This document shows, one piece after another, positions 1 to 56,040 of a stretch of DNA of 56,040 nucleotides. The stretch is taken from positions 1 to 56,040 of the forward strand of contig JAFXZT010000146.1 of assembly GCA_017541145.1 (NCBI GenBank), written 5' to 3'. This DNA comes from Bacteroidales bacterium (GTDB taxonomy: Bacteria > Bacteroidota > Bacteroidia > Bacteroidales > UBA3824). The position numbers and the translations under genes are program-made. Below the pieces are notes generated by a model. The model saw nothing but the letters and a program-made list of their open reading frames with translations. It made no database searches and was not told where the DNA came from. The first letter of the stretch is position 1, and each line of letters opens with the position of its first letter.

Positions 1-126
1 CTCCGCATTGGAGTTTTCAAAATCGCCGTCGGTTACAAAGCCCTTTTCGCGAAACTTCGATGCAAGAGCGTCGGTTTCGTAAAGATTCAAACGGCAGCCG
101 AGGGTTTTAAAAGAGATGGTTTTCAT
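1..126 (-). CDS. mtaB: MtaB, tRNA methylthiotransferase, 5' end only (partial at left edge)
   Basis: The first 42 codons of a minus-strand gene run off the left edge. The protein starts MKTISFKTLGCRLNLYETDA, which is the N-terminus of the MtaB family. MtaB enzymes add a methylthio group to t6A37 of tRNAs that read ANN codons. The 'TLGCRLN' Cys would be the first ligand of the N-terminal UPF0004 iron-sulfur cluster; the radical SAM and TRAM domains lie outside the window. The RLN after the Cys separates it from MiaB (QMN) and RimO (SKN), both also present here. The start at 126 is supported by a TACTTTTG minus-7 box 18 bases upstream. Family assignment is confident despite the short fragment. 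Confidence 0.85.
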   Translation of the reverse strand, partial: MKTISFKTLGCRLNLYETDALASKFREKGFVTDGDFENSNAE

Positions 127-143
127 CGCGAAAAAATTTTTCG

Positions 144-151
144 CAAAAGTA
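144..151 (-). promoter_or_regulatory. Minus-7 box of mtaB promoter
   Basis: On the minus strand this reads TACTTTTG, matching the Bacteroidota TAnnTTTG consensus. It lies 18 bases upstream of the mtaB ATG and implies a very short leader, which contains an imperfect GCGAAAAA/TTTTTCGC inverted repeat. Confidence 0.6.
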
Positions 152-182
152 GCAAAAAAAAATGAAACGACAAAACAGCGAT

Positions 183-336
183 TTAACAACGGAAAACGCA
201 GAAAAACAGAAATTTAAAATGCTGAATAAAATTTTAAATACTTTAAAATTTTGCAGAATTCTCGGAATTTAAATTTCCGAATAAAACTCATATGAATATT
301 TTTTATTTTCCGTGTTTTTCGTGTTTTCCGTTGTTA
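183..336. repeat. MITE/REP-like inverted-repeat element
   Basis: Two arms of about 30 bases, 183-212 and 306-336, are imperfect inverted repeats; the outer 15 bases (TTAACAACGGAAAAC and its complement) match perfectly. They enclose about 93 very AT-rich bases that also hold a small TCGGAA/TTCCGA hairpin (262-280). There is no coding capacity. The structure resembles short palindromic intergenic elements that disperse in bacterial genomes, but only this copy is visible, so mobility is inferred. Confidence 0.45.
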
Positions 337-349
337 AAATAATATCGTG

Positions 350-955
350 TTATTCAATTCCTTTTGCAATAATGTCGTTCATAATTTTTTCCAATTCGGC
401 ATCGGATTTGCCATAAAGTTCTTCTTCCTTGTAAAACTTGGTCAGCATTGTCGCAAAAACTTTACCACCGCTTACAAATACAAAATCATAATAACCGGGC
501 GTACATTCTTCTGGATGCAAATAAAACGAACCCCAGTGCCAGTTATCATCTTGTTCGGGATCTTTATGTATTTCGCAATACTGCGCAAAACCGGGAAGTT
601 CGTCGCTAAGTTCGTTTTTTAAATAAAAACTCTGGTCATTCTTGTGCTGAAAAACCCAAACAACAAATCCTCCGGAGTTTTCAGTCTGAGGATAAAATTC
701 CACCCACTCGTTGAGTTCAAAAATAAAGCGGATTTTTTCGGTGGAATACGGATAGGTGTTGATGCCTTTTCCTTCTTCTTGATTGCCTGCACGGTTACCA
801 AAAAGTCTGAGACCTTTCAAAACAGGCTTTTCACCGTCTTTGAGGTTTACAAAATAGAGTTTTCCGGCTTTCATAGTGTCTTTTTCCACCTGCGCAGAAA
901 CATTTCCGGCAAACAACATCACCACCGCTATAATAGTTAATATCAGTCTTTTCAT
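350..955 (-). CDS. Small secreted protein of unknown function
   Basis: This 201-residue protein begins with MKRLILTIIAVVMLFAGNVSA followed by Q, a typical type I signal peptide with a Ser-x-Ala cleavage site, so it is probably periplasmic or secreted. The ATG at 955 was chosen over an in-frame one at 982 because the signal peptide starts there. The mature part is acidic and rich in Trp, Tyr and Phe (residues about 85-170), suggesting a beta-sandwich, and ends in a charged helix. No family is recognised. It is monocistronic, flanked by a palindromic element downstream and a divergent gene upstream. Confidence 0.7.
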   Translation of the reverse strand: MKRLILTIIAVVMLFAGNVSAQVEKDTMKAGKLYFVNLKDGEKPVLKGLRLFGNRAGNQEEGKGINTYPYSTEKIRFIFELNEWVEFYPQTENSGGFVVWVFQHKNDQSFYLKNELSDELPGFAQYCEIHKDPEQDDNWHWGSFYLHPEECTPGYYDFVFVSGGKVFATMLTKFYKEEELYGKSDAELEKIMNDIIAKGIE

Positions 956-1074
956 ACTTTTAATTTTTTTATCGGTTAACACTATTATAACGGCGGTAAT
1001 TGCGTTTTTGGTATCGAAATTTAGTTAAAATTTTACTTCAAATATTCTTACTTTGAATTCCGTGTGAAAAAGTT

Positions 1075-1105
1075 TTTGCAATGTCAAAACTAATTGCTAA
1101 CTTTG
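1075..1105 (+). promoter_or_regulatory. Promoter of the first paralog, TTTG-N19-TAACTTTG
   Basis: A TTTG at 1075-1078, exactly 19 bases, then TAACTTTG at 1098-1105 give the full Bacteroidota promoter consensus. Transcription would begin near 1110, downstream of the possible ATG at 1081 and upstream of the ATG at 1126, so it decides the start of the next gene. Confidence 0.7.
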
Positions 1106-1125
1106 GGTGCAATAATAATTACGCT

Positions 1126-2490
1126 ATGAAAACAAACAAAGAATATCCCGCAACGCACTCGATGTCAACGGCTTGGTTTGCTGCTGACGAGGATGGTAAT
1201 GTGGCGATTTTTGATTTCAATGAAAATGGACCTGTGCCGCAGTGTGCATCGGTGGAAAATTTATTTGAGTCTATGATGGCTAATGAAATTGCGGAAGAAC
1301 CGATAACCAACGGGATGTTGATGCCATCAGTAAAATTCACTGATGAACAATTATGGGAATTAAGTAGCAATTATCTTGATGAAGATATAAGTAAATATAA
1401 AGTTGGTGATTGCATTGACAAATCATACATAAAAATCAAAGAAAATAAATTTGATGAGTTTATTGAGGAATTAAACAACAATGGCGTTTTTGATTCGGAG
1501 TTTTATTGTATAGACGATATAGTCTGCCTTTCAAAAAATCAGGGTATCTTATACATACAAAGTGGAATCGAAATAACAGAAAAATTGTTAAGCCTTATTG
1601 AAAAGGTTGGATATGCGGCAGAGTTTATAGTTTTTGACAATTCCAATGAATCAACCAAAAACGATGATTATGATTGCATTAAGCCATATATGCCTTTTTA
1701 TATTTTTGCTCAGCCGTATTGTACGCAAAACCCAATGAAAAGGGTGTTTGAACCTAAATTCCCGTTTAAGATTGCACAATTGCCTAAACATTCACAAGGT
1801 TCAATTACAATACTGCCGATAAAGTTTTCTGAGCATAACTATTTACAGATTGCAGAATATTTGCCTATTTTTGCAAGAACCGATTGGGGTGAAAATGATG
1901 TTTCCTATGAAGTGTTCCCACAACAATCTTTTAGTTTCAAATATGCTAAATTGAGCAATGCAACGGAAGGAACGTCATATTATCTGATGTCAAGCGTATT
2001 AAATGCACAAATTTTCGTATTGGCTCAGACAGAGCATCAGGCTTCTTTTGCCCCGACTATTTTTGTAATTGCCGAACCGTTTGATGGTATGTATTGGAAG
2101 GGTACTGAGGGGTTTATCAATTTCTTTGCAAAAAACTATGTTTATTTGCCAATAATTTGGTCTTCTTCGGAAGATTACGAAAGTAAAGAACGTTATAGAA
2201 ATTATTCTTCGGAAGAAAAAATCAAAAACTTTTCAAAATCATACATCGAAAACAATATCCGTTTTTTCAATCCGTATTTGATTTTGATTAAAGACGAGAT
2301 TAAGTTTGTATTGGAGCATTATTATAAACTTGAAAATCATCAAATTACAATTAATAATCAAACTTTCCCATATTTCTTGTTCTCGGAAATGGAACAGCAC
2401 CGCGACGAGATTTTGGAATATTCAAACAAGGAGTATCGTGGCATTAAAATTCCGACAAAGTTGACAAAAAGCGAAATGAAAAAGTATTAA
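1126..2490 (+). CDS. Hypothetical protein, paralog A of a tandem pair
   Basis: This 454-residue soluble protein starts MKTNKEYPATHSMSTAWFAA and has no signal peptide or membrane segment. I do not recognise a domain. An in-frame ATG at 1081 lies inside the promoter, so 1126 is used. The first 27 residues and the last about 45 are almost identical to those of the adjacent paralog B, also in DNA, whereas the middle 350 residues are only distantly alike ('FYIFAQPY' versus 'YYVYAQPY', 'LPIKFSE' versus 'LPIRFSE'). The conserved Asp-Glu-Asp-Gly-Asn segment at residues 22-26 and a Tyr/Phe-rich core suggest a compact alpha/beta protein. The pattern suggests duplication with gene conversion at both ends. 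Function unknown. Confidence 0.8.
   Translation: MKTNKEYPATHSMSTAWFAADEDGNVAIFDFNENGPVPQCASVENLFESMMANEIAEEPITNGMLMPSVKFTDEQLWELSSNYLDEDISKYKVGDCIDKSYIKIKENKFDEFIEELNNNGVFDSEFYCIDDIVCLSKNQGILYIQSGIEITEKLLSLIEKVGYAAEFIVFDNSNESTKNDDYDCIKPYMPFYIFAQPYCTQNPMKRVFEPKFPFKIAQLPKHSQGSITILPIKFSEHNYLQIAEYLPIFARTDWGENDVSYEVFPQQSFSFKYAKLSNATEGTSYYLMSSVLNAQIFVLAQTEHQASFAPTIFVIAEPFDGMYWKGTEGFINFFAKNYVYLPIIWSSSEDYESKERYRNYSSEEKIKNFSKSYIENNIRFFNPYLILIKDEIKFVLEHYYKLENHQITINNQTFPYFLFSEMEQHRDEILEYSNKEYRGIKIPTKLTKSEMKKY
2323..2466 (+). repeat. 3' homology arm, copy 1 (paralog A)
   Basis: These 144 bases match 3681-3824 at about 140 positions and encode the shared C-terminus (YKLENHQITINNQTFPYFLF...). A matching 5' arm of about 82 bases (1126-1207 against 2535-2616) has one mismatch. 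The DNA between the arms has diverged strongly. Confidence 0.9.
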
Positions 2491-2534
2491 ACTCAAAAAT
2501 AATTTGTACATTTGTGCAATACAAATTATGCATT

Positions 2535-3869
2535 ATGAAAACAAACAAAGAATATCCCGCAACGCACTCGATGTCAACGGCTTGGTTTGCCGCTGACGAG
2601 GATGGTAATGTGGGAATTTTTAATTTTGGTGATAATGGTCCTGTGCCGGAATGTATTTCGGGTACACAAGACTATGTTGATGATTTTTTGTATGATGCTT
2701 TCGTGGAAACAAAGGATACTTGCCCTTATAGAATCCTTAATCTAACAGACGAACAAGCATTGGATTTTTATGATAAATCGTTGAAAAAGCCGGATCGTTA
2801 TGATGATTGGATTCTTTCGGTTGTAGTTAAAATAAAAAAGAAGATGGAAAACATCTTTTTTGATGAGATATCAAAGATGGATGTTTGGAAAGAGGTTATT
2901 TGTCTGTCGCAAAGTTTGGGTTTGTATTACATTGATTCTATTAAAGAGCCATCAAAAAAGCTTTATGATTCAATTGATGACATCCGTTTTTTGGATTTGT
3001 ATATCAGTGATATGTTCAATCGTACTGACTCGGATACTGCAATTGAGTTCAATAAATTACCATATTACGTATATGCACAGCCTTATAACAGGGAAATCCC
3101 AATTACGAGGTTAATTAAACCCAAAAGCCCCGTGAAAAAATCTCAACTTCCTGACAATGTTAAAGATAAAATTGTATCGCTGCCAATCAGATTTTCAGAA
3201 ACTGAGACTCTGCAAATTGCTGATTATTTTATTTCCGATTGGAGTATGTGGAATGATGATGAGCAAGTTGAACTTCCAATTGAAATTTCTGAAAATAAAA
3301 AGTTGATGTTTACGTATTACAAACTTTCTGATGGACAAAATTCGTTTGCTTATTATTTGAATAGTTGTCCTCTGTCAGAAAATGAGGATTTTTCTTATGC
3401 ATCGTGTTCGTATCAAAGCACAATTTTGATGCTTTCTGTTCCGGGGCACATAATCAAAATTGAAAATAAAAAATTGCGAATATCTGCTATGCGTGCTTTT
3501 TATGTGGAGGAACAACACAAAAAGTTGTTTTGGGAAGAGTTAGAGACTATTTTCAGAAATATGACAGAAGAAGAAAAGGTTGCTAAGTTTCAAACAGAGC
3601 CTATTGAAACAATTATAAAATTGTTAAATCCTTATCTTCTGATTATTGATGACGATGTTATTTCGGCGGCTTCAACAATATATAAACTTGAAAATCATCA
3701 AATTACAATCAATAATCAAACTTTCCCATATTTCTTGTTCTCGGAAATGGAACAGCACCGCAACGAGATTTTGGAATATTCAAACAAGGAGTATCGTGGC
3801 ATTAAAATTCCGATAAAATTGACAGAAGATGAAATCGAATCCCTCAAACATAAAACTGTTGTCGATTGA
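2535..3869 (+). CDS. Hypothetical protein, paralog B of a tandem pair
   Basis: This 444-residue protein has the same N-terminal block (MKTNKEYPATHSMSTAWFAA) and C-terminal block as paralog A, 44 bases upstream, with a diverged middle. A TACATTTG box at 2507-2514 overlaps a possible GTG start at 2514, so the ATG at 2535 is preferred. Its last 41 bases overlap the radical SAM gene in another frame. After the shared arm its tail is longer than that of A and highly charged (EDEIESLKHKTVVD). No catalytic motif or membrane segment is visible. Function unknown; expression may be coupled to the radical SAM gene. Confidence 0.8.
   Translation: MKTNKEYPATHSMSTAWFAADEDGNVGIFNFGDNGPVPECISGTQDYVDDFLYDAFVETKDTCPYRILNLTDEQALDFYDKSLKKPDRYDDWILSVVVKIKKKMENIFFDEISKMDVWKEVICLSQSLGLYYIDSIKEPSKKLYDSIDDIRFLDLYISDMFNRTDSDTAIEFNKLPYYVYAQPYNREIPITRLIKPKSPVKKSQLPDNVKDKIVSLPIRFSETETLQIADYFISDWSMWNDDEQVELPIEISENKKLMFTYYKLSDGQNSFAYYLNSCPLSENEDFSYASCSYQSTILMLSVPGHIIKIENKKLRISAMRAFYVEEQHKKLFWEELETIFRNMTEEEKVAKFQTEPIETIIKLLNPYLLIIDDDVISAASTIYKLENHQITINNQTFPYFLFSEMEQHRNEILEYSNKEYRGIKIPIKLTEDEIESLKHKTVVD
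3681..3824 (+). repeat. 3' homology arm, copy 2 (paralog B)
   Basis: Second copy of the 144-base arm at 2323-2466, with about four differences. It stops five bases before the start codon of the overlapping radical SAM gene. Confidence 0.9.
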
Positions 3870-4590
3870 CCTTTCAAACTTTTGTAGCAAAAAGTGCAGT
3901 TTTTGTTACAACAAAAGTTCCGACGTGGGGCAGACACTTTGGAAACCTGACGATGTGATTTCTTTTGCCAAAAGTTGTGTCGAAAACGGTATCGAGGCGG
4001 TTTCTCTTGGCGGTGGCGAACCTTTTGAGTATCAGGGCGTTTTTGAAATTATTGCGGCGTTGCAGCCGTTGGTTTATCTTTCGGTAACTACCAACGGATT
4101 GAAGTTGCAGGACGAAAAGTATTTTGAAAAGGTAACCGCAACTCCGCCCGACAAAATCCACATCACTATTCATTTTCCTGACAACGAAAAGGAAGTTTCG
4201 AGGGTAATTAAAACGCTTGAAAAACTTTCAAAAACCGATATTACTCCGGGCGTTAATCTTCTTGTTAACAGCAATAAAACAGACGTTTGCAAACAAGTTT
4301 ATGAAAACCTTCTTACTTTTTTGACGCCGAAACAGATAATCCTGATTCCGCAAAGGTTTTCTGACACACCTACGCCAAAACAGTTGGCTGCGATTGCAGG
4401 CGGCAAACCGTTTCAAAGTCCGTCGTGCCTATTGAAATGCACTCCGCCACAGGATTTTTGCAGCGTTTCGTGGGACAAGAAAGTTAACTTTTGTAGTTAT
4501 GCCGCCGGGAAACAGCCGCTGCAAGCTCTTGATTATCAAGGATTGATGGCGGCGTTGGAGCGGGTGAAATTTGGGAGTTGTACGCTGTGA
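3829..4590 (+). CDS. Small radical SAM protein with C-terminal cysteines
   Basis: This 253-residue protein has the radical SAM signature CSKKCSFC (Cys19, Cys23, Cys26), whose three cysteines bind the [4Fe-4S] cluster that cleaves SAM. The SAM-contacting 'GGGEP' motif lies near residue 62. The C-terminal 60 residues hold further cysteines ('SCLLKC', 'FCSVSWDKKVNFCSY'), resembling a truncated SPASM/Twitch auxiliary-cluster region found in peptide- and protein-modifying members. The ATG at 3829 overlaps the end of paralog B by 41 bases, and the CxxxCxxC lies so close to the N-terminus that a much later start is unlikely. The overlap suggests coupling to paralog B. Substrate unknown; a peptide or protein target is possible but unproven. 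Confidence 0.8.
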   Translation: MKSNPSNIKLLSIDLSNFCSKKCSFCYNKSSDVGQTLWKPDDVISFAKSCVENGIEAVSLGGGEPFEYQGVFEIIAALQPLVYLSVTTNGLKLQDEKYFEKVTATPPDKIHITIHFPDNEKEVSRVIKTLEKLSKTDITPGVNLLVNSNKTDVCKQVYENLLTFLTPKQIILIPQRFSDTPTPKQLAAIAGGKPFQSPSCLLKCTPPQDFCSVSWDKKVNFCSYAAGKQPLQALDYQGLMAALERVKFGSCTL

Positions 4591-4611
4591 GGCGTTGTAA
4601 ATTTTTTACCA

Positions 4612-4685
4612 AGCCGCAAGCATTGCGGCTCTACATGCAAGATTTTGTAACGCACAACGTATGTAGAGCCGCAATGTTTGCGGCT
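4612..4685. repeat. REP-like nested palindrome
   Basis: The arms 4612-4638 and 4659-4685 are 27-base inverted repeats with two mismatches, around a 20-base loop. Each arm is itself a hairpin (AGCCGCAA, 3 bases, TTGCGGCT). It sits between the convergent ends of the radical SAM gene and miaB and could form one long stem or two small hairpins, perhaps acting as a bidirectional transcription barrier. The CTACA next to GCGGCTC resembles Bacteroidota REP elements. Confidence 0.75.
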
Positions 4686-4713
4686 CAAACCCATACAAAT
4701 TATTTTTATCCCT

Positions 4714-6039
4714 TTACACCAACTCTCCTTCAGCAGAAAAATCACTTGATTTTATAATTCGTACATTTACAAAATTGCCGATGAGAAGTTCATTATCTGA
4801 CTTGAAACGAACTGCAATTTTACCCTCTGTTAAACCCGAAAGATAACCGTTCAAGCGATCGTGACCGTTGACAAGTAATCTGTATTCTTTGCCAACCATC
4901 TGCGCAGTATATTGACTTGCAACTTCTTTCAAATCGTTGGACAAAACCGCGTAACGTCTTGATTTTTCGTCTTTTGGAACGTCATCTACCCATTCTGAAG
5001 ATTTTGCTCCGGGTCTGGGCGAATACATCGCAATGAAAGCCATGTTGTACTTAAATTCTTTCATGGCACGGCGCGTATTCATAAACTCTTCCTCGGTTTC
5101 GCCTGTAAAACCAACTATTATATCAGTAAAAATTGTTGCTGTAGGCAGAATCGTTCTGATTGAATGTATAACGCTGCGGTAACGCTCGATGTCATATTTG
5201 CGGTTCATACGTTTAAGCATCTCTGTATCACCGCTTTGAATCGGAATATGAATCCATTTTCCAAGGCATTTATATTTTGCAATGGCTTCAAGTACGTCTA
5301 CCGTCATGTCGCGAGGATGCGGAGAGGTAAAGTAAACTCGAAATTCTTTATTTGACTTATCTCCGTATTCGCCAACAAGTTCCAAAAGCTGTGCAAAGGT
5401 GATTTCTTTACCTTTTTTATCAAGACCGTAAGAATTTACATTCTGTCCTAAAAGCGTAATCGACTTAAAACCGGCGTCTACAAGACATTTTACTTCTTCA
5501 AGAATTTCTTGCGACGAGCGCGAAACTTCACGTCCGCGTGTATACGGAACTGCGCAATATGTACAGAATTTATCACAACCGTTCTGAATCGGAACAAAAG
5601 CTTCAAATTTATCCGGCTGACGACCTTCCAATTTCCAAAAGTAATCCATTTGATAAGCTTGGTCTTCACGGCTAAGTTTCGGATAATAAGTGCCTTCATG
5701 GATTTTTTCTGACAACATCTTTGAGAAATTTGTTAAATCTCTCATATCGAATACCATATCGAAAGATTTCAGAAATTTCTCCCGATCATCGGGCAAAATA
5801 CAACCGGTAAGAAATGTTACAAAATTACGGCGTTCCGCCTTTTGTCTATTCCAAACTGCTATTAAATTATAAACTTTGTCAATTGCTTTCTGACGAACTG
5901 AACATGCTATAACGCCCAATAAATCAGCTTCATGTGGATTATCGGTAGATTCGTAACCGAGTTTTTCAATATAAGATTTCACTCTGCCGCTATCAGAGAT
6001 ATTCATCTGACAGCCGAGCGTAACCAAATGATACTTCAT
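4714..6039 (-). CDS. miaB: MiaB, tRNA-2-methylthio-N6-isopentenyladenosine synthase
   Basis: This 441-residue methylthiotransferase should convert i6A37 of tRNA to ms2i6A37. The N-terminal UPF0004 domain carries cluster cysteines Cys10 (TLGCQMN), Cys46 (IACSVRQ) and Cys80 (LTGCILP). The radical SAM domain has CDKFCTYC (Cys155, Cys159, Cys162), and the C-terminal 65 residues form a TRAM RNA-binding domain. The QMN after Cys10 and 'SVRQKAIDK' favour MiaB over MtaB and RimO. The N-terminal wording (VTLGCQMNISDS, VIACSVRQ) is less like the ETYGCQMN form I expect from Bacteroidota, so transfer or a second miaB-type lineage is possible. It lies 69 bases downstream of the cyclase gene on the same strand. 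Confidence 0.88.
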   Translation of the reverse strand: MKYHLVTLGCQMNISDSGRVKSYIEKLGYESTDNPHEADLLGVIACSVRQKAIDKVYNLIAVWNRQKAERRNFVTFLTGCILPDDREKFLKSFDMVFDMRDLTNFSKMLSEKIHEGTYYPKLSREDQAYQMDYFWKLEGRQPDKFEAFVPIQNGCDKFCTYCAVPYTRGREVSRSSQEILEEVKCLVDAGFKSITLLGQNVNSYGLDKKGKEITFAQLLELVGEYGDKSNKEFRVYFTSPHPRDMTVDVLEAIAKYKCLGKWIHIPIQSGDTEMLKRMNRKYDIERYRSVIHSIRTILPTATIFTDIIVGFTGETEEEFMNTRRAMKEFKYNMAFIAMYSPRPGAKSSEWVDDVPKDEKSRRYAVLSNDLKEVASQYTAQMVGKEYRLLVNGHDRLNGYLSGLTEGKIAVRFKSDNELLIGNFVNVRIIKSSDFSAEGELV

Positions 6040-6108
6040 GGATAATATTTAAATTTCGTTTCTTTATTCTAATTAATTAAAAAACCACTTACGCAGATTA
6101 AAAATTTT

Positions 6109-7722
6109 TTAAATTACATTCAAAAGTTCAATAAACTTTTCATTCGGATAAACACCATCTTCATCCAAAGAATATTCGGGTTTCAATCGGTCAACAAAAT
6201 ACATGTCAACATTTTTATGATTTTTAATTTCGATCGGACCGCGATGTCTGCAAATGAAAAAATCTTTGATAAACTCATAAGTACACGAGGAGATGTTAAC
6301 TTCGCCAATTTCGTCAGCACTTTCCATACGTTTTGCTACATTAACCGAATCGCCCCAAGTATCGTAAGCAAATTTTATTTTACCTACAACTCCCGCCACC
6401 AAAGGACCTGAATGTATTCCGATTCTCAACTGCCAATCCGGCAAGTCCATGTGCGAAAATTGCGTCTTATAAGTTGACATGAAGTGCTTGATTTCCAAGC
6501 CCGCCAACACAACATCAAACGGATTGGACCGATTGCGCAACGGGATGCCGCCAACGCACATATAAGAATCACCAATGGTTTTGATTTTCTCGATGTAATG
6601 ACACGAAATGATGTCATCAAATTTTGAAAAGAAAAAATGTAACGCCTTAACAATCTGCTCCGGCGTAAGATTTTCGCAAGACTTTGTAAATCCCTTAAAA
6701 TCAGTAAACATCACGGTCGCCATCTTGTAACTGCGCGGCGAGGCTTGACCAATGCTTTTGAGTTCCGAAACCACATAAATCGGCAAAATATTCAACAACA
6801 AATCGTCCGCCTTGTTGCGTTCCAACTCGATAATACGGTTTTGCTCAAGAATTTCGGCACGTTGTTTTTCGAGTTTTTCATTTGCCTCTTGCAGACTTTT
6901 CATAAGCTGCTGAGTTTCTTCGTTGCGCTTTACAAGTTCTATTTCAATACATTTTTGCGCCGAGACGTCTGTCTCAATTGCAATGATTTTTTCGATACGA
7001 TTACCGTCAAAAATCGGTGTCAAAGTGGTTTGAATCCATTTAATTGCGCCATATTTTACACGGCATCTCGTAGTATAATTTACAGTTTTTTTCCGTTCAA
7101 GAAGTTTTGCGATATAAACACTAATTTCCCGATTGTAACTCAAACCGGAAATATTAGAGCCGTAACGCGATACAAATTCGTCAAATTCGTATCCGTACAT
7201 CTTATGAAAACCTTCGTTAGCCCATTCAGCCTCACCGTCAGGATTAAAAATTATGACTGAATTATCAGTTTGTTTTACAATAAACGACAATTTATTCAAA
7301 TCATAATTCTGAGATTCAATTCGTTGGTTTTTGGTTTGAATCTCAAGCATCGATTCCCGCAAAGCCAAAGAAACTTTTACACGAGCATGCAACTCCGTAA
7401 TATCAATCGGCTTTTTCAGATAATCTGTAGCTCCGTTGTCTAAAGCTGACTTGATGTAATCATTATCAACATTTTGTACAAGTACAATTACCGGAATGGC
7501 TTTAAATTTCAAACGAATTTTTTTCAATAAATCTACACTTGCCTCCAAATGCATGTTCAACAAGACCAAATCAAGTTGCTGTTGCATTACAAATTGCCAA
7601 GCATCAATAGAATTATCAGCTTCAGATACAGAATATACAGTATTAATATCATCGACCAAAATCGATGAAATAATACGACGGCACTGGATGTCGTTATCTG
7701 CAACTAATATATTGTAAGCCAA
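6109..7722 (-). CDS. Pseudo-receiver/PAS/class III adenylate cyclase
   Basis: This 537-residue cytoplasmic signalling protein has three modules. Residues 1-120 are a response-regulator receiver, but the phosphoacceptor Asp is Asn56 (DLVLLNMHL) and the usual Thr is Val, while the acidic pair and Lys104 remain, so normal phosphorylation is unlikely. Residues about 140-260 are a PAS domain, followed by a coiled coil (265-305). Residues about 310-510 are a class III cyclase with metal ligands Asp341 and Asp385, adenine-selecting Lys381 (KIKTIGDSY) and Asp454 (YDTWGDSVN), and transition-state Asn461 and Arg465. The pattern predicts cAMP rather than cGMP. The PAS domain would be the sensor. Domain calls are firm; activity is inferred. 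Confidence 0.88.
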   Translation of the reverse strand: MAYNILVADNDIQCRRIISSILVDDINTVYSVSEADNSIDAWQFVMQQQLDLVLLNMHLEASVDLLKKIRLKFKAIPVIVLVQNVDNDYIKSALDNGATDYLKKPIDITELHARVKVSLALRESMLEIQTKNQRIESQNYDLNKLSFIVKQTDNSVIIFNPDGEAEWANEGFHKMYGYEFDEFVSRYGSNISGLSYNREISVYIAKLLERKKTVNYTTRCRVKYGAIKWIQTTLTPIFDGNRIEKIIAIETDVSAQKCIEIELVKRNEETQQLMKSLQEANEKLEKQRAEILEQNRIIELERNKADDLLLNILPIYVVSELKSIGQASPRSYKMATVMFTDFKGFTKSCENLTPEQIVKALHFFFSKFDDIISCHYIEKIKTIGDSYMCVGGIPLRNRSNPFDVVLAGLEIKHFMSTYKTQFSHMDLPDWQLRIGIHSGPLVAGVVGKIKFAYDTWGDSVNVAKRMESADEIGEVNISSCTYEFIKDFFICRHRGPIEIKNHKNVDMYFVDRLKPEYSLDEDGVYPNEKFIELLNVI

Positions 7723-7772
7723 TGTTTTAAACTATTTAGATATTAAAAAAAAACGTCCATTCCTTGATTTTA

Positions 7773-7780
7773 CAAAAATA
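7773..7780 (-). promoter_or_regulatory. Probable minus-7 box of the cyclase gene
   Basis: Reads TATTTTTG on the minus strand, about 50 bases upstream of the cyclase ATG, in the divergent AT-rich gap before tex. No clear minus-33 element at 19 bases. Confidence 0.4.
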
Positions 7781-7944
7781 ATGAAATATTTTTGAAATTA
7801 TGCAAAAAAATTCTCGAAATTAATTTTTTTTTGAAATGAATATTTATTTTTTTAATTTTACAACAAATTTGGGCAATCAATGTCAAGCCTGAATTGTTAA
7901 ATAAAAAATTACCAACTGAATCTTTTTCAGCACTTAAGACAATT

Positions 7945-10068
7945 ATGAATGAGAAATACATCAAACTAATAGCCGACAAATTGGGTATCAGAGAAATCCA
8001 AGTAAAAAACACGGCTTTCTTGTTTAGCCAAGGCGCTACAGTTCCGTTTATCAGCCGTTACAGAAAAGAGGCTACCGGAACTCTCAACGAGGTACAAGTT
8101 GCTCAAATCCAACAAGAAATAAAAAAATACGAGGATTTGGACAAACGACGCGATTCTATCATCGAAAGCATTGAATCTCAGGGGAAAATGACCGACGAAC
8201 TCAAGAAAAAACTTGAGGACACTTTGGATATGACTACTTTGGAAGATATCTACTTGCCTTTCAAACCCAAAAAGAAAACCCGCGCTTCTATCGCAAGAGA
8301 AAAAGGTTTGGAACCGTTGGCTGACATGCTTTTGCTGAAACAAAATTCTGATTCTGAGGAATTTGCAGCAAGATTTGTTAACGATAAAGTTGAAAATATC
8401 GACGAAGCTCTCAAAGGTGCACGCGATATTATTGCAGAACGTGTAAACGAAGATGCTGACGCAAGAAATCGTATAAGAAATCTATTCAAAAGGGAATCTG
8501 TAATTTACAGCAAAGTTGTAAAAGGCAAGGAAGAAGAAGCTCAAAAATTCAAAGATTATTTTGACTATTCAGAAAAATTGTCACGCATTGCTGGTCACAG
8601 ACTTATGGCTCTTATGCGCGGTCAAAACGAAGGATTTTTGAAAATCACAATAGAACCCGAAGAAGAAAACGCACTTACTATACTTGATCGTCAATTTGTA
8701 AGAGGCAACGGCGAGGCGGCTAAACAGGTAGAAATGGCTGTAACTGACTGTTACAAAAGATTGTTGCAACCGTCAATCGAAACCGAATTTGCCAATATTG
8801 CAAAAGACAAAGCCGACGAAGAAGCTATCAATGTATTTGCCGAAAACCTTCGCAACTTGTTGTTAGCAAGTCCGTTGGGTAAAAAAAGGATATTGGCACT
8901 CGACCCCGGATTCAGAACCGGATGCAAACTTGTTTGTCTCGACGAACAAGGCAATCTGCTTCATAATGAAGCAATTTACCCACATTCCGGCATGAAAGAA
9001 TCTTTTGAAGCCATGAAAAAAGTAACGACTCTTGTAGAACAATACAAGGCTGACTGCATCGCTATCGGCAACGGAACTGCAAGTCGCGAAACAGAAAGAT
9101 TCATCAAAAAAATCCGGTTTCCAAAAGATATTCAAGTTTATATCGTTTCAGAAAGCGGCGCGTCAATTTATTCGGCATCAGAAGTTGCCCGCGAGGAATT
9201 TCCTGAATACGATTTAACTGTAAGAGGCGCAGTATCAATTGGTCGCAGACTTTTGGATCCGCTGGCAGAACTCGTAAAAATAGATCCGAAATCTATCGGC
9301 GTAGGACAATATCAACATGATGTCAACCAAACAAAATTAAAAGAAAGTCTTGACAATGTGGTAGTTAGCTGCGTAAATCAAGTAGGTGTAAATGTAAATA
9401 CTGCGTCAAAACACTTATTGATGTATGTATCGGGTTTAGGTCCGACTTTGGCTCAAAATATCGTAAATTTCAGAAAAGAAAACGGTCCGTTCGGCTCGCG
9501 TACTGAACTGAAAAAAGTTCCAAGAATGGGCGACAAAGCGTTTGAACAGTGCGCAGGATTCTTGAGAATAGACGGTGCTGAAAATCCGCTTGACAATTCG
9601 GCTGTACATCCTGAAAAATATTATATAGTCAACAAAATGGCAAAAGATTTGGGATGCGATGTAAAAGACTTAATTGAAAACAAGGAAATCCGCCAAAAAA
9701 TCGACATAAAAAAATATGTTGATGACAAAACCGGTTTGCCGACTCTCAACGATATTCTTACCGAACTCGAAAAACCGGGACGAGATCCCCGCGGAGTTTT
9801 TACGGCACCGGAATTTGAACAAAATGTTGAGACTATCAAGGATTTGAAAGAAGGCATGATTCTCAACGGAATTGTAACGAATGTTACAAATTTTGGCGCA
9901 TTTGTTGACCTTGGAATACATATTAGCGGACTAATTCACGTTTCGCAACTACCGATAAAACGCGGCGGAAATCCGGCATCAATCCTAAAAATTCATCAAC
10001 CTGTAAAAGTAAAAGTAATTTCGATTGATTACAACCGCGAACGAATTGGTCTTGCATTGGAAAAATAA
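7945..10068 (+). CDS. tex: Tex family RNA-binding transcription accessory protein
   Basis: This 707-residue protein matches Tex along its length: a helical N-terminal region with the 'TVPFISRYRKEATG' signature (residues about 30-45), a YqgF/RNase H-like fold starting 'ILALDPGFRTG' (about 311), helix-hairpin-helix repeats ('YVSGLGPTLAQNIVNFR'), and a C-terminal S1 domain ('GMILNGIVTNVTNFGAFVDL', about 637-705). Tex binds nucleic acid and affects transcription and RNA turnover; the homologue Spt6 is a eukaryotic elongation factor. The ATG at 7945 was preferred to an in-frame one at 7894 because family homology begins with MNEKYIKLIADKL. It is divergent from the cyclase gene and followed by a strong terminator. 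Confidence 0.93.
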   Translation: MNEKYIKLIADKLGIREIQVKNTAFLFSQGATVPFISRYRKEATGTLNEVQVAQIQQEIKKYEDLDKRRDSIIESIESQGKMTDELKKKLEDTLDMTTLEDIYLPFKPKKKTRASIAREKGLEPLADMLLLKQNSDSEEFAARFVNDKVENIDEALKGARDIIAERVNEDADARNRIRNLFKRESVIYSKVVKGKEEEAQKFKDYFDYSEKLSRIAGHRLMALMRGQNEGFLKITIEPEEENALTILDRQFVRGNGEAAKQVEMAVTDCYKRLLQPSIETEFANIAKDKADEEAINVFAENLRNLLLASPLGKKRILALDPGFRTGCKLVCLDEQGNLLHNEAIYPHSGMKESFEAMKKVTTLVEQYKADCIAIGNGTASRETERFIKKIRFPKDIQVYIVSESGASIYSASEVAREEFPEYDLTVRGAVSIGRRLLDPLAELVKIDPKSIGVGQYQHDVNQTKLKESLDNVVVSCVNQVGVNVNTASKHLLMYVSGLGPTLAQNIVNFRKENGPFGSRTELKKVPRMGDKAFEQCAGFLRIDGAENPLDNSAVHPEKYYIVNKMAKDLGCDVKDLIENKEIRQKIDIKKYVDDKTGLPTLNDILTELEKPGRDPRGVFTAPEFEQNVETIKDLKEGMILNGIVTNVTNFGAFVDLGIHISGLIHVSQLPIKRGGNPASILKIHQPVKVKVISIDYNRERIGLALEK

Positions 10069-10097
10069 CAAAGTAAGATACTAAAATTCAATAATTT

Positions 10098-10145
10098 TAC
10101 CGTTTGACAAAGCTCGAAAAAGTTTTCTCAAACGGTATTTTTTTT
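10098..10145 (+). terminator. Intrinsic terminator of tex
   Basis: TACCGTTTGA (10098-10107) pairs perfectly with TCAAACGGTA (10128-10137), followed by eight Ts. Confidence 0.85.
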
Positions 10146-10191
10146 AACAAAATCTAAACAAAAAAATTTCAATAAAAGCAAAAATTTATTG

Positions 10192-10199
10192 TAATTTTG
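10192..10199 (+). promoter_or_regulatory. Minus-7 box of the pseudouridine synthase gene
   Basis: TAATTTTG, followed by C, 17 bases upstream of the ATG at 10217; a short leader, as is common in this window. Confidence 0.6.
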
Positions 10200-10216
10200 C
10201 GGCAAAGAAAAAAGTC

Positions 10217-10900
10217 ATGGAAATCCTTTACGAAGACAATCACTTAATAATAGTATCCAAAACAGTAAACGAAATTGTACAAGGCGACAAAACCGGCGAT
10301 AAAACACTTATCGACACCGTAAAAGCCTATATCAAAGAGAAATACAACAAACCGGGCGAAGTATTTTTGGGATTGACACACCGTTTGGACCGTCCGACTT
10401 CCGGAATCGTGATTTTCGCTAAAACAAGCAAAGCACTTTCAAGAATGAACGAGATGTTCAGAAACGGCGATGTTCACAAAACGTATTGGGCAATCACCGG
10501 AAAATGTCCCGACTCCGACGAAGCAACTTTGGAAAACTTTTTGCAAAAGAACGAAAAACAAAATAAAAGTTATGTTACAAAAACAGAATCCAAAGAGGCA
10601 AAAAAGGCAATCTTAAAATACAAAGTAATAGCGAAATCCGACAGATATTACTTATTGGAAATCAATCTTTTAACAGGTCGTCACCACCAAATACGCTGTC
10701 AACTTGCACATATCGGTTGCCCTGTGAAAGGCGATTTGAAATACGGCTATCCGAGATCAAATTCAGACGGCGGATTGTCGCTTCACGCCCGCAAAGTGCA
10801 ATTTATACACCCTGTCAGCAAAAAAGAAATTAAAATTGTTGCGCCCGTTCCAAACGACAAACTTTGGAAATTCTTTGAAGAAAACGCTGTAACAGACTAA
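10217..10900 (+). CDS. RluA-family pseudouridine synthase
   Basis: This 227-residue protein isomerises uridine to pseudouridine in rRNA or tRNA. The catalytic Asp58 lies in the family motif 'THRLDRPTSG', with the later 'LTGRHHQIR' motif that contacts the flipped uridine. There is no N-terminal S4 domain: it starts directly in the catalytic fold, as in RluA, RluC-short or TruC-like members, so the exact target base cannot be named. It stands alone between the tex terminator and the minus-strand RNA units, with its own TAATTTTG promoter. The hairpin beginning 28 bases after its stop is shared with the convergent RNA unit. Confidence 0.9.
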   Translation: MEILYEDNHLIIVSKTVNEIVQGDKTGDKTLIDTVKAYIKEKYNKPGEVFLGLTHRLDRPTSGIVIFAKTSKALSRMNEMFRNGDVHKTYWAITGKCPDSDEATLENFLQKNEKQNKSYVTKTESKEAKKAILKYKVIAKSDRYYLLEINLLTGRHHQIRCQLAHIGCPVKGDLKYGYPRSNSDGGLSLHARKVQFIHPVSKKEIKIVAPVPNDKLWKFFEENAVTD

Positions 10901-10920
10901 TTTTCAGAACTTATAAAAAA

Positions 10921-10952
10921 ATAAAAACCCTCAATTGAAAATCAACTGAGGG
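10921..10952 (-). terminator. Terminator of RNA unit copy 1
   Basis: On the minus strand CCCTCAGTTG pairs with CAATTGAGGG across a 5-base loop with one mismatch (10928-10952), followed by TTTTTAT. It may also end the convergent pseudouridine synthase transcript. Confidence 0.75.
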
Positions 10953-11168
10953 CTTTAAAATTGAGTTAATAAAAACAGGTCGTTAAATGTACCTTCAAAA
11001 AAACTGATTATAAAAAGACTTGCAAATGAAAAATATTTAATGTTTCATAATTAGTTAGTATAGTCTGATCGGTTGTTGAGTTAATAATTATTGTTGTTAA
11101 TATATTTGTGTTGAGTTAATATCTTCATCCTAAGTTGTTACCTATTCTTAAGATGTTGTTTTGTTTTT
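10921..11168 (-). ncRNA. Candidate small RNA, copy 1 of a triplicated family
   Basis: Inferred minus-strand transcript of about 248 nt. It starts just after a TACATTTG box and ends in an intrinsic terminator. The invariant 30-base core lies at 11004-11033 and includes TTGCAAGTCTTTTTATAATC on the transcribed strand; a conserved GAAACATT precedes it. The 5' half is AT-rich with repeated TTAACTCAA motifs. No reading frame is shared with the other copies. Downstream is only the convergent end of the pseudouridine synthase gene, so it is not the leader of another gene. Function unknown; a trans-acting RNA is the simplest reading. Confidence 0.6.
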
Positions 11169-11174
11169 ACATTA

Positions 11175-11224
11175 CAAATGTATAACGAATAATTCACACA
11201 GCATTCATTCATTTTGTTCATTTT
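11175..11224 (-). promoter_or_regulatory. Promoter and upstream direct-repeat box of RNA unit copy 1
   Basis: TACATTTG lies at 11175-11182 on the minus strand. Exactly 25 bases upstream is AAAATGAACAAAATGAA (11208-11224), two AAAATGAA repeats separated by C. There is no TTG at the usual minus-33 spacing, suggesting that an activator bound at about -37 to -53 replaces it. Confidence 0.65.
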
Positions 11225-11493
11225 GTTAATTTATTGTAACAATCTGAAATTCAATTAAATAAAACTAAAAATTATTTAATTATTTTTGATTCTGTTCATT
11301 TTTTTGACACAATTTTGCTTACGAAATACCTCTTTTTTTATACTAAATTTACAAAAACGATGAAAACAGCACGGCTTTTCTACAAAAAATCAACATCCAA
11401 AAATATATTGTAACAAAAAAAAATTAATATTTCAGTAAAAATCAACAAAAAAATTTCATATATTTACGCTCTGAAATTCAAACGGAAACAATT
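11225..11493. other. AT-rich gap with no recognised gene
   Basis: About 270 bases between the upstream box of RNA unit 1 and the small membrane protein gene. A TATATTTA at 11459-11466 is a weak minus-7 candidate for that gene. Nothing else is visible. Confidence 0.5.
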
Positions 11494-12009
11494 ATGCAAA
11501 ATAACAACAAAAGGAAAAACGAATCAAAAGCAATACGGTTAACATTAATAGCAACGAGCTTAACCTTGGGTATTATTATTTTCAAAATATTAGTACCTAA
11601 AGATAGTAACGAAAGTATTTGGATGATCTTAATAGGATTGTCGTGCATATTGAGTATATATTATTTATTGAGAATAAGTTTTTGGATTTTTGCGAACTGC
11701 GTATTTGAAGAAAAGTCAAATATAATAAAAAATCAAAATCAATCTTGCGACAATTGGCTAAAGAATTATGTTCCGCCGTTTCTGAAAAATCCAAAGCTAA
11801 TTGCTTCTAATCCAAACGATTACAATTTATATTTTAGTGAAGGTAAATACATCTTGACACTGAAATATCCCGACAACACATTCGGACATTTTGAGATAAC
11901 ACAAAAAGAAGCTCAAAAAGTTCACGAAGTATCAAAAGATATCAGAACCGACTACAGACGCTACCAATCAAGAGAAATTATTGCTGCGCCGGTTGCCTTT
12001 GCATTCTAA
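11494..12009 (+). CDS. Small two-TM membrane protein between RNA units
   Basis: This 171-residue protein has a basic N-terminus (MQNNNKRKNESKAIR), two transmembrane helices at about residues 15-35 and 42-68, and a soluble C-terminal region of about 100 residues that includes a 'YFSEGKYILTLKYPDNTFGHF' beta-type segment, over 20 residues only if counted end to end (positions about 112-132). It fits an inner-membrane protein with a cytoplasmic tail. No family is recognised. It is the only plus-strand gene in the gene-poor stretch, lying between RNA unit copies 1 and 2, which run the other way, so it cannot be their coding sequence. Whether it is functionally linked to them is unknown. Confidence 0.65.
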   Translation: MQNNNKRKNESKAIRLTLIATSLTLGIIIFKILVPKDSNESIWMILIGLSCILSIYYLLRISFWIFANCVFEEKSNIIKNQNQSCDNWLKNYVPPFLKNPKLIASNPNDYNLYFSEGKYILTLKYPDNTFGHFEITQKEAQKVHEVSKDIRTDYRRYQSREIIAAPVAFAF

Positions 12010-12103
12010 ACTATCTTTTTTTTTAACATCTGCTAACCTCCCAAACGCAAGCTTAACTTGTGAAAAAAAATTTGAATTTCGTATTTCAATTACAAACCTC
12101 ATA

Positions 12104-12140
12104 AAAAATAAAAACCTCAGAATCAACTGACTCTGAGGTT
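12104..12140 (-). terminator. Terminator of RNA unit copy 2
   Basis: On the minus strand AACCTCAGA pairs perfectly with TCTGAGGTT around a 10-base loop (12113-12140), followed by a T-rich tail TTTATTTTTTAT. It lies about 100 bases past the membrane protein gene and could serve both strands. Confidence 0.75.
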
Positions 12141-12357
12141 TCGGTCTCTAGTTTGATAAAACGGTTGAAATTTGCATCTTCTAAAAAAACTGATTATAAA
12201 AAGACTTGCAAATGAAAAAAAAATTTAATGTTTCTTACTTAAAAATCATAACAATAAGCTTAATTTCTTATTGACAATAGTTTGAATTAAATAGATTGCT
12301 AACACTTTCTTTCTTTGAGTTAACTTTCTCTGTTTGATTCAATGTTGTATTGTTTTT
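12104..12357 (-). ncRNA. Candidate small RNA, copy 2 of a triplicated family
   Basis: Inferred minus-strand transcript of about 250 nt from after TAGATTTG to the terminator. The invariant core is at 12190-12219 with a GAAACATT just upstream on the transcribed strand. Its length and the order of its parts match copy 1 almost exactly, while the 5' third has diverged. Downstream on its strand lies only the antisense end of the membrane protein gene, so it should be free-standing. Confidence 0.6.
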
Positions 12358-12363
12358 ACGTTA

Positions 12364-12413
12364 CAAATCTACAACAATTTTTTAATATCGGCTCTGTTCA
12401 TTTTGTTCATTTT
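12364..12413 (-). promoter_or_regulatory. Promoter and upstream direct-repeat box of RNA unit copy 2
   Basis: TAGATTTG at 12364-12371 and the identical 17-base AAAATGAACAAAATGAA box at 12397-12413, again separated by exactly 25 bases. No minus-33 TTG. Confidence 0.65.
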
Positions 12414-12634
12414 TCATTCAGTTGGTATTTGATTGATTTTAAACAAAATACAACTGTAAAAAATTTTATTTTTTTTTATTTCATTCACTAAAAAAAATAA
12501 TTATTTAACAAAATTAAACATTTGCTCAGCCGATTTTTAAAGAAAAAGTTACAAAAAAGAGGTTAAAGACCAAAATCGCATTATCGTTAGACATTTTATT
12601 ATAATCAAAAAAAACAACGGATGTACCGATATGC

Positions 12635-12670
12635 AAAAAAAAAACCTCAAGACCAAGGAATCTTGAGGTT
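12635..12670 (-). terminator. Terminator of RNA unit copy 3
   Basis: On the minus strand AACCTCAAGA pairs perfectly with TCTTGAGGTT around an 8-base loop (12643-12670), and is followed by an uninterrupted run of Ts. The strongest of the three terminators. Confidence 0.85.
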
Positions 12671-12901
12671 TCGAGTTTAATGGTTGAAAAAAAGGTTGTC
12701 AAATTCTAAAAACTGATTATAAAAAGACTTGCAAATGAAAAAAATCAATGTTTCACAATTAAAAATATTATAACAATTAAAAGCTTAATTTATAATTGGC
12801 TAATAGTTCTTCAGTTGTTATCAGAGCTAACAGATTATTTTAATTTTAAGCTGTAAGAAAATAAATTTCTTAGTTTTTACTAAGTATTTTATTCTCTTTT
12901 G
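12635..12901 (-). ncRNA. Candidate small RNA, copy 3 of a triplicated family
   Basis: Inferred minus-strand transcript of about 265 nt. The invariant core is at 12713-12742, with GAAACATT upstream of it. Near the 5' end a CTTAGTAAAAACTAAG hairpin occurs that is not seen in the other copies. An 11-codon frame starts in this copy close to the transcription start (MSKENKILSKN), but the equivalent ATG in copy 1 is followed at once by a stop and in copy 2 is ACG, so coding is unlikely. It is the first unit in transcription order. Confidence 0.6.
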
Positions 12902-12907
12902 ACATTA

Positions 12908-12957
12908 CAAATATAGGAAGCAATCTGCAAAAACTTCTCATTCATTTTGTTCATTTT
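12908..12957 (-). promoter_or_regulatory. Promoter and upstream direct-repeat box of RNA unit copy 3
   Basis: TATATTTG at 12908-12915 and the identical 17-base box AAAATGAACAAAATGAA at 12941-12957, with the same 25-base separation. Confidence 0.65.
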
Positions 12958-13081
12958 TAAAATTAATGTTAACTAACTGATTGACAGAAAAATATTTTTT
13001 CAAAAGATGTGCTTTTTTACAATAAATTAATTCTAACGAACGGAAAATTTACAAAAAATTATCAAAGTTAACAAAAAGAAA

Positions 13082-13113
13082 AGGACAGATTTTTAAAAGT
13101 AAAAATCCGTCCT
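13082..13113 (-). terminator. Intrinsic terminator of rimO
   Basis: On the minus strand AGGACGGATTTTT pairs with AAAAATCTGTCCT with one mismatch, followed by TTTTCTTTTT. It lies about 60 bases past the rimO stop. Confidence 0.75.
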
Positions 13114-13174
13114 CTCCGGGAAAAATCCCATGTATAATATATGAAAGTTGCTTTTTAAAAAAAATTTGTTGAGG

Positions 13175-14488
13175 TTATACAGGTTTTGCAAAAAGGTCAA
13201 ACTCCTGAACGTCAGTAATTTCCACGTTATAAAAATTACCGATTTCAAAATTTGGAGCATCGGAAATTTTTACTAAAACTTCGCAATCTACTTCCGGAGA
13301 ATCAAACATCGTACGACCTACCCAAAATTCGGCTTCTTGACGGTCGATTATGATTTCCATTGTTTTACCGATTTTTGCAACGTTCAATTGCAACGAAATT
13401 CGCTGCTGAATCGACATAATTCTGTCGGCACGCTCTTGTTTTACTTCTTCCGGTACGTCGTCTTTGAAATGTTCAGCGGAATATGTTCCTTCTTCTTCGG
13501 AATATTGGAACACTCCTAACCTATCGAATTTTGCTTCTTTTATAAATTCTGCAAGTTCATCAATATCTTCCTCAGTTTCGCCGGGGAAACCTACCAACAA
13601 GCTGGTTCTCAATGTAATATCCGGAACTATTTCTCTAAATTTCTTTATGAGTGCTACAGTTTCGGCTTTGGTGTGACCTCGTTTCATATCCGAAAGTATA
13701 TGGTCGGAAATATGCTGAACCGGAATATCCAAATAGTGACAAACTTTTGGATTATCTTTCATTAAATCAAGGGTTTTCAACGGGAAATTGTTCGGATAAG
13801 TATAATGCATACGAATCCAATGCACACCGTCGATTTTTGCAAGTTGTTCTACAAGTTCCGGAAGTTTGAAATCATGGTAAAGGTCTTTGCCATAATAACT
13901 TAAATCCTGAGCTATGAGATTAAACTCTTTGGTACCGTTGGAAGCTAAAAGTTTTACTTCTTCAATTATTTCTTCCATCGGACGGGAGATGTAATTTCCT
14001 CTGATATAAGGAATTGCGCAAAAAGAACATTTACGGTTGCATCCCTCGGCAATTTTGATGTATGTTGTATGTTTTGCTGTAGAAATTAGTCTGGTATGAT
14101 CGCAAGGATTATCAAAATCTTCTACGTCAAGTCTATCGAGAATATCTTTCAAAGTGTTAACCCCGAAAAATTCATCACATTCAGGAATTTCTTTTGCTAA
14201 ATCTTCTTTGTAACGTTGTGAAAGACAGCCGAAAACAAAAAGTTTTTTGATAACACCCTCAGTTTTGAGATTTGCATAATAAATAATAGTGTCGATGCTT
14301 TCTTGTTTAGCATCAAGAATGAAACCACACGTATTAATAATCACGATGTCAACATCAGATGCATACTGATCGTCGTTGTTGAAATAAACCACATCGTATT
14401 TTTGCGCGATGCGGGTAGCAAGATCTTCGGAATCTACAAGGTTTTTGCTGCATCCCAAAGTAACGATAGCAATCGTTTTTTTCTTCAT
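13175..14488 (-). CDS. rimO: RimO, ribosomal protein uS12 methylthiotransferase
   Basis: This 437-residue enzyme adds a methylthio group to the conserved Asp of ribosomal protein uS12. The UPF0004 domain has Cys13 (TLGCSKN, the RimO form), Cys54 (INTCGF) and Cys88 (FGCLSQ). The radical SAM cluster cysteines are in CNRKCSFC (150, 154, 157), with the 'RTSLLVGFPGET' region near residue 300. The last 65 residues form a TRAM domain. Length and motifs are normal. It has its own TATCTTTG promoter and a terminator. It is the third methylthiotransferase of the window, with MtaB and MiaB. Confidence 0.95.
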   Translation of the reverse strand: MKKKTIAIVTLGCSKNLVDSEDLATRIAQKYDVVYFNNDDQYASDVDIVIINTCGFILDAKQESIDTIIYYANLKTEGVIKKLFVFGCLSQRYKEDLAKEIPECDEFFGVNTLKDILDRLDVEDFDNPCDHTRLISTAKHTTYIKIAEGCNRKCSFCAIPYIRGNYISRPMEEIIEEVKLLASNGTKEFNLIAQDLSYYGKDLYHDFKLPELVEQLAKIDGVHWIRMHYTYPNNFPLKTLDLMKDNPKVCHYLDIPVQHISDHILSDMKRGHTKAETVALIKKFREIVPDITLRTSLLVGFPGETEEDIDELAEFIKEAKFDRLGVFQYSEEEGTYSAEHFKDDVPEEVKQERADRIMSIQQRISLQLNVAKIGKTMEIIIDRQEAEFWVGRTMFDSPEVDCEVLVKISDAPNFEIGNFYNVEITDVQEFDLFAKPV

Positions 14489-14522
14489 AAGAACAATAAT
14501 TGTTGGATTTTTTTTAACGAGG

Positions 14523-14530
14523 CAAAGATA
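14523..14530 (-). promoter_or_regulatory. Minus-7 box of rimO
   Basis: TATCTTTG on the minus strand, 34 bases upstream of the rimO ATG. Confidence 0.6.
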
Positions 14531-14766
14531 GGTATTTTTTAATTATCAGAAGGTTAAAATAATGTTTATTTTGCAGTAACAGCGATAAAGGAATAATACA
14601 AATTAAAAAATGTATTGTCGCATTTTTTATTTAAAATAATATTGAAAAATGCCCGAAATGTCAATAATTTTCATTTATTTTGCAATAGAATTAATCGTGA
14701 AAGATTTTCACATAATTTGACATTCAAATAGATATATCAAAAAAAACAAACTGAAATAAAAACGAA

Positions 14767-15975
14767 ATGGCATTTTCAAATAGTGGAATCCAGCAACTCG
14801 GCATTGGCGTAACAAATGTTTACGAAGCGTGGGATTGGTACAGAGAAAATTTTGGAGCCGACGTGATGTTGAGCGACGCTCCGGGCGAGGCTTCTATGAT
14901 GCAACCCTACACCAACCATCAACCACAATCGCGCCACACCATCTTGGCTTACAACATGCAAGGCGGCGGCGGTCTTGAAATTTGGCAATACACCTCAAGA
15001 GAGCCACACAAACTTGAATTTCAGCCAAAATTGGGCGACTTAGGTACAATTGTAGGTAAATTGAAAAGCCCGAATGTTGCTGCGGCATACCTCAAGTTCA
15101 AAAATTCTCCAAACGGCGCAACCCTTCTATCAAGTTTCGGTAAAAATCTCAACGGCAAAGAACATTTCTTCTTGAAAGATCCTTTCGGAAACTTTTTTGA
15201 GGTTGTGGAAAGCGATATAGTTTTCAAAGAAACCAACTCAAAAATCGGCGGTATTTACGGTGCAATTTGCGGCGTTACCGACATGGAAAAATCTATAGAA
15301 TTTTACAAAAATATACTTGGTTACGACACTGTAATTTACGATGATACCGACGTTTTTGAGGATTTCAAAATGATTCCGGGCGGCGAAGACAAATTCAGAA
15401 GAGTTTTGCTCGGTCATTCTGAAAAACGTAAAGGTCCTTTTTCTAACTTCCTGAATGAATCGCAAATAGAACTTGTTCAACTTGTAAACAGCGACCGCAA
15501 ACCAAGAAATATTTACGATTTTGAAAAACATCTTTGGGGCGACCCGGGATTTATTCAAATCTGTTTTGATATCAGAAATATGAAAGGTTTGAAAAAGCAT
15601 TGCGAATCTTACGGTTTGAAATTTCAATGCGATTCCAACCCGGAGGCTTACGAAAATGCAGCCGAAATTTTTGATATGGGCGGCGCATCCGGACATTTTA
15701 CTTATATCGAAGATCCGGACAGAAATCTTATTGAATTTGTTGAAACCTACTATGTTCCAATTGCTAAGAAATTGCATCTCGGACTCAATCTCAGAAAAAA
15801 AGACCCGGAAAAAGCATTGCCGGATTTTGTAATGGCAGGTCTAAAATTCTTGCGTAAAGGTGCAGACTATTCTACTTCGGATATTGCAAAAGCCAAAACA
15901 GCGATTTCCGACGAGTGTGCATTGAGAATAAAAGCTCAAAATGAGCAAGCAAGTCAACAGAACAATAACAAATAA
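14767..15975 (+). CDS. Double VOC (glyoxalase/dioxygenase fold) protein
   Basis: This 402-residue cytoplasmic protein contains two vicinal-oxygen-chelate modules, residues about 5-150 ('QQLGIGVTNVYEAWDWYREN' to 'DPFGNFFEVVES') and about 160-330 ('GAICGVTDMEKSIEFYKNIL' to 'DPDRNLIEFVET'). VOC proteins bind a divalent metal through His/Glu residues and include glyoxalase I, ring-cleaving dioxygenases and epimerases; the Glu in each 'FxEVVE/LIEFVE' is a likely metal ligand. The C-terminal 70 residues are helical and polar and end in a Gln/Asn-rich tail. The PLP enzyme gene starts 33 bases downstream, suggesting an operon and a shared substrate pathway. The reaction cannot be assigned. Confidence 0.8.
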   Translation: MAFSNSGIQQLGIGVTNVYEAWDWYRENFGADVMLSDAPGEASMMQPYTNHQPQSRHTILAYNMQGGGGLEIWQYTSREPHKLEFQPKLGDLGTIVGKLKSPNVAAAYLKFKNSPNGATLLSSFGKNLNGKEHFFLKDPFGNFFEVVESDIVFKETNSKIGGIYGAICGVTDMEKSIEFYKNILGYDTVIYDDTDVFEDFKMIPGGEDKFRRVLLGHSEKRKGPFSNFLNESQIELVQLVNSDRKPRNIYDFEKHLWGDPGFIQICFDIRNMKGLKKHCESYGLKFQCDSNPEAYENAAEIFDMGGASGHFTYIEDPDRNLIEFVETYYVPIAKKLHLGLNLRKKDPEKALPDFVMAGLKFLRKGADYSTSDIAKAKTAISDECALRIKAQNEQASQQNNNK

Positions 15976-16008
15976 AAATCAAAAGTTTATTTCATAAATT
16001 AAGCGACA

Positions 16009-17328
16009 ATGAGCAGTAAGTACTATTTTGTTTGCAAAAATTGCGGACAAAAAATTGAAAATTTCAACCAATGGTTTAAGCACGGACAAAAATGTCCTAA
16101 CTGCGGTAAAAACTTTGTAGACACAAAATATACTACAGATCCCAAGAAACTCAAGGATTTGATTTTTACAAAAGATACAGTAAAAAGTCTATGGCATTAC
16201 TTTGATTTTCTGCCACTTAACGACCAAAACAACATCGTATCTGCCGGCGAAGGCGTTTCACCGGTCAGCAGATGGGATTTTCTTGAGGATTTTGCAAAAA
16301 AATATTACAACAAAAATCTCAAAGTATATGTTATGCGTCATAATTTCAATGATGCTACACGTACTTTCAAAGATATTGCCGGAACACTTGCAGCTTCGGT
16401 ACTTAAAGAATGCGGCGTGAAAGAATACGCTGTAGCCTCTACCGGCAACACTGCAAACGCATTCTCTCACTATCTTGCCAAAGCAGGCGTTTCGTTGTAT
16501 GTTTTCATGCCGGAAGATGCTGTAAAAGAGAACATTGCATCGGTTTCGGCTTACGGACAAAAAGCTGTAATTTGCAAAGGTGACTACGCATTTGCAAAGA
16601 AAATCGCAGGTGAATTTACTGCAAAAAACAATATAATAATGACAATCGGAAACACCGATCCGCTCCGTGTAGAATCCAAAAAAACATGGGTTTACGAATG
16701 GTTGCGACTCACAGGCGAAATTCCGACTGTATATTTGCAGGCTCTCAGCGGCGGTACAGGTCCTATCGCGGTTGACAAAGCGTTGAACGAACTTGAACCG
16801 TTGGGATTGGTTTCTCACAGACCAAGATACATCTCAGTACAGCCAAGTCTCTGTGATCCAATGACTCAGGCATGGAACAAAGCCAAAGCCAACAATTTCC
16901 CGGAAGGCTGGCAAAACGATTTCCCAAAACTTCAGAATCCGGCAACCAAGGTTCAGACTCTCGCAACAGGAGTTCCGGGCACCTACCCTATTATTGCCGA
17001 TCTTACCAAGAAATCAAACGGCGAAATCATCAGTTTCGATGAAAGTAAAATCAACAAAATTGCAAGACTGATTGCATTCAAAACCTTGGAAAAAATCGGT
17101 CCGGCATCAGCAATTTGCATGGGCGGATATTTTGAATCGTTGCAAAAAGGTCTCTTGAAAGACGGCGATGTTGTAATGATAAATATGGGCGAAGGTATCG
17201 AACGTGCATCGTTCTTCTTGAGCGAATTAGCTTACAATTACGACACTGTATCTTCATCTGACGAGATAAAAAAATTCAACCGTGCAGATATCGAAGAACA
17301 ACTTTGGCGCGATATCATTGAGAAATAA
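16009..17328 (+). CDS. Threonine synthase-like PLP enzyme with zinc ribbon
   Basis: This 439-residue protein begins with a four-Cys zinc ribbon (Cys9, Cys12, Cys29, Cys32) followed by a fold-type II PLP domain. Lys121 in 'RTFKDIAGT' is the probable Schiff-base lysine, 'ASTGNTANAFSHYLAK' resembles the phosphate/carboxylate loop, and 'LSGGTGPIAVDKAL' the PLP phosphate-binding Gly loop. Threonine synthases convert O-phosphohomoserine to threonine. The 'TFKDIAG' in place of the usual 'SFKDRG' and the pairing with a VOC gene leave open another beta- or gamma-replacement reaction. It is the last gene of a two-gene operon ending in a strong terminator. Confidence 0.8.
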   Translation: MSSKYYFVCKNCGQKIENFNQWFKHGQKCPNCGKNFVDTKYTTDPKKLKDLIFTKDTVKSLWHYFDFLPLNDQNNIVSAGEGVSPVSRWDFLEDFAKKYYNKNLKVYVMRHNFNDATRTFKDIAGTLAASVLKECGVKEYAVASTGNTANAFSHYLAKAGVSLYVFMPEDAVKENIASVSAYGQKAVICKGDYAFAKKIAGEFTAKNNIIMTIGNTDPLRVESKKTWVYEWLRLTGEIPTVYLQALSGGTGPIAVDKALNELEPLGLVSHRPRYISVQPSLCDPMTQAWNKAKANNFPEGWQNDFPKLQNPATKVQTLATGVPGTYPIIADLTKKSNGEIISFDESKINKIARLIAFKTLEKIGPASAICMGGYFESLQKGLLKDGDVVMINMGEGIERASFFLSELAYNYDTVSSSDEIKKFNRADIEEQLWRDIIEK

Positions 17329-17356
17329 TTCTACTTTTTTCAATAAATTTTTACGA

Positions 17357-17399
17357 ATCCCAAAATCATGAAAAAAATATGGTTTTGGGATTTTTTTTT
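17357..17399 (+). terminator. Terminator of the VOC/PLP operon
   Basis: AATCCCAAAA...TTTTGGGATT stem (17357-17391) followed by a run of Ts to 17399. It also lies between convergent genes. Confidence 0.85.
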
Positions 17400-17418
17400 G
17401 ACAGTGGATTATACAAAA

Positions 17419-19557
17419 TTAAAACATCCACAGAGGCTCTGTGCCGTACCCCAAAACATACGCACCTTGAGTTTTAACATCATGAGTTGCAACATGATAC
17501 GATTGAAATTCAGAAATATTCTTCTTCACAAAATTGGTACTGCAACCGGATGAAAAAATCACAGCTTTAGCCTCTTTTGCCCAAGAATCTACTTCGGGAT
17601 TCAAATAAATATTCCTACACAAAACCAAAATATCAACACCCAAATTTTCGTTTCTAAAAGTTTCTAACTGAGAAATATCATTGAGAATCAATACTTTGTA
17701 ATCGTTGACTGTAAAATAAAAATCAGAAAAATCTTCAATAGTATCAATTTGCATCGTCAGAGAATTGTGAGTTTGCGTAAGATTCTGAAAATCAGACACT
17801 GGACGAAGAAAATTTTTATCAGGATTTCGTTTGGAAGTGATGACTTTGCATGTATCAGAAGTCAAAACATTTATAAAAGTACAATTATTTTTGTTGTAAA
17901 CAATCAAACTGTTCTTATGAAATTTTACAACATCAAAATATGCCTCAGTCACAAAAAATAAGACAAGTACAGACAACGAAATTTTTAGAACGGATATCTT
18001 TTTGTAACAAATATAAATCACAATCAAACCGATAAAAATGTAAAGCAAAACAGATGAAAAATGAGTAAGGTAAATAGCTTTGATGCTTGAACCCGGCAAA
18101 TTTTCAATCCACGAAACCGAACCGATTAAAGCCGTTAAAAGCAATTCCAACCCCTTGGCAATCAAGCTGCAAACCACCGGCAACCAACAAAATGTCAACA
18201 TCATAACAGAACCGATCATGATAAAAAATGACAACGGTATTACAAAAATATTTGTAAGCATAAAATAAACCGGGAACTGATTGAATGTACTGATACTCAA
18301 CACTGTAGTACCAACTTGTGCAGCAATCGATACCAAAATAACGCCAATAAAATAGTTGGCAAACCATTTAAAAGCGAGTTTCAATTTTTTGTCTGAAATA
18401 TAATTTAGCTTCAACTGCAACGAATCGAACCACGGCATTACAACCAATATTGACAAAACCGCTAAATAACTCAACAAAAATCCGACATTAAAAAGTTGTA
18501 ACGGATTGATAATCAACAAAACAAAAGCCGAAAATGCAAGAGTTGTAAACGACGAATTGCGTCTGTTTGTAACACTCGAAAATGCTATCAAACTGAACAT
18601 CAACGCGGAACGGCAAACACTAGCACTAAAACCCGTAACAGCAGCAAACAGCCAAAGTGTAGCAACTATAATGAAAAATCGGATATAACGACCTCGTTTT
18701 GAAAAATCCAAAAATTTCAATAAAAAGCTGATAATCATCATAATAATTCCGGTATGCAAACCCGAAACCGCCAAAATATGCATTGAACCGCTTGACTGAA
18801 ATGCCGAAATTGTTTCCTCATCCAAATCACTTTTGTAACCGAGCGTAAGAGCTTCTAAAACAGCAAGTTGTTGCGATGAAAAGTTTTGAGATTTATAAAT
18901 TTTCAACAAATTGTCACGCATTAATGAACCGTAATATTTAACTGTTCTCTGATAATCAGGCACTAAAATTACATATTCATTGTTTTTAACAGTTGTTTTA
19001 CAATAAATTCCCTGACGGCTCATGTATTTTGCGTAATCGAATTCCAATGGATTGTGATTGCTCTCAAGATATTGAATTTCAGAATAAAATGCTATTAAAT
19101 CACCACCTCTCGGAATTGTTTGCTGCTTATCGAAATAAGCCAAAACTTCGTACTGTTGATTTTTTGCAGAATCCAATACTCGCAACTGCGATTTGTAAGT
19201 TTTAGCCTTTTCCTCCGGTGACGAAGTTACAACTGCATAATGAATTTCAGGTTCTTCGGAAATTTCCGGCTTTGGAACTAATTGATATTCAAAGATAAAA
19301 ATTCCGAAAAAAAGCCAAATTCCAAAATATGACAATCCGTTAAGAAAATTGTAAGTATGTTGTCGTGAAAGTTTTTTTGAATAATAAAAAATAATTGTAA
19401 CAGTCAGACTAACAACGATTCCGAGGATTCCGGCAACAATTCCGAAATGAAAATTGTATTCCAAAAGAATGCCGACAATCATCCCGATAAGAATTCTAAA
19501 AATCGGAAACCGATTGATGTCCTCAGAAAAACTCCGTGATTTATCTTTAAATGCCAA
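17419..19557 (-). CDS. comEC: ComEC/Rec2 family DNA-uptake channel protein
   Basis: This 712-residue integral membrane protein has an N-terminal DUF4131 region with three TM helices and an OB-like soluble part (about 1-190), then the competence domain with multiple TM segments. The diagnostic 'HILAVSGLHTGIIMMIISF' segment is near residue 252. The C-terminal about 170 residues after the last TM helix are soluble and shorter and more divergent than the metallo-beta-lactamase domain of Gram-positive ComEC. ComEC passes one DNA strand into the cytoplasm in natural transformation. Monocistronic; no other competence gene is in the window. Confidence 0.9.
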   Translation of the reverse strand: MAFKDKSRSFSEDINRFPIFRILIGMIVGILLEYNFHFGIVAGILGIVVSLTVTIIFYYSKKLSRQHTYNFLNGLSYFGIWLFFGIFIFEYQLVPKPEISEEPEIHYAVVTSSPEEKAKTYKSQLRVLDSAKNQQYEVLAYFDKQQTIPRGGDLIAFYSEIQYLESNHNPLEFDYAKYMSRQGIYCKTTVKNNEYVILVPDYQRTVKYYGSLMRDNLLKIYKSQNFSSQQLAVLEALTLGYKSDLDEETISAFQSSGSMHILAVSGLHTGIIMMIISFLLKFLDFSKRGRYIRFFIIVATLWLFAAVTGFSASVCRSALMFSLIAFSSVTNRRNSSFTTLAFSAFVLLIINPLQLFNVGFLLSYLAVLSILVVMPWFDSLQLKLNYISDKKLKLAFKWFANYFIGVILVSIAAQVGTTVLSISTFNQFPVYFMLTNIFVIPLSFFIMIGSVMMLTFCWLPVVCSLIAKGLELLLTALIGSVSWIENLPGSSIKAIYLTHFSSVLLYIFIGLIVIYICYKKISVLKISLSVLVLFFVTEAYFDVVKFHKNSLIVYNKNNCTFINVLTSDTCKVITSKRNPDKNFLRPVSDFQNLTQTHNSLTMQIDTIEDFSDFYFTVNDYKVLILNDISQLETFRNENLGVDILVLCRNIYLNPEVDSWAKEAKAVIFSSGCSTNFVKKNISEFQSYHVATHDVKTQGAYVLGYGTEPLWMF

Positions 19558-19653
19558 GTTATTAAGTATTTTGAAGTGTTTATTTCAAGACAAAACTCAG
19601 CAAAAACCTTTCCAATTTAATAATGAATTGTAAAAAAAGTAATCTCAAAAAAC

Positions 19654-19690
19654 GTAAACTGCAACATCTACAATGAGATATTGCAGTTAC
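19654..19690 (-). terminator. Terminator of hppA
   Basis: On the minus strand GTAACTGCAATATCT pairs with AGATGTTGCAGTTTAC (one mismatch, one bulge), followed by CGTTTTTTG. Confidence 0.75.
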
Positions 19691-19704
19691 GAAATCAAAA
19701 AAAT

Positions 19705-21948
19705 TTAGAACAGCGAATAAACCAATGTTACGCCGGCAACAACCACCGAAACCATACTCATAAGTTTAATCAAGATATTGAGCGACGGTCCGGATGTATC
19801 TTTGAACGGGTCACCAACAGTATCACCAATAACAGCAGCTTTATGAGTATCACTGCCTTTGCCGCCGTAATTTCCTTTTTCAACAAATTTCTTGGCATTG
19901 TCCCACGCACCGCCAGCATTATTGAGCATCACGGCAAGGGTAAATCCGGCTGACAATCCGCCAACCAACAAGCCAATTACTCCGGCAACACCCAAAATCA
20001 ATCCGACTGCCACCGGAACTATTATCGCAAGCAATGCCGGTAAAACCATTTCTTTCTGAGCTCCCGCTGTACTGATTTCCACGCATTTAGCATACTCAGG
20101 AGTTGCTTTACCGTCCAAAATTCCGGTAATTTCACGGAACTGACGGCGAACTTCTTCCACCATTTGTCCGGCTGCTCGTCCTACAGCTTTCATTGTCATA
20201 GCGCAAAATACAAATGCCATCATCGCACCGATAAACACGCCGCCAAGCAACATCGGATTGAATATATTGAGTTGGAAATATTGTACAAAATTATCCATTG
20301 TAGCCGACGAAATATCCGCAACTCCGGTTTTTGTAACAAAATCGTTTAAAACTTCTGGCGTTTTACCAATCCACATCTTGATTTCTTCGATGTAAGCAGC
20401 CAAAAGAGCCATCGCAGTAAGTGCCGCAGAACCAATTGCAAAGCCTTTTCCGGTAGCAGCAGTTGTGTTACCAAGACCGTCAAGAGCATCGGTACGTTTG
20501 CGAACTTCGGGATCAAGACCGCTCATTTCGGCATTACCGCCGGCATTGTCGGCAATCGGACCGAAAGCATCGGTTGCAAGCGTAATTCCTAATGTTGACA
20601 ACATCCCGACCGCAGCAAAACCGATTCCGTAAACACCGGTAGCAAAATTTTCAAAACCTCCGGCACATGCAAAGGCTATCACAATGCCGGCAACAATTGT
20701 CACAACCGGAAGCCATGTAGAAAACATCCCGACTGCAATACCGTCAATAATAGTAGTAGCCGGACCTTGTTTTGCTTGAGCCGCAATTCCGCGCGTAGGT
20801 TTGTACTCATCAGAAGTAAAATATTCTGTACCTTGACCGATAATTACACCGGCAACAAGTCCGGCAACTGCACTTCCGAAAATGCCCCACGAAATCCAAC
20901 CCGCAGCTGCCATAAGCGCAATCACAACAAGTATCAACGCCGAACTTCCGCCCGTACCAAGCAACAAAGCATGCAGAAGGTTTTTCTGCGTGGCATCCTC
21001 TCGTGTACGAACCATAAAAATTCCGGCAATAGAAAGTATAATTCCGACAGCTGCTACAATCATAGGAGCTATCACGGCATTGCTTTGTGAAACAGAATCC
21101 ACTCCCGGCAAAGCTGCTCCCAAAGCCGCTGTTGCAAGTATAGAACCGCAATACGACTCGTAAAGGTCAGCTCCCATTCCGGCAACATCGCCTACATTGT
21201 CGCCGACATTATCAGCAATTGTAGCAGGATTACGAGGATCGTCTTCAGGAATTCCGGCTTCGGTTTTTCCAACGAGATCGGCTCCTACGTCAGCTGCCTT
21301 GGTGTAAATACCGCCACCAACACGCGCAAAAAGTGCTTGCGTGGATGCTCCCATACCAAATGTTAACATCGTAGCTGTAATTTCTACAAGTTTCTGATGC
21401 TCGGTAGTTCCGGGATGAACAAATGTAAGTCCGCAGATTTCAAGACCTTGTGACATGTTTTCGGGTGTAAAAATCACTTCTTTTAGTAACAAAAACCAAA
21501 TTGCGATGTCCAACAATCCGAATCCGACTACCACAAGTCCCATAACAGCACCGGATCTAAATGCGACTTGTAAACCCCGATTGAGGCTTTCACTCGCACC
21601 TTGAGCCGTTCGTGATGAAGCATTGGTTGCAGTTTTCATACCCAAATAGCCGCACAATCCGCTGAAAAATCCTCCGGTAAGAAATGCCACCGGCACAAAC
21701 GGATTTTGAACGCCCAAATATGCCAGTACAAGCAACAAAACTGCAAGTACGACAAACACTTTGAGTACAACCTTGTATTGACGTCTGAGATATGCCATCG
21801 CGCCTTCGCGAACGTATCCGGCAATCTCTTTCATGCGGGCATTGCCCTCGCTTGCCGCGACCATTTTTTTGTAAAACAGCCAAGCAAACAATAGAGCCAC
21901 AACCGAAGCCGTGGGCACTATCCAAATTAATGATGAGATATCTTGCAT
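19705..21948 (-). CDS. hppA: Membrane-bound ion-pumping pyrophosphatase
   Basis: This 747-residue polytopic protein hydrolyses pyrophosphate and pumps Na+ or H+ across the inner membrane. It carries the substrate-binding '[19 protein letters not shown]' loop and the acidic '[19 protein letters not shown]' loop, plus the C-terminal '[19 protein letters not shown]'. The '[14 protein letters not shown]' segment has Ala where K+-independent enzymes have Lys, so it should be K+-dependent; many K+-dependent Bacteroidota enzymes pump Na+. The ATG at 21948 ([12 protein letters not shown]) is used rather than an in-frame ATG at 22011, as homology begins there. Monocistronic with a terminator. Confidence 0.96.
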
Positions 21949-22079
21949 GGTGAAATAGATTTTAGTTAATAAAGTTTTGCGCCAATATAATATTTTTAAA
22001 ACAAATAACAAAGTAAAAATATCAAAAAATATTTCAGATGTAAGACACGATTTTCAACTAAAAGATGTTAAAAAAAAAG

Positions 22080-22120
22080 AAACGGACTACCAGTCAGATA
22101 ATGTGACCGATAGTCCGTTT
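22080..22120 (-). terminator. Terminator of the lipoprotein hydrolase gene
   Basis: AAACGGACTA (22080-22089) and TAGTCCGTTT (22111-22120) are perfectly complementary; on the minus strand a CTTTTTTTTT tail follows. It lies about 90 bases past the hydrolase stop. Confidence 0.85.
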
Positions 22121-22212
22121 CAGACAATTTTTATTGTATAACTTTTTACAAAAAAAATGCGACAAACCAAAACAATATTATTTTGATTTGCCGCACCAAA
22201 AAAGGATGTGAA

Positions 22213-23157
22213 TTATTTGTCGATTAAATCATTTTTTTCGATTGTCCAATCTTTACGTTGTCCCAAAAGCGGATTTTCACCTTTGAACATCTTGGCTGCT
22301 TCTTGATTGTTTTTCAACTGCCAATCGAGCCAAGACAATGCAACTACAGAAAATTCACCGCCAAAGGGTTGCGAGTATGTACCGCCATGACCGACTGGAA
22401 AATTTGCTGCGAAAGCCGGTACATGTTTGATTTTGTGAAAATCGTCCATACCGTTTTCATAAGCGATATCTTGTTTACCACCCAAGATGTAAATTACCGG
22501 TGTATGAATATCTTCAAGTTTTGACTTTGGAGGCATCGGCATATCCGGAATAGCTTCAACAGGATTGATAAAAAGTCCGCTGTTGCAAATCATGATTGTT
22601 TTAAGACGGCTGTCAGCACAATTGAAAAGTGTTTGCAAACCGCCGCATGACATCCCCGCAGCTGCGATATTGTTGGTATCCAACTTGTTATACAAATAAC
22701 TGTTTTTATCCGAATTTTGTTTTACAGCCCAGTCGATAGATTCAATTTGCTGAGATGATTTTGACATCGGACCTTTGTAAAAGCCTGTATCAGAAGGCAT
22801 AAAACCTGTTGCAACGACCAAATAGCCGTGAGATGCAATTTCGTTGAGGAAATTTACATGCTCATGAGGAGAATTGTTGCAAGCGCCGTTGCCCCAAACC
22901 AAAATCGGAAGCGGATTTTCTTTTGAAAACTTCGACAAATCTTTCGGACAGAAAATTGTGTGAGCATTAAAAGTGGAGTCTTCAAACATCACGGCTTTGA
23001 AATCACCGGAACCTCCATTTTCCAAAACTCTCTGACTTTCAGGAATTTTTGCGCACTGACTTTCAGTACTCTTTTCGCATTGATTTTTTTGTTCTGCCCC
23101 GCCACAAGCCATTAAAAACATGGCAGAAGCAGCAAAAATTATAATCTGTTTTTTCAT
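22213..23157 (-). CDS. Lipoprotein of the alpha/beta hydrolase fold
   Basis: This 314-residue protein starts with a lipoprotein signal peptide ending in the lipobox 'LMACGG', so the mature protein is lipid-anchored at Cys18. The rest is an alpha/beta hydrolase: a 'WGNGACNNSP' oxyanion-type loop near residue 90, the nucleophile elbow GMSCG (GxSxG) near residue 168, a 'GGKQDIAYE' acid segment and a 'VGHGG' His. It resembles the PET-hydrolase/dienelactone hydrolase-like secreted esterases. Substrate unknown. It lies downstream of the polysaccharide operon on the same strand but has its own promoter (TATCTTTG, 23187-23194) and terminator, so it is probably independent. Confidence 0.8.
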   Translation of the reverse strand: MKKQIIIFAASAMFLMACGGAEQKNQCEKSTESQCAKIPESQRVLENGGSGDFKAVMFEDSTFNAHTIFCPKDLSKFSKENPLPILVWGNGACNNSPHEHVNFLNEIASHGYLVVATGFMPSDTGFYKGPMSKSSQQIESIDWAVKQNSDKNSYLYNKLDTNNIAAAGMSCGGLQTLFNCADSRLKTIMICNSGLFINPVEAIPDMPMPPKSKLEDIHTPVIYILGGKQDIAYENGMDDFHKIKHVPAFAANFPVGHGGTYSQPFGGEFSVVALSWLDWQLKNNQEAAKMFKGENPLLGQRKDWTIEKNDLIDK

Positions 23158-23186
23158 AAGGTTAAAAAATTAAAAAATAAGTATCG

Positions 23187-23194
23187 CAAAGATA
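23187..23194 (-). promoter_or_regulatory. Minus-7 box of the lipoprotein hydrolase gene
   Basis: TATCTTTG on the minus strand, about 30 bases upstream of the ATG. Confidence 0.6.
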
Positions 23195-23251
23195 CGAATT
23201 TTTAGGTAAAGTATTGAGAATTTTTTGAAAAATCAATGGAAATAACGAAGA

Positions 23252-24976
23252 TTACTCAAAAGTGAACCTACTATCTACTTCTATATGTTTTTCAGAAAAA
23301 CTGTTAACATTATATCTGTAATAATAAGCCTCGCCCTCTTTCAAGAAAACCTTGAATCTTATCATTTCATCACTTAAATTTGAATTGGCTTTGATAAGAA
23401 TTTCAAATTCTCCTGATTCTTGATTGTGAACATAAAAACCTGAATAACAACCTTTATCAGATGCGTATGAAATAAGTTCATGATTTTCTGTACGGAGATT
23501 ATGAAGCTGAATACCTATCCAACTGAATTTGTTATCCTCAACATTTGTCGTATATGTCCAAATCGTATCCGAGAGATTAACTCCATTACTTTTTTCTGTT
23601 TGTGACAATGAAATATGATTAATCAATGTTTTAAAGCACTGTTTTCTTCCGTCTGAAAATGATACGAAAAGTAACGGATTATCAATAACAGAATCAATGT
23701 TTTTTGTACAATAAACATTGTTATCAAATTTCATATCGTAATTATTACCATTAAGTTTTAAATATAAATATTCGGTATTTTCAAATGGCATAGCACAGAA
23801 AATAATATTTTTACCACCGTCCGTCATAACTTTTTTCAAATAAACAACAGAATCTGATTTTTCAAACTCAGATTCCCGAAGCGGAGGATTGAATACTAAA
23901 TTTTTCATTCTTTCACTATCAAAAAATGAATCAGAAAATACATATTCAGCAACCTCAAACACTACTGCATCCGGCTGAAATATATTTACATAATAATCCA
24001 AATTCAATACATTTTGATAATTGTGGACAGCAATATCTTCCTTGCTGTTGGCAATCATATAAGATTTGCGGTTGAAATACGAACCTTGAAAAGTTAATAC
24101 TCTTGGCAAATCAACACTGTCTGTTCGTCTGTAATAGTGAAAATGAGTAAAACTTTTATTCAATTCAAGACCATCAGAATAATCTTTTGTTACAGTATCG
24201 TTAGGAAATTTGGACTTAAACGACGGTACTTCTTCATGAATAGGGAAATATGAAACCGGTAATGTTGTTGCAACCGTAGAAGATATTTCAAAATCATCTT
24301 TAGTTAAAGGTCTAACATTCGGAAAATCTTCGTGCATACGCTCAAAAAGATGGTTAAAACCATAAAATGCACCCAAATCATTCCAATGCCCTGCATCATA
24401 TTTTCGATTGTAAATCTGTTCTGTTAAACTTATTTCTTTCAAATAATCGGAATTGTCGACGTAATTTATCCCCAAACTGTCAATGTATGAAATAAAATCT
24501 CTAACCCAATAATCCTTTGAATATTTGACGCCAGAAGCCAAATAACGCTCGTAAACATACTTTTTTTCAGGTTCAAACATAAAGTAAAATTTTATCCCTC
24601 TTTCTTTGCAATAATTTTGAATTTTCAAAAGCATTTTTGCAAATGTACAGTGATAATCATTTATTTTTTGATCCAAACTTCCATAATGAAAAAAAACATA
24701 TCCGTCTTTACCATACACATAAGCCGGATGAGTCATTGAACTGAAAATTTTATCATTCAATACTGTATATGCTGTAATTGCTGCACTTCTTAATCCGATT
24801 CTGTCTTTAAAAGCAATTTCAAAATCTCCCCAAAAGTCGCTACTATTGCTGTCTGGAAATTCTTTTAAATATCTGTTGTCAATAGAAGATTTGACTTCAT
24901 GTCCACGTTCTGTTAAAAATAATGGAACTAATAATAACAGAAAGAAGATGATTATATATAACTTGTATTTGTTCAT
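23252..24976 (-). CDS. AlgX/AlgJ-like polysaccharide O-acetylation protein
   Basis: This 574-residue protein has one N-terminal membrane anchor (about 5-22) and a large periplasmic part. Residues about 85-230 match SGNH-hydrolase-like AlgX/AlgJ proteins, including the 'YDAGHWNDLGAFYGF' Asp/His motif and a later 'LTFQGSYFN' segment in the position of the nucleophile block. Such proteins move acetyl groups, delivered by an MBOAT partner, onto a surface glycan. The MBOAT gene ends 5 bases upstream, which is the classic arrangement. The C-terminal 190 residues are beta-rich and not recognised. It is the last gene of the polysaccharide operon. Confidence 0.75.
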   Translation of the reverse strand: MNKYKLYIIIFFLLLLVPLFLTERGHEVKSSIDNRYLKEFPDSNSSDFWGDFEIAFKDRIGLRSAAITAYTVLNDKIFSSMTHPAYVYGKDGYVFFHYGSLDQKINDYHCTFAKMLLKIQNYCKERGIKFYFMFEPEKKYVYERYLASGVKYSKDYWVRDFISYIDSLGINYVDNSDYLKEISLTEQIYNRKYDAGHWNDLGAFYGFNHLFERMHEDFPNVRPLTKDDFEISSTVATTLPVSYFPIHEEVPSFKSKFPNDTVTKDYSDGLELNKSFTHFHYYRRTDSVDLPRVLTFQGSYFNRKSYMIANSKEDIAVHNYQNVLNLDYYVNIFQPDAVVFEVAEYVFSDSFFDSERMKNLVFNPPLRESEFEKSDSVVYLKKVMTDGGKNIIFCAMPFENTEYLYLKLNGNNYDMKFDNNVYCTKNIDSVIDNPLLFVSFSDGRKQCFKTLINHISLSQTEKSNGVNLSDTIWTYTTNVEDNKFSWIGIQLHNLRTENHELISYASDKGCYSGFYVHNQESGEFEILIKANSNLSDEMIRFKVFLKEGEAYYYRYNVNSFSEKHIEVDSRFTFE

Positions 24977-24981
24977 AGTTA

Positions 24982-26442
24982 TTAAAACTGAAAGTAAATA
25001 AACGGACTATATGAAGAATTAATCACAAACAACAGACTTACAACAAAAAGTAATAAACAACATACCGGTTTAAAATTCTGTAACTTTGTATCTATCAGTT
25101 GTTTTATAAAATTGATTTCTCCTAAAAACGAACCACCAGCAGCTATTAAAACAATCATAATAGTACGTCTGTCAAAATAATATTGCCAAGTAAAGTTAAG
25201 TTCTCCATTATTCAACGGACGAATCATATTTTTGAGATAATCTACAAATTGAGATAAATCGTAAGAAGAAAACAAAAGCCATGAAAAATACAAAAAAATC
25301 GGTATGTAAATATGACCTAAAAAAGAAGGTATATATTTTGACAATCCAATATTTTTACAAAAACGCTCCACAATAACAGCAATGCCGTTAATAATGCCCC
25401 ACAAAAGAAATGTCCAACCGATACCATGCCAAATTCCCGTTAACAAGAAAACGATGAACAAATTAAAATAAACATTACCTTTCCTGTTACCACCCAGCGG
25501 AATGTAGACATACTCTTTGAACCATGTACCAAGCGAGATGTGCCACCTACGCCAAAACTCACCGACTGTTTTAGAAACGTATGGAAAATTAAAATTTTCT
25601 TTAATATTAATTCCAAACACTTTACATAATCCAATAGCGATGTCAGAGTATCCGGAAAAATCAAAATAAATTTGAAACATATAAAGAAGCGCACAAATCC
25701 AATACATCGGAATATCAGTTTGTGGAAGAATCGATAATGTTTCAGAAGAAAAACGTGACAAATCGCCCATGTGCATAACGTCTGACAGCTGAGAAATTTT
25801 CATTCCCAAAGTATCGGCAATTATAACTTTTTTGGCGTAACCAATACATATTTTTTGTAATCCTTCCCATATATTTTGAGATGAATTTTCCGTAATAAAG
25901 CCGTCCCTATGAAAATCTTTCCATAAAACAATAGGTCCTGACAATATTTTTGGAAAGAACAAAAGATATAACGCAGTATCCAATAAATTGCCGGCTGGAG
26001 CATCTTTTCGATAAATATCTGTCAGATAAGAAATCGAAGTAAATATTAAGAATGACAATCCAATTGGAATTATAATTTTGAAATTTTCTCCGTAAAACGA
26101 TTTTCCAAAATCAGTATTTCCAATCAAAGGAAACAACTTATAATAAAAAATAGAACCAACTAAAATCGTACATGAAACTGCCAACCACCACAATCTTTTT
26201 GTTTTCTTTTCTTCCTTATTATTTTGGATATTTTCGAATATAAGATTACCCAAAATGTAAACTTGTAAAGTAAGAACTACAAAAAATAAAAATGATTCAG
26301 GCTGAATCCATAATAAAAACAAAAGTGTAATAATTAACAAATATATTTTGTTAAGCTTCAAACTTTTGAAATACGAAAGTCCGAAAAATATCAATATACT
26401 TAACGGAAGAAATATAAACAAAAAAGAAAGTGATGTAAGCAT
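24982..26442 (-). CDS. MBOAT O-acyltransferase, AlgI-like
   Basis: This 486-residue protein has about ten TM helices and the MBOAT signature: 'FWRRWHISLGTWFKEYVYIP' (one of the two conserved His regions) and 'LTGIWHGIGWTFLLWG' with the catalytic His near residue 340. AlgI-type MBOATs carry acetyl groups from cytoplasmic acetyl-CoA across the inner membrane for glycan acetylation. The AlgX-like partner follows 5 bases later. It lies 8 bases downstream of the sugar transferase gene in the polysaccharide operon. Confidence 0.92.
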   Translation of the reverse strand: MLTSLSFLFIFLPLSILIFFGLSYFKSLKLNKIYLLIITLLFLLWIQPESFLFFVVLTLQVYILGNLIFENIQNNKEEKKTKRLWWLAVSCTILVGSIFYYKLFPLIGNTDFGKSFYGENFKIIIPIGLSFLIFTSISYLTDIYRKDAPAGNLLDTALYLLFFPKILSGPIVLWKDFHRDGFITENSSQNIWEGLQKICIGYAKKVIIADTLGMKISQLSDVMHMGDLSRFSSETLSILPQTDIPMYWICALLYMFQIYFDFSGYSDIAIGLCKVFGINIKENFNFPYVSKTVGEFWRRWHISLGTWFKEYVYIPLGGNRKGNVYFNLFIVFLLTGIWHGIGWTFLLWGIINGIAVIVERFCKNIGLSKYIPSFLGHIYIPIFLYFSWLLFSSYDLSQFVDYLKNMIRPLNNGELNFTWQYYFDRRTIMIVLIAAGGSFLGEINFIKQLIDTKLQNFKPVCCLLLFVVSLLFVINSSYSPFIYFQF

Positions 26443-26450
26443 AGAAGAGA

Positions 26451-27038
26451 TTATCTAAATATCTTAAAAACCGTCAAGAAAATTATTTTGAAGTATTCTT
26501 TTACTGACTGGTTTTCAATATATTTCATATTAAGTTTAATTTTGTCAGGCATGATTTGATTGATATAAACCTCATCAGGATTTTCCGCCTTGCCAAGAAT
26601 TTCGTTCTCATCAACGTATTCTATTGAAGCGTAATCCGTTATACCCGGTCTTACAGATAAAACTTTTTCTTGTTCATCTGTATAAAGGTCAACATATTTT
26701 CTGACTTCAGGACGCGGACCAACCAAACTCATATCACCTTTCAAAACGTTGAAAAGTTGCGGCAATTCGTCAATTTTGAATTTACGGATAAAATACCCGA
26801 TTTTGGTAATTCTCGGATCTCTGCCGCCTACTGTTATCAGACTGCCTTTGTCAGCATCTTTACGCATTGAACGGAATTTGTACAAAGAAAAATCCGCGCC
26901 GTCTTTTCCGACTCGGATTTGTTTGTAAAATCCGCCGCCTTTGCTCGTTAAAACTATTATTAACCAAATAATTACAAACAAAGGCGAAAGAATCACCAAT
27001 CCCAAAAATGAAAACAATATATCAAAAAAACGTATCAT
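26451..27038 (-). CDS. Initiating sugar-phosphate transferase (WcaJ/PglC type)
   Basis: This 195-residue monotopic phosphoglycosyl transferase has one N-terminal membrane segment (about 5-30) and the catalytic domain motifs 'KFRSMRKDAD', 'IDELPQLFNVLKGDMSLVG' and 'GPRPE'. It lacks the extra TM helices of WcaJ and so resembles PglC. It transfers a sugar phosphate to undecaprenyl phosphate to start the repeat unit. It overlaps the preceding aminotransferase gene by 4 bases (translational coupling), suggesting an amino- or acetamido-sugar such as a bacillosamine type as first sugar. It lies late in the operon, after the glycosyltransferases. Confidence 0.93.
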   Translation of the reverse strand: MIRFFDILFSFLGLVILSPLFVIIWLIIVLTSKGGGFYKQIRVGKDGADFSLYKFRSMRKDADKGSLITVGGRDPRITKIGYFIRKFKIDELPQLFNVLKGDMSLVGPRPEVRKYVDLYTDEQEKVLSVRPGITDYASIEYVDENEILGKAENPDEVYINQIMPDKIKLNMKYIENQSVKEYFKIIFLTVFKIFR

Positions 27039-28252
27039 TTTCCCGCTACTTTATTATAAGCATCAACAACAGTTTTGATTACAAATTGAACTTTTTCATC
27101 GTCAAGTTGCGGATAAATGGGCAGCGAAATTTCAGACGAATAATTTTTGTAAGCCTGCGGATAATTTTTTATATCGTAACCCAAACCTTTGAAGAACGAA
27201 AGCATCGGCATCGGTATAAAATGTACATTAACAGCAACTTCGCTTTTTGCTATTTCATCAATCATCTTATCACGCATTTCTTCTGTGAAATCTTTGATTC
27301 TCAAAGCAAAAATATGATAAGAAGTCTCTTTTTCTCCGGAAATTGACGGCGGTAAAATTGCCCAGTCAAGTTTTGAAAAAGCCTGTGCGTATGTATCAAA
27401 AACGCGTTTTCTTTCTTTCAACAATCCTGCGTATTGACGGATTTGAGCCAAACCAATTGCTGCATTAACGTCTGCCATATTTATTTTCATGCCCTGCCCG
27501 ACAATATCATAACGCCAACCGCCGGCTTTGCTCTTAGAAAATGCGTCTTTGGTCTGACAATTCAACGCACGCATTCTGAGTTCTGCATAAAGTTGCTGAT
27601 TGTCAAAAGGTTGAGGCAAATTCATACAAATAGCGCCGCCTTCTGCCGTTGTAACATTTTTAACGGCGTGAAGCGAGAAAATTGCAACGTCAGTTTCGCT
27701 GCCGGTGTTAACGCCTTTTTTATAATGTGCACCAAGCGAATGTGCGGCATCGTTCAAAACCAAAATACGACCCAACTTCTCTTGAACAGAAGATTCTGCA
27801 CGGAATTTCTTTTTAATTTCCGGTTCGTTCACGAGATTCATAATTGCATCATAATCACAAGGATAACCGGCAATATCAACGGGAAGAATCGCTTTGGTTT
27901 TTTCCGTAATTGCATTTCTGATTGCATCAACAGAAATATCAAAATCGTCGTTGGAATCTACCATAACCGGTTTCCCCCCTGCCCAAAGCACAGCCATTGC
28001 GGTTGCACAATAAGTATAAGCCGGAACAATTACCTCATCGCCCTCTTTCAAACCGAGCCAGCGCAACATCATAATTGCACCCGAAGTCCAAGAATTTACA
28101 CACAAAACACTCTGTGCACCTGAAAGTTTTTGAATTTCTTCTTCCAAGGCTTTTACTTTCGGACCGGTGGTTATCCAACCGGATTTCAAAGAGTCAACAA
28201 CCTCGTTGACAATACTATCGTCAATGTATGGCGGTGAAAACGGAATTTTCAT
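27035..28252 (-). CDS. DegT/DnrJ/EryC1 sugar aminotransferase
   Basis: This 405-residue PLP enzyme installs an amino group on a nucleotide keto-sugar. The Schiff-base lysine is Lys198 in 'FSLHAVKNVTTAEGG', with 'NDAAHSLGA' (Asp168) contacting the pyridine nitrogen and 'VNSWTSG' binding the phosphate. The His before the catalytic lysine region is typical of the family. It overlaps the sugar transferase gene by 4 bases, so both probably act on the same sugar. The dehydratase that would make its substrate is not in the window and may be encoded elsewhere. Confidence 0.92.
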   Translation of the reverse strand: MKIPFSPPYIDDSIVNEVVDSLKSGWITTGPKVKALEEEIQKLSGAQSVLCVNSWTSGAIMMLRWLGLKEGDEVIVPAYTYCATAMAVLWAGGKPVMVDSNDDFDISVDAIRNAITEKTKAILPVDIAGYPCDYDAIMNLVNEPEIKKKFRAESSVQEKLGRILVLNDAAHSLGAHYKKGVNTGSETDVAIFSLHAVKNVTTAEGGAICMNLPQPFDNQQLYAELRMRALNCQTKDAFSKSKAGGWRYDIVGQGMKINMADVNAAIGLAQIRQYAGLLKERKRVFDTYAQAFSKLDWAILPPSISGEKETSYHIFALRIKDFTEEMRDKMIDEIAKSEVAVNVHFIPMPMLSFFKGLGYDIKNYPQAYKNYSSEISLPIYPQLDDEKVQFVIKTVVDAYNKVAGK

Positions 28253-28285
28253 TGTATAATATATAATTAGATTAAATGTACAAAA

Positions 28286-29296
28286 TTATCTGTTCGATTG
28301 TGCTGTAAAAGTTCTGTGAAATAATACCTTAAACAATCCAACCCAATATCCCCAACCGTAACTTAAATGGACATTGAAAAAAATCCACGGCATCAGAAAA
28401 ATCATTGATGCTCTTTTGGTAGATTTTGCGCTTTTTATGCCCATAAAAATACCGATTGCGAAATACAAAGTCAAGAAAGCAAGATAAAGCCACAAAAATA
28501 TTTTTGAGAAAAAACTTAATGCCAACCCGCAAATCAATGCAGCCACAAACAACGGCGGAACGAATTGTCTAACAGTTGCGGCTTGTCCCAACTTTTTATT
28601 AACCAACGGTTTAAAAAGACCATACTGATAAAACATCTTTCTTACTTTTGCAACCTTGTCTCGGACAAAATATTTAATTCCCAATGTCGGAATAAGGTAA
28701 ATGGAACCGCCGTTTTTAATAATTCTGGCATTTAACTCATCATCTTGATTTCTGATAAGTTCTTCATCATAAAGACCCACTTTATCAAAAACCTCACGCT
28801 TGAAACAACCAAAAGGAACACTGTCGGTTTTAACATTTTCTTTTGCACCAATACGGTGAAGAGAATTTCCCATTCCGAAAGGATTTTTCAAACACTCAGC
28901 AATTGCATACGAGATATTTGTCTCATTACAAGGCAAAGTGATAAAAACACCGCCTACATTGTCAGCGTCATACTTTTTCAAGTTGTCCACCAGACAAGAA
29001 AAATAATTTTGCGGATATTCACAATGACCGTCCAAACGGAGAATCACTTCGCCCTTTGAGGCTTTGATTCCGATATTCATTGCATACGGCACAACTCTGT
29101 GAGGATTTTCCAGAAGTTTTATAAAAGGATATTTTACACAATATTCATTAACAATTTGAACAGTCCTATCTCCGCTCATACCGTCAATAAAAAAAATTTC
29201 CATATCCTCCTTCGGATAATCCTGCTTTAAAACCGAATCAATACATTTTGCGATGTATTTTTCTTCGTTGTATATAGGACAAATTACTGATAACAT
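28286..29296 (-). CDS. GT2 glycosyltransferase with C-terminal TM helices
   Basis: This 336-residue protein has a GT-A domain beginning 'LSVICPIYNEEKYIAKCIDS' with the metal/nucleotide 'LRLDGHCEYP' Asp motif near residue 113, and 'RNQDDELNARI' as catalytic region. The C-terminal 90 residues contain two to three TM helices, as in ExoA-type succinoglycan glucosyltransferases. It should add one sugar to the lipid-linked repeat unit at the inner membrane. In the polysaccharide operon, 33 bases before the aminotransferase gene. Confidence 0.88.
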   Translation of the reverse strand: MLSVICPIYNEEKYIAKCIDSVLKQDYPKEDMEIFFIDGMSGDRTVQIVNEYCVKYPFIKLLENPHRVVPYAMNIGIKASKGEVILRLDGHCEYPQNYFSCLVDNLKKYDADNVGGVFITLPCNETNISYAIAECLKNPFGMGNSLHRIGAKENVKTDSVPFGCFKREVFDKVGLYDEELIRNQDDELNARIIKNGGSIYLIPTLGIKYFVRDKVAKVRKMFYQYGLFKPLVNKKLGQAATVRQFVPPLFVAALICGLALSFFSKIFLWLYLAFLTLYFAIGIFMGIKSAKSTKRASMIFLMPWIFFNVHLSYGWGYWVGLFKVLFHRTFTAQSNR

Positions 29297-29301
29297 TTTG
29301 T

Positions 29302-30786
29302 TTATTTTTCAATTATTTTCCAATGCCCGCCCTTATCAGGACCGATACGTACAATCAAGCCTAATTGTTTGAGTTTCTTTATATTATAAAAAACTCCGTC
29401 ATCAGAAATATTACAAATTCTCCCAATTTCAGAATTAGTTATATATGGATTTACTTTGATTAAATCAATTATTTTTTGCTGATTAATATTTAGTTTTTTC
29501 TCCGTAGTTTTCTCCGTAGTTTTCTCCGTAGTTTTCTCCGTAGTTTCTTCAGTAACATTATCTTTATCTAGTGCGACACCGTTCTCTTTATCAATTGCAT
29601 CTCTTTTATAAAATACAATTGTAGAATGTGTTATATCGGATTTGAAATCAATTTCTTTTCCTGTTAACGCAGTCCACGTTTTAATTTTATCAATACCGTA
29701 TCCTGCATTTTCCGCAAGTTTTGCCGCTCGAAAAAGTTTAATTATAATTGGGTTGCGTGGCAGTGAAATTGCCTCCTGTTCAACTTTTTCCACAGGGACA
29801 ATGAACCCGCCAGGATTTTGAAACTCAATACGGTTGGTAAAAATTCTAATAGTCGGGTGCATCGGACTGAACCAATCGGAATGAGCAAGAAAATTTATCA
29901 AGCCTTCTCTCAAGGCATATAAACGAGATTCATCATCGGGCGATGCTCCGGATTCTGTTGTCGTGAACGGATTATCAGCATAAAGTCTAAGTCTCTGAAT
30001 TATAACATTATAGTATTCCCATATATTTTCTTGTTCCTGCATTCTAAATGTATACCTCGGAACTGCCGTTGCTACTGAATCGCTGGGAATTTCAATATAA
30101 TCCACCCAAAAATTTGGCATAAATTCCCTTATGCTATCTTGTTTCCCAAACATCAAGAGAGAACCATACGACAACTCTCCCGAAATGTTGGAACAAATAC
30201 CGATTTTACGACAAAAAGCATTGTCATCCAAATCATTGTAAGGAAACGATGAGTTGAAATTTCTTACATGGTTTCTAAAAGTTTTAAGCGACAGTAAATT
30301 CAAATCGTTGATTGATGATCCTTTGACAAACTCCTCCGATTTAATGCCGAAAGATTGGTCGTGGTACATCGCCATAATTTCTGCATCTGTAGCTCGCTGA
30401 TCACCCGAACAAACTCGGATAAAAGTATTTACAGGAGTATTGATGTATACGGGCTTAAATTTTGATGATGAAATATAAAACGCTAAAACAACTTTTGAAT
30501 CTATGACAAATTTAGAAGTTTTAAATAACAAATGCTGATTAAACTTCTGTCCCGAACGGATTACTGTTGTAAAATCTTGTTCTATTTTTTCAGGGTTGTC
30601 AATGCCTTCAATTTCAAAACTTTTGCCTTTTTGAGCAACACCAAGTACAATCCAACCACCGATAGTATTTGCAAAGGCGCAAACTGTTTCCCAAACGTTC
30701 TTTGGCAGTTCTGACTTTGCAGATTTTACTTCAAAATCATCCCATTCAATTTCAGATAATTTATGTATAAGTTCGTCTTTAGTCAT
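29302..30786 (-). CDS. AlbA_2/HATPase-type putative transcriptional regulator
   Basis: This 494-residue protein starts with an AlbA_2 (Schlafen-type) DNA-binding domain ('FEVKSAKSELPKNVWETVCA', 'GGWIVLGV'), followed by a RecG-like/HATPase_c_4 region (residues about 280-400, 'ALREGLINFLAHSD', 'NAGYGIDKIK'), a low-complexity linker with four TTEK repeats, and a C-terminal winged helix ('SEIGRICNISDDGVFYNIKK'). Such proteins are usually annotated as ATP-binding or RecG-like regulators. It overlaps the ligase-like gene by 4 bases (30783-30786) and lies 5 bases before the GT2 gene, so it is fully built into the polysaccharide operon, an unusual location. A role in controlling the operon is possible but unproven. 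Confidence 0.8.
   Translation of the reverse strand: MTKDELIHKLSEIEWDDFEVKSAKSELPKNVWETVCAFANTIGGWIVLGVAQKGKSFEIEGIDNPEKIEQDFTTVIRSGQKFNQHLLFKTSKFVIDSKVVLAFYISSSKFKPVYINTPVNTFIRVCSGDQRATDAEIMAMYHDQSFGIKSEEFVKGSSINDLNLLSLKTFRNHVRNFNSSFPYNDLDDNAFCRKIGICSNISGELSYGSLLMFGKQDSIREFMPNFWVDYIEIPSDSVATAVPRYTFRMQEQENIWEYYNVIIQRLRLYADNPFTTTESGASPDDESRLYALREGLINFLAHSDWFSPMHPTIRIFTNRIEFQNPGGFIVPVEKVEQEAISLPRNPIIIKLFRAAKLAENAGYGIDKIKTWTALTGKEIDFKSDITHSTIVFYKRDAIDKENGVALDKDNVTEETTEKTTEKTTEKTTEKKLNINQQKIIDLIKVNPYITNSEIGRICNISDDGVFYNIKKLKQLGLIVRIGPDKGGHWKIIEK
29496..29543 (-). repeat. Four tandem 12-base repeats (TTEK codons)
   Basis: Four perfect copies of TTTTCTCCGTAG (plus-strand reading) encode Thr-Thr-Glu-Lys four times in the linker before the winged helix of the AlbA_2 protein. 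Unit loss or gain would keep the frame but change linker length. Confidence 0.9.
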
Positions 30787-32081
30787 TTTGCTAATTCATT
30801 CTTCTTTTCTTCGCTCATCATCAATAGCAACATCGTTGCCCACGGAATAAACATTAGTCCTGCATTTCTTGTTAGCATATTTTCAAACATCAAATTCACC
30901 ATCACAGCAATGGCAAAACCTATCAGCGGAAAATATCTGTTTTTAATTCCAAAATAAAGCGGCGTAAATAGCATTGCGAGCAATAATAGCAATCCAATCA
31001 CACCCATCGAAAGTTGAGCGTAAATATATTGATTGTGAGTGCCGAACTCAAAAGCAACATTATTTTTCTGATATTGCTTTTCCAATTCTGTGTCGGTGTC
31101 GCCAATTCCTACGCCAAGAATAGGATTTTCTTTTATGACTTGAAATGCATTATGCCAAATGATAAAACGCGAATTAACAGTATTTTCTAATCGTTCTGTT
31201 ACCTCTTGCTTATTATCTGATTTTAAAGCCGTTATAGAGTTATCTATTATCCATGATAATCGACTATTTTCGATTATAAAATACGTCAAAGAAATAAAAA
31301 AAATAAATCCTATTATTAAAAAATTCAGTTTTTTATTAATAAGAGCATAATAAACAATAAAAAAAAGTGTAACAGCAATTGAAGCGATAATATTACCCCT
31401 ACTTTGCAATAGATAAATAAAAAATGAAGAATATATTATGCCCATTATTGACAAAAATTTATACTTTTTTCCATTTATACTTTTTAATTCTGTTATTAGA
31501 AAAAGAATTGAAAATAAAAAATAAAATGAATAATATGAAGGATGAATAAAATGGGACAAAGACTCATAAGCGAAATTATTATATCCAGAAGAAATAGATT
31601 CCAAAATGTCTAAATCACGATAATATGTATCAGCCTTAAATATTATACCATTTTCAGTTTCAATCAAAGAATTATTAAAAGAAATAATCAAACAAAAAAA
31701 AGATGAAACTACAACCCCTGCAAGAAAAATCCAAGCAAGAATTTTTGTATTTCTTATAATTACACCTACTTTTGCCAAATAAAAACTTAAAGGAAAAGCC
31801 ATTAACATTACATATCTACCGCAAAGTTGTAATCCTCTGTCAAAACCATCAGACCACAAAAGACTTACAAAACTCCACAACCAATAACCAATAGAAATAA
31901 TAATAAAATATTTTACAGGATTGCTTATAGTTTTTAAACTCAAATTTTTGTACAAATCCTTATTTACAAAAATTCCTAAAACAAATACCAAAAATCCAAT
32001 ATTAGCAATAGTTAAATTAAATGGTACTAAAAACAAAAACAGCAATAAAGATATTAATGAAATTCTTTTTATGATTTCCAT
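30783..32081 (-). CDS. O-antigen ligase/polymerase-like membrane protein
   Basis: This 432-residue protein has about ten TM helices and the Wzy_C-type periplasmic loop 'NPILGVGIGDTDTE' followed by 'HNQYIYAQLSMGVIGLLLLL', typical of WaaL ligases and O-antigen polymerases. It would join the finished glycan to its acceptor or polymerise repeat units. The ATG at 32081 (MEIIKRISL) is chosen; an earlier in-frame ATG at 32123 would overlap the kinase gene by 37 bases and adds a charged 14-residue extension. With a second polymerase-like gene in the operon (34183-35337), one is more likely the ligase. Confidence 0.85.
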   Translation of the reverse strand: MEIIKRISLISLLLFLFLVPFNLTIANIGFLVFVLGIFVNKDLYKNLSLKTISNPVKYFIIISIGYWLWSFVSLLWSDGFDRGLQLCGRYVMLMAFPLSFYLAKVGVIIRNTKILAWIFLAGVVVSSFFCLIISFNNSLIETENGIIFKADTYYRDLDILESISSGYNNFAYESLSHFIHPSYYSFYFLFSILFLITELKSINGKKYKFLSIMGIIYSSFFIYLLQSRGNIIASIAVTLFFIVYYALINKKLNFLIIGFIFFISLTYFIIENSRLSWIIDNSITALKSDNKQEVTERLENTVNSRFIIWHNAFQVIKENPILGVGIGDTDTELEKQYQKNNVAFEFGTHNQYIYAQLSMGVIGLLLLLAMLFTPLYFGIKNRYFPLIGFAIAVMVNLMFENMLTRNAGLMFIPWATMLLLMMSEEKKNELAK

Positions 32082-32086
32082 TTCTT

Positions 32087-33214
32087 CTATTTTAACAATA
32101 ATTTGGCTCTTTCTCTTACCCAAAACGACAAAAAATTAAGCCGGTTTTCCGATAAATTATATCTTGAATGTTTTTTGAATTTGAAATCAACAAGTTTTGA
32201 CAACATCTTTCTCTGACGATGAGTTATTATTTTGGATGCAAATTCAATAAAATCAGAATATAATGATGGTAAAATCGTTTTTGAATACTTCTGGTAATTC
32301 TCAATATCATCGTCCATAGCATAACAGAAAAGCGATAATCCATTATCAAAAATAGGTGCAGCAGAAACGATTTTATTGGTTTTATTATCAATCATAAATC
32401 CGAAATTTCCCAAATGCCTGTCTTGATTCAAAATTACAGCATCAAAAACAAACATATCAATCAACGAATCGTAAAATTCCTCCCCAAGATTCCTATAAAA
32501 CTCTAAAACAGAATCTATATTATTAAATTTTAACAAATTACCGGCAGGAATAAATGACAAGTCTTTTGAAGTAAACAATTCGCAAACAGAACACAAACGT
32601 CCTTTCCATTTACTCAAACCATAATTTATTGCATTAATACCCATTGATTGAGCGACTTGTGAGGCATAAAACTCACTGTAAGGCTCATTTCCTGTGTTTG
32701 CCGCACCAACAGTACCCGATTTGTACAAGAATATTCCACCATTAATCCTCCGCCAAGCCTTTGCCAACATTCCGTTGGTGGTAAATTCAGGCGAACTTTT
32801 AAATTCTGTTTTTAAGTAATTACCATAACCGGTAAAGGCAATCGCCCCCAAAGCGGCAGAAAATCGGTTATCGTACAAATTCAAAGCACTAAATTCCCGT
32901 TTTTCAGTTTCGGGACAAATCCAATAACAATCGTTCAAAGAAAGTCCGTAACTTACTGACAGAATACCTAATACGTCGTTTTCATTCAACCCGAGTTTTG
33001 CCAGAAAGTTTTTTACATAATATCTGTTAGACGGAATAACGCGGTGTTTTAACCATTTAACCAGTTTTTCAGGCGTAACTTCACCACAAAATTCAAATGG
33101 CAATTTTTCTTTTTCAGTAATGCCATCTTCTATTTGACACAATAATCTTCCTTCTTCATTTTTCAATGAAAACGAGAAAAGAGTAATATCAAAATACTTG
33201 AAAAAGAAAAACAT
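32087..33214 (-). CDS. HipA-like protein kinase without HipB partner
   Basis: This 375-residue protein has a HipA/CtkA-type kinase core: Lys165 in 'GIFLYKSGT' as nucleotide-binding lysine, Glu181 in the next helix, 'LNQDRHLGNFGFM' with catalytic Asp265 and Asn270, and 'PIFDNGLS' with metal-binding Asp290. All catalytic residues are present. The N-terminal 140 residues are shorter than in HipA toxins and no HipB-like antitoxin gene is adjacent. It is collinear with the polysaccharide operon, just before the ligase-like gene. It may be a phosphotransferase acting on a protein or an antitoxin-free HipA relative. Confidence 0.8.
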   Translation of the reverse strand: MFFFFKYFDITLFSFSLKNEEGRLLCQIEDGITEKEKLPFEFCGEVTPEKLVKWLKHRVIPSNRYYVKNFLAKLGLNENDVLGILSVSYGLSLNDCYWICPETEKREFSALNLYDNRFSAALGAIAFTGYGNYLKTEFKSSPEFTTNGMLAKAWRRINGGIFLYKSGTVGAANTGNEPYSEFYASQVAQSMGINAINYGLSKWKGRLCSVCELFTSKDLSFIPAGNLLKFNNIDSVLEFYRNLGEEFYDSLIDMFVFDAVILNQDRHLGNFGFMIDNKTNKIVSAAPIFDNGLSLFCYAMDDDIENYQKYSKTILPSLYSDFIEFASKIITHRQRKMLSKLVDFKFKKHSRYNLSENRLNFLSFWVRERAKLLLK

Positions 33215-33280
33215 AAATTATATAAATAACTTTTGGCAAATCACCAAATATAAAGAATTGCCAATAAAAAAACTAGTAAA

Positions 33281-34204
33281 TTATGATTTGTAAATCATTT
33301 TATACAAATCTTCATCAGAAATATTATAATGTTTCATTATATTGCTGATTTGTACGTCATTCAAATTCTGCTCAACGTTTTCATGTTGTAACGAACTATT
33401 ACCATTAAGCCCATACTCTTTATAAACATCAACGCATTTCAATTTATTATAAGGCTTATTAATTAAAACAATATCTGTACCATGCAACCATATCATAAAA
33501 TTAAACCAAACATCATCTGCTTTTGGTGATAATATTGTAAATAAATTCTGTTTTAAAACATCTTCGTGCAAATATGATTTATGATACAATACACCACCAA
33601 CACCTGTAACAAATAAACCATCAGAACTATTATTAATAGTATTATACCATGCATTATAAGGCAATAATTTGAAATTATCATCAAACCTTAATTTATGGCA
33701 AATATGCGCTATTATTCTGTTAGGATATTGTAAATGTGTATTCCATATCTTTTTTAACCAATTTTTTTTATAATAAATATCATCATCTGCTGTAACAATA
33801 TAATAATCAGGATATTGTTCCAACGCTGGTACTAATTTTGTATAAGATCTAAGATCTTTACTAAACTTAAATTCGACTCCGTAATTTTCAAAAGCTAATA
33901 ACTCATTTGACAACTTATCTCTTGAAAAATCAGCATCAGACAACCAAACTATAATTTTTTCCGGTCGTATCGTCTGATTAACCAAAGAAAACAATGTATA
34001 TTTCAATTCTGCAACTCTTTCGCCATAAGTAGTTAAAGATACAATTAAGTTCTTTATAATCTCACGACTACTATCATAAACAAACTTTTTGATTTGTTTA
34101 TCAACTTTTTTCTTATTCAACTTTTTTCCCGTTAAAAAGAAAAAAATCTCATACAAGAATTTATGTGATAATATAATCTTTTTTATTTTTTTAAATAACG
34201 ACAT
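33281..34204 (-). CDS. Glycosyltransferase, GT-A fold
   Basis: This 307-residue protein has an 'IVSLTTYGERVAELKYTLFS' start to its GT-A domain (about residue 54), 'RPEKIIVWLSD' and the metal-binding 'YYIVTADDDIYYKK' Asp-Asp-Asp motif. These features are shared by GT2-like capsule glycosyltransferases. The first 50 residues are very basic (many Lys), suggesting peripheral membrane attachment. It overlaps the polymerase gene by 22 bases. The sugar is unknown. Confidence 0.82.
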   Translation of the reverse strand: MSLFKKIKKIILSHKFLYEIFFFLTGKKLNKKKVDKQIKKFVYDSSREIIKNLIVSLTTYGERVAELKYTLFSLVNQTIRPEKIIVWLSDADFSRDKLSNELLAFENYGVEFKFSKDLRSYTKLVPALEQYPDYYIVTADDDIYYKKNWLKKIWNTHLQYPNRIIAHICHKLRFDDNFKLLPYNAWYNTINNSSDGLFVTGVGGVLYHKSYLHEDVLKQNLFTILSPKADDVWFNFMIWLHGTDIVLINKPYNKLKCVDVYKEYGLNGNSSLQHENVEQNLNDVQISNIMKHYNISDEDLYKMIYKS

Positions 34205-35337
34205 AAATATTTATATATTTTATAATTTTTTTTCGATAACAAAAATCCTAAAATGATAGACAAAATCGCCCACTCCCAAACATTAAATAACCCCCAATAC
34301 GGAGAGAAAAAAGTCATCAGCAACGGTATTCCTATAAAAAAAGAATAAGCTAAGAAAGTAAATTTATTACTTATTCCGTAATATATAATATTCGAAACTA
34401 TACTTAAAACCAGCGTAAAAATTATCAAGCGTATATAACCATAAGATAACAAAATGCCTCCAAATAAAGTATATACATTTGTATATTCTTCTACTTTAGA
34501 AGAAATAAGTATATAACTTTCAAATCCGCTACTAACCTGACTGTTAAATAAGGAAGGCATAATATCTTCATGTTCAATAATCCTTCCTACAGCAATAAAA
34601 CCACCACCAATATATTTTGCAAAATGTCCCATCACAAAACTAAAAAAATTATCCATAGAATAACCCTTTAATAAAAAATTTATAAAATAATTAGCCATAA
34701 ACATAGCAAAAACAACTATACAAATAATAACGGATAATTTAATGATTTTTTTTGCAGATGGTCTTGTATATAAAAACTTAATCAGAAACGCCGAAATAAC
34801 AAATAAAATATGATATTTAGTTCCAGATAAGAAAATAAGAATAAATAACAATATAAACAACAAAAGAGAAAATATCTTTTTCTTAATAAAAAGTAAATAA
34901 AAAGCAGAAAAACAAATAATTAAATTTAAATTGTGAGCACCTAAACCTCGAGAATATTGATTCTCAAAAGATTCAGAACCAATAAAGCCACAGGATAATG
35001 TTTTATATAAATGCACAATGCCTATTACAATAAGAATAAGCATTAAATAAAAATCAAGAGAGGAAAAATTTCTTTCAATCAAAACATATTTTCTTTTTTC
35101 CTTGTATTTATAAAAAAAAATGGACGGAACATAAAATAACAACAGACAGCCGGAATACAATGCATATACGAAATTAGAAACTGGGTAAAAGCTGTAAAAT
35201 TTTTCACCTATATACGCAAAAAAAAGACCTATCAACGACGATATACTAACTAATGAAGAGGGAGAAGCCAAACTTTTTCCCCCCTTTAACTCACATAATA
35301 TTATAAAAAAACAAATAAACAAAAACAGATAAATCAT
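34183..35337 (-). CDS. Wzy-type oligosaccharide repeat unit polymerase
   Basis: This 384-residue protein has about ten TM helices and no soluble domain. Arrangement and size fit oligosaccharide repeat-unit polymerases (Wzy/EpsG-like), with a periplasmic loop in 'GFIGSESFENQYSRGLGAHN'. Wzy proteins polymerise lipid-linked repeat units at the periplasmic face after Wzx flipping. Sequence conservation in this family is low, so the call rests on topology and on the flippase and chain-length genes in the same locus. It overlaps both neighbours, by 22 and 4 bases, indicating coupled translation. Confidence 0.75.
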   Translation of the reverse strand: MIYLFLFICFFIILCELKGGKSLASPSSLVSISSLIGLFFAYIGEKFYSFYPVSNFVYALYSGCLLLFYVPSIFFYKYKEKRKYVLIERNFSSLDFYLMLILIVIGIVHLYKTLSCGFIGSESFENQYSRGLGAHNLNLIICFSAFYLLFIKKKIFSLLLFILLFILIFLSGTKYHILFVISAFLIKFLYTRPSAKKIIKLSVIICIVVFAMFMANYFINFLLKGYSMDNFFSFVMGHFAKYIGGGFIAVGRIIEHEDIMPSLFNSQVSSGFESYILISSKVEEYTNVYTLFGGILLSYGYIRLIIFTLVLSIVSNIIYYGISNKFTFLAYSFFIGIPLLMTFFSPYWGLFNVWEWAILSIILGFLLSKKNYKIYKYLCRYLKK

Positions 35338-36290
35338 TTTTCTATATCAAAATCGTTCATAATGTAATTAAACATCGCTTTATCTACATTATCATTGTCA
35401 AGCGACATAGTTTTTAATTTTAACAAAAATGATGATATATGCTCCTTTTGGTATTTTTTTCCTTTCAGCAAACGTTTTATATATAATTTATAAATTAGAA
35501 AATAGCATTTAAAAATAAAAATATTATTTAAATATAGTTTCATATCAACCATTCTGTTGAGATAATATAGAAAATCTTTTCTAAGCATTTTGTCATAAGG
35601 AAGATTTTTTCCTATAGTACTGCTAACCTTATGATACAAAACAGACTCAGGAATACAATACATATTAACCTTATTATCAATATTTCTAAGACACATCTCA
35701 AAATCCTCCTCTCCAAAGAAAAAACGCTCAGAAAGGAACCCATATTTGCTAAAATAATTGGCTCTAAAAAATGAAGCACAATTGGTAACAAAAGTAATCA
35801 GAAAACGTGTTTTGGGACAAGTCGAAGTATTCTTATCCGCATAGTAATACTTTCTAAAACCAAATCTAGAAATAATACCTCCACAATTCCAAATAATATC
35901 AGGTTGCGAATAATATACTATTTTGGGTGTAACAATATCCACATTTGGGTTATTTTGCATAAAAGTAATCAGCTTTGAAATAGTATCTCTTTGTACTACA
36001 GTATCATTGTTCAACAACCAAATATAATCACAATTATCATTTAAAGCCGCTTTAATACCTATGTTTGACCCAATTGCAAACCCCAAATTATCATTATTTA
36101 AAATAAGTGATATTTTAGTTGACAAATCATTTGCGGAAATAAAACATTGAATTTTTTCTTGCGACCCATCTGTTGAGAAATTATCAATCAAATAAATCTT
36201 AAAATCCATACAATCTGTTTGCAACAAGGACTTTATACATTCAATTGTATCCTCAAAGCCATTCCAATTTAATATAATTATACCAATCAT
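35334..36290 (-). CDS. GT2 glycosyltransferase (rhamnosyltransferase-like)
   Basis: This 318-residue protein begins 'MIGIIILNWNGFEDTIECI', the typical opening of GT2 rhamnosyl- and galactofuranosyl-transferase relatives, with 'YLIDNFSTDGS' (UDP-binding Asp) and the 'WLLNNDTVV' DxD-type motif. 'FFFGEEDFEMCLR' provides the ED catalytic base region. The ATG at 36290 is used; an ATG at 36311 would add seven mostly Phe residues read from an A-rich tract. It overlaps the polymerase gene by 4 bases. Confidence 0.88.
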   Translation of the reverse strand: MIGIIILNWNGFEDTIECIKSLLQTDCMDFKIYLIDNFSTDGSQEKIQCFISANDLSTKISLILNNDNLGFAIGSNIGIKAALNDNCDYIWLLNNDTVVQRDTISKLITFMQNNPNVDIVTPKIVYYSQPDIIWNCGGIISRFGFRKYYYADKNTSTCPKTRFLITFVTNCASFFRANYFSKYGFLSERFFFGEEDFEMCLRNIDNKVNMYCIPESVLYHKVSSTIGKNLPYDKMLRKDFLYYLNRMVDMKLYLNNIFIFKCYFLIYKLYIKRLLKGKKYQKEHISSFLLKLKTMSLDNDNVDKAMFNYIMNDFDIEK

Positions 36291-36315
36291 AGAAAAAAAA
36301 ATAAAAAACAAAAAA

Positions 36316-37377
36316 CTAATTGATTATATCTAAATTATTTTTTACCCGCTTTATACACTCTAAATAAGAGTACTTATTAACAACATCAGGTTCTAAATAC
36401 GCACCCTCACACCACTCATTCCAAGCATTAATAAACAAAACGGAACAATTATTTTGTTGCATTTTCTTTACCTGCTCAATTAAATACTTTTCAAATATTA
36501 TAGGTGAAGATTTTAAATATATACTACCATTTTTCCCTTTCCTTGGAGAATTATCCCAATCAACAAAGAAACCTGCATATCTATTTTCGTTAATATGTTC
36601 ATAATTAAGAATTTTTTTCATACCTCTTTCGTAAGAACTACGATTTCTCCAAAAACAATATCGTAATAATCTCAAAAATAAACTATCTTTAAAATGAATT
36701 CTTGACCACATCGGTTCAAAATAAAAACAAGCGTCTGTTTGTTGTGAATATTTTTCTTTCTGTGTTCCAACAAGAGATTCAATAAAAAATACACCGTCAA
36801 AACCATTATTTTTAGCCATTTTGGTCCAAATATCAATCATTTCCTCTAAATATGTTATAGAGTTAGCCTTATATAACACAAAAACAGGTTTATTATCTTT
36901 TTTTATATACCTAAAATCCTTAAAGAAAGGTAACATATAATTAAAATGATTGACAATATCGTCTTTACCACCATATATTTGCGGCATCAATACATTTTTA
37001 TTTTGACCGTCCCACGTTCTTGCCCATGGCTCATTTGCCCATGAGAAGAAAAACGGAAAGTCTAAATCTTTATTGGCCAAATAGTTTTCCAAAGGTTTTT
37101 CTAACAACAACTTTCCGTTAAACCAATAATGATAAAAACAAAAACCATCTATACCATATTTTTTTGCTAAACCAATTTGCCATTTAAATGTATTATCGTC
37201 AAGCAAATTATAATAATTATTATTCAACGGAATACGCGGCTGATTATGTCCTTTAAACAATGGCTTTGATTTTTTCACATTTGTCCATTCAGTAAACCCC
37301 ATACCCCACCATTTATCATTTTCAGGAATAGTATGATATTGAGGAAGATATAAAGCGAAAATTTTAATATTATTCAT
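36316..37377 (-). CDS. WbsX-type glycosyltransferase-like protein
   Basis: This 353-residue protein matches WbsX-type proteins (Glyco_tran_WbsX; related to glycoside hydrolase 99 folds): 'ALYLPQYHTIPENDKWWGMG' near the N-terminus, 'FTEWTNVKKSKPLFKGHNQP', 'FCFYHYWFNGK', 'FFFSWANEPWARTWDG' and, near the end, 'LFINAWNEWCEGAYLEPD' with the conserved Glu residues. They occur in O-antigen and capsule loci. It is cytoplasmic with no signal peptide. In the polysaccharide operon, 3 bases upstream of the acyltransferase spacing limit (gap to 37381). Confidence 0.88.
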   Translation of the reverse strand: MNNIKIFALYLPQYHTIPENDKWWGMGFTEWTNVKKSKPLFKGHNQPRIPLNNNYYNLLDDNTFKWQIGLAKKYGIDGFCFYHYWFNGKLLLEKPLENYLANKDLDFPFFFSWANEPWARTWDGQNKNVLMPQIYGGKDDIVNHFNYMLPFFKDFRYIKKDNKPVFVLYKANSITYLEEMIDIWTKMAKNNGFDGVFFIESLVGTQKEKYSQQTDACFYFEPMWSRIHFKDSLFLRLLRYCFWRNRSSYERGMKKILNYEHINENRYAGFFVDWDNSPRKGKNGSIYLKSSPIIFEKYLIEQVKKMQQNNCSVLFINAWNEWCEGAYLEPDVVNKYSYLECIKRVKNNLDIIN

Positions 37378-37380
37378 TTT

Positions 37381-38004
37381 TTATAACTTTTTAACCACTC
37401 TTGCCGGTACTCCTGCCGCCATGCAATTATCCGGCAAATCTTTTGTTACCACAGCATTTGCTGCAACAATTACATTATTTCCAATATGTACGCCCGCCAT
37501 GACTGCAACTTTGTCACCAAGCCATACATTATTGCCTATGACAACTTCGCCTTTGGATTTCAATTCGCGTTTTACAGGTGCAAGCAACGATTCATCCTCG
37601 CTCAATCCGCCATGCGAATTATCGCTGATTATTACATATCTACCGGTCAACAATCCGTCACCAATTGTGATTTTATTGCAAGCTGTAATGTGATTATATT
37701 CACCAATAGTGCAATTATTTCCAATTGTTATTGATGCGGTTGGAAAATCTTGATTTCCATATTTAGTCCAACAACCAAGAATTGAAGTACCTTGAATTGT
37801 TGTATAATCGCCTATCGAAATATTTTTCTGACCGCTCCCCTGCAAACTGCACGGATAATAAATCCTCGAATGCTCGCCCAAATGTCCTACAAAATTTCTA
37901 ATCCACAAAGTGTAAAATATATCTCTTACAGACAGAAGGTTACAATGGAGTTTGTAAGGATATAAAAAAGCAAGAATACGAAAAAGGAAACGAAGAATTG
38001 TCAT
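37381..38004 (-). CDS. Hexapeptide-repeat acyltransferase (left-handed beta-helix)
   Basis: This 207-residue protein has isoleucine-patch repeats of the left-handed beta-helix type ('ISIGDYTTIQGTSILG', 'ITIGNNCTIGEYNHI', 'VVIGNNVWLGDKVAV', 'VHIGNNVIVAANAVV') and the 'AAGVPARVVKKL' C-terminus typical of WbbJ/VatD-like acetyltransferases. It should acetylate a sugar using acetyl-CoA as a trimer. The N-terminal 35 residues are basic and hydrophobic and may touch the membrane. It is distinct from the MBOAT/AlgX pair, so the glycan may be acetylated both in the cytoplasm and in the periplasm. Confidence 0.9.
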   Translation of the reverse strand: MTILRFLFRILAFLYPYKLHCNLLSVRDIFYTLWIRNFVGHLGEHSRIYYPCSLQGSGQKNISIGDYTTIQGTSILGCWTKYGNQDFPTASITIGNNCTIGEYNHITACNKITIGDGLLTGRYVIISDNSHGGLSEDESLLAPVKRELKSKGEVVIGNNVWLGDKVAVMAGVHIGNNVIVAANAVVTKDLPDNCMAAGVPARVVKKL

Positions 38005-38008
38005 ATAT

Positions 38009-38923
38009 CTAAAAAAATTTACTTTTTACTTTTATAAAAAAGGATTCAATTATATTCCGATACACCATTCGCAAATTGTAATACACACGAATATAATCCC
38101 TATTGTCATCCAATATGTATGAACACTCTTTCTTTCGTATAACAAAATCCCAATATAAATCAGAAACAAATCTCAAAATAGCTTTTTTTAATTTCAAAAA
38201 AGTCCTAACTGAAATATCCTCATTCCTCATTAAATCACCTATAATAGAAACATATTCAACTGCAAAGACTTTAAACAGATTATATTTTCCTTTTTTATTA
38301 GTGGCTATATTGACTTCTTTCATTAACGGAATATTGTCTATTATGTATTCAGATCGTTTTCTCTCATAGAACAAAACCGTAATGTGAGGAAAATATAAAT
38401 TAAATTCTTGACTTTCTGGTATTTTTTTGAAATCATCTGTCCATATTGCCAAACCCGCCGACCACGACGACCAATATGACAGATTTTCTACAAATTTTTC
38501 AAAACTATCACATTTTACAATCGGCTCCTTCGTCGGTAATGCACCATTAAGGAAATATACAACAGGCCTTTTATCCTTGTTAATCTCAACAAAATCAATT
38601 ATATGTTTTAATGCTCCGTCATTCAAAGTCATCCTATGATTAACAAACTTTATGAAGTCGCCTTTGGCTAACCGAAATGCTTCTATTTGATTTTGAAACA
38701 TATAAGCATTTGTTTTTTTATAAACAAGGTTATCATGTTTTTCACAATAAACACTCATAATCTTTTCAAAATCTAAGTTATTGCCATTGTCTGTTACGAC
38801 GACTTCATACTTTTCGGAATTAATATTTTGTCTAAAAATACTGTCCAATACTGGGCACACCCACTCAATTATTCCATTTGTAGGGATACATAATGATACT
38901 AACGGCTTATTACTTGTTTGCAT
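38009..38923 (-). CDS. GT2 glycosyltransferase
   Basis: This 304-residue protein opens 'PLVSLCIPTNGIIEWVCPVL' and has 'EVVVTDNGNN' (nucleotide-binding Asp) followed by 'KGDFIKFVNHRMTLNDGAL', where the usual DxD is replaced by an FVNHRM segment. The lost DxD is unusual and might alter metal dependence. The C-terminal 90 residues are basic and helical. It overlaps the epimerase gene by 14 bases (38910-38923). Sugar and linkage unknown. Confidence 0.8.
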   Translation of the reverse strand: MQTSNKPLVSLCIPTNGIIEWVCPVLDSIFRQNINSEKYEVVVTDNGNNLDFEKIMSVYCEKHDNLVYKKTNAYMFQNQIEAFRLAKGDFIKFVNHRMTLNDGALKHIIDFVEINKDKRPVVYFLNGALPTKEPIVKCDSFEKFVENLSYWSSWSAGLAIWTDDFKKIPESQEFNLYFPHITVLFYERKRSEYIIDNIPLMKEVNIATNKKGKYNLFKVFAVEYVSIIGDLMRNEDISVRTFLKLKKAILRFVSDLYWDFVIRKKECSYILDDNRDYIRVYYNLRMVYRNIIESFFIKVKSKFF

Positions 38924-39797
38924 ACTCCCAAAATAATTTGATTCCCTCTTGCAATGTCTTGCACTTGTGCGGGAAACGTGTTTGAATTTTTGTACAGTCC
39001 AAAATCATTCTTTTCACATCAGACTTTGCAGCCTCAATGTATTTAATTTTTGGCAACAAAATTCCATTTTCTTTAAAAGCATTTAAAACATCATTTACTG
39101 AATGACCTATCCCAGTTCCGATGTTATAAACATTATTCCAATTCTCTGATTCTATGAGTTTTGAAAGATAATAGACAAAATCGTCAATATAGATATAATC
39201 CTTTATTGCCGAACCATCACCCCATATTTCTATCGTTTCTTTTTTTTGAATTTTACCAATTATTACAGCGATAACACCTTGTTTACCGTTAATATTTTGT
39301 CCGTGTCCGTATGGATTTGATGGACGAATTATCAAATATTGAAGATTTTTAGTCCGATTGAAAAATTGTACAAGGTTTTCAAAATTAAGTTTTGAAAGAC
39401 CATAAAAGCTCATCGGTTCCCTTTTGGTATGCTCATTGAATATTTCAGCCTGACTACCGTAAACCGCTCCGCCGGACGAAAAATATACAAATTTGATATT
39501 ATTATCTGCGCAGTACTCTAAAAGTTTCAACGTCGGGAAATAAATTCCATTCATATTATTGATGTACTGCATAGCATCAGAACTCGGTAAAATAGTTGAT
39601 GCTAAATGAATAACAATCTGAATATCATTGGACCCAATAACTTTTATGACAGAATCTATATCTTCAAGTTTCACGTTGAAATAATTTTTATCACTAGATT
39701 GTATGCAATCAATGACAAAAACATCATTGTTTTGAGCCAACTTGTTGACAATATTCCTTCCAAGAAAACCTTTGCCGCCTATAACGAGAATGTTCAT
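38910..39797 (-). CDS. NAD-dependent sugar epimerase/dehydratase (SDR)
   Basis: This 295-residue extended SDR protein has the Rossmann motif GGKGFLG (residues 7-13), 'YFSSGGAVYG' with the catalytic Ser/Thr region near 108, and the Tyr132-x3-Lys136 pair in 'SFYGLSKLNFE'. 'IIRPSNPYGHGQ' is the substrate-loop signature. It should epimerise or reduce a nucleotide sugar such as UDP-Glc/GlcNAc; which one cannot be told. It overlaps the GT92 gene by 4 bases and the GT2 gene by 14. Confidence 0.9.
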   Translation of the reverse strand: MNILVIGGKGFLGRNIVNKLAQNNDVFVIDCIQSSDKNYFNVKLEDIDSVIKVIGSNDIQIVIHLASTILPSSDAMQYINNMNGIYFPTLKLLEYCADNNIKFVYFSSGGAVYGSQAEIFNEHTKREPMSFYGLSKLNFENLVQFFNRTKNLQYLIIRPSNPYGHGQNINGKQGVIAVIIGKIQKKETIEIWGDGSAIKDYIYIDDFVYYLSKLIESENWNNVYNIGTGIGHSVNDVLNAFKENGILLPKIKYIEAAKSDVKRMILDCTKIQTRFPHKCKTLQEGIKLFWEYANK

Positions 39798-40777
39798 TTG
39801 GATATTCCCAATGCTAGTTTAAGTTTAATCAAATATTTAAAAATATGATAATCAACACTTTGATTTTTCATCTCGTGTCTATAAAAATAGGACTCATCAT
39901 GAGGGTTTATCTTAAAATAAACATCTCCTTTGGCTTTTTTTTGCAAATATTCATCGTATGTTTTTGTAAAATAATGATTTATCTGCAAAGGAAAATATTG
40001 AGCATCAGTATTACTTGCAACTCTATTTTTCCCAAAAGTACATACTTTGTCAAAAATATTAACAGGAGGTAATGCTGTTTTATTCAATACTGCCCAAGAT
40101 AAATGATGTAAAATATTATTATGTTTATCCTTTTTATTAAAATCATATGCAGTATTAAAAAAAACTTTTCCAATATTTACATATTTGTTCCAACAAACAG
40201 TCAAATCTTCAGAAACTAAATTTTTTGGATCTCTACTTATCATTCCTGACGTTCCAAACATTCTCCAATATGCGATTACCACCGGTCTGTTTTTTTGAAA
40301 CGGTTTCAAGAAATCATAAATATTATCAGTCGAATTAGGTACTATAAATTCGTCAATATCTATAAATGTAAGCCATTCTGTCTCAGAAAAAAAACGTTCA
40401 ATAGCATTATGATAACATTTCATTTGTGCCTGATTTTGTGGCCATTGAGTTAAGGTAACACTGCCATTTGCAATATAAGGTTTTAGTACTTCTTCATAGT
40501 TGTCTTCCGAATTATTGTTGTACAGATAAAAATGTTCTACTCCAACAATTTTATGATACTCAATCCATTCTCTCAAATACAATGCCTCGTTTTTAAAAAT
40601 AGCACATATAGCGACCTTGTATTTCTTCGTTTTTATTTCAGGCTTTTTCAAATTCATTAAAAGCTTATACCACAATGAATTGAAAAAATAAAATATCGAC
40701 TTTACGTAATATTTCCACGAAATTTCAACCGACCGGTCAAAAATAAAGTAGTTATCTTCTAATAATTCTTTTCGCAT
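39794..40777 (-). CDS. Glycosyltransferase family 92-like protein
   Basis: This 327-residue protein matches GT92-type enzymes: 'KVAICAIFKNEALYLREWIE', 'HFYLYNNNSEDNYEEVLKP' and the metal-binding 'TFIDIDEFIVP' DxD motif. A run of Trp, Phe and Tyr near the N-terminus (residues 10-40) may anchor it at the membrane. It overlaps the flippase gene by 26 bases and the epimerase gene by 4. Donor sugar unknown; GT92 members often transfer galactose. Confidence 0.85.
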   Translation of the reverse strand: MRKELLEDNYFIFDRSVEISWKYYVKSIFYFFNSLWYKLLMNLKKPEIKTKKYKVAICAIFKNEALYLREWIEYHKIVGVEHFYLYNNNSEDNYEEVLKPYIANGSVTLTQWPQNQAQMKCYHNAIERFFSETEWLTFIDIDEFIVPNSTDNIYDFLKPFQKNRPVVIAYWRMFGTSGMISRDPKNLVSEDLTVCWNKYVNIGKVFFNTAYDFNKKDKHNNILHHLSWAVLNKTALPPVNIFDKVCTFGKNRVASNTDAQYFPLQINHYFTKTYDEYLQKKAKGDVYFKINPHDESYFYRHEMKNQSVDYHIFKYLIKLKLALGISK

Positions 40778-42293
40778 TTTTGGTAACGAGATAAATTTTA
40801 TTCAGAATTGTGCGACGTTCTTCTTTTCTAACCAATATAATCCAAAAACATAAAATTAAAATACTTTCAATTATTACAACAGAAATAATTGATGTTACTA
40901 AAGTACTCTCATACACTGACGGTAAAACTATCCCCAAAATAGGAAAAGCAACCACAACAGAAATTAATATTGGTTTTACAATATCAACAAGATATTTTTT
41001 TAATGATAAATCCGTATATTTTATTGAGTATTTTAATCTAAAAATCAATGATATTAATTCTAAAACAACAAAAGGAATATAAACATAATATGGAGGCAAC
41101 TTAAAGAATAAAATACAACAAGCAGCCGGTAAATTTAATATCTGAATTATACTCAAAACAATTTGTGACTCTTTAATTTTTCCTGAAGCCATAAGCAACA
41201 TATCCAAAATTGTTGAAAATGGAAAAGTAAGTAATACAATCATACAAACTTTTATAAATTCAGAAGCATATTTAGGAACTTCCTCCAACCATAAATCCAA
41301 AATAAAGTCAGAAATACAAAATAAAGGTACACATAAAATACATACCAAAATAAAAGCAAAACGTGTTCCTCTACTTATCAAAGAATATAAATATTCAAAA
41401 TCACCGGAAGCAAAAGATTTTGTAATCTGGGGTCTCAAAGCAACCATAAAATTTACTATAAGTTGTCTGACCGCACCATCAACTTGATCGCATACTCCTT
41501 TGGCCGAATTTACAAGAACATTAGTAAAATAATTTAATACGATACCCATACCGGACATTGTCAAAATGGATGCTCCTGAACCTAAAAAATTCCACCCTGA
41601 CAATGACAAGACAGATTTATAAAGTTTTTTATCATCTACTTTTATTTTTTTACACTCAGGAAATTTTCTTCGGCAATACACTCCATAAAAAACTCTAACA
41701 GAAATTGTTATAAATAATAAAAATAGCACATACATAATCAATTTATCGAAACTGATATATTGAATCAGATACACTACTATTAATTTACAAATAACTTCAT
41801 ATATACTAACAAAAGCAAATATTCCCATCTTTTCATTTGCTATTATTACCGCATTATATGGCAAACTTATCAAATTAACTACAAAAGAAACAACCAAGAT
41901 TTGAAAACATACATTCGTTGCATATATTCTTTCTTCCGGTATAACCATTTTTGTATTCAAATACCAAAGTCCTACAGTTTCAAGCAAAATCAAAATAAAT
42001 ACTGCAATGATAAGATATATATTAACAGCAACAGAAAAAACTTTTTGAACTTCCAGCATGTTTCCACGCCCCATTTCATACGACAAAAAACGTTGAACAG
42101 CAAAATTAAATGTCGCATTAAACATACTAAATGTAGTAACAAAACCTCCAACTAAAACATAAATTCCATAATCTACTTCTCCTAAAGTATGCAAAATAAC
42201 CCGTGATGTATATAAGGAAACAATCATAATGATAAAAAACCTTAAATACAACATCACCGAGTTTTTTAATATTTTAGAAGATTCTTTCTGCAT
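40752..42293 (-). CDS. wzx: Polysaccharide repeat-unit flippase (Wzx-like)
   Basis: This 513-residue protein has about 12-14 TM helices, and its opening 'SVMLYLRFFIIMIVSLYTSR' with 'VILHTLGEVDYGIYVLVGG' is the Wzx/MVF family start. It should flip undecaprenyl-linked repeat units to the periplasmic face for the Wzy polymerase. It is the first gene of the 17-gene minus-strand operon and follows a leader of about 280 bases. The Wzz-like gene is divergent on the other side of the leader. Confidence 0.92.
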   Translation of the reverse strand: MQKESSKILKNSVMLYLRFFIIMIVSLYTSRVILHTLGEVDYGIYVLVGGFVTTFSMFNATFNFAVQRFLSYEMGRGNMLEVQKVFSVAVNIYLIIAVFILILLETVGLWYLNTKMVIPEERIYATNVCFQILVVSFVVNLISLPYNAVIIANEKMGIFAFVSIYEVICKLIVVYLIQYISFDKLIMYVLFLLFITISVRVFYGVYCRRKFPECKKIKVDDKKLYKSVLSLSGWNFLGSGASILTMSGMGIVLNYFTNVLVNSAKGVCDQVDGAVRQLIVNFMVALRPQITKSFASGDFEYLYSLISRGTRFAFILVCILCVPLFCISDFILDLWLEEVPKYASEFIKVCMIVLLTFPFSTILDMLLMASGKIKESQIVLSIIQILNLPAACCILFFKLPPYYVYIPFVVLELISLIFRLKYSIKYTDLSLKKYLVDIVKPILISVVVAFPILGIVLPSVYESTLVTSIISVVIIESILILCFWIILVRKEERRTILNKIYLVTKNAKRIIRR

Positions 42294-42582
42294 TGAAAAG
42301 ATTAAAATTTATACAAAAAATAGGATAAATTATTAGTTTATTATAAACAGCTAAAATAATTGGAATAAAAAAAACTAAGGCAAAAATCAATATTCATCAC
42401 CATCTGTTAGAATTGGCAATCGACAAAACACACGAAAAAAACTCAATCGCATTTTCCTCCCTCCCCCTGAAAAAACTTTCCTAATCAGAGGTTTATAAAA
42501 AAATTAGAAAAATGAAACTCAAAGTTAATTTCGTCCGTATAGATTGCTCCACAGAATATAGTAAACCCTAAGATTTCGATGA
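42294..42582 (-). promoter_or_regulatory. Long untranslated leader of the polysaccharide operon
   Basis: Region between the probable minus-7 box (42583-42590) and the flippase start. On the transcribed strand it includes a hairpin (TTTCTAAT to ATTAGGAAA, about 42480-42510) and then GGGGGAGGGAGG near 42463-42474, the only G-rich tract in an AT-rich leader. No convincing reading frame. It could house an attenuation or antitermination site. Confidence 0.4.
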
Positions 42583-42590
42583 CAAAAGTA
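42583..42590 (-). promoter_or_regulatory. Probable minus-7 box of the polysaccharide operon
   Basis: TACTTTTG on the minus strand. No TTG at 19 bases upstream. It lies 290 bases before the flippase ATG, so the leader would be long. Confidence 0.45.
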
Positions 42591-42674
42591 AGTATATATT
42601 CACAATTAAAAGTTAAAAAATTATTAATATCAAAAAAATTATATTCTTGAACAAAATTAATACCCAAAATTATC

Positions 42675-42682
42675 TAATTTTG
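42675..42682 (+). promoter_or_regulatory. Minus-7 box of the Wzz-like gene
   Basis: TAATTTTG followed by C, 33 bases upstream of the ATG at 42716, divergent from the polysaccharide operon. Confidence 0.55.
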
Positions 42683-42715
42683 CATTTTGTAATTTGTAAA
42701 CAATTTTATTAAAGA

Positions 42716-43846
42716 ATGGAAAATAAACAAGAAAATCTCAACGAAAAGGACTTTCATGATATTGTCATGAAACAGTACGAACTGATTAATTCTCAGTTTA
42801 ATACTATTCGTCAAATGCAAATTGATCAGGAGGAAAGAGACGCCGAATTCGATTTGACAAGACTGATTCCTAAATTTTTGAGAAAGAATAAAAACGAAAA
42901 TGCTAAGCAAAAAATTGAAAAGAATAAGGATAACAAACTTTTTAAATTTATTCTTTTAAGTATAGCTAAATATTTTAAACTTATTATAATTTTTACTTTG
43001 TTGGGTTTTGTGTACGCTATTTACAACTACTGCACTACACCTAAAATCTATGAAAGTAAAATTAAATTTGCTTCTGGCGCGCTCACCAACAGCTATTTTG
43101 AAGGTCAGGTAGAAGCTCTCGGAAATATCGCAAGAAACGCTCCGGAATATTTAACTGAAAAAATCAATATTTCCAAAGATCAAGCAAGAAATATCCAAAA
43201 TATTAAATTCAGTAATTTTAAAGATTATACCGAAACTAGAAAACGTGTTGTAAATGATACAACTTTTGAATCATACGAAATTTACCCGTTTTTTGAAGTT
43301 TCTCTTTATGTAACTGATAATTCGATTCTTGACGATGTGGAAAAAGGTATTACCGAATATTTAGGCAACAATCCCTATATCAATCAAAGAATTTCTACTA
43401 TGAGTGTCAGTATCGAAAATCAATTGAAAGATATTGAAAAACACATGGACAATTTGGACACCGTGATTTATGCTATCATTCATAATTTTCAACAAACTGA
43501 CAAACAAAAATTTTTCATCAAAGAAACCGGTCTTGATAGCAAAGGTATCATCCTCAATCAAAACGAACCGGTAAACGAAATTCTGCAATTCGTAACCAAA
43601 AGCAACGAAGATTTTATTTCGATGAAAGGTCTTTTAACGGATCAACTTGCTGATATAAAAAGTTCTAAATTTTCTTTGGTTGAAAAACACACTCTTAGCA
43701 ACAATCCGTTCGCACCCAAACTGACATCTTTCGTAAATTACTTGATTTTCGGATTCGTAATCGGAGTGTTTGCTGCAATATTTGTTGGCGGCATAACTAC
43801 ATTAATGAAAAAAATGAATGAAATTGCTAAATCTGAAAACGATTAG
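42716..43846 (+). CDS. Wzz-like chain-length determinant protein
   Basis: This 376-residue inner-membrane protein has a charged cytoplasmic N-terminus of about 80 residues with coiled-coil character, a first TM helix at about 87-107 ('LIIIFTLLGFVYAIYN'), a periplasmic helical domain, and a second TM helix at about 341-362 ('LIFGFVIGVFAAIFVGG'). This is the topology of Wzz/polysaccharide co-polymerases, which set glycan chain length with Wzy. The 'TPKIYESKIKFASGA' after TM1 fits the family. No kinase domain is attached. It diverges from the polysaccharide operon and ends at a bidirectional terminator. Confidence 0.8.
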   Translation: MENKQENLNEKDFHDIVMKQYELINSQFNTIRQMQIDQEERDAEFDLTRLIPKFLRKNKNENAKQKIEKNKDNKLFKFILLSIAKYFKLIIIFTLLGFVYAIYNYCTTPKIYESKIKFASGALTNSYFEGQVEALGNIARNAPEYLTEKINISKDQARNIQNIKFSNFKDYTETRKRVVNDTTFESYEIYPFFEVSLYVTDNSILDDVEKGITEYLGNNPYINQRISTMSVSIENQLKDIEKHMDNLDTVIYAIIHNFQQTDKQKFFIKETGLDSKGIILNQNEPVNEILQFVTKSNEDFISMKGLLTDQLADIKSSKFSLVEKHTLSNNPFAPKLTSFVNYLIFGFVIGVFAAIFVGGITTLMKKMNEIAKSEND

Positions 43847-43882
43847 TAAAAATCCTAAAAAAACAATTACTTATAAAAAAAA

Positions 43883-43919
43883 GATGTTGCAAAAAATAAA
43901 TCTGCAACATCCTTTTTTT
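43883..43919 (+). terminator. Bidirectional terminator between Wzz-like and SpoIIE genes
   Basis: GATGTTGCA (43883-43891) and TGCAACATC (43903-43911) pair perfectly, followed by Ts to 43919; As before the stem give a T tract on the other strand as well. Confidence 0.85.
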
Positions 43920-43944
43920 GATTATATGCGTAATTTTCTGACTT

Positions 43945-46182
43945 TTAATCTATTCTAATTCCTACCAACGATAAATCATCAACTTGTGTAGCTCCAAAGA
44001 GCCATTCTTCCATAATTTGAGCAATTTTTGCACGCTGCTCGTCGCACGGCAATTTATAATTGTTAACAAAAAACTCTTTCAAACGCTTGGTCATAAATTT
44101 TGTACCAGTAAAACCGATTTGACTTTCGATACCGTCTGACTGCATGTAAATCATGTCGCCGTGTTTGATATCGAAATATTTTGTAGTAAAATTCGGACGC
44201 TCTTGGATATGACGACCTACCGGCATTCTGTCGCCTTTCAAACGAATTACTTCGCCGTCTCTTACGATATAAAGACTCTGATATGCACCCGCAAATTTCA
44301 ATTTGTAATCGTCTTTGTTGATTGCACATATCGACATATCCATACCGTCGGCAGTTGAAAAACTTTCTTCACGATGGTCGTTGTTGTTGGTCATGAAAAT
44401 ATCGTTTGCAAGTGTTGATTTGATATAACCGCGCATCATATCGAGAATAATACCCGGCTCAATATCAATTTCAGGATTTTTAAGAAGTTCTTTTATCGCC
44501 GAAATTCCAAGCATACTCAAAAATCCGCCCGGAACTCCGTGTCCCGTACAATCTGCCAACACAAAGATGTCATAACCCGAATTTCTTGCTGCATAATACC
44601 AATCGCCGCTCACAATATCTTTCGGCAGATAGTAAATGAAACTATCCGGGAAAATGGATTTCACAAATTCCTCGGTTGGAAGTGTGGCTTGCTGAATATG
44701 TTTTGCGTAACTTATACTCTGATATATTTCAACATTGGCTTTTTCTACCGCTGACTTTTGCTCGCTGATTACAGTCTGCTGAGCCATAATTTCGTTTTGC
44801 TGTTGACTGAGTTTCTGATTTTGTTCGTTGAGAAGTTTCAGACTTTTGCGCTTGTGTTTCCACGAAATAAAAATCATGGTAATCAAAATAATCAGCACTG
44901 CCAACAAACACAATCCCAATTGAATATACAATTTTTGTGAATGAAGTTTGCCTTCTTGTACTGCAATTTCTTTCTCGTTCTGAAGTTTTATACTTTCAAC
45001 AATTTCGTCGGTTTTAACATTTGCTCTAAACTCAGCCGCCTGAAGCATATTGGTTTCGTTGCGAAATTTCGTAAGATTTTCCACATACTTCTGATGGTCA
45101 AGATATGCCTGCTTGTAATCGCCTTTGGCTGCGTAAACTTTTGCTGACAGTTCGTAAATTCTTGCTACCGTTCTCAGCCACATACTATCGTCGGTGGTCA
45201 ACTTTGCCCATTCTACACTTGTAACAGCTTTGTCGTATTCCTTGCGGGCCAAAAGTATCTGGATATCAAATAATACCGATTCGGTCAAACTTTTTTTATG
45301 ACAATATTCGTCACACAATGCACGAAATTTCTGATTATAATATGCAGCACTGTCAACATAAACATTTCCCAAACCGTTTTCTGCATAAATCAAAAATATC
45401 TTTACATAATTGTAATATGCCTGAACGCTAACAGTACTTATTATATATAAGTCGTTTTCGTTTTGGAGCATCGCCATCGACGAATCGGTGTAACGCTTTG
45501 CAACTTTCAAATCCGCAAGTTTAAATGTATCCTGCTTCTCCTCTACCCCCGTGATTATCAAATCCGCAAAAATTCCGTAATCAATCGAAAGATTATTTTC
45601 GTTGTTGCTGATTTTTTTATCAATATCCATAGCTTGACTGATATATTGATATGCCAAATCATGAAGTTGAAGATTTTCGCTATTGTTACCAATCTGACGG
45701 TAAATATCTGCAATTCTAACAGAATCACCAATTTCGGTATAAAGTTTCAACGCCGATCTGTAAAGCTCTATCGACTTTGACGTTTCGTTAGCATTATAAT
45801 ATGCCACAGCGAGATTAAACAATGCCTTACCTTCCAAAGGCTTGTTTTTCAACTGTTTGGCAAACTCATACTGCTTAGAAGTATATTCTAAAGATTTTTT
45901 AATATCCGTTTTATTATAATAAGCCCATGCCAAAAATCCGTAAGCATCACACCAAGTAGTACTGTCGCCCAAACGTTGCGCCAGCTCAATGGTTTTTCCG
46001 GCAAAATACAACACCGAATCCGGATTTGAGCAGTGTTTTGAGATATTATAATAGAAAAAAAGTTTGTCTGAATCAGTTTTCGCATCCTCCAAACCTCTAA
46101 GAAATGTTTTTAATGTATCCTGCGCGTTAAGATTCGGTAACACAAAAAACGTAAGTAATATATTGAAAATAAGTCTTTTCAC
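43945..46182 (-). CDS. TPR sensor with SpoIIE/PP2C phosphatase domain
   Basis: This 745-residue protein has a signal peptide (to about residue 20, 'VLPNLNAQ'), TPR-like repeats in a periplasmic part (about 40-400), one TM helix (about 426-446, 'LGLCLLAVLIILITMIFISW'), a coiled coil (about 450-500), and a cytoplasmic SpoIIE-type PP2C domain (about 505-745). The metal-binding residues are present: Asp527 in 'DIVSGDWYY', Asp544 in 'LADCTGHGVPGG', Asp612 in 'ADGMDMS' and the terminal Asp735-Asp736 in 'QVDDLSLVGI'. Such proteins control partner-switching anti-sigma or similar phosphoproteins in response to envelope signals. The partner is not adjacent. Confidence 0.88.
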   Translation of the reverse strand: MKRLIFNILLTFFVLPNLNAQDTLKTFLRGLEDAKTDSDKLFFYYNISKHCSNPDSVLYFAGKTIELAQRLGDSTTWCDAYGFLAWAYYNKTDIKKSLEYTSKQYEFAKQLKNKPLEGKALFNLAVAYYNANETSKSIELYRSALKLYTEIGDSVRIADIYRQIGNNSENLQLHDLAYQYISQAMDIDKKISNNENNLSIDYGIFADLIITGVEEKQDTFKLADLKVAKRYTDSSMAMLQNENDLYIISTVSVQAYYNYVKIFLIYAENGLGNVYVDSAAYYNQKFRALCDEYCHKKSLTESVLFDIQILLARKEYDKAVTSVEWAKLTTDDSMWLRTVARIYELSAKVYAAKGDYKQAYLDHQKYVENLTKFRNETNMLQAAEFRANVKTDEIVESIKLQNEKEIAVQEGKLHSQKLYIQLGLCLLAVLIILITMIFISWKHKRKSLKLLNEQNQKLSQQQNEIMAQQTVISEQKSAVEKANVEIYQSISYAKHIQQATLPTEEFVKSIFPDSFIYYLPKDIVSGDWYYAARNSGYDIFVLADCTGHGVPGGFLSMLGISAIKELLKNPEIDIEPGIILDMMRGYIKSTLANDIFMTNNNDHREESFSTADGMDMSICAINKDDYKLKFAGAYQSLYIVRDGEVIRLKGDRMPVGRHIQERPNFTTKYFDIKHGDMIYMQSDGIESQIGFTGTKFMTKRLKEFFVNNYKLPCDEQRAKIAQIMEEWLFGATQVDDLSLVGIRID

Positions 46183-46258
46183 AATTATTAAATCTAAAAA
46201 ATCTTGAACCTTGCAAAATTAAATTAATTTTATATTTCTCAAAGAAATTTAATGTTAA

Positions 46259-46288
46259 TTGTATTATAAGAAAAAAATACTAATTTTG
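46259..46288 (+). promoter_or_regulatory. Promoter of uvrB, TTG-N19-TAATTTTG
   Basis: TTG at 46259-46261, 19 bases, then TAATTTTG at 46281-46288. It lies downstream of a possible earlier start for uvrB and so supports the ATG at 46316. Confidence 0.65.
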
Positions 46289-46315
46289 CGAAAATTTATT
46301 AACCCGATTAGTACC

Positions 46316-48328
46316 ATGAATTTCGAATTAGTATCAGATTACAAACCGACCGGAGATCAGCCTGATGCCATCCGTCAACTTACCGAAGGCGTCAACAGAA
46401 ACGACCAGTATCAAATCCTAAAAGGTGTAACAGGTTCCGGAAAAACATTTACAATAGCAAATGTTATCAAAAACCTCAACAGACCTGTTCTGGTATTAAG
46501 TCATAACAAAACCCTTGCCGCACAACTCTACGGCGAGTTCAAATCTTTTTTCCCGAACAATGCGGTGGAATATTTTGTTTCTTACTACGATTATTATCAG
46601 CCGGAAGCTTTTATTCCTACCACCAACACTTATATAGAAAAAGACCTTTCGATAAACGAGGACATCGAAAAACTTAGATTGTCGGCTACAACTGCTTTAT
46701 TATCAGGCAGACGCGACATCATTGTTGTAAGTTCGGTAAGCTGTCTGTACGGTATCGGAAATCCCGAAGATTTTCATTCCAACATCATACATTTCAAAAA
46801 AGGCGAAACAATCAACCGCCAGAAATTTTTGTTGACACTTTCTTCCAGCATGTACAGCCGCAACGAGATAGATTTCAAACGGGGAACTTTCAGAGTAAAA
46901 GGCGATACGGTTGACATCTTTGTTGCTTACGATGACTTTGCATACAGAATACGATTTTGGGATGATGAAGTAGACGAAATCAGTACTTTTGATCCCGAAA
47001 CCGGCAACCGAATCGAGTACATGGACGAATGCGTTATTTATCCTGCCAACATCTTTATGACAAGTAAAGAACGCATGAACGAGGCGATGAAAAATATCCG
47101 TATCGACCTCGGCATTCAGCTCGAAGCCTTACGCGACGAAGGTAAAAAATTGGAAGCCAAACGATTGGAAGACCGTGTTAACAACGATTTGGAAATGATG
47201 CAGGAACTCGGACACTGCTCCGGTATCGAAAACTATTCAAGATATTTCGACGGCAGAAAACCCGGTACACGTCCGTTCTGTCTGATTGATTATTTTCCTG
47301 ACGATTTTATTACGGTAATCGACGAAAGCCATGTTACATTAGGTCAGATACATGCCATGTTTGGCGGCGACCGAAGCCGAAAAGTAAACCTCGTAGAATA
47401 CGGATTCCGTTTGCCCGCTGCGTTGGACAACAGACCGCTTAAATTCTCTGAGTTTGAACAACTTACTCATCAGACAATTTATCTGAGCGCAACTCCTGCC
47501 GATTACGAATTGGGAAAATGCGAAGGCGTAATTGTTGAACAAATGATTCGTCCTACAGGTCTTTTGGATCCGCCTATCGATGTAAGACCTACAATAAATC
47601 AAATCGACGACTTACTAAATGAAATTCAAGAAGTTGTAAAACGTGACGAACGTGTTATGGTTACAACGTTAACCAAACGAATGGCTGAAGAGCTTACCAA
47701 ATATCTTGACAAAATGAATGTTCGTGCCAAATATATTCACAGCGATGTTGACACCTTGGAACGTATTGATATCATGGACGGATTGCGCAAAGGCACATTT
47801 GATGTTTTGGTGGGAGTCAACCTTTTGAGAGAAGGTCTTGACTTGCCGGAAGTGTCTCTTGTAGCGATACTTGACGCCGACAAAGAAGGATTTTTGCGTA
47901 GTGCCCGCTCGCTCACTCAGACCGCAGGACGTGCCGCGCGAAATATCAACGGCAAAGTAATAATGTATGCCGACAAAATTACGGATTCTATGCAGGAAAC
48001 TATCAACGAGACCAACCGTCACCGTCAGATACAAATGCAATTCAACAAGGATCACAATATTACACCAAAACAAATCAAGAAGAGCAACAATCTGACTCTC
48101 AACAAATCGGATTCTGCCCAAAACAAGGAATTCAAAGACAACAAATTTGAAACCAACAAAGCAGCCGAAGAAGAAATCAGATTCTTGTCGAAACGCGATT
48201 TGGAATATCTTATCAAACAGACCAAATCCGACATGGAAAAAGCAGCGAAAAAACTTGATTTCATGACTGCGGCTCAACTTCGTGACAAGATGTTTGAATA
48301 TCAAGCAGCTCTCGAATCCCGAAAATAA
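46316..48328 (+). CDS. uvrB: UvrB, excinuclease ABC subunit B
   Basis: This 670-residue DNA helicase-like subunit of nucleotide excision repair has the Walker A 'KGVTGSGKT' (Lys43), the damage-probing beta-hairpin 'YFVSYYDYYQPEAFIP', 'DFITVIDESHVTLGQ', the 'HQTIYLSATPADYELG' segment, a C-terminal helicase domain ('LREGLDLPEVSLVAILDADK', 'QTAGRAARN') and a terminal UVR motif ('AAKKLDFMTAAQLRDKMFEY') that binds UvrC/UvrA. The ATG at 46316 (MNFELVSDYKPTGDQ) was chosen over an upstream frame because a promoter lies between. It diverges from the SpoIIE gene. Confidence 0.98.
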   Translation: MNFELVSDYKPTGDQPDAIRQLTEGVNRNDQYQILKGVTGSGKTFTIANVIKNLNRPVLVLSHNKTLAAQLYGEFKSFFPNNAVEYFVSYYDYYQPEAFIPTTNTYIEKDLSINEDIEKLRLSATTALLSGRRDIIVVSSVSCLYGIGNPEDFHSNIIHFKKGETINRQKFLLTLSSSMYSRNEIDFKRGTFRVKGDTVDIFVAYDDFAYRIRFWDDEVDEISTFDPETGNRIEYMDECVIYPANIFMTSKERMNEAMKNIRIDLGIQLEALRDEGKKLEAKRLEDRVNNDLEMMQELGHCSGIENYSRYFDGRKPGTRPFCLIDYFPDDFITVIDESHVTLGQIHAMFGGDRSRKVNLVEYGFRLPAALDNRPLKFSEFEQLTHQTIYLSATPADYELGKCEGVIVEQMIRPTGLLDPPIDVRPTINQIDDLLNEIQEVVKRDERVMVTTLTKRMAEELTKYLDKMNVRAKYIHSDVDTLERIDIMDGLRKGTFDVLVGVNLLREGLDLPEVSLVAILDADKEGFLRSARSLTQTAGRAARNINGKVIMYADKITDSMQETINETNRHRQIQMQFNKDHNITPKQIKKSNNLTLNKSDSAQNKEFKDNKFETNKAAEEEIRFLSKRDLEYLIKQTKSDMEKAAKKLDFMTAAQLRDKMFEYQAALESRK

Positions 48329-48346
48329 TTTTTTTTCGTGAAAATC

Positions 48347-48377
48347 TTGATTATTTGTAAGATAATTTTTACTTTTG
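48347..48377 (+). promoter_or_regulatory. Promoter of ftsK, TTG-N20-TACTTTTG
   Basis: TTG at 48347-48349 and TACTTTTG at 48370-48377, about 40 bases before the ATG at 48418. Confidence 0.55.
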
Positions 48378-48417
48378 CGCAAAATTAACAAGAATACCGA
48401 ATATTTTAACAAAAAAA

Positions 48418-51216
48418 ATGGCTCGCAGAAAAAGCAATGATTATGTATCTCCAATAACCACTATCAAAGAATTCATTCAAAACGACAGAGTAAAATTCGG
48501 CTTCAGTTTGTTGTTGATACTCATCTCTGTAGTGATGTTAATTGGATTTATTTCATATTTATTTACATGGAAAGAAGATCAATCGAAATTTGAATTAGGT
48601 TTCGGGCAATATTTCTTCAACAGCGAAATACAAGTAGAAAACTGGGGAAGCAAACTCGGAGCATGGCTTGCCGAATTGTTTATACACGATTGGTTTGGAA
48701 TACCTGCATTTACATTTATCGGAATCACAGCCTTGTGGGGACTCAGAATACAAAAATACGAACCCATTCCGTTTTGGAAATTCGTAAAACATTCACTCAT
48801 TTGGACTGTTTGGACTTCGGTATTTCTCGCATTTCTTTTCGGCGACCAATTCTTCTCGCTGGGAGGAGTGTTCGGTTTTCATGTTGACTATTGGTTGGAA
48901 ACTGTGATCGGCAAATTCGGTACATTGTTTTTTCTTTTGATTATTGCTTTTACAATCATTACGTTAACATTTGAAAACACATTGAGTTGGATTAAAATTT
49001 TCTTTGATGATTTCAAAAAGCACAAAAACTTGAAATCTGCAATTTCCAACGCCAACACTTACGCCAAGGCCATGACCGAAGCTAAGAAATCTCAAGAAAA
49101 TGTAAAATCCGGTAAACAAAGCAACAAACAAAAATATGATGACGACGATGATGACCTCGGAAATGACAATCATACTGTTTTTGACGAGGACGAAAACGAA
49201 ATGTTAAATTCTCCGATAAACTCCGGCTCAGAACCTGCCGAAGAGGAAGAAAAGTCAAATTCGATATTCTCGTCAATCAAAGATATTTTCAAAGGCAAAG
49301 ATTACAAAGGCAAAGATCAGGAACTTGATTTTGACAACAAACAACAAAATCAACAATCAAATCCTCAAAAACCGAATTCTGACAATTCGGGCAAAACGGT
49401 TGAAAACAAGCATTATGTACTGACCGACGACGGAAGCGAATTGGATTTTGAGGTAGAAGATACAACAAAAAATCACGACGAAATCCCGACACCTGAAATT
49501 CAGGCGCAACCGCTTCAGACCGGTTCGGGTCTCAACGATTTTACTGCACAACCTGTGGATTCCGTTGCAGAGCCGACCGAGGACAACAATCCGATGTCAG
49601 AAAATACAAACGAAACTCCGGCAGCCCCCGCAGAATCCGACGGTTTGGCTCTCGAAGTTGAAACAAATCAAGATATTACAGCTACAAATATTGACAATCT
49701 TCCGCCGTACGATCCTACATTGGAATTGTCAAATTACAAGTTGCCGCCGGTGGAATTGCTCAACAAATACGAAACTGCTGAAGAAGCCGTTCCAAAAAGC
49801 GAGTTGATTGAAAACAAAACCCGAATTGTAGAAGTACTCAAAAACTTCAAAATAAAAGTTGACAAAATAAAAGCCACAATCGGACCAACTGTCACACTTT
49901 ATGAAATAGTACCTGCACCCGGAATCAGAATATCAAAAATCAAAAACTTGGAAGATGATATTCAGTTGAGCCTCAAGGCGTTGGGTATTCGTATTATTGC
50001 GCCGATGCCGGGAAAAGGAACTGTCGGTATAGAAGTTCCAAACAAAAAACCGGTAATCGTATCAATGGAATCGCTGATAACTTCGGTAAAATTTCAGGAG
50101 TCAACAGCCGAACTTCCTGTAGCTATCGGCAAAACTATCAGCAACGAATGCTACGTAATGGATTTGGCAAAATGTCCTCACCTTTTGGTGGCAGGTGCTA
50201 CAGGTCAAGGTAAATCAGTGGGACTCAATGCGATAATCACATCGCTGCTCTACAAAAAGCATCCGTCTCAACTGAAATTTGTACTCGTAGACCCCAAAAA
50301 AGTAGAATTGACACTTTATAATAATATAGAGAAACATTATCTTGCAAAACTTCCTAACAACGAAGAAGCCATCATTACCGATGTTGACAAGGTAAAGGAA
50401 ACTCTCAACTCGTTAACCGTAGAGATGACCAACCGTTACGACATGCTGAAAGAGGCACAATGCAAGAATATCAAAGAGTACAACGCAAAATTTATCTCGC
50501 GTCACCTCAATCCGAACAACGGTCACAAGTATTTGCCGTATATCGTGGTTGTGATAGACGAGTTTGCCGATTTGATTATGACAGCCGGAAAGGATATTGA
50601 AAAACCGCTTGCCAGAATTGCCCAACTTGCCCGCGCAGTTGGTATTCACTTGATTGTGGCTACTCAACGTCCTACAACAAATATTATTACAGGTCTTATC
50701 AAAGCAAACTTCCCAACAAGAATTGCATTCAAAGTTTCCAGCATGATGGACTCAAGAACAATTTTGGACTGCTCTGGAGCAAACCATCTTATCGGACGAG
50801 GCGACATGTTGATTTCAAACGGTTCGGATCTTACACGTTTGCAATGCGCATTTATCGATACTCCGGAATTGGAACAGATTACCAAATTTATCGGTTCGCA
50901 ACAAGGTTATCCTACAACTTACGAATTGCCTGAACCTGATATTGAATCTTCGGATGGTAGCGAACCTGTTGACTTATCAAAACGAGACGGACTTTTTGAA
51001 GAAGCTGCAAGAATCATCGTGATGACTCAACAAGGAAGTACTTCGATGCTACAACGTAAACTCGAAATTGGTTACAACAGAGCCGGAAGAATCATGGATC
51101 AGCTAGAAGCCGCCGGAATTGTAGGTCCTAACGAAGGCAGCAAGGCAAGAACAGTAAATATCGACAACGAATACACTCTCGAACAATTTTTGAGCAATCT
51201 TGACAGAAGTTTGTAA
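48418..51216 (+). CDS. ftsK: FtsK/SpoIIIE DNA translocase
   Basis: This 932-residue inner-membrane motor pumps chromosome ends through the closing septum. It has four TM helices at the N-terminus (about 25-195), a long acidic, Gln/Asn/Pro-rich linker (about 230-460), and the RecA-type motor with Walker A 'GATGQGKS' (Lys599) and Walker B 'VVVIDEFADL' (Asp714, Glu715). The C-terminal winged-helix gamma domain ('TQQGSTSMLQRKLEIGYNRA' to 'EGSKAR') reads the KOPS orientation sequences. The LolA-like gene follows after 130 bases, the common Bacteroidota order. Confidence 0.97.
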   Translation: MARRKSNDYVSPITTIKEFIQNDRVKFGFSLLLILISVVMLIGFISYLFTWKEDQSKFELGFGQYFFNSEIQVENWGSKLGAWLAELFIHDWFGIPAFTFIGITALWGLRIQKYEPIPFWKFVKHSLIWTVWTSVFLAFLFGDQFFSLGGVFGFHVDYWLETVIGKFGTLFFLLIIAFTIITLTFENTLSWIKIFFDDFKKHKNLKSAISNANTYAKAMTEAKKSQENVKSGKQSNKQKYDDDDDDLGNDNHTVFDEDENEMLNSPINSGSEPAEEEEKSNSIFSSIKDIFKGKDYKGKDQELDFDNKQQNQQSNPQKPNSDNSGKTVENKHYVLTDDGSELDFEVEDTTKNHDEIPTPEIQAQPLQTGSGLNDFTAQPVDSVAEPTEDNNPMSENTNETPAAPAESDGLALEVETNQDITATNIDNLPPYDPTLELSNYKLPPVELLNKYETAEEAVPKSELIENKTRIVEVLKNFKIKVDKIKATIGPTVTLYEIVPAPGIRISKIKNLEDDIQLSLKALGIRIIAPMPGKGTVGIEVPNKKPVIVSMESLITSVKFQESTAELPVAIGKTISNECYVMDLAKCPHLLVAGATGQGKSVGLNAIITSLLYKKHPSQLKFVLVDPKKVELTLYNNIEKHYLAKLPNNEEAIITDVDKVKETLNSLTVEMTNRYDMLKEAQCKNIKEYNAKFISRHLNPNNGHKYLPYIVVVIDEFADLIMTAGKDIEKPLARIAQLARAVGIHLIVATQRPTTNIITGLIKANFPTRIAFKVSSMMDSRTILDCSGANHLIGRGDMLISNGSDLTRLQCAFIDTPELEQITKFIGSQQGYPTTYELPEPDIESSDGSEPVDLSKRDGLFEEAARIIVMTQQGSTSMLQRKLEIGYNRAGRIMDQLEAAGIVGPNEGSKARTVNIDNEYTLEQFLSNLDRSL

Positions 51217-51346
51217 AAAAAATTATCCGATGTCAACAAAAAAAGATGTTAACAAAAATAAAAAAAGATTCAGCACCGTTTAAATACTGCATCTAAACTA
51301 CCAAAATTTTGAATTAAAAAAGAATAAAAACATACACTTTACAAAA

Positions 51347-52054
51347 ATGAAAATAACAAAACTTCTTACAGCAATGTTTTTGGCTGTTGCAATGTCAATG
51401 CCTTCATTTGCACAAAATCAAGACGTTCATGACCCAAACGCAAAGAAAATTCTTGAAAAAGTATCTACTACAACCAGAAGTTACTCTACATTGCGTGCGT
51501 CATTTGATTGGACATTGGAAAACAAGGCTACCAAAACCAAAGATACAAAGTCAGGTTTCATGTTTATCAAAGGCGACAAATACAAATTGATACTTGCCGG
51601 AACAGAAATTTTCTCGGACGCTACCACAACATGGACTTACTCAAAAGATGCCAACGAAATCACAATCAATGCAGTAGAAGACAACGATGAATCTATCGTA
51701 AGCAATCCTACAAAAATATTTGACCTTTACAAAAACGGTTTCAAATACACATTGAAAGGCGAAGAATCCAAAACAGTAAAAGTAAAAGCCAACAATCAAA
51801 CCACAACCAGCAAAAAAACATGTTATGTTGTTGACTTGTATCCTGAATCGCCCAAAGGTAAAGAATTTCATACAATTGAGCTTGTAATCGACAAATCAAC
51901 AAGTCAGATCTACTCAATTACTATAAAATTCAAGAACGGCAGCGACCAAATAATCGAAATTACAGAATACAAAAGCAATGTAACAATGCCTGATGCGTTG
52001 TTTACATACGACGAGAAGAAATACCCCGGTGCCGAAGTTAACGATATGAGATAG
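51347..52054 (+). CDS. lolA: LolA-like outer-membrane lipoprotein carrier protein
   Basis: This 235-residue protein has a signal peptide (MKITKLLTAMFLAVAMSMPS, cleavage after 'FA'), placing it in the periplasm. The mature part fits the LolA/LolB fold: 'TTRSYSTLRASFDWTLENKA', 'SGFMFIKGDKYKLILAGTEI' and 'FSDATTTWTYSKDANEI'. LolA carries lipoproteins from the LolCDE complex to the outer membrane; some Bacteroidota proteins with this fold have other roles. Its place just after ftsK is typical for Bacteroidota lolA. No separate promoter is clear, so it may be co-transcribed with ftsK. Confidence 0.85.
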   Translation: MKITKLLTAMFLAVAMSMPSFAQNQDVHDPNAKKILEKVSTTTRSYSTLRASFDWTLENKATKTKDTKSGFMFIKGDKYKLILAGTEIFSDATTTWTYSKDANEITINAVEDNDESIVSNPTKIFDLYKNGFKYTLKGEESKTVKVKANNQTTTSKKTCYVVDLYPESPKGKEFHTIELVIDKSTSQIYSITIKFKNGSDQIIEITEYKSNVTMPDALFTYDEKKYPGAEVNDMR

Positions 52055-52209
52055 AGAGAGTTAGCAGTGATTATTTAACTCATTGAAAATAAATAATTTG
52101 AAAAACTCTTAAAAATTATTTGCTTGACTTCCAAATATTTCTGAGAAAAAAATTTACGAAAAAAGCGAAAAAAAACTTGTAAAAAATTTTCCATATCAAA
52201 ATAAAGCAG

Positions 52210-52217
52210 TATATTTG
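52210..52217 (+). promoter_or_regulatory. Minus-7 box of the HU gene
   Basis: TATATTTG, followed by CAAGTC, 38 bases upstream of the ATG. The ATTTGCAAGTC here also occurs in the invariant core of the three RNA units. Confidence 0.6.
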
Positions 52218-52255
52218 CAAGTCGAAATAAGTAAATAAATTAAATATTTTAAACA

Positions 52256-52543
52256 ATGACAAAAGCAGACATCGTAAACGAGATTTCTAAAAACACAGGA
52301 ATCGAGAAAGTCACAGTTCAAAAAGCCGTAGAAGCTTTCATGGATACTATTAAAGATTCTTTAGTAGCGAACAACAATGTTTATCTTCGTGGTTTCGGTA
52401 GCTTTGTAATCAAAACAAGAGCTAAAAAAACAGCAAGAAACATTTCTAAAAACACTACAATAGTTATCCCAGAACATAACATCCCAGCTTTCAAACCATC
52501 AAAGGTATTCGTAAGCGAAGTTAAAGACTCTAAAAAGAAATAA
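52256..52543 (+). CDS. HU family DNA-binding protein
   Basis: This 95-residue HU/IHF-fold protein bends DNA as a dimer. It has the helical N-terminus 'TKADIVNEISKNTGIEKVTV' and the beta-arm region 'VYLRGFGSFVIKTRAKKTAR', with the proline-tip segment altered to 'VIPEHNIPAFKPSKVF'. It lies in front of the mS38-like microgene and RNase G, a Bacteroidota arrangement. Confidence 0.96.
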   Translation: MTKADIVNEISKNTGIEKVTVQKAVEAFMDTIKDSLVANNNVYLRGFGSFVIKTRAKKTARNISKNTTIVIPEHNIPAFKPSKVFVSEVKDSKKK

Positions 52544-52610
52544 TTTCAATGCTTTTTGAAAGACTAGCTAACAACATTTAAGTATCACAATTAAAAAAAA
52601 GTAAAACAAA

Positions 52611-52700
52611 ATGCCAAGCGGAAAGAAAAGAAAACGTCATAAAATGGCAACACACAAACGTAAAAAACGTTTGCGTAAAGACAGACACAAGAAAAAATAA
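52611..52700 (+). CDS. Tiny mS38-like (AURKAIP1/COX24) ribosomal protein
   Basis: This 29-residue protein reads MPSGKKRKRHKMATHKRKKR then LRKDRHKKK, almost only Lys, Arg and His. It matches the COX24/AURKAIP1 C-terminal motif found in small ribosomal proteins of Bacteroidota and in the mitochondrial small-subunit protein mS38. It likely sits in the 30S subunit and contacts rRNA. It is short enough to be missed by automated gene callers. The gene lies between HU and RNase G and is followed by an intrinsic terminator. Confidence 0.85.
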   Translation: MPSGKKRKRHKMATHKRKKRLRKDRHKKK

Positions 52701-52733
52701 GATTACTTGTGCGTCTGTTCATCAAGAAACTAA

Positions 52734-52774
52734 AAGAGCCTTGCAACCAATTATTTTTTGGAAGGCTCTTTTTT
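52734..52774 (+). terminator. Terminator after the mS38-like gene
   Basis: AAGAGCCTT (52734-52742) pairs with AAGGCTCTT (52762-52770), followed by Ts. RNase G, 50 bases on, therefore needs its own promoter or read-through. Confidence 0.8.
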
Positions 52775-52824
52775 AGTATTCAACAGAAAAATATTAGTAT
52801 AACAACTTAACTCTCTGTATTTAA

Positions 52825-54384
52825 GTGAACAACGATTTAGTGATCAATGTAACTGAGTCGGAAATAGTACTGGCATTGCTTGAAGATAAGCAGCTGGTGG
52901 AAATACACAAAGAGAAGAGAAACAAACATTTCTGCGTAGGTGACATCTATCTGGGCAAAGTAAAAAAAATAATGCCCGCACTCAATGCAGCGTTTGTGGA
53001 TGTAGGCTACGAAAAAGACGCCTTTCTCCACTATCAGGATTTAGGACCTCAGTTTGCAACTTTGCACAAATATGCTCAGATTGCAATTGATAATCCCAAA
53101 AACTTGAAACCTCTTCAATCCTTTAATCTCTTGCCCGAGATCAATAAAAAGGGCAAAATTTCAGAACAACTATCATCGGGTCAAAGAGTAGTTGTTCAAA
53201 TTAGCAAAGAACCAATATCAACCAAAGGACCGAGACTTACTTCTGAGATTTCAATCGCCGGAAGAAATTTGGTGTTGTTACCATTTTCCGACAAAGTATC
53301 AGTATCTCAGAAAATTAAATCAAAGGAAGAGCGCGAAAGATTGCGACAACTCATCCAGTCGATAAAGCCTAAGAACTACGGTATTATTGTAAGAACAGAA
53401 GCTCAAAGCCGTCGTGTGGCTGTTCTCGATGCTGAAATTAAATCTTTGGTTGAAAGGTGGGAAACTGCTTGCAAGGTAATGGCAAACGGTGTGCCCCCAA
53501 AATTGCTGGCCGGCGAGATGGACGCTACTTCTACCATCCTCCGCGATACACTCAACAATTCTTATAATAGTGTTGTAGTAAACGACCCCGCAATATATCA
53601 CGAAGCAAAGACATTCATCGGCAGTATTGCCCCTGAAAAGGAAAAAATCGTAAAACTTGACACCGATAAAATCTCGGTTTTTGACAGATATTTTAATATC
53701 AACAAGCAGATAAAAACCCTTTTCGGAAAAACAGTAACATTTAAAAACGGTGCGTACCTCATTCTTGAGCACACCGAAGCACTCTTTGTGATAGACGTTA
53801 ACAGCGGTAACAGAGCCAACAATGTTGATCAAGAAGCCAATGCCCTCGAAGTAAATCTCGCTGCCGCTGACGAAATCGCTCGGCAACTAAGACTCAGGGA
53901 CATCGGAGGTATTATTGTTGTGGATTTTATCGATATGCACAAGAACGAAAATAAAAAAGCTCTTTACGATAAAATGAGAGAAGTAATGGCAACTGACCGT
54001 ACTAAACACAACATCTTGCCACTAAGTAAATTCTGCCTGATGCAGATCACCAGACAGCGCGTTCGTCCGGAAATGAAGATGACAACTATGGAAAAATGCC
54101 CTTGTTGCAACGGAACCGGTGAAATTACATCTACTATTCTTCTTGACGACGAAATTGAAGATACTTTAAAAAATATTTTGACCCAAAATAATAATATTAA
54201 AAAAAAATTGGTTCTCAAGGTGAGCCCGATTGTTGCTGCTTATCTGACGAAGGGAATCTTCTCGATACGCCTCAAATGGATGTTGAAATATAAAGTCTGG
54301 ATCAAGATTTTTGCCGACTCAGAATACGGCTTTATAAGATACGACTTCTGCGACACCGATGGCAAACCTCTGAATAATTACTAA
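52825..54384 (+). CDS. rng: RNase E/G family ribonuclease
   Basis: This 519-residue endoribonuclease acts in rRNA maturation and mRNA decay. An S1 domain lies at about 38-130 (with a family insertion), then the 5'-sensor and the DNase I-like domain with magnesium ligands Asp324 ('FVIDVNSG') and Asp367 ('IVVDFIDM'), spaced 43 residues as in E. coli RNase E. The zinc-link Cys are in 'CPCCNGTG' (Cys425, Cys428). It lacks the long C-terminal scaffold of RNase E, so it is the RNase G form. It starts with GTG, supported by the conserved N-terminus (MNNDLVINVTESEIVLAL). Confidence 0.95.
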   Translation: MNNDLVINVTESEIVLALLEDKQLVEIHKEKRNKHFCVGDIYLGKVKKIMPALNAAFVDVGYEKDAFLHYQDLGPQFATLHKYAQIAIDNPKNLKPLQSFNLLPEINKKGKISEQLSSGQRVVVQISKEPISTKGPRLTSEISIAGRNLVLLPFSDKVSVSQKIKSKEERERLRQLIQSIKPKNYGIIVRTEAQSRRVAVLDAEIKSLVERWETACKVMANGVPPKLLAGEMDATSTILRDTLNNSYNSVVVNDPAIYHEAKTFIGSIAPEKEKIVKLDTDKISVFDRYFNINKQIKTLFGKTVTFKNGAYLILEHTEALFVIDVNSGNRANNVDQEANALEVNLAAADEIARQLRLRDIGGIIVVDFIDMHKNENKKALYDKMREVMATDRTKHNILPLSKFCLMQITRQRVRPEMKMTTMEKCPCCNGTGEITSTILLDDEIEDTLKNILTQNNNIKKKLVLKVSPIVAAYLTKGIFSIRLKWMLKYKVWIKIFADSEYGFIRYDFCDTDGKPLNNY

Positions 54385-54393
54385 AAAAATTTT

Positions 54394-54427
54394 TCCCACC
54401 CGAAGCGATTTCAGGTGGGATTTTTTT
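54394..54427 (+). terminator. Intrinsic terminator of rng
   Basis: TCCCACC (54394-54400) pairs with GGTGGGA (54414-54420), followed by seven Ts. Confidence 0.85.
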
Positions 54428-54538
54428 ATACCCTCCACAAAAAAATATTCGATTTTTATTTTTTAAGTATGAAATTATTTTGTACTTTTAGAGCCGGAAT
54501 ATATTACTTTATTTGTTTTAAAATAACCAAACCGAAAA

Positions 54539-54967
54539 ATGAAAATTAAAATAGAATACACCAAAGGTAATGCCTCAAGCGAAGATTTGATGGCGATGAA
54601 AACTTTCATCGAAAAAAAGAAGGTTGACACTCTGAAAAAGGTGGAAGTGGCAACCAAAAAACCGAAAAAGGGCGAAATGGGTCCCGGTCTCGCTAATGCT
54701 CTAACTGCTCTTATCGGCGCGGCAACCGGTCCGCTTACTACTTTGGCTGAGGCTCTTGTGGAACTTGTAAAACTAAAAAGATCCGAAGTAAGAATCGTGG
54801 GAACTAGCGGTGCAGAAATTTTTATTTCCGGCAAACTCAAGAAAAACGAACTAAACGATGCTATCGTGAAATTCTACGCTCAAGAGAGTGCTAATGTAAA
54901 AAAAGGTGCAAAACGCGAGAAAAAATCGGCACCTCCTACCCCACCGCAAGCCGAAGCAAAGGCTTAA
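54539..54967 (+). CDS. EACC1-like small protein (effector-associated component)
   Basis: This 142-residue soluble protein has three visible parts: a short beta/helical N-terminus (residues 1-40, 'SEDLMAMKTFIEKKK'), a Gly/Ala-rich helical pair ('MGPGLANALTALIGAATGPL', 'TLAEALVELVKLKR'), and a beta pair 'SEVRIVGTSGAEIFISGKL', then a basic Lys/Pro tail. The order, with 'KRSEVRI...G..I.I', resembles the EACC1 family known mainly from actinobacterial conflict-type operons with peptidase effectors. No such effector is next to it here and it has its own terminator. The call is from memory of the family pattern and is moderate. Confidence 0.5.
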   Translation: MKIKIEYTKGNASSEDLMAMKTFIEKKKVDTLKKVEVATKKPKKGEMGPGLANALTALIGAATGPLTTLAEALVELVKLKRSEVRIVGTSGAEIFISGKLKKNELNDAIVKFYAQESANVKKGAKREKKSAPPTPPQAEAKA

Positions 54968-55000
54968 CGACGATTTTATTTAATTATATATCACATCAAC

Positions 55001-55059
55001 ATCCAAAGGAAAGCTAAAAGTTTTTCACAACTATCCGTTTTCCTTTGGATTCTTTTTTT
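55001..55059 (+). terminator. Terminator of the EACC1-like gene
   Basis: ATCCAAAGGAAA (55001-55012) pairs with TTTCCTTTGGAT ending at 55050, followed by a T tract. Confidence 0.8.
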
Positions 55060-55133
55060 ATAAAATAAGCAGTGAAATAAATCAAAAAAATTTATTGGAA
55101 GTTGCAAGGAGCAGCAGGAAGAGGATTAATAAG

Positions 55134-55496
55134 TTACTTTTCATTTGCGTTTAATCTTAATTTATATTGTTCAATGACGTTCCAATATTGTTCGAATTGT
55201 GAATTTATACAACCATCAATAGTCCTTGAAAAAATATTCGCCACAAACTCCTGCGCAAACGCATTTACGAAATCGGGGGTCTTTTCGGCAAAATAATCTA
55301 TTGCTTTTTGTCTGAGTGTTTTATAATTTTTATCATAAAAAGCGTATGCTTTGTTTTGCAAATCTATATTTTTGACGCTTTTGATAAAATCAAGAAGTTC
55401 AAGTAAAACATCACCGTCTTTTGCCGTATTATCATTTTTCTCGTGAAAATATAATGCGGCGTTTCCGCCGGTGGCTCTGTATTCTTTTATGCCCAT
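55134..55496 (-). CDS. Small hypothetical protein downstream of an Rpn-like gene
   Basis: This 120-residue protein (MGIKEYRATGGNAALYFHEK at the start) is mostly helical, with no signal peptide or membrane segment. It starts 22 bases after the stop of the Rpn-like gene on the same strand. I do not recognise it. Its acidic and aromatic content ('YAFYDKNYKTLRQKAIDYFA') suggests a helical bundle. It may be a companion of the Rpn-like protein or the remnant of another member of the family; both are guesses. Confidence 0.55.
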   Translation of the reverse strand: MGIKEYRATGGNAALYFHEKNDNTAKDGDVLLELLDFIKSVKNIDLQNKAYAFYDKNYKTLRQKAIDYFAEKTPDFVNAFAQEFVANIFSRTIDGCINSQFEQYWNVIEQYKLRLNANEK

Positions 55497-55518
55497 TATG
55501 ATGCCTGTTTTGTTTTTT

Positions 55519-56040
55519 TCACAAGTTCAACGTTTTTCTTACCGTTTCAACCGAAATTTTTAGTTTTTCAGCAATTTGCTCCGGCGATGCGCCAAATTCA
55601 GAAAGCATTTGAATTGATGAAACCAACTGAATGTCTTTTTCTTGCAACTGACTGTCTTTTTTTTGCAACTGTTGACGGCTCTCTTGTAATTGACTGTCTT
55701 TTTCTTGCAATTGACTGTCTTTTTCTTGCAATTGTTGACGGCTTTGTTCTACCAAAAAATGTAATGCTTCGTTTTCGTCAGTAACGTATTTTACATTTTG
55801 AAAATGGATTGACATCTCGTCTTCAATCGTCATTACTTTTCTAACTTCCGGGTCAGAAGCCGCAAATTGTAAAGGTCGTGCCAATTCTTTAAATTCATCT
55901 GAACGTTTTTCAAAATCCTCAATTTCAAGAAGTTGGTCAGTTCCGGATGAAACATAATCTTGACAGAAAATTTCCAACAACTGTTCAATTTTGGTCTTCG
56001 CATTACGTTTTAAATACGGAATCTGAACAATTATTGTATC
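55519..56040 (-). CDS. Rpn/PDDEXK_2-type nuclease family protein, C-terminal part (partial at right edge)
   Basis: The frame is open from the right edge (DTIIVQIPYLKRNAKTKIEQ at the edge) to the stop at 55519, giving 173 residues. The edge segment and 'LEIFCQDYVSSGTDQLLEIE' are typical of the second half of Rpn/PD-(D/E)XK transposase-like proteins. A coiled coil of five seven-residue units (QLQEKDS type) follows, and the C-terminal 'LSEFGASPEQIAEKLKISVETV' resembles the short HTH-like tail of the family. The catalytic N-terminal domain lies outside the window. Rpn proteins promote RecA-independent recombination and vary in copy number. Confidence 0.75.
   Translation of the reverse strand, partial: DTIIVQIPYLKRNAKTKIEQLLEIFCQDYVSSGTDQLLEIEDFEKRSDEFKELARPLQFAASDPEVRKVMTIEDEMSIHFQNVKYVTDENEALHFLVEQSRQQLQEKDSQLQEKDSQLQESRQQLQKKDSQLQEKDIQLVSSIQMLSEFGASPEQIAEKLKISVETVRKTLNL
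55626..55745 (-). repeat. Tandem 21-base repeats in the Rpn-like coiled coil
   Basis: About five imperfect 21-base units encode QLQEKDS/QLQESRQ heptads. Recombination between units would change the coiled-coil length by whole heptads without a frameshift. Confidence 0.8.

Follow-up and report, generated by a model that had tools for sequence, protein, structure and literature searches.

The stretch of DNA analysed here (the window; 56,040 nucleotides) is contig 51 of G000, a Bacteroidales genome of 4.63 Mb. Between a rimO-like gene and a convergent pseudouridine-synthase gene it carries three units on the minus strand, each of which reads, from 5' to 3', as a AAATGAACAAAATGAA(T/C) box, a gap, a TAnnTTTG element, a long variable part, GAAACATT and a 30-base core, followed on the 3' side by a T-run, a short CAACC or CGACC motif and a T-tailed hairpin. 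The features are listed below; the RNAs are predicted from sequence alone, and their 5' ends assume a start site 5 nt after TTTG.

13175..14488, minus strand: rimO-like gene upstream of the units (landmark; Radical_SAM, TRAM_2, UPF0004)
12940..12956, minus strand: unit 3, upstream box AAATGAACAAAATGAAT, a 9-bp direct repeat; 47 bases from ATGAACAAAATGAA to the end of TATATTTG
12908..12915, minus strand: unit 3, -7 element TATATTTG
12635..12902, minus strand: unit 3, predicted small RNA of about 268 nt
12713..12742, minus strand: unit 3, 30-base core
12641..12672, minus strand: unit 3, intrinsic terminator (-16.7 kcal/mol)
12396..12412, minus strand: unit 2, upstream box AAATGAACAAAATGAAC
12364..12371, minus strand: unit 2, -7 element TAGATTTG
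12110..12358, minus strand: unit 2, predicted small RNA of about 249 nt
12190..12219, minus strand: unit 2, 30-base core
12111..12142, minus strand: unit 2, intrinsic terminator (-19.8 kcal/mol)
11207..11223, minus strand: unit 1, upstream box AAATGAACAAAATGAAT, with a third imperfect repeat at 11216-11232
11175..11182, minus strand: unit 1, -7 element TACATTTG
10923..11169, minus strand: unit 1, predicted small RNA of about 247 nt
11004..11033, minus strand: unit 1, 30-base core
10924..10956, minus strand: unit 1, intrinsic terminator (-19.3 kcal/mol)
10217..10900, plus strand: convergent pseudouridine-synthase gene (landmark; PseudoU_synth_2)

A first-pass annotation of this DNA had described three minus-strand copies sharing box, TAnnTTTG, GAAACATT, an identical 30-base core and a terminator, with nothing following on the same strand, and on rechecking the coordinates hold and the window contains no minus-strand gene between the units and the convergent gene. 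It had overlooked the same-strand rimO gene upstream, a 171-aa ORF that separates unit 1 from unit 2 (11494-12009, plus strand; its DUF4271 match is only sub-threshold) and a fourth box-promoter on contig 35. The core is exact in the three units and has no other copy in the window (plus-strand letters searched); across G000 a 28-base version (up to 3 mismatches) occurs in these three places only, and a 23-base version at one additional place, with 3 mismatches, on contig 165. GAAACATT lies on the minus strand at 11039-11046, 12227-12234 and 12747-12754, the 17-base boxes agree to within one difference, and each unit spans 47 bases between ATGAACAAAATGAA and the TAnnTTTG end. Since TAnnTTTG alone is common in the stretch, with four more minus-strand copies, it is the box and its spacing that are telling. 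Overall identity among the units is 63-68%. Between 10850 and 13200 there are four terminator-like sites, all on the minus strand (shuffles: 0.5 +- 0.8), one for each unit and one just behind rimO.

How widely are these units kept? Searching 59 relatives with a 23-base version of the core (up to 3 mismatches) yielded matches in 11, nine of them within the genus; the surroundings of the two matches outside it contain, on reading, neither box nor terminator. With a sequence profile (R1) built from the units of eight of the ten carrier genomes (G013 and G017 not included), we detect the unit in 10 of the 18 genomes of the genus (G000, G002, G003, G004, G008, G009, G013, G015, G016 and G017). The carriers reach best scores of 44.8-58 bits, and the additional copies of G013 and G016 reach 34.3 and 19.7 bits, respectively. 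Outside the genus the profile matched 67 of 388 order genomes at E <= 0.01, with a best score of 25.7 bits, and the matches inspected (three alignments, six of eight stretches) are U-rich or, in G242, belong to that genome's own dispersed repeat. The G242 repeat (L248-L252) combines a GCACCAGTGCTATTTTAATTTGAGC-type core with TTTTTGTAATCA and is present in at least 5 places.

Within the genus, rimO stands directly before the first unit in all ten carriers, as judged by coordinates, and RimO is only 67-72% identical to the window's across 12 genomes, whereas 12 aligned units share 16 invariant core positions of 18. The far side of the units is occupied in G000 by the pseudouridine-synthase gene; G013 and G016 have this gene there too, by eye, and the rest have other sequence. 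In G007, G010 and G011 the site is empty: by eye, rimO is followed within about 10-100 bases by the pseudouridine-synthase gene, and the unit is absent. The rimO match of G007 (L072) contains one in-frame TAG. In G001, G005, G006, G012 and G014 the search found no rimO at the cut-off, and the unit site was not seen there. Unit 2 scores 166 against unit 1 of G016 and 146 and 101 against its own neighbours; this closer kinship suggests that the duplication of the units is old, in a part of the tree that is unsettled and has long branches.

Copy number (three in G000, two each in G013 and G016, one in the other carriers) and the empty sites are what we might expect if the units had arisen by tandem multiplication of a mobile element's ends or remains. 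Several observations make this explanation very improbable, however. The core occurs in G000 at one locus only, and the position behind rimO is the same in every carrier. Core and box are kept while the remainder of the unit diverges. The exact core was not found in viral contigs, unit 2 has no match among plasmids or phages, and we saw no copies with target-site duplications at unrelated loci.

The units look like genes for RNA. Box, TAnnTTTG and a terminator of its own are present in all 14 units compared, the terminator hairpins (-13.7 to -22.3 kcal/mol) differing in sequence; the predicted RNAs measure 169-316 nt, and the 5' part, from the -7 element to the core, is variable in both sequence and length (79-198 nt). 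In single-sequence folds the core is placed differently from unit to unit. Its mean unpaired probability exceeds that of the whole RNA in 6 of 14 units, so that it is predicted to be no more accessible than the remainder, a point against pairing through the core. Considering ATG frames of at least 8 codons in 13 units, we find no reading frame common to them, as the first-pass annotation had maintained: five units have no such frame, eight have some, and the sole shared frame, that of the close pair G003 and G008, runs through the terminator. One might take the leader-like promoter and terminator, together with the frames in those eight units, to mean that the units act in cis, as leaders, attenuators or short-peptide genes. 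We consider this improbable, given that no frame is common to all, that the one shared frame passes through the terminator, that each unit is closed by its terminator, and that in the window no same-strand gene precedes the convergent gene, the genes next after units 1 and 2 lying on the plus strand.

Core and units match no known Rfam family: there were no matches above the gathering threshold in the window or in 10 related loci, and a permissive scan of 10900-13170 gave sub-threshold matches only. A literature search returned no paper on these RNAs among the matches listed; box and core strings turn up in one unrelated mouse paper. The units are real and conserved and, to judge by their sequences, very probably constitute a small-RNA family.

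The box leads beyond this one locus. We searched the 18 genus genomes for ATGAACAAAATGAA followed, after a gap of 22-50, by TAnnTTTG, and obtained 30 sites in 14 genomes against 0 for a reversed control. The span from the box to the end of TAnnTTTG is 47 at nine sites and 48 at the other 21. By reading, 14 sites precede the rimO-linked RNA, 10 another RNA-like stretch, four a cupin gene and two other sequence, which places 24 of the 30 before RNA-like units of three families. Five of the RNA-like stretches lie before a polyprenyl-synthetase gene (identified by Pfam in G000 and by eye elsewhere), and the U-rich core of this RNA is kept in four of them and has diverged in the copy on contig 35 of G000. 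Five more, which carry a second invariant U-rich core, lie before a gene that we take to be permease-like. The cupin genes, directly behind their box-promoters (Cupin_2, 7.8e-18 for one), presumably resemble KdgF.

Both box-promoters before other sequence are in G009, one (contig 177, L065) immediately ahead of a small ORF (about 54 codons), the other (contig 90, L051) before a long A-rich stretch with TTGATACATAACAA-type repeats. The fourth box-promoter of G000 (contig 35; L022, 1501-1890) precedes an RNA-like stretch that contains GAAACAT and ends in what resembles a terminator hairpin, and that lacks the rimO-linked core; this stretch holds no plus-strand ORF of at least 40 codons, and relatives carry at this locus a different sister RNA, the core of which has been lost in G000. 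Outside the genus the box-promoter was found in 5 of 292 order genomes. Three of these are the sampled members of one other genus, all of which have it; the remaining two are isolated cases, one with a different spacing and probably a chance match. In the other genus (G144, G027 and G242; L066, L067 and L068) the box-promoter stands before a conserved, Pfam-negative ORF of about 60 aa, which lies near a glycogen-debranching-type gene.

Because the box, a 9-bp direct repeat, lies upstream of the promoter, we treat it as a candidate activator site. Cur, considered as the activator, has a proposed site that is a palindrome, wwwTATGTTnTAnAACATAwww (from the excerpted text of PMC6989115 and PMC3878776); by eye against this consensus, the direct-repeat box is unlike it, and Cur was set aside. 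Because RNA-like units stand behind the box-promoter sites, the rimO-linked RNA would belong to a small-RNA regulon. As a family it is new, as a kind of RNA ordinary; what is unusual is that one box-promoter serves three unrelated RNA-like families.

What might such RNAs do? Our preferred reading, to which we assign a probability of roughly 0.55, is that the units are paralogous, activator-driven genes for trans-acting small RNAs of about 250 nt, whose U-rich core most likely pairs with translation starts and lowers translation. Each unit would be expressed from its own promoter, with a standard Bacteroidota -7 element, and end at its own intrinsic terminator. An activator would probably bind the direct-repeat box at its fixed distance from the -7 element, and the same box-promoter would serve two further small-RNA families in the genus; as it is common to three RNA families, the RNAs would be an output of one regulator. 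The active part would be the U-rich core (AAGUCUUUUUAUAAUCAG), most likely base-pairing with A-rich translation-initiation regions, of which AUGAAAAGACU appears to be the best-fitting type; pairing would lower translation, and multiple copies would raise the dose. The sequences themselves show the build of the units, their conservation, the lack of a shared reading frame and the common box-promoter; from these we infer transcription, activator, pairing, targets and the sign of the effect alike. Pairing with starts is suggested by the combination of invariant U-rich cores and A-rich leaders in the same organisms, and a common partner reached via the core would be the natural reading of core conservation.

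Complements close to perfect do not abound: there are 261 against 325 for the reversed control (18-nt core, up to 3 mismatches, 18 genomes, units included; table sums). The earlier reading of the units as duplicated small regulatory RNAs is partly supported. It stands as far as it concerns apparently non-coding, terminated units with a conserved core; the differing specificities that it proposed for the variable 5' parts would be a putative further property. A 17/18 complement lies 118 bases before a candidate gene in G000 (L117, 993-1010) that we assume to be rnfB; among 11 other leaders, the best ungapped alignment has 6-7 mismatches in six, and five have no match within 7, so the complement is not kept and we dropped this target.

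Pairing of a looser kind can be assessed at translation starts. We compared the core with regions from -35 to +20 of 449 genes in G002, 324 in G000 and 130 in G016, taking as start the first ATG in any ORF with 100 codons or more, with genes drawn from sampled stretches only. The 18-base core is complementary to AUGAAAAGACUU, one G-U pair included; that it faces the G of AUG with U, not C, speaks against the pairing. Its top-10 mean was matched or beaten by 21 (G002), 26 (G000) and 30 (G016) of 400 shuffles; in a run of 150 shuffles, 3, 8 and 13 were as good for the top 10, against 71, 66 and 115 in the coding control, where there is no excess. Longer cores gave 12, 42 and 10 of 150 in the same order of genomes, poorer than the 18-nt core in G002 and G000; in G000 the coding control outdid the starts (9 versus 42 of 150). 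For cores of about 24-26 nt and dinucleotide shuffles the figures were 1/60 in G002 and 12-17/60 in G000. In G002 the core of the second RNA family was equalled by 27 of 150 shuffles for the top 10 and by 9 for the top 30.

By a crude hydrophobicity rule, 13, 13 and 10 of the top 20 starts in G002, G000 and G016 belong to secreted-type proteins, with shuffles as high in 0, 0 and 16 of 400, a bias that is partly present in the coding control, too (9 and 7 of 150 in G002 and G016). Among the genes with pairing-type starts are GH95 and GDSL genes in G002 and a GH115 gene in G008. A pairing-type start is also found at a window ORF (353-955, minus strand; 201 aa, no Pfam family), in common with its relative in G016.

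G010, which has neither box nor unit, tempers these results. Its start pairing is as strong or stronger (5/400), and the mean-energy difference is still low (8/400, versus 0, 1 and 11 in G002, G000 and G016); the secreted-protein bias is absent from its top 20 (5 genes; 184/400 as high). G010 is an imperfect control, being richer in G+C (0.455 versus 0.36-0.41). That it pairs equally well means that start pairing may be a general property of starts, and the core-start idea stays hypothetical. Support for the pairing is weak, the core doing modestly better than its shuffles and equally well in a genome that lacks the regulon.

The main rival, which we nevertheless consider unlikely, is that the RNAs are sponges, the U-rich cores titrating an RNA-binding protein such as a single RRM protein. 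Three families with unrelated U-rich cores would then serve the same protein, which fits the observation that all three have long U-rich cores without a common sequence; it would also sit well with the lack of excess mRNA complements, and one RRM protein is indeed encoded in 16 of 18 genus genomes, including all ten unit carriers. In G000 this protein (L270, 877-1704, minus strand) has a long low-complexity tail rich in N, G, Y and Q. Against titration, the core is kept far beyond U-richness, at 16 of 18 invariant positions, and repeated binding hairpins are not seen in single-sequence folds. Nor does the distribution of the protein follow that of the box: the RRM gene is also present in G010 and G011, two genomes that lack the box, and the search did not find it in G012, a genome with a box-promoter RNA.

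We retain base-pairing small RNAs as our preferred reading. A bolder extension would make small RNAs the regulator's main output: the box would drive a cupin enzyme and, from three conserved loci, three unrelated families of small RNAs, and the cores would jointly silence secreted glycan-degrading proteins through AUGAAAAGACU starts. This we offer tentatively, as a doubtful proposition.

Some elements of the system have parallels. FopS RNAs of Bacteroides thetaiotaomicron are, in the excerpted accounts, about 65-70 nt long, present in 12-15 copies per genome at scattered loci, bile-responsive and bound by RbpB (PMC11697453, PMC7366714); they bind near start codons, and their structure was deposited in Rfam (PMC11697453), of which the release searched here may or may not hold it. 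As far as these accounts go, our units resemble FopS and GibS in being paralogous small RNAs of one Bacteroidales genome with a Bacteroidota -7 promoter, a seed-like conserved segment and an intrinsic terminator, and, by analogy, in their proposed action at translation starts. They differ from FopS in predicted length (169-316 nt), in number and location (one to three per genome, at a single locus behind rimO) and in having a box at a fixed distance from the -7 element. MasB, described in the excerpted text of PMC10994844 as a single small RNA of about 100 nt in the Cur regulon of B. thetaiotaomicron, is likewise a small RNA of a gut Bacteroidales and is driven by a DNA-bound activator, which for our units is putative. 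Sibling or multicopy small RNAs (Qrr, LhrC, the Cia-dependent sRNAs and NgncR_162/163, as named in the excerpted PMC11697453 and among the search matches listed) also comprise several similar RNAs per genome that share a segment and a regulator, the latter putative in our case; unlike them, as far as described there, three families without a common core sequence here use one box-promoter.

The literature on small RNAs of Bacteroidales that we found concerns, among the matches listed, Bacteroides only. The units described here add a small-RNA family outside Bacteroides, with defined promoters, a series of orthologs, genomes in which the site is empty, and two sister families that share the box; on this footing one can search for both the activator and the targets. 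Should the cores indeed act at the starts of genes for secreted proteins, the idea of RNA control over glycan use, developed for FopS, would extend to other gut Bacteroidales.
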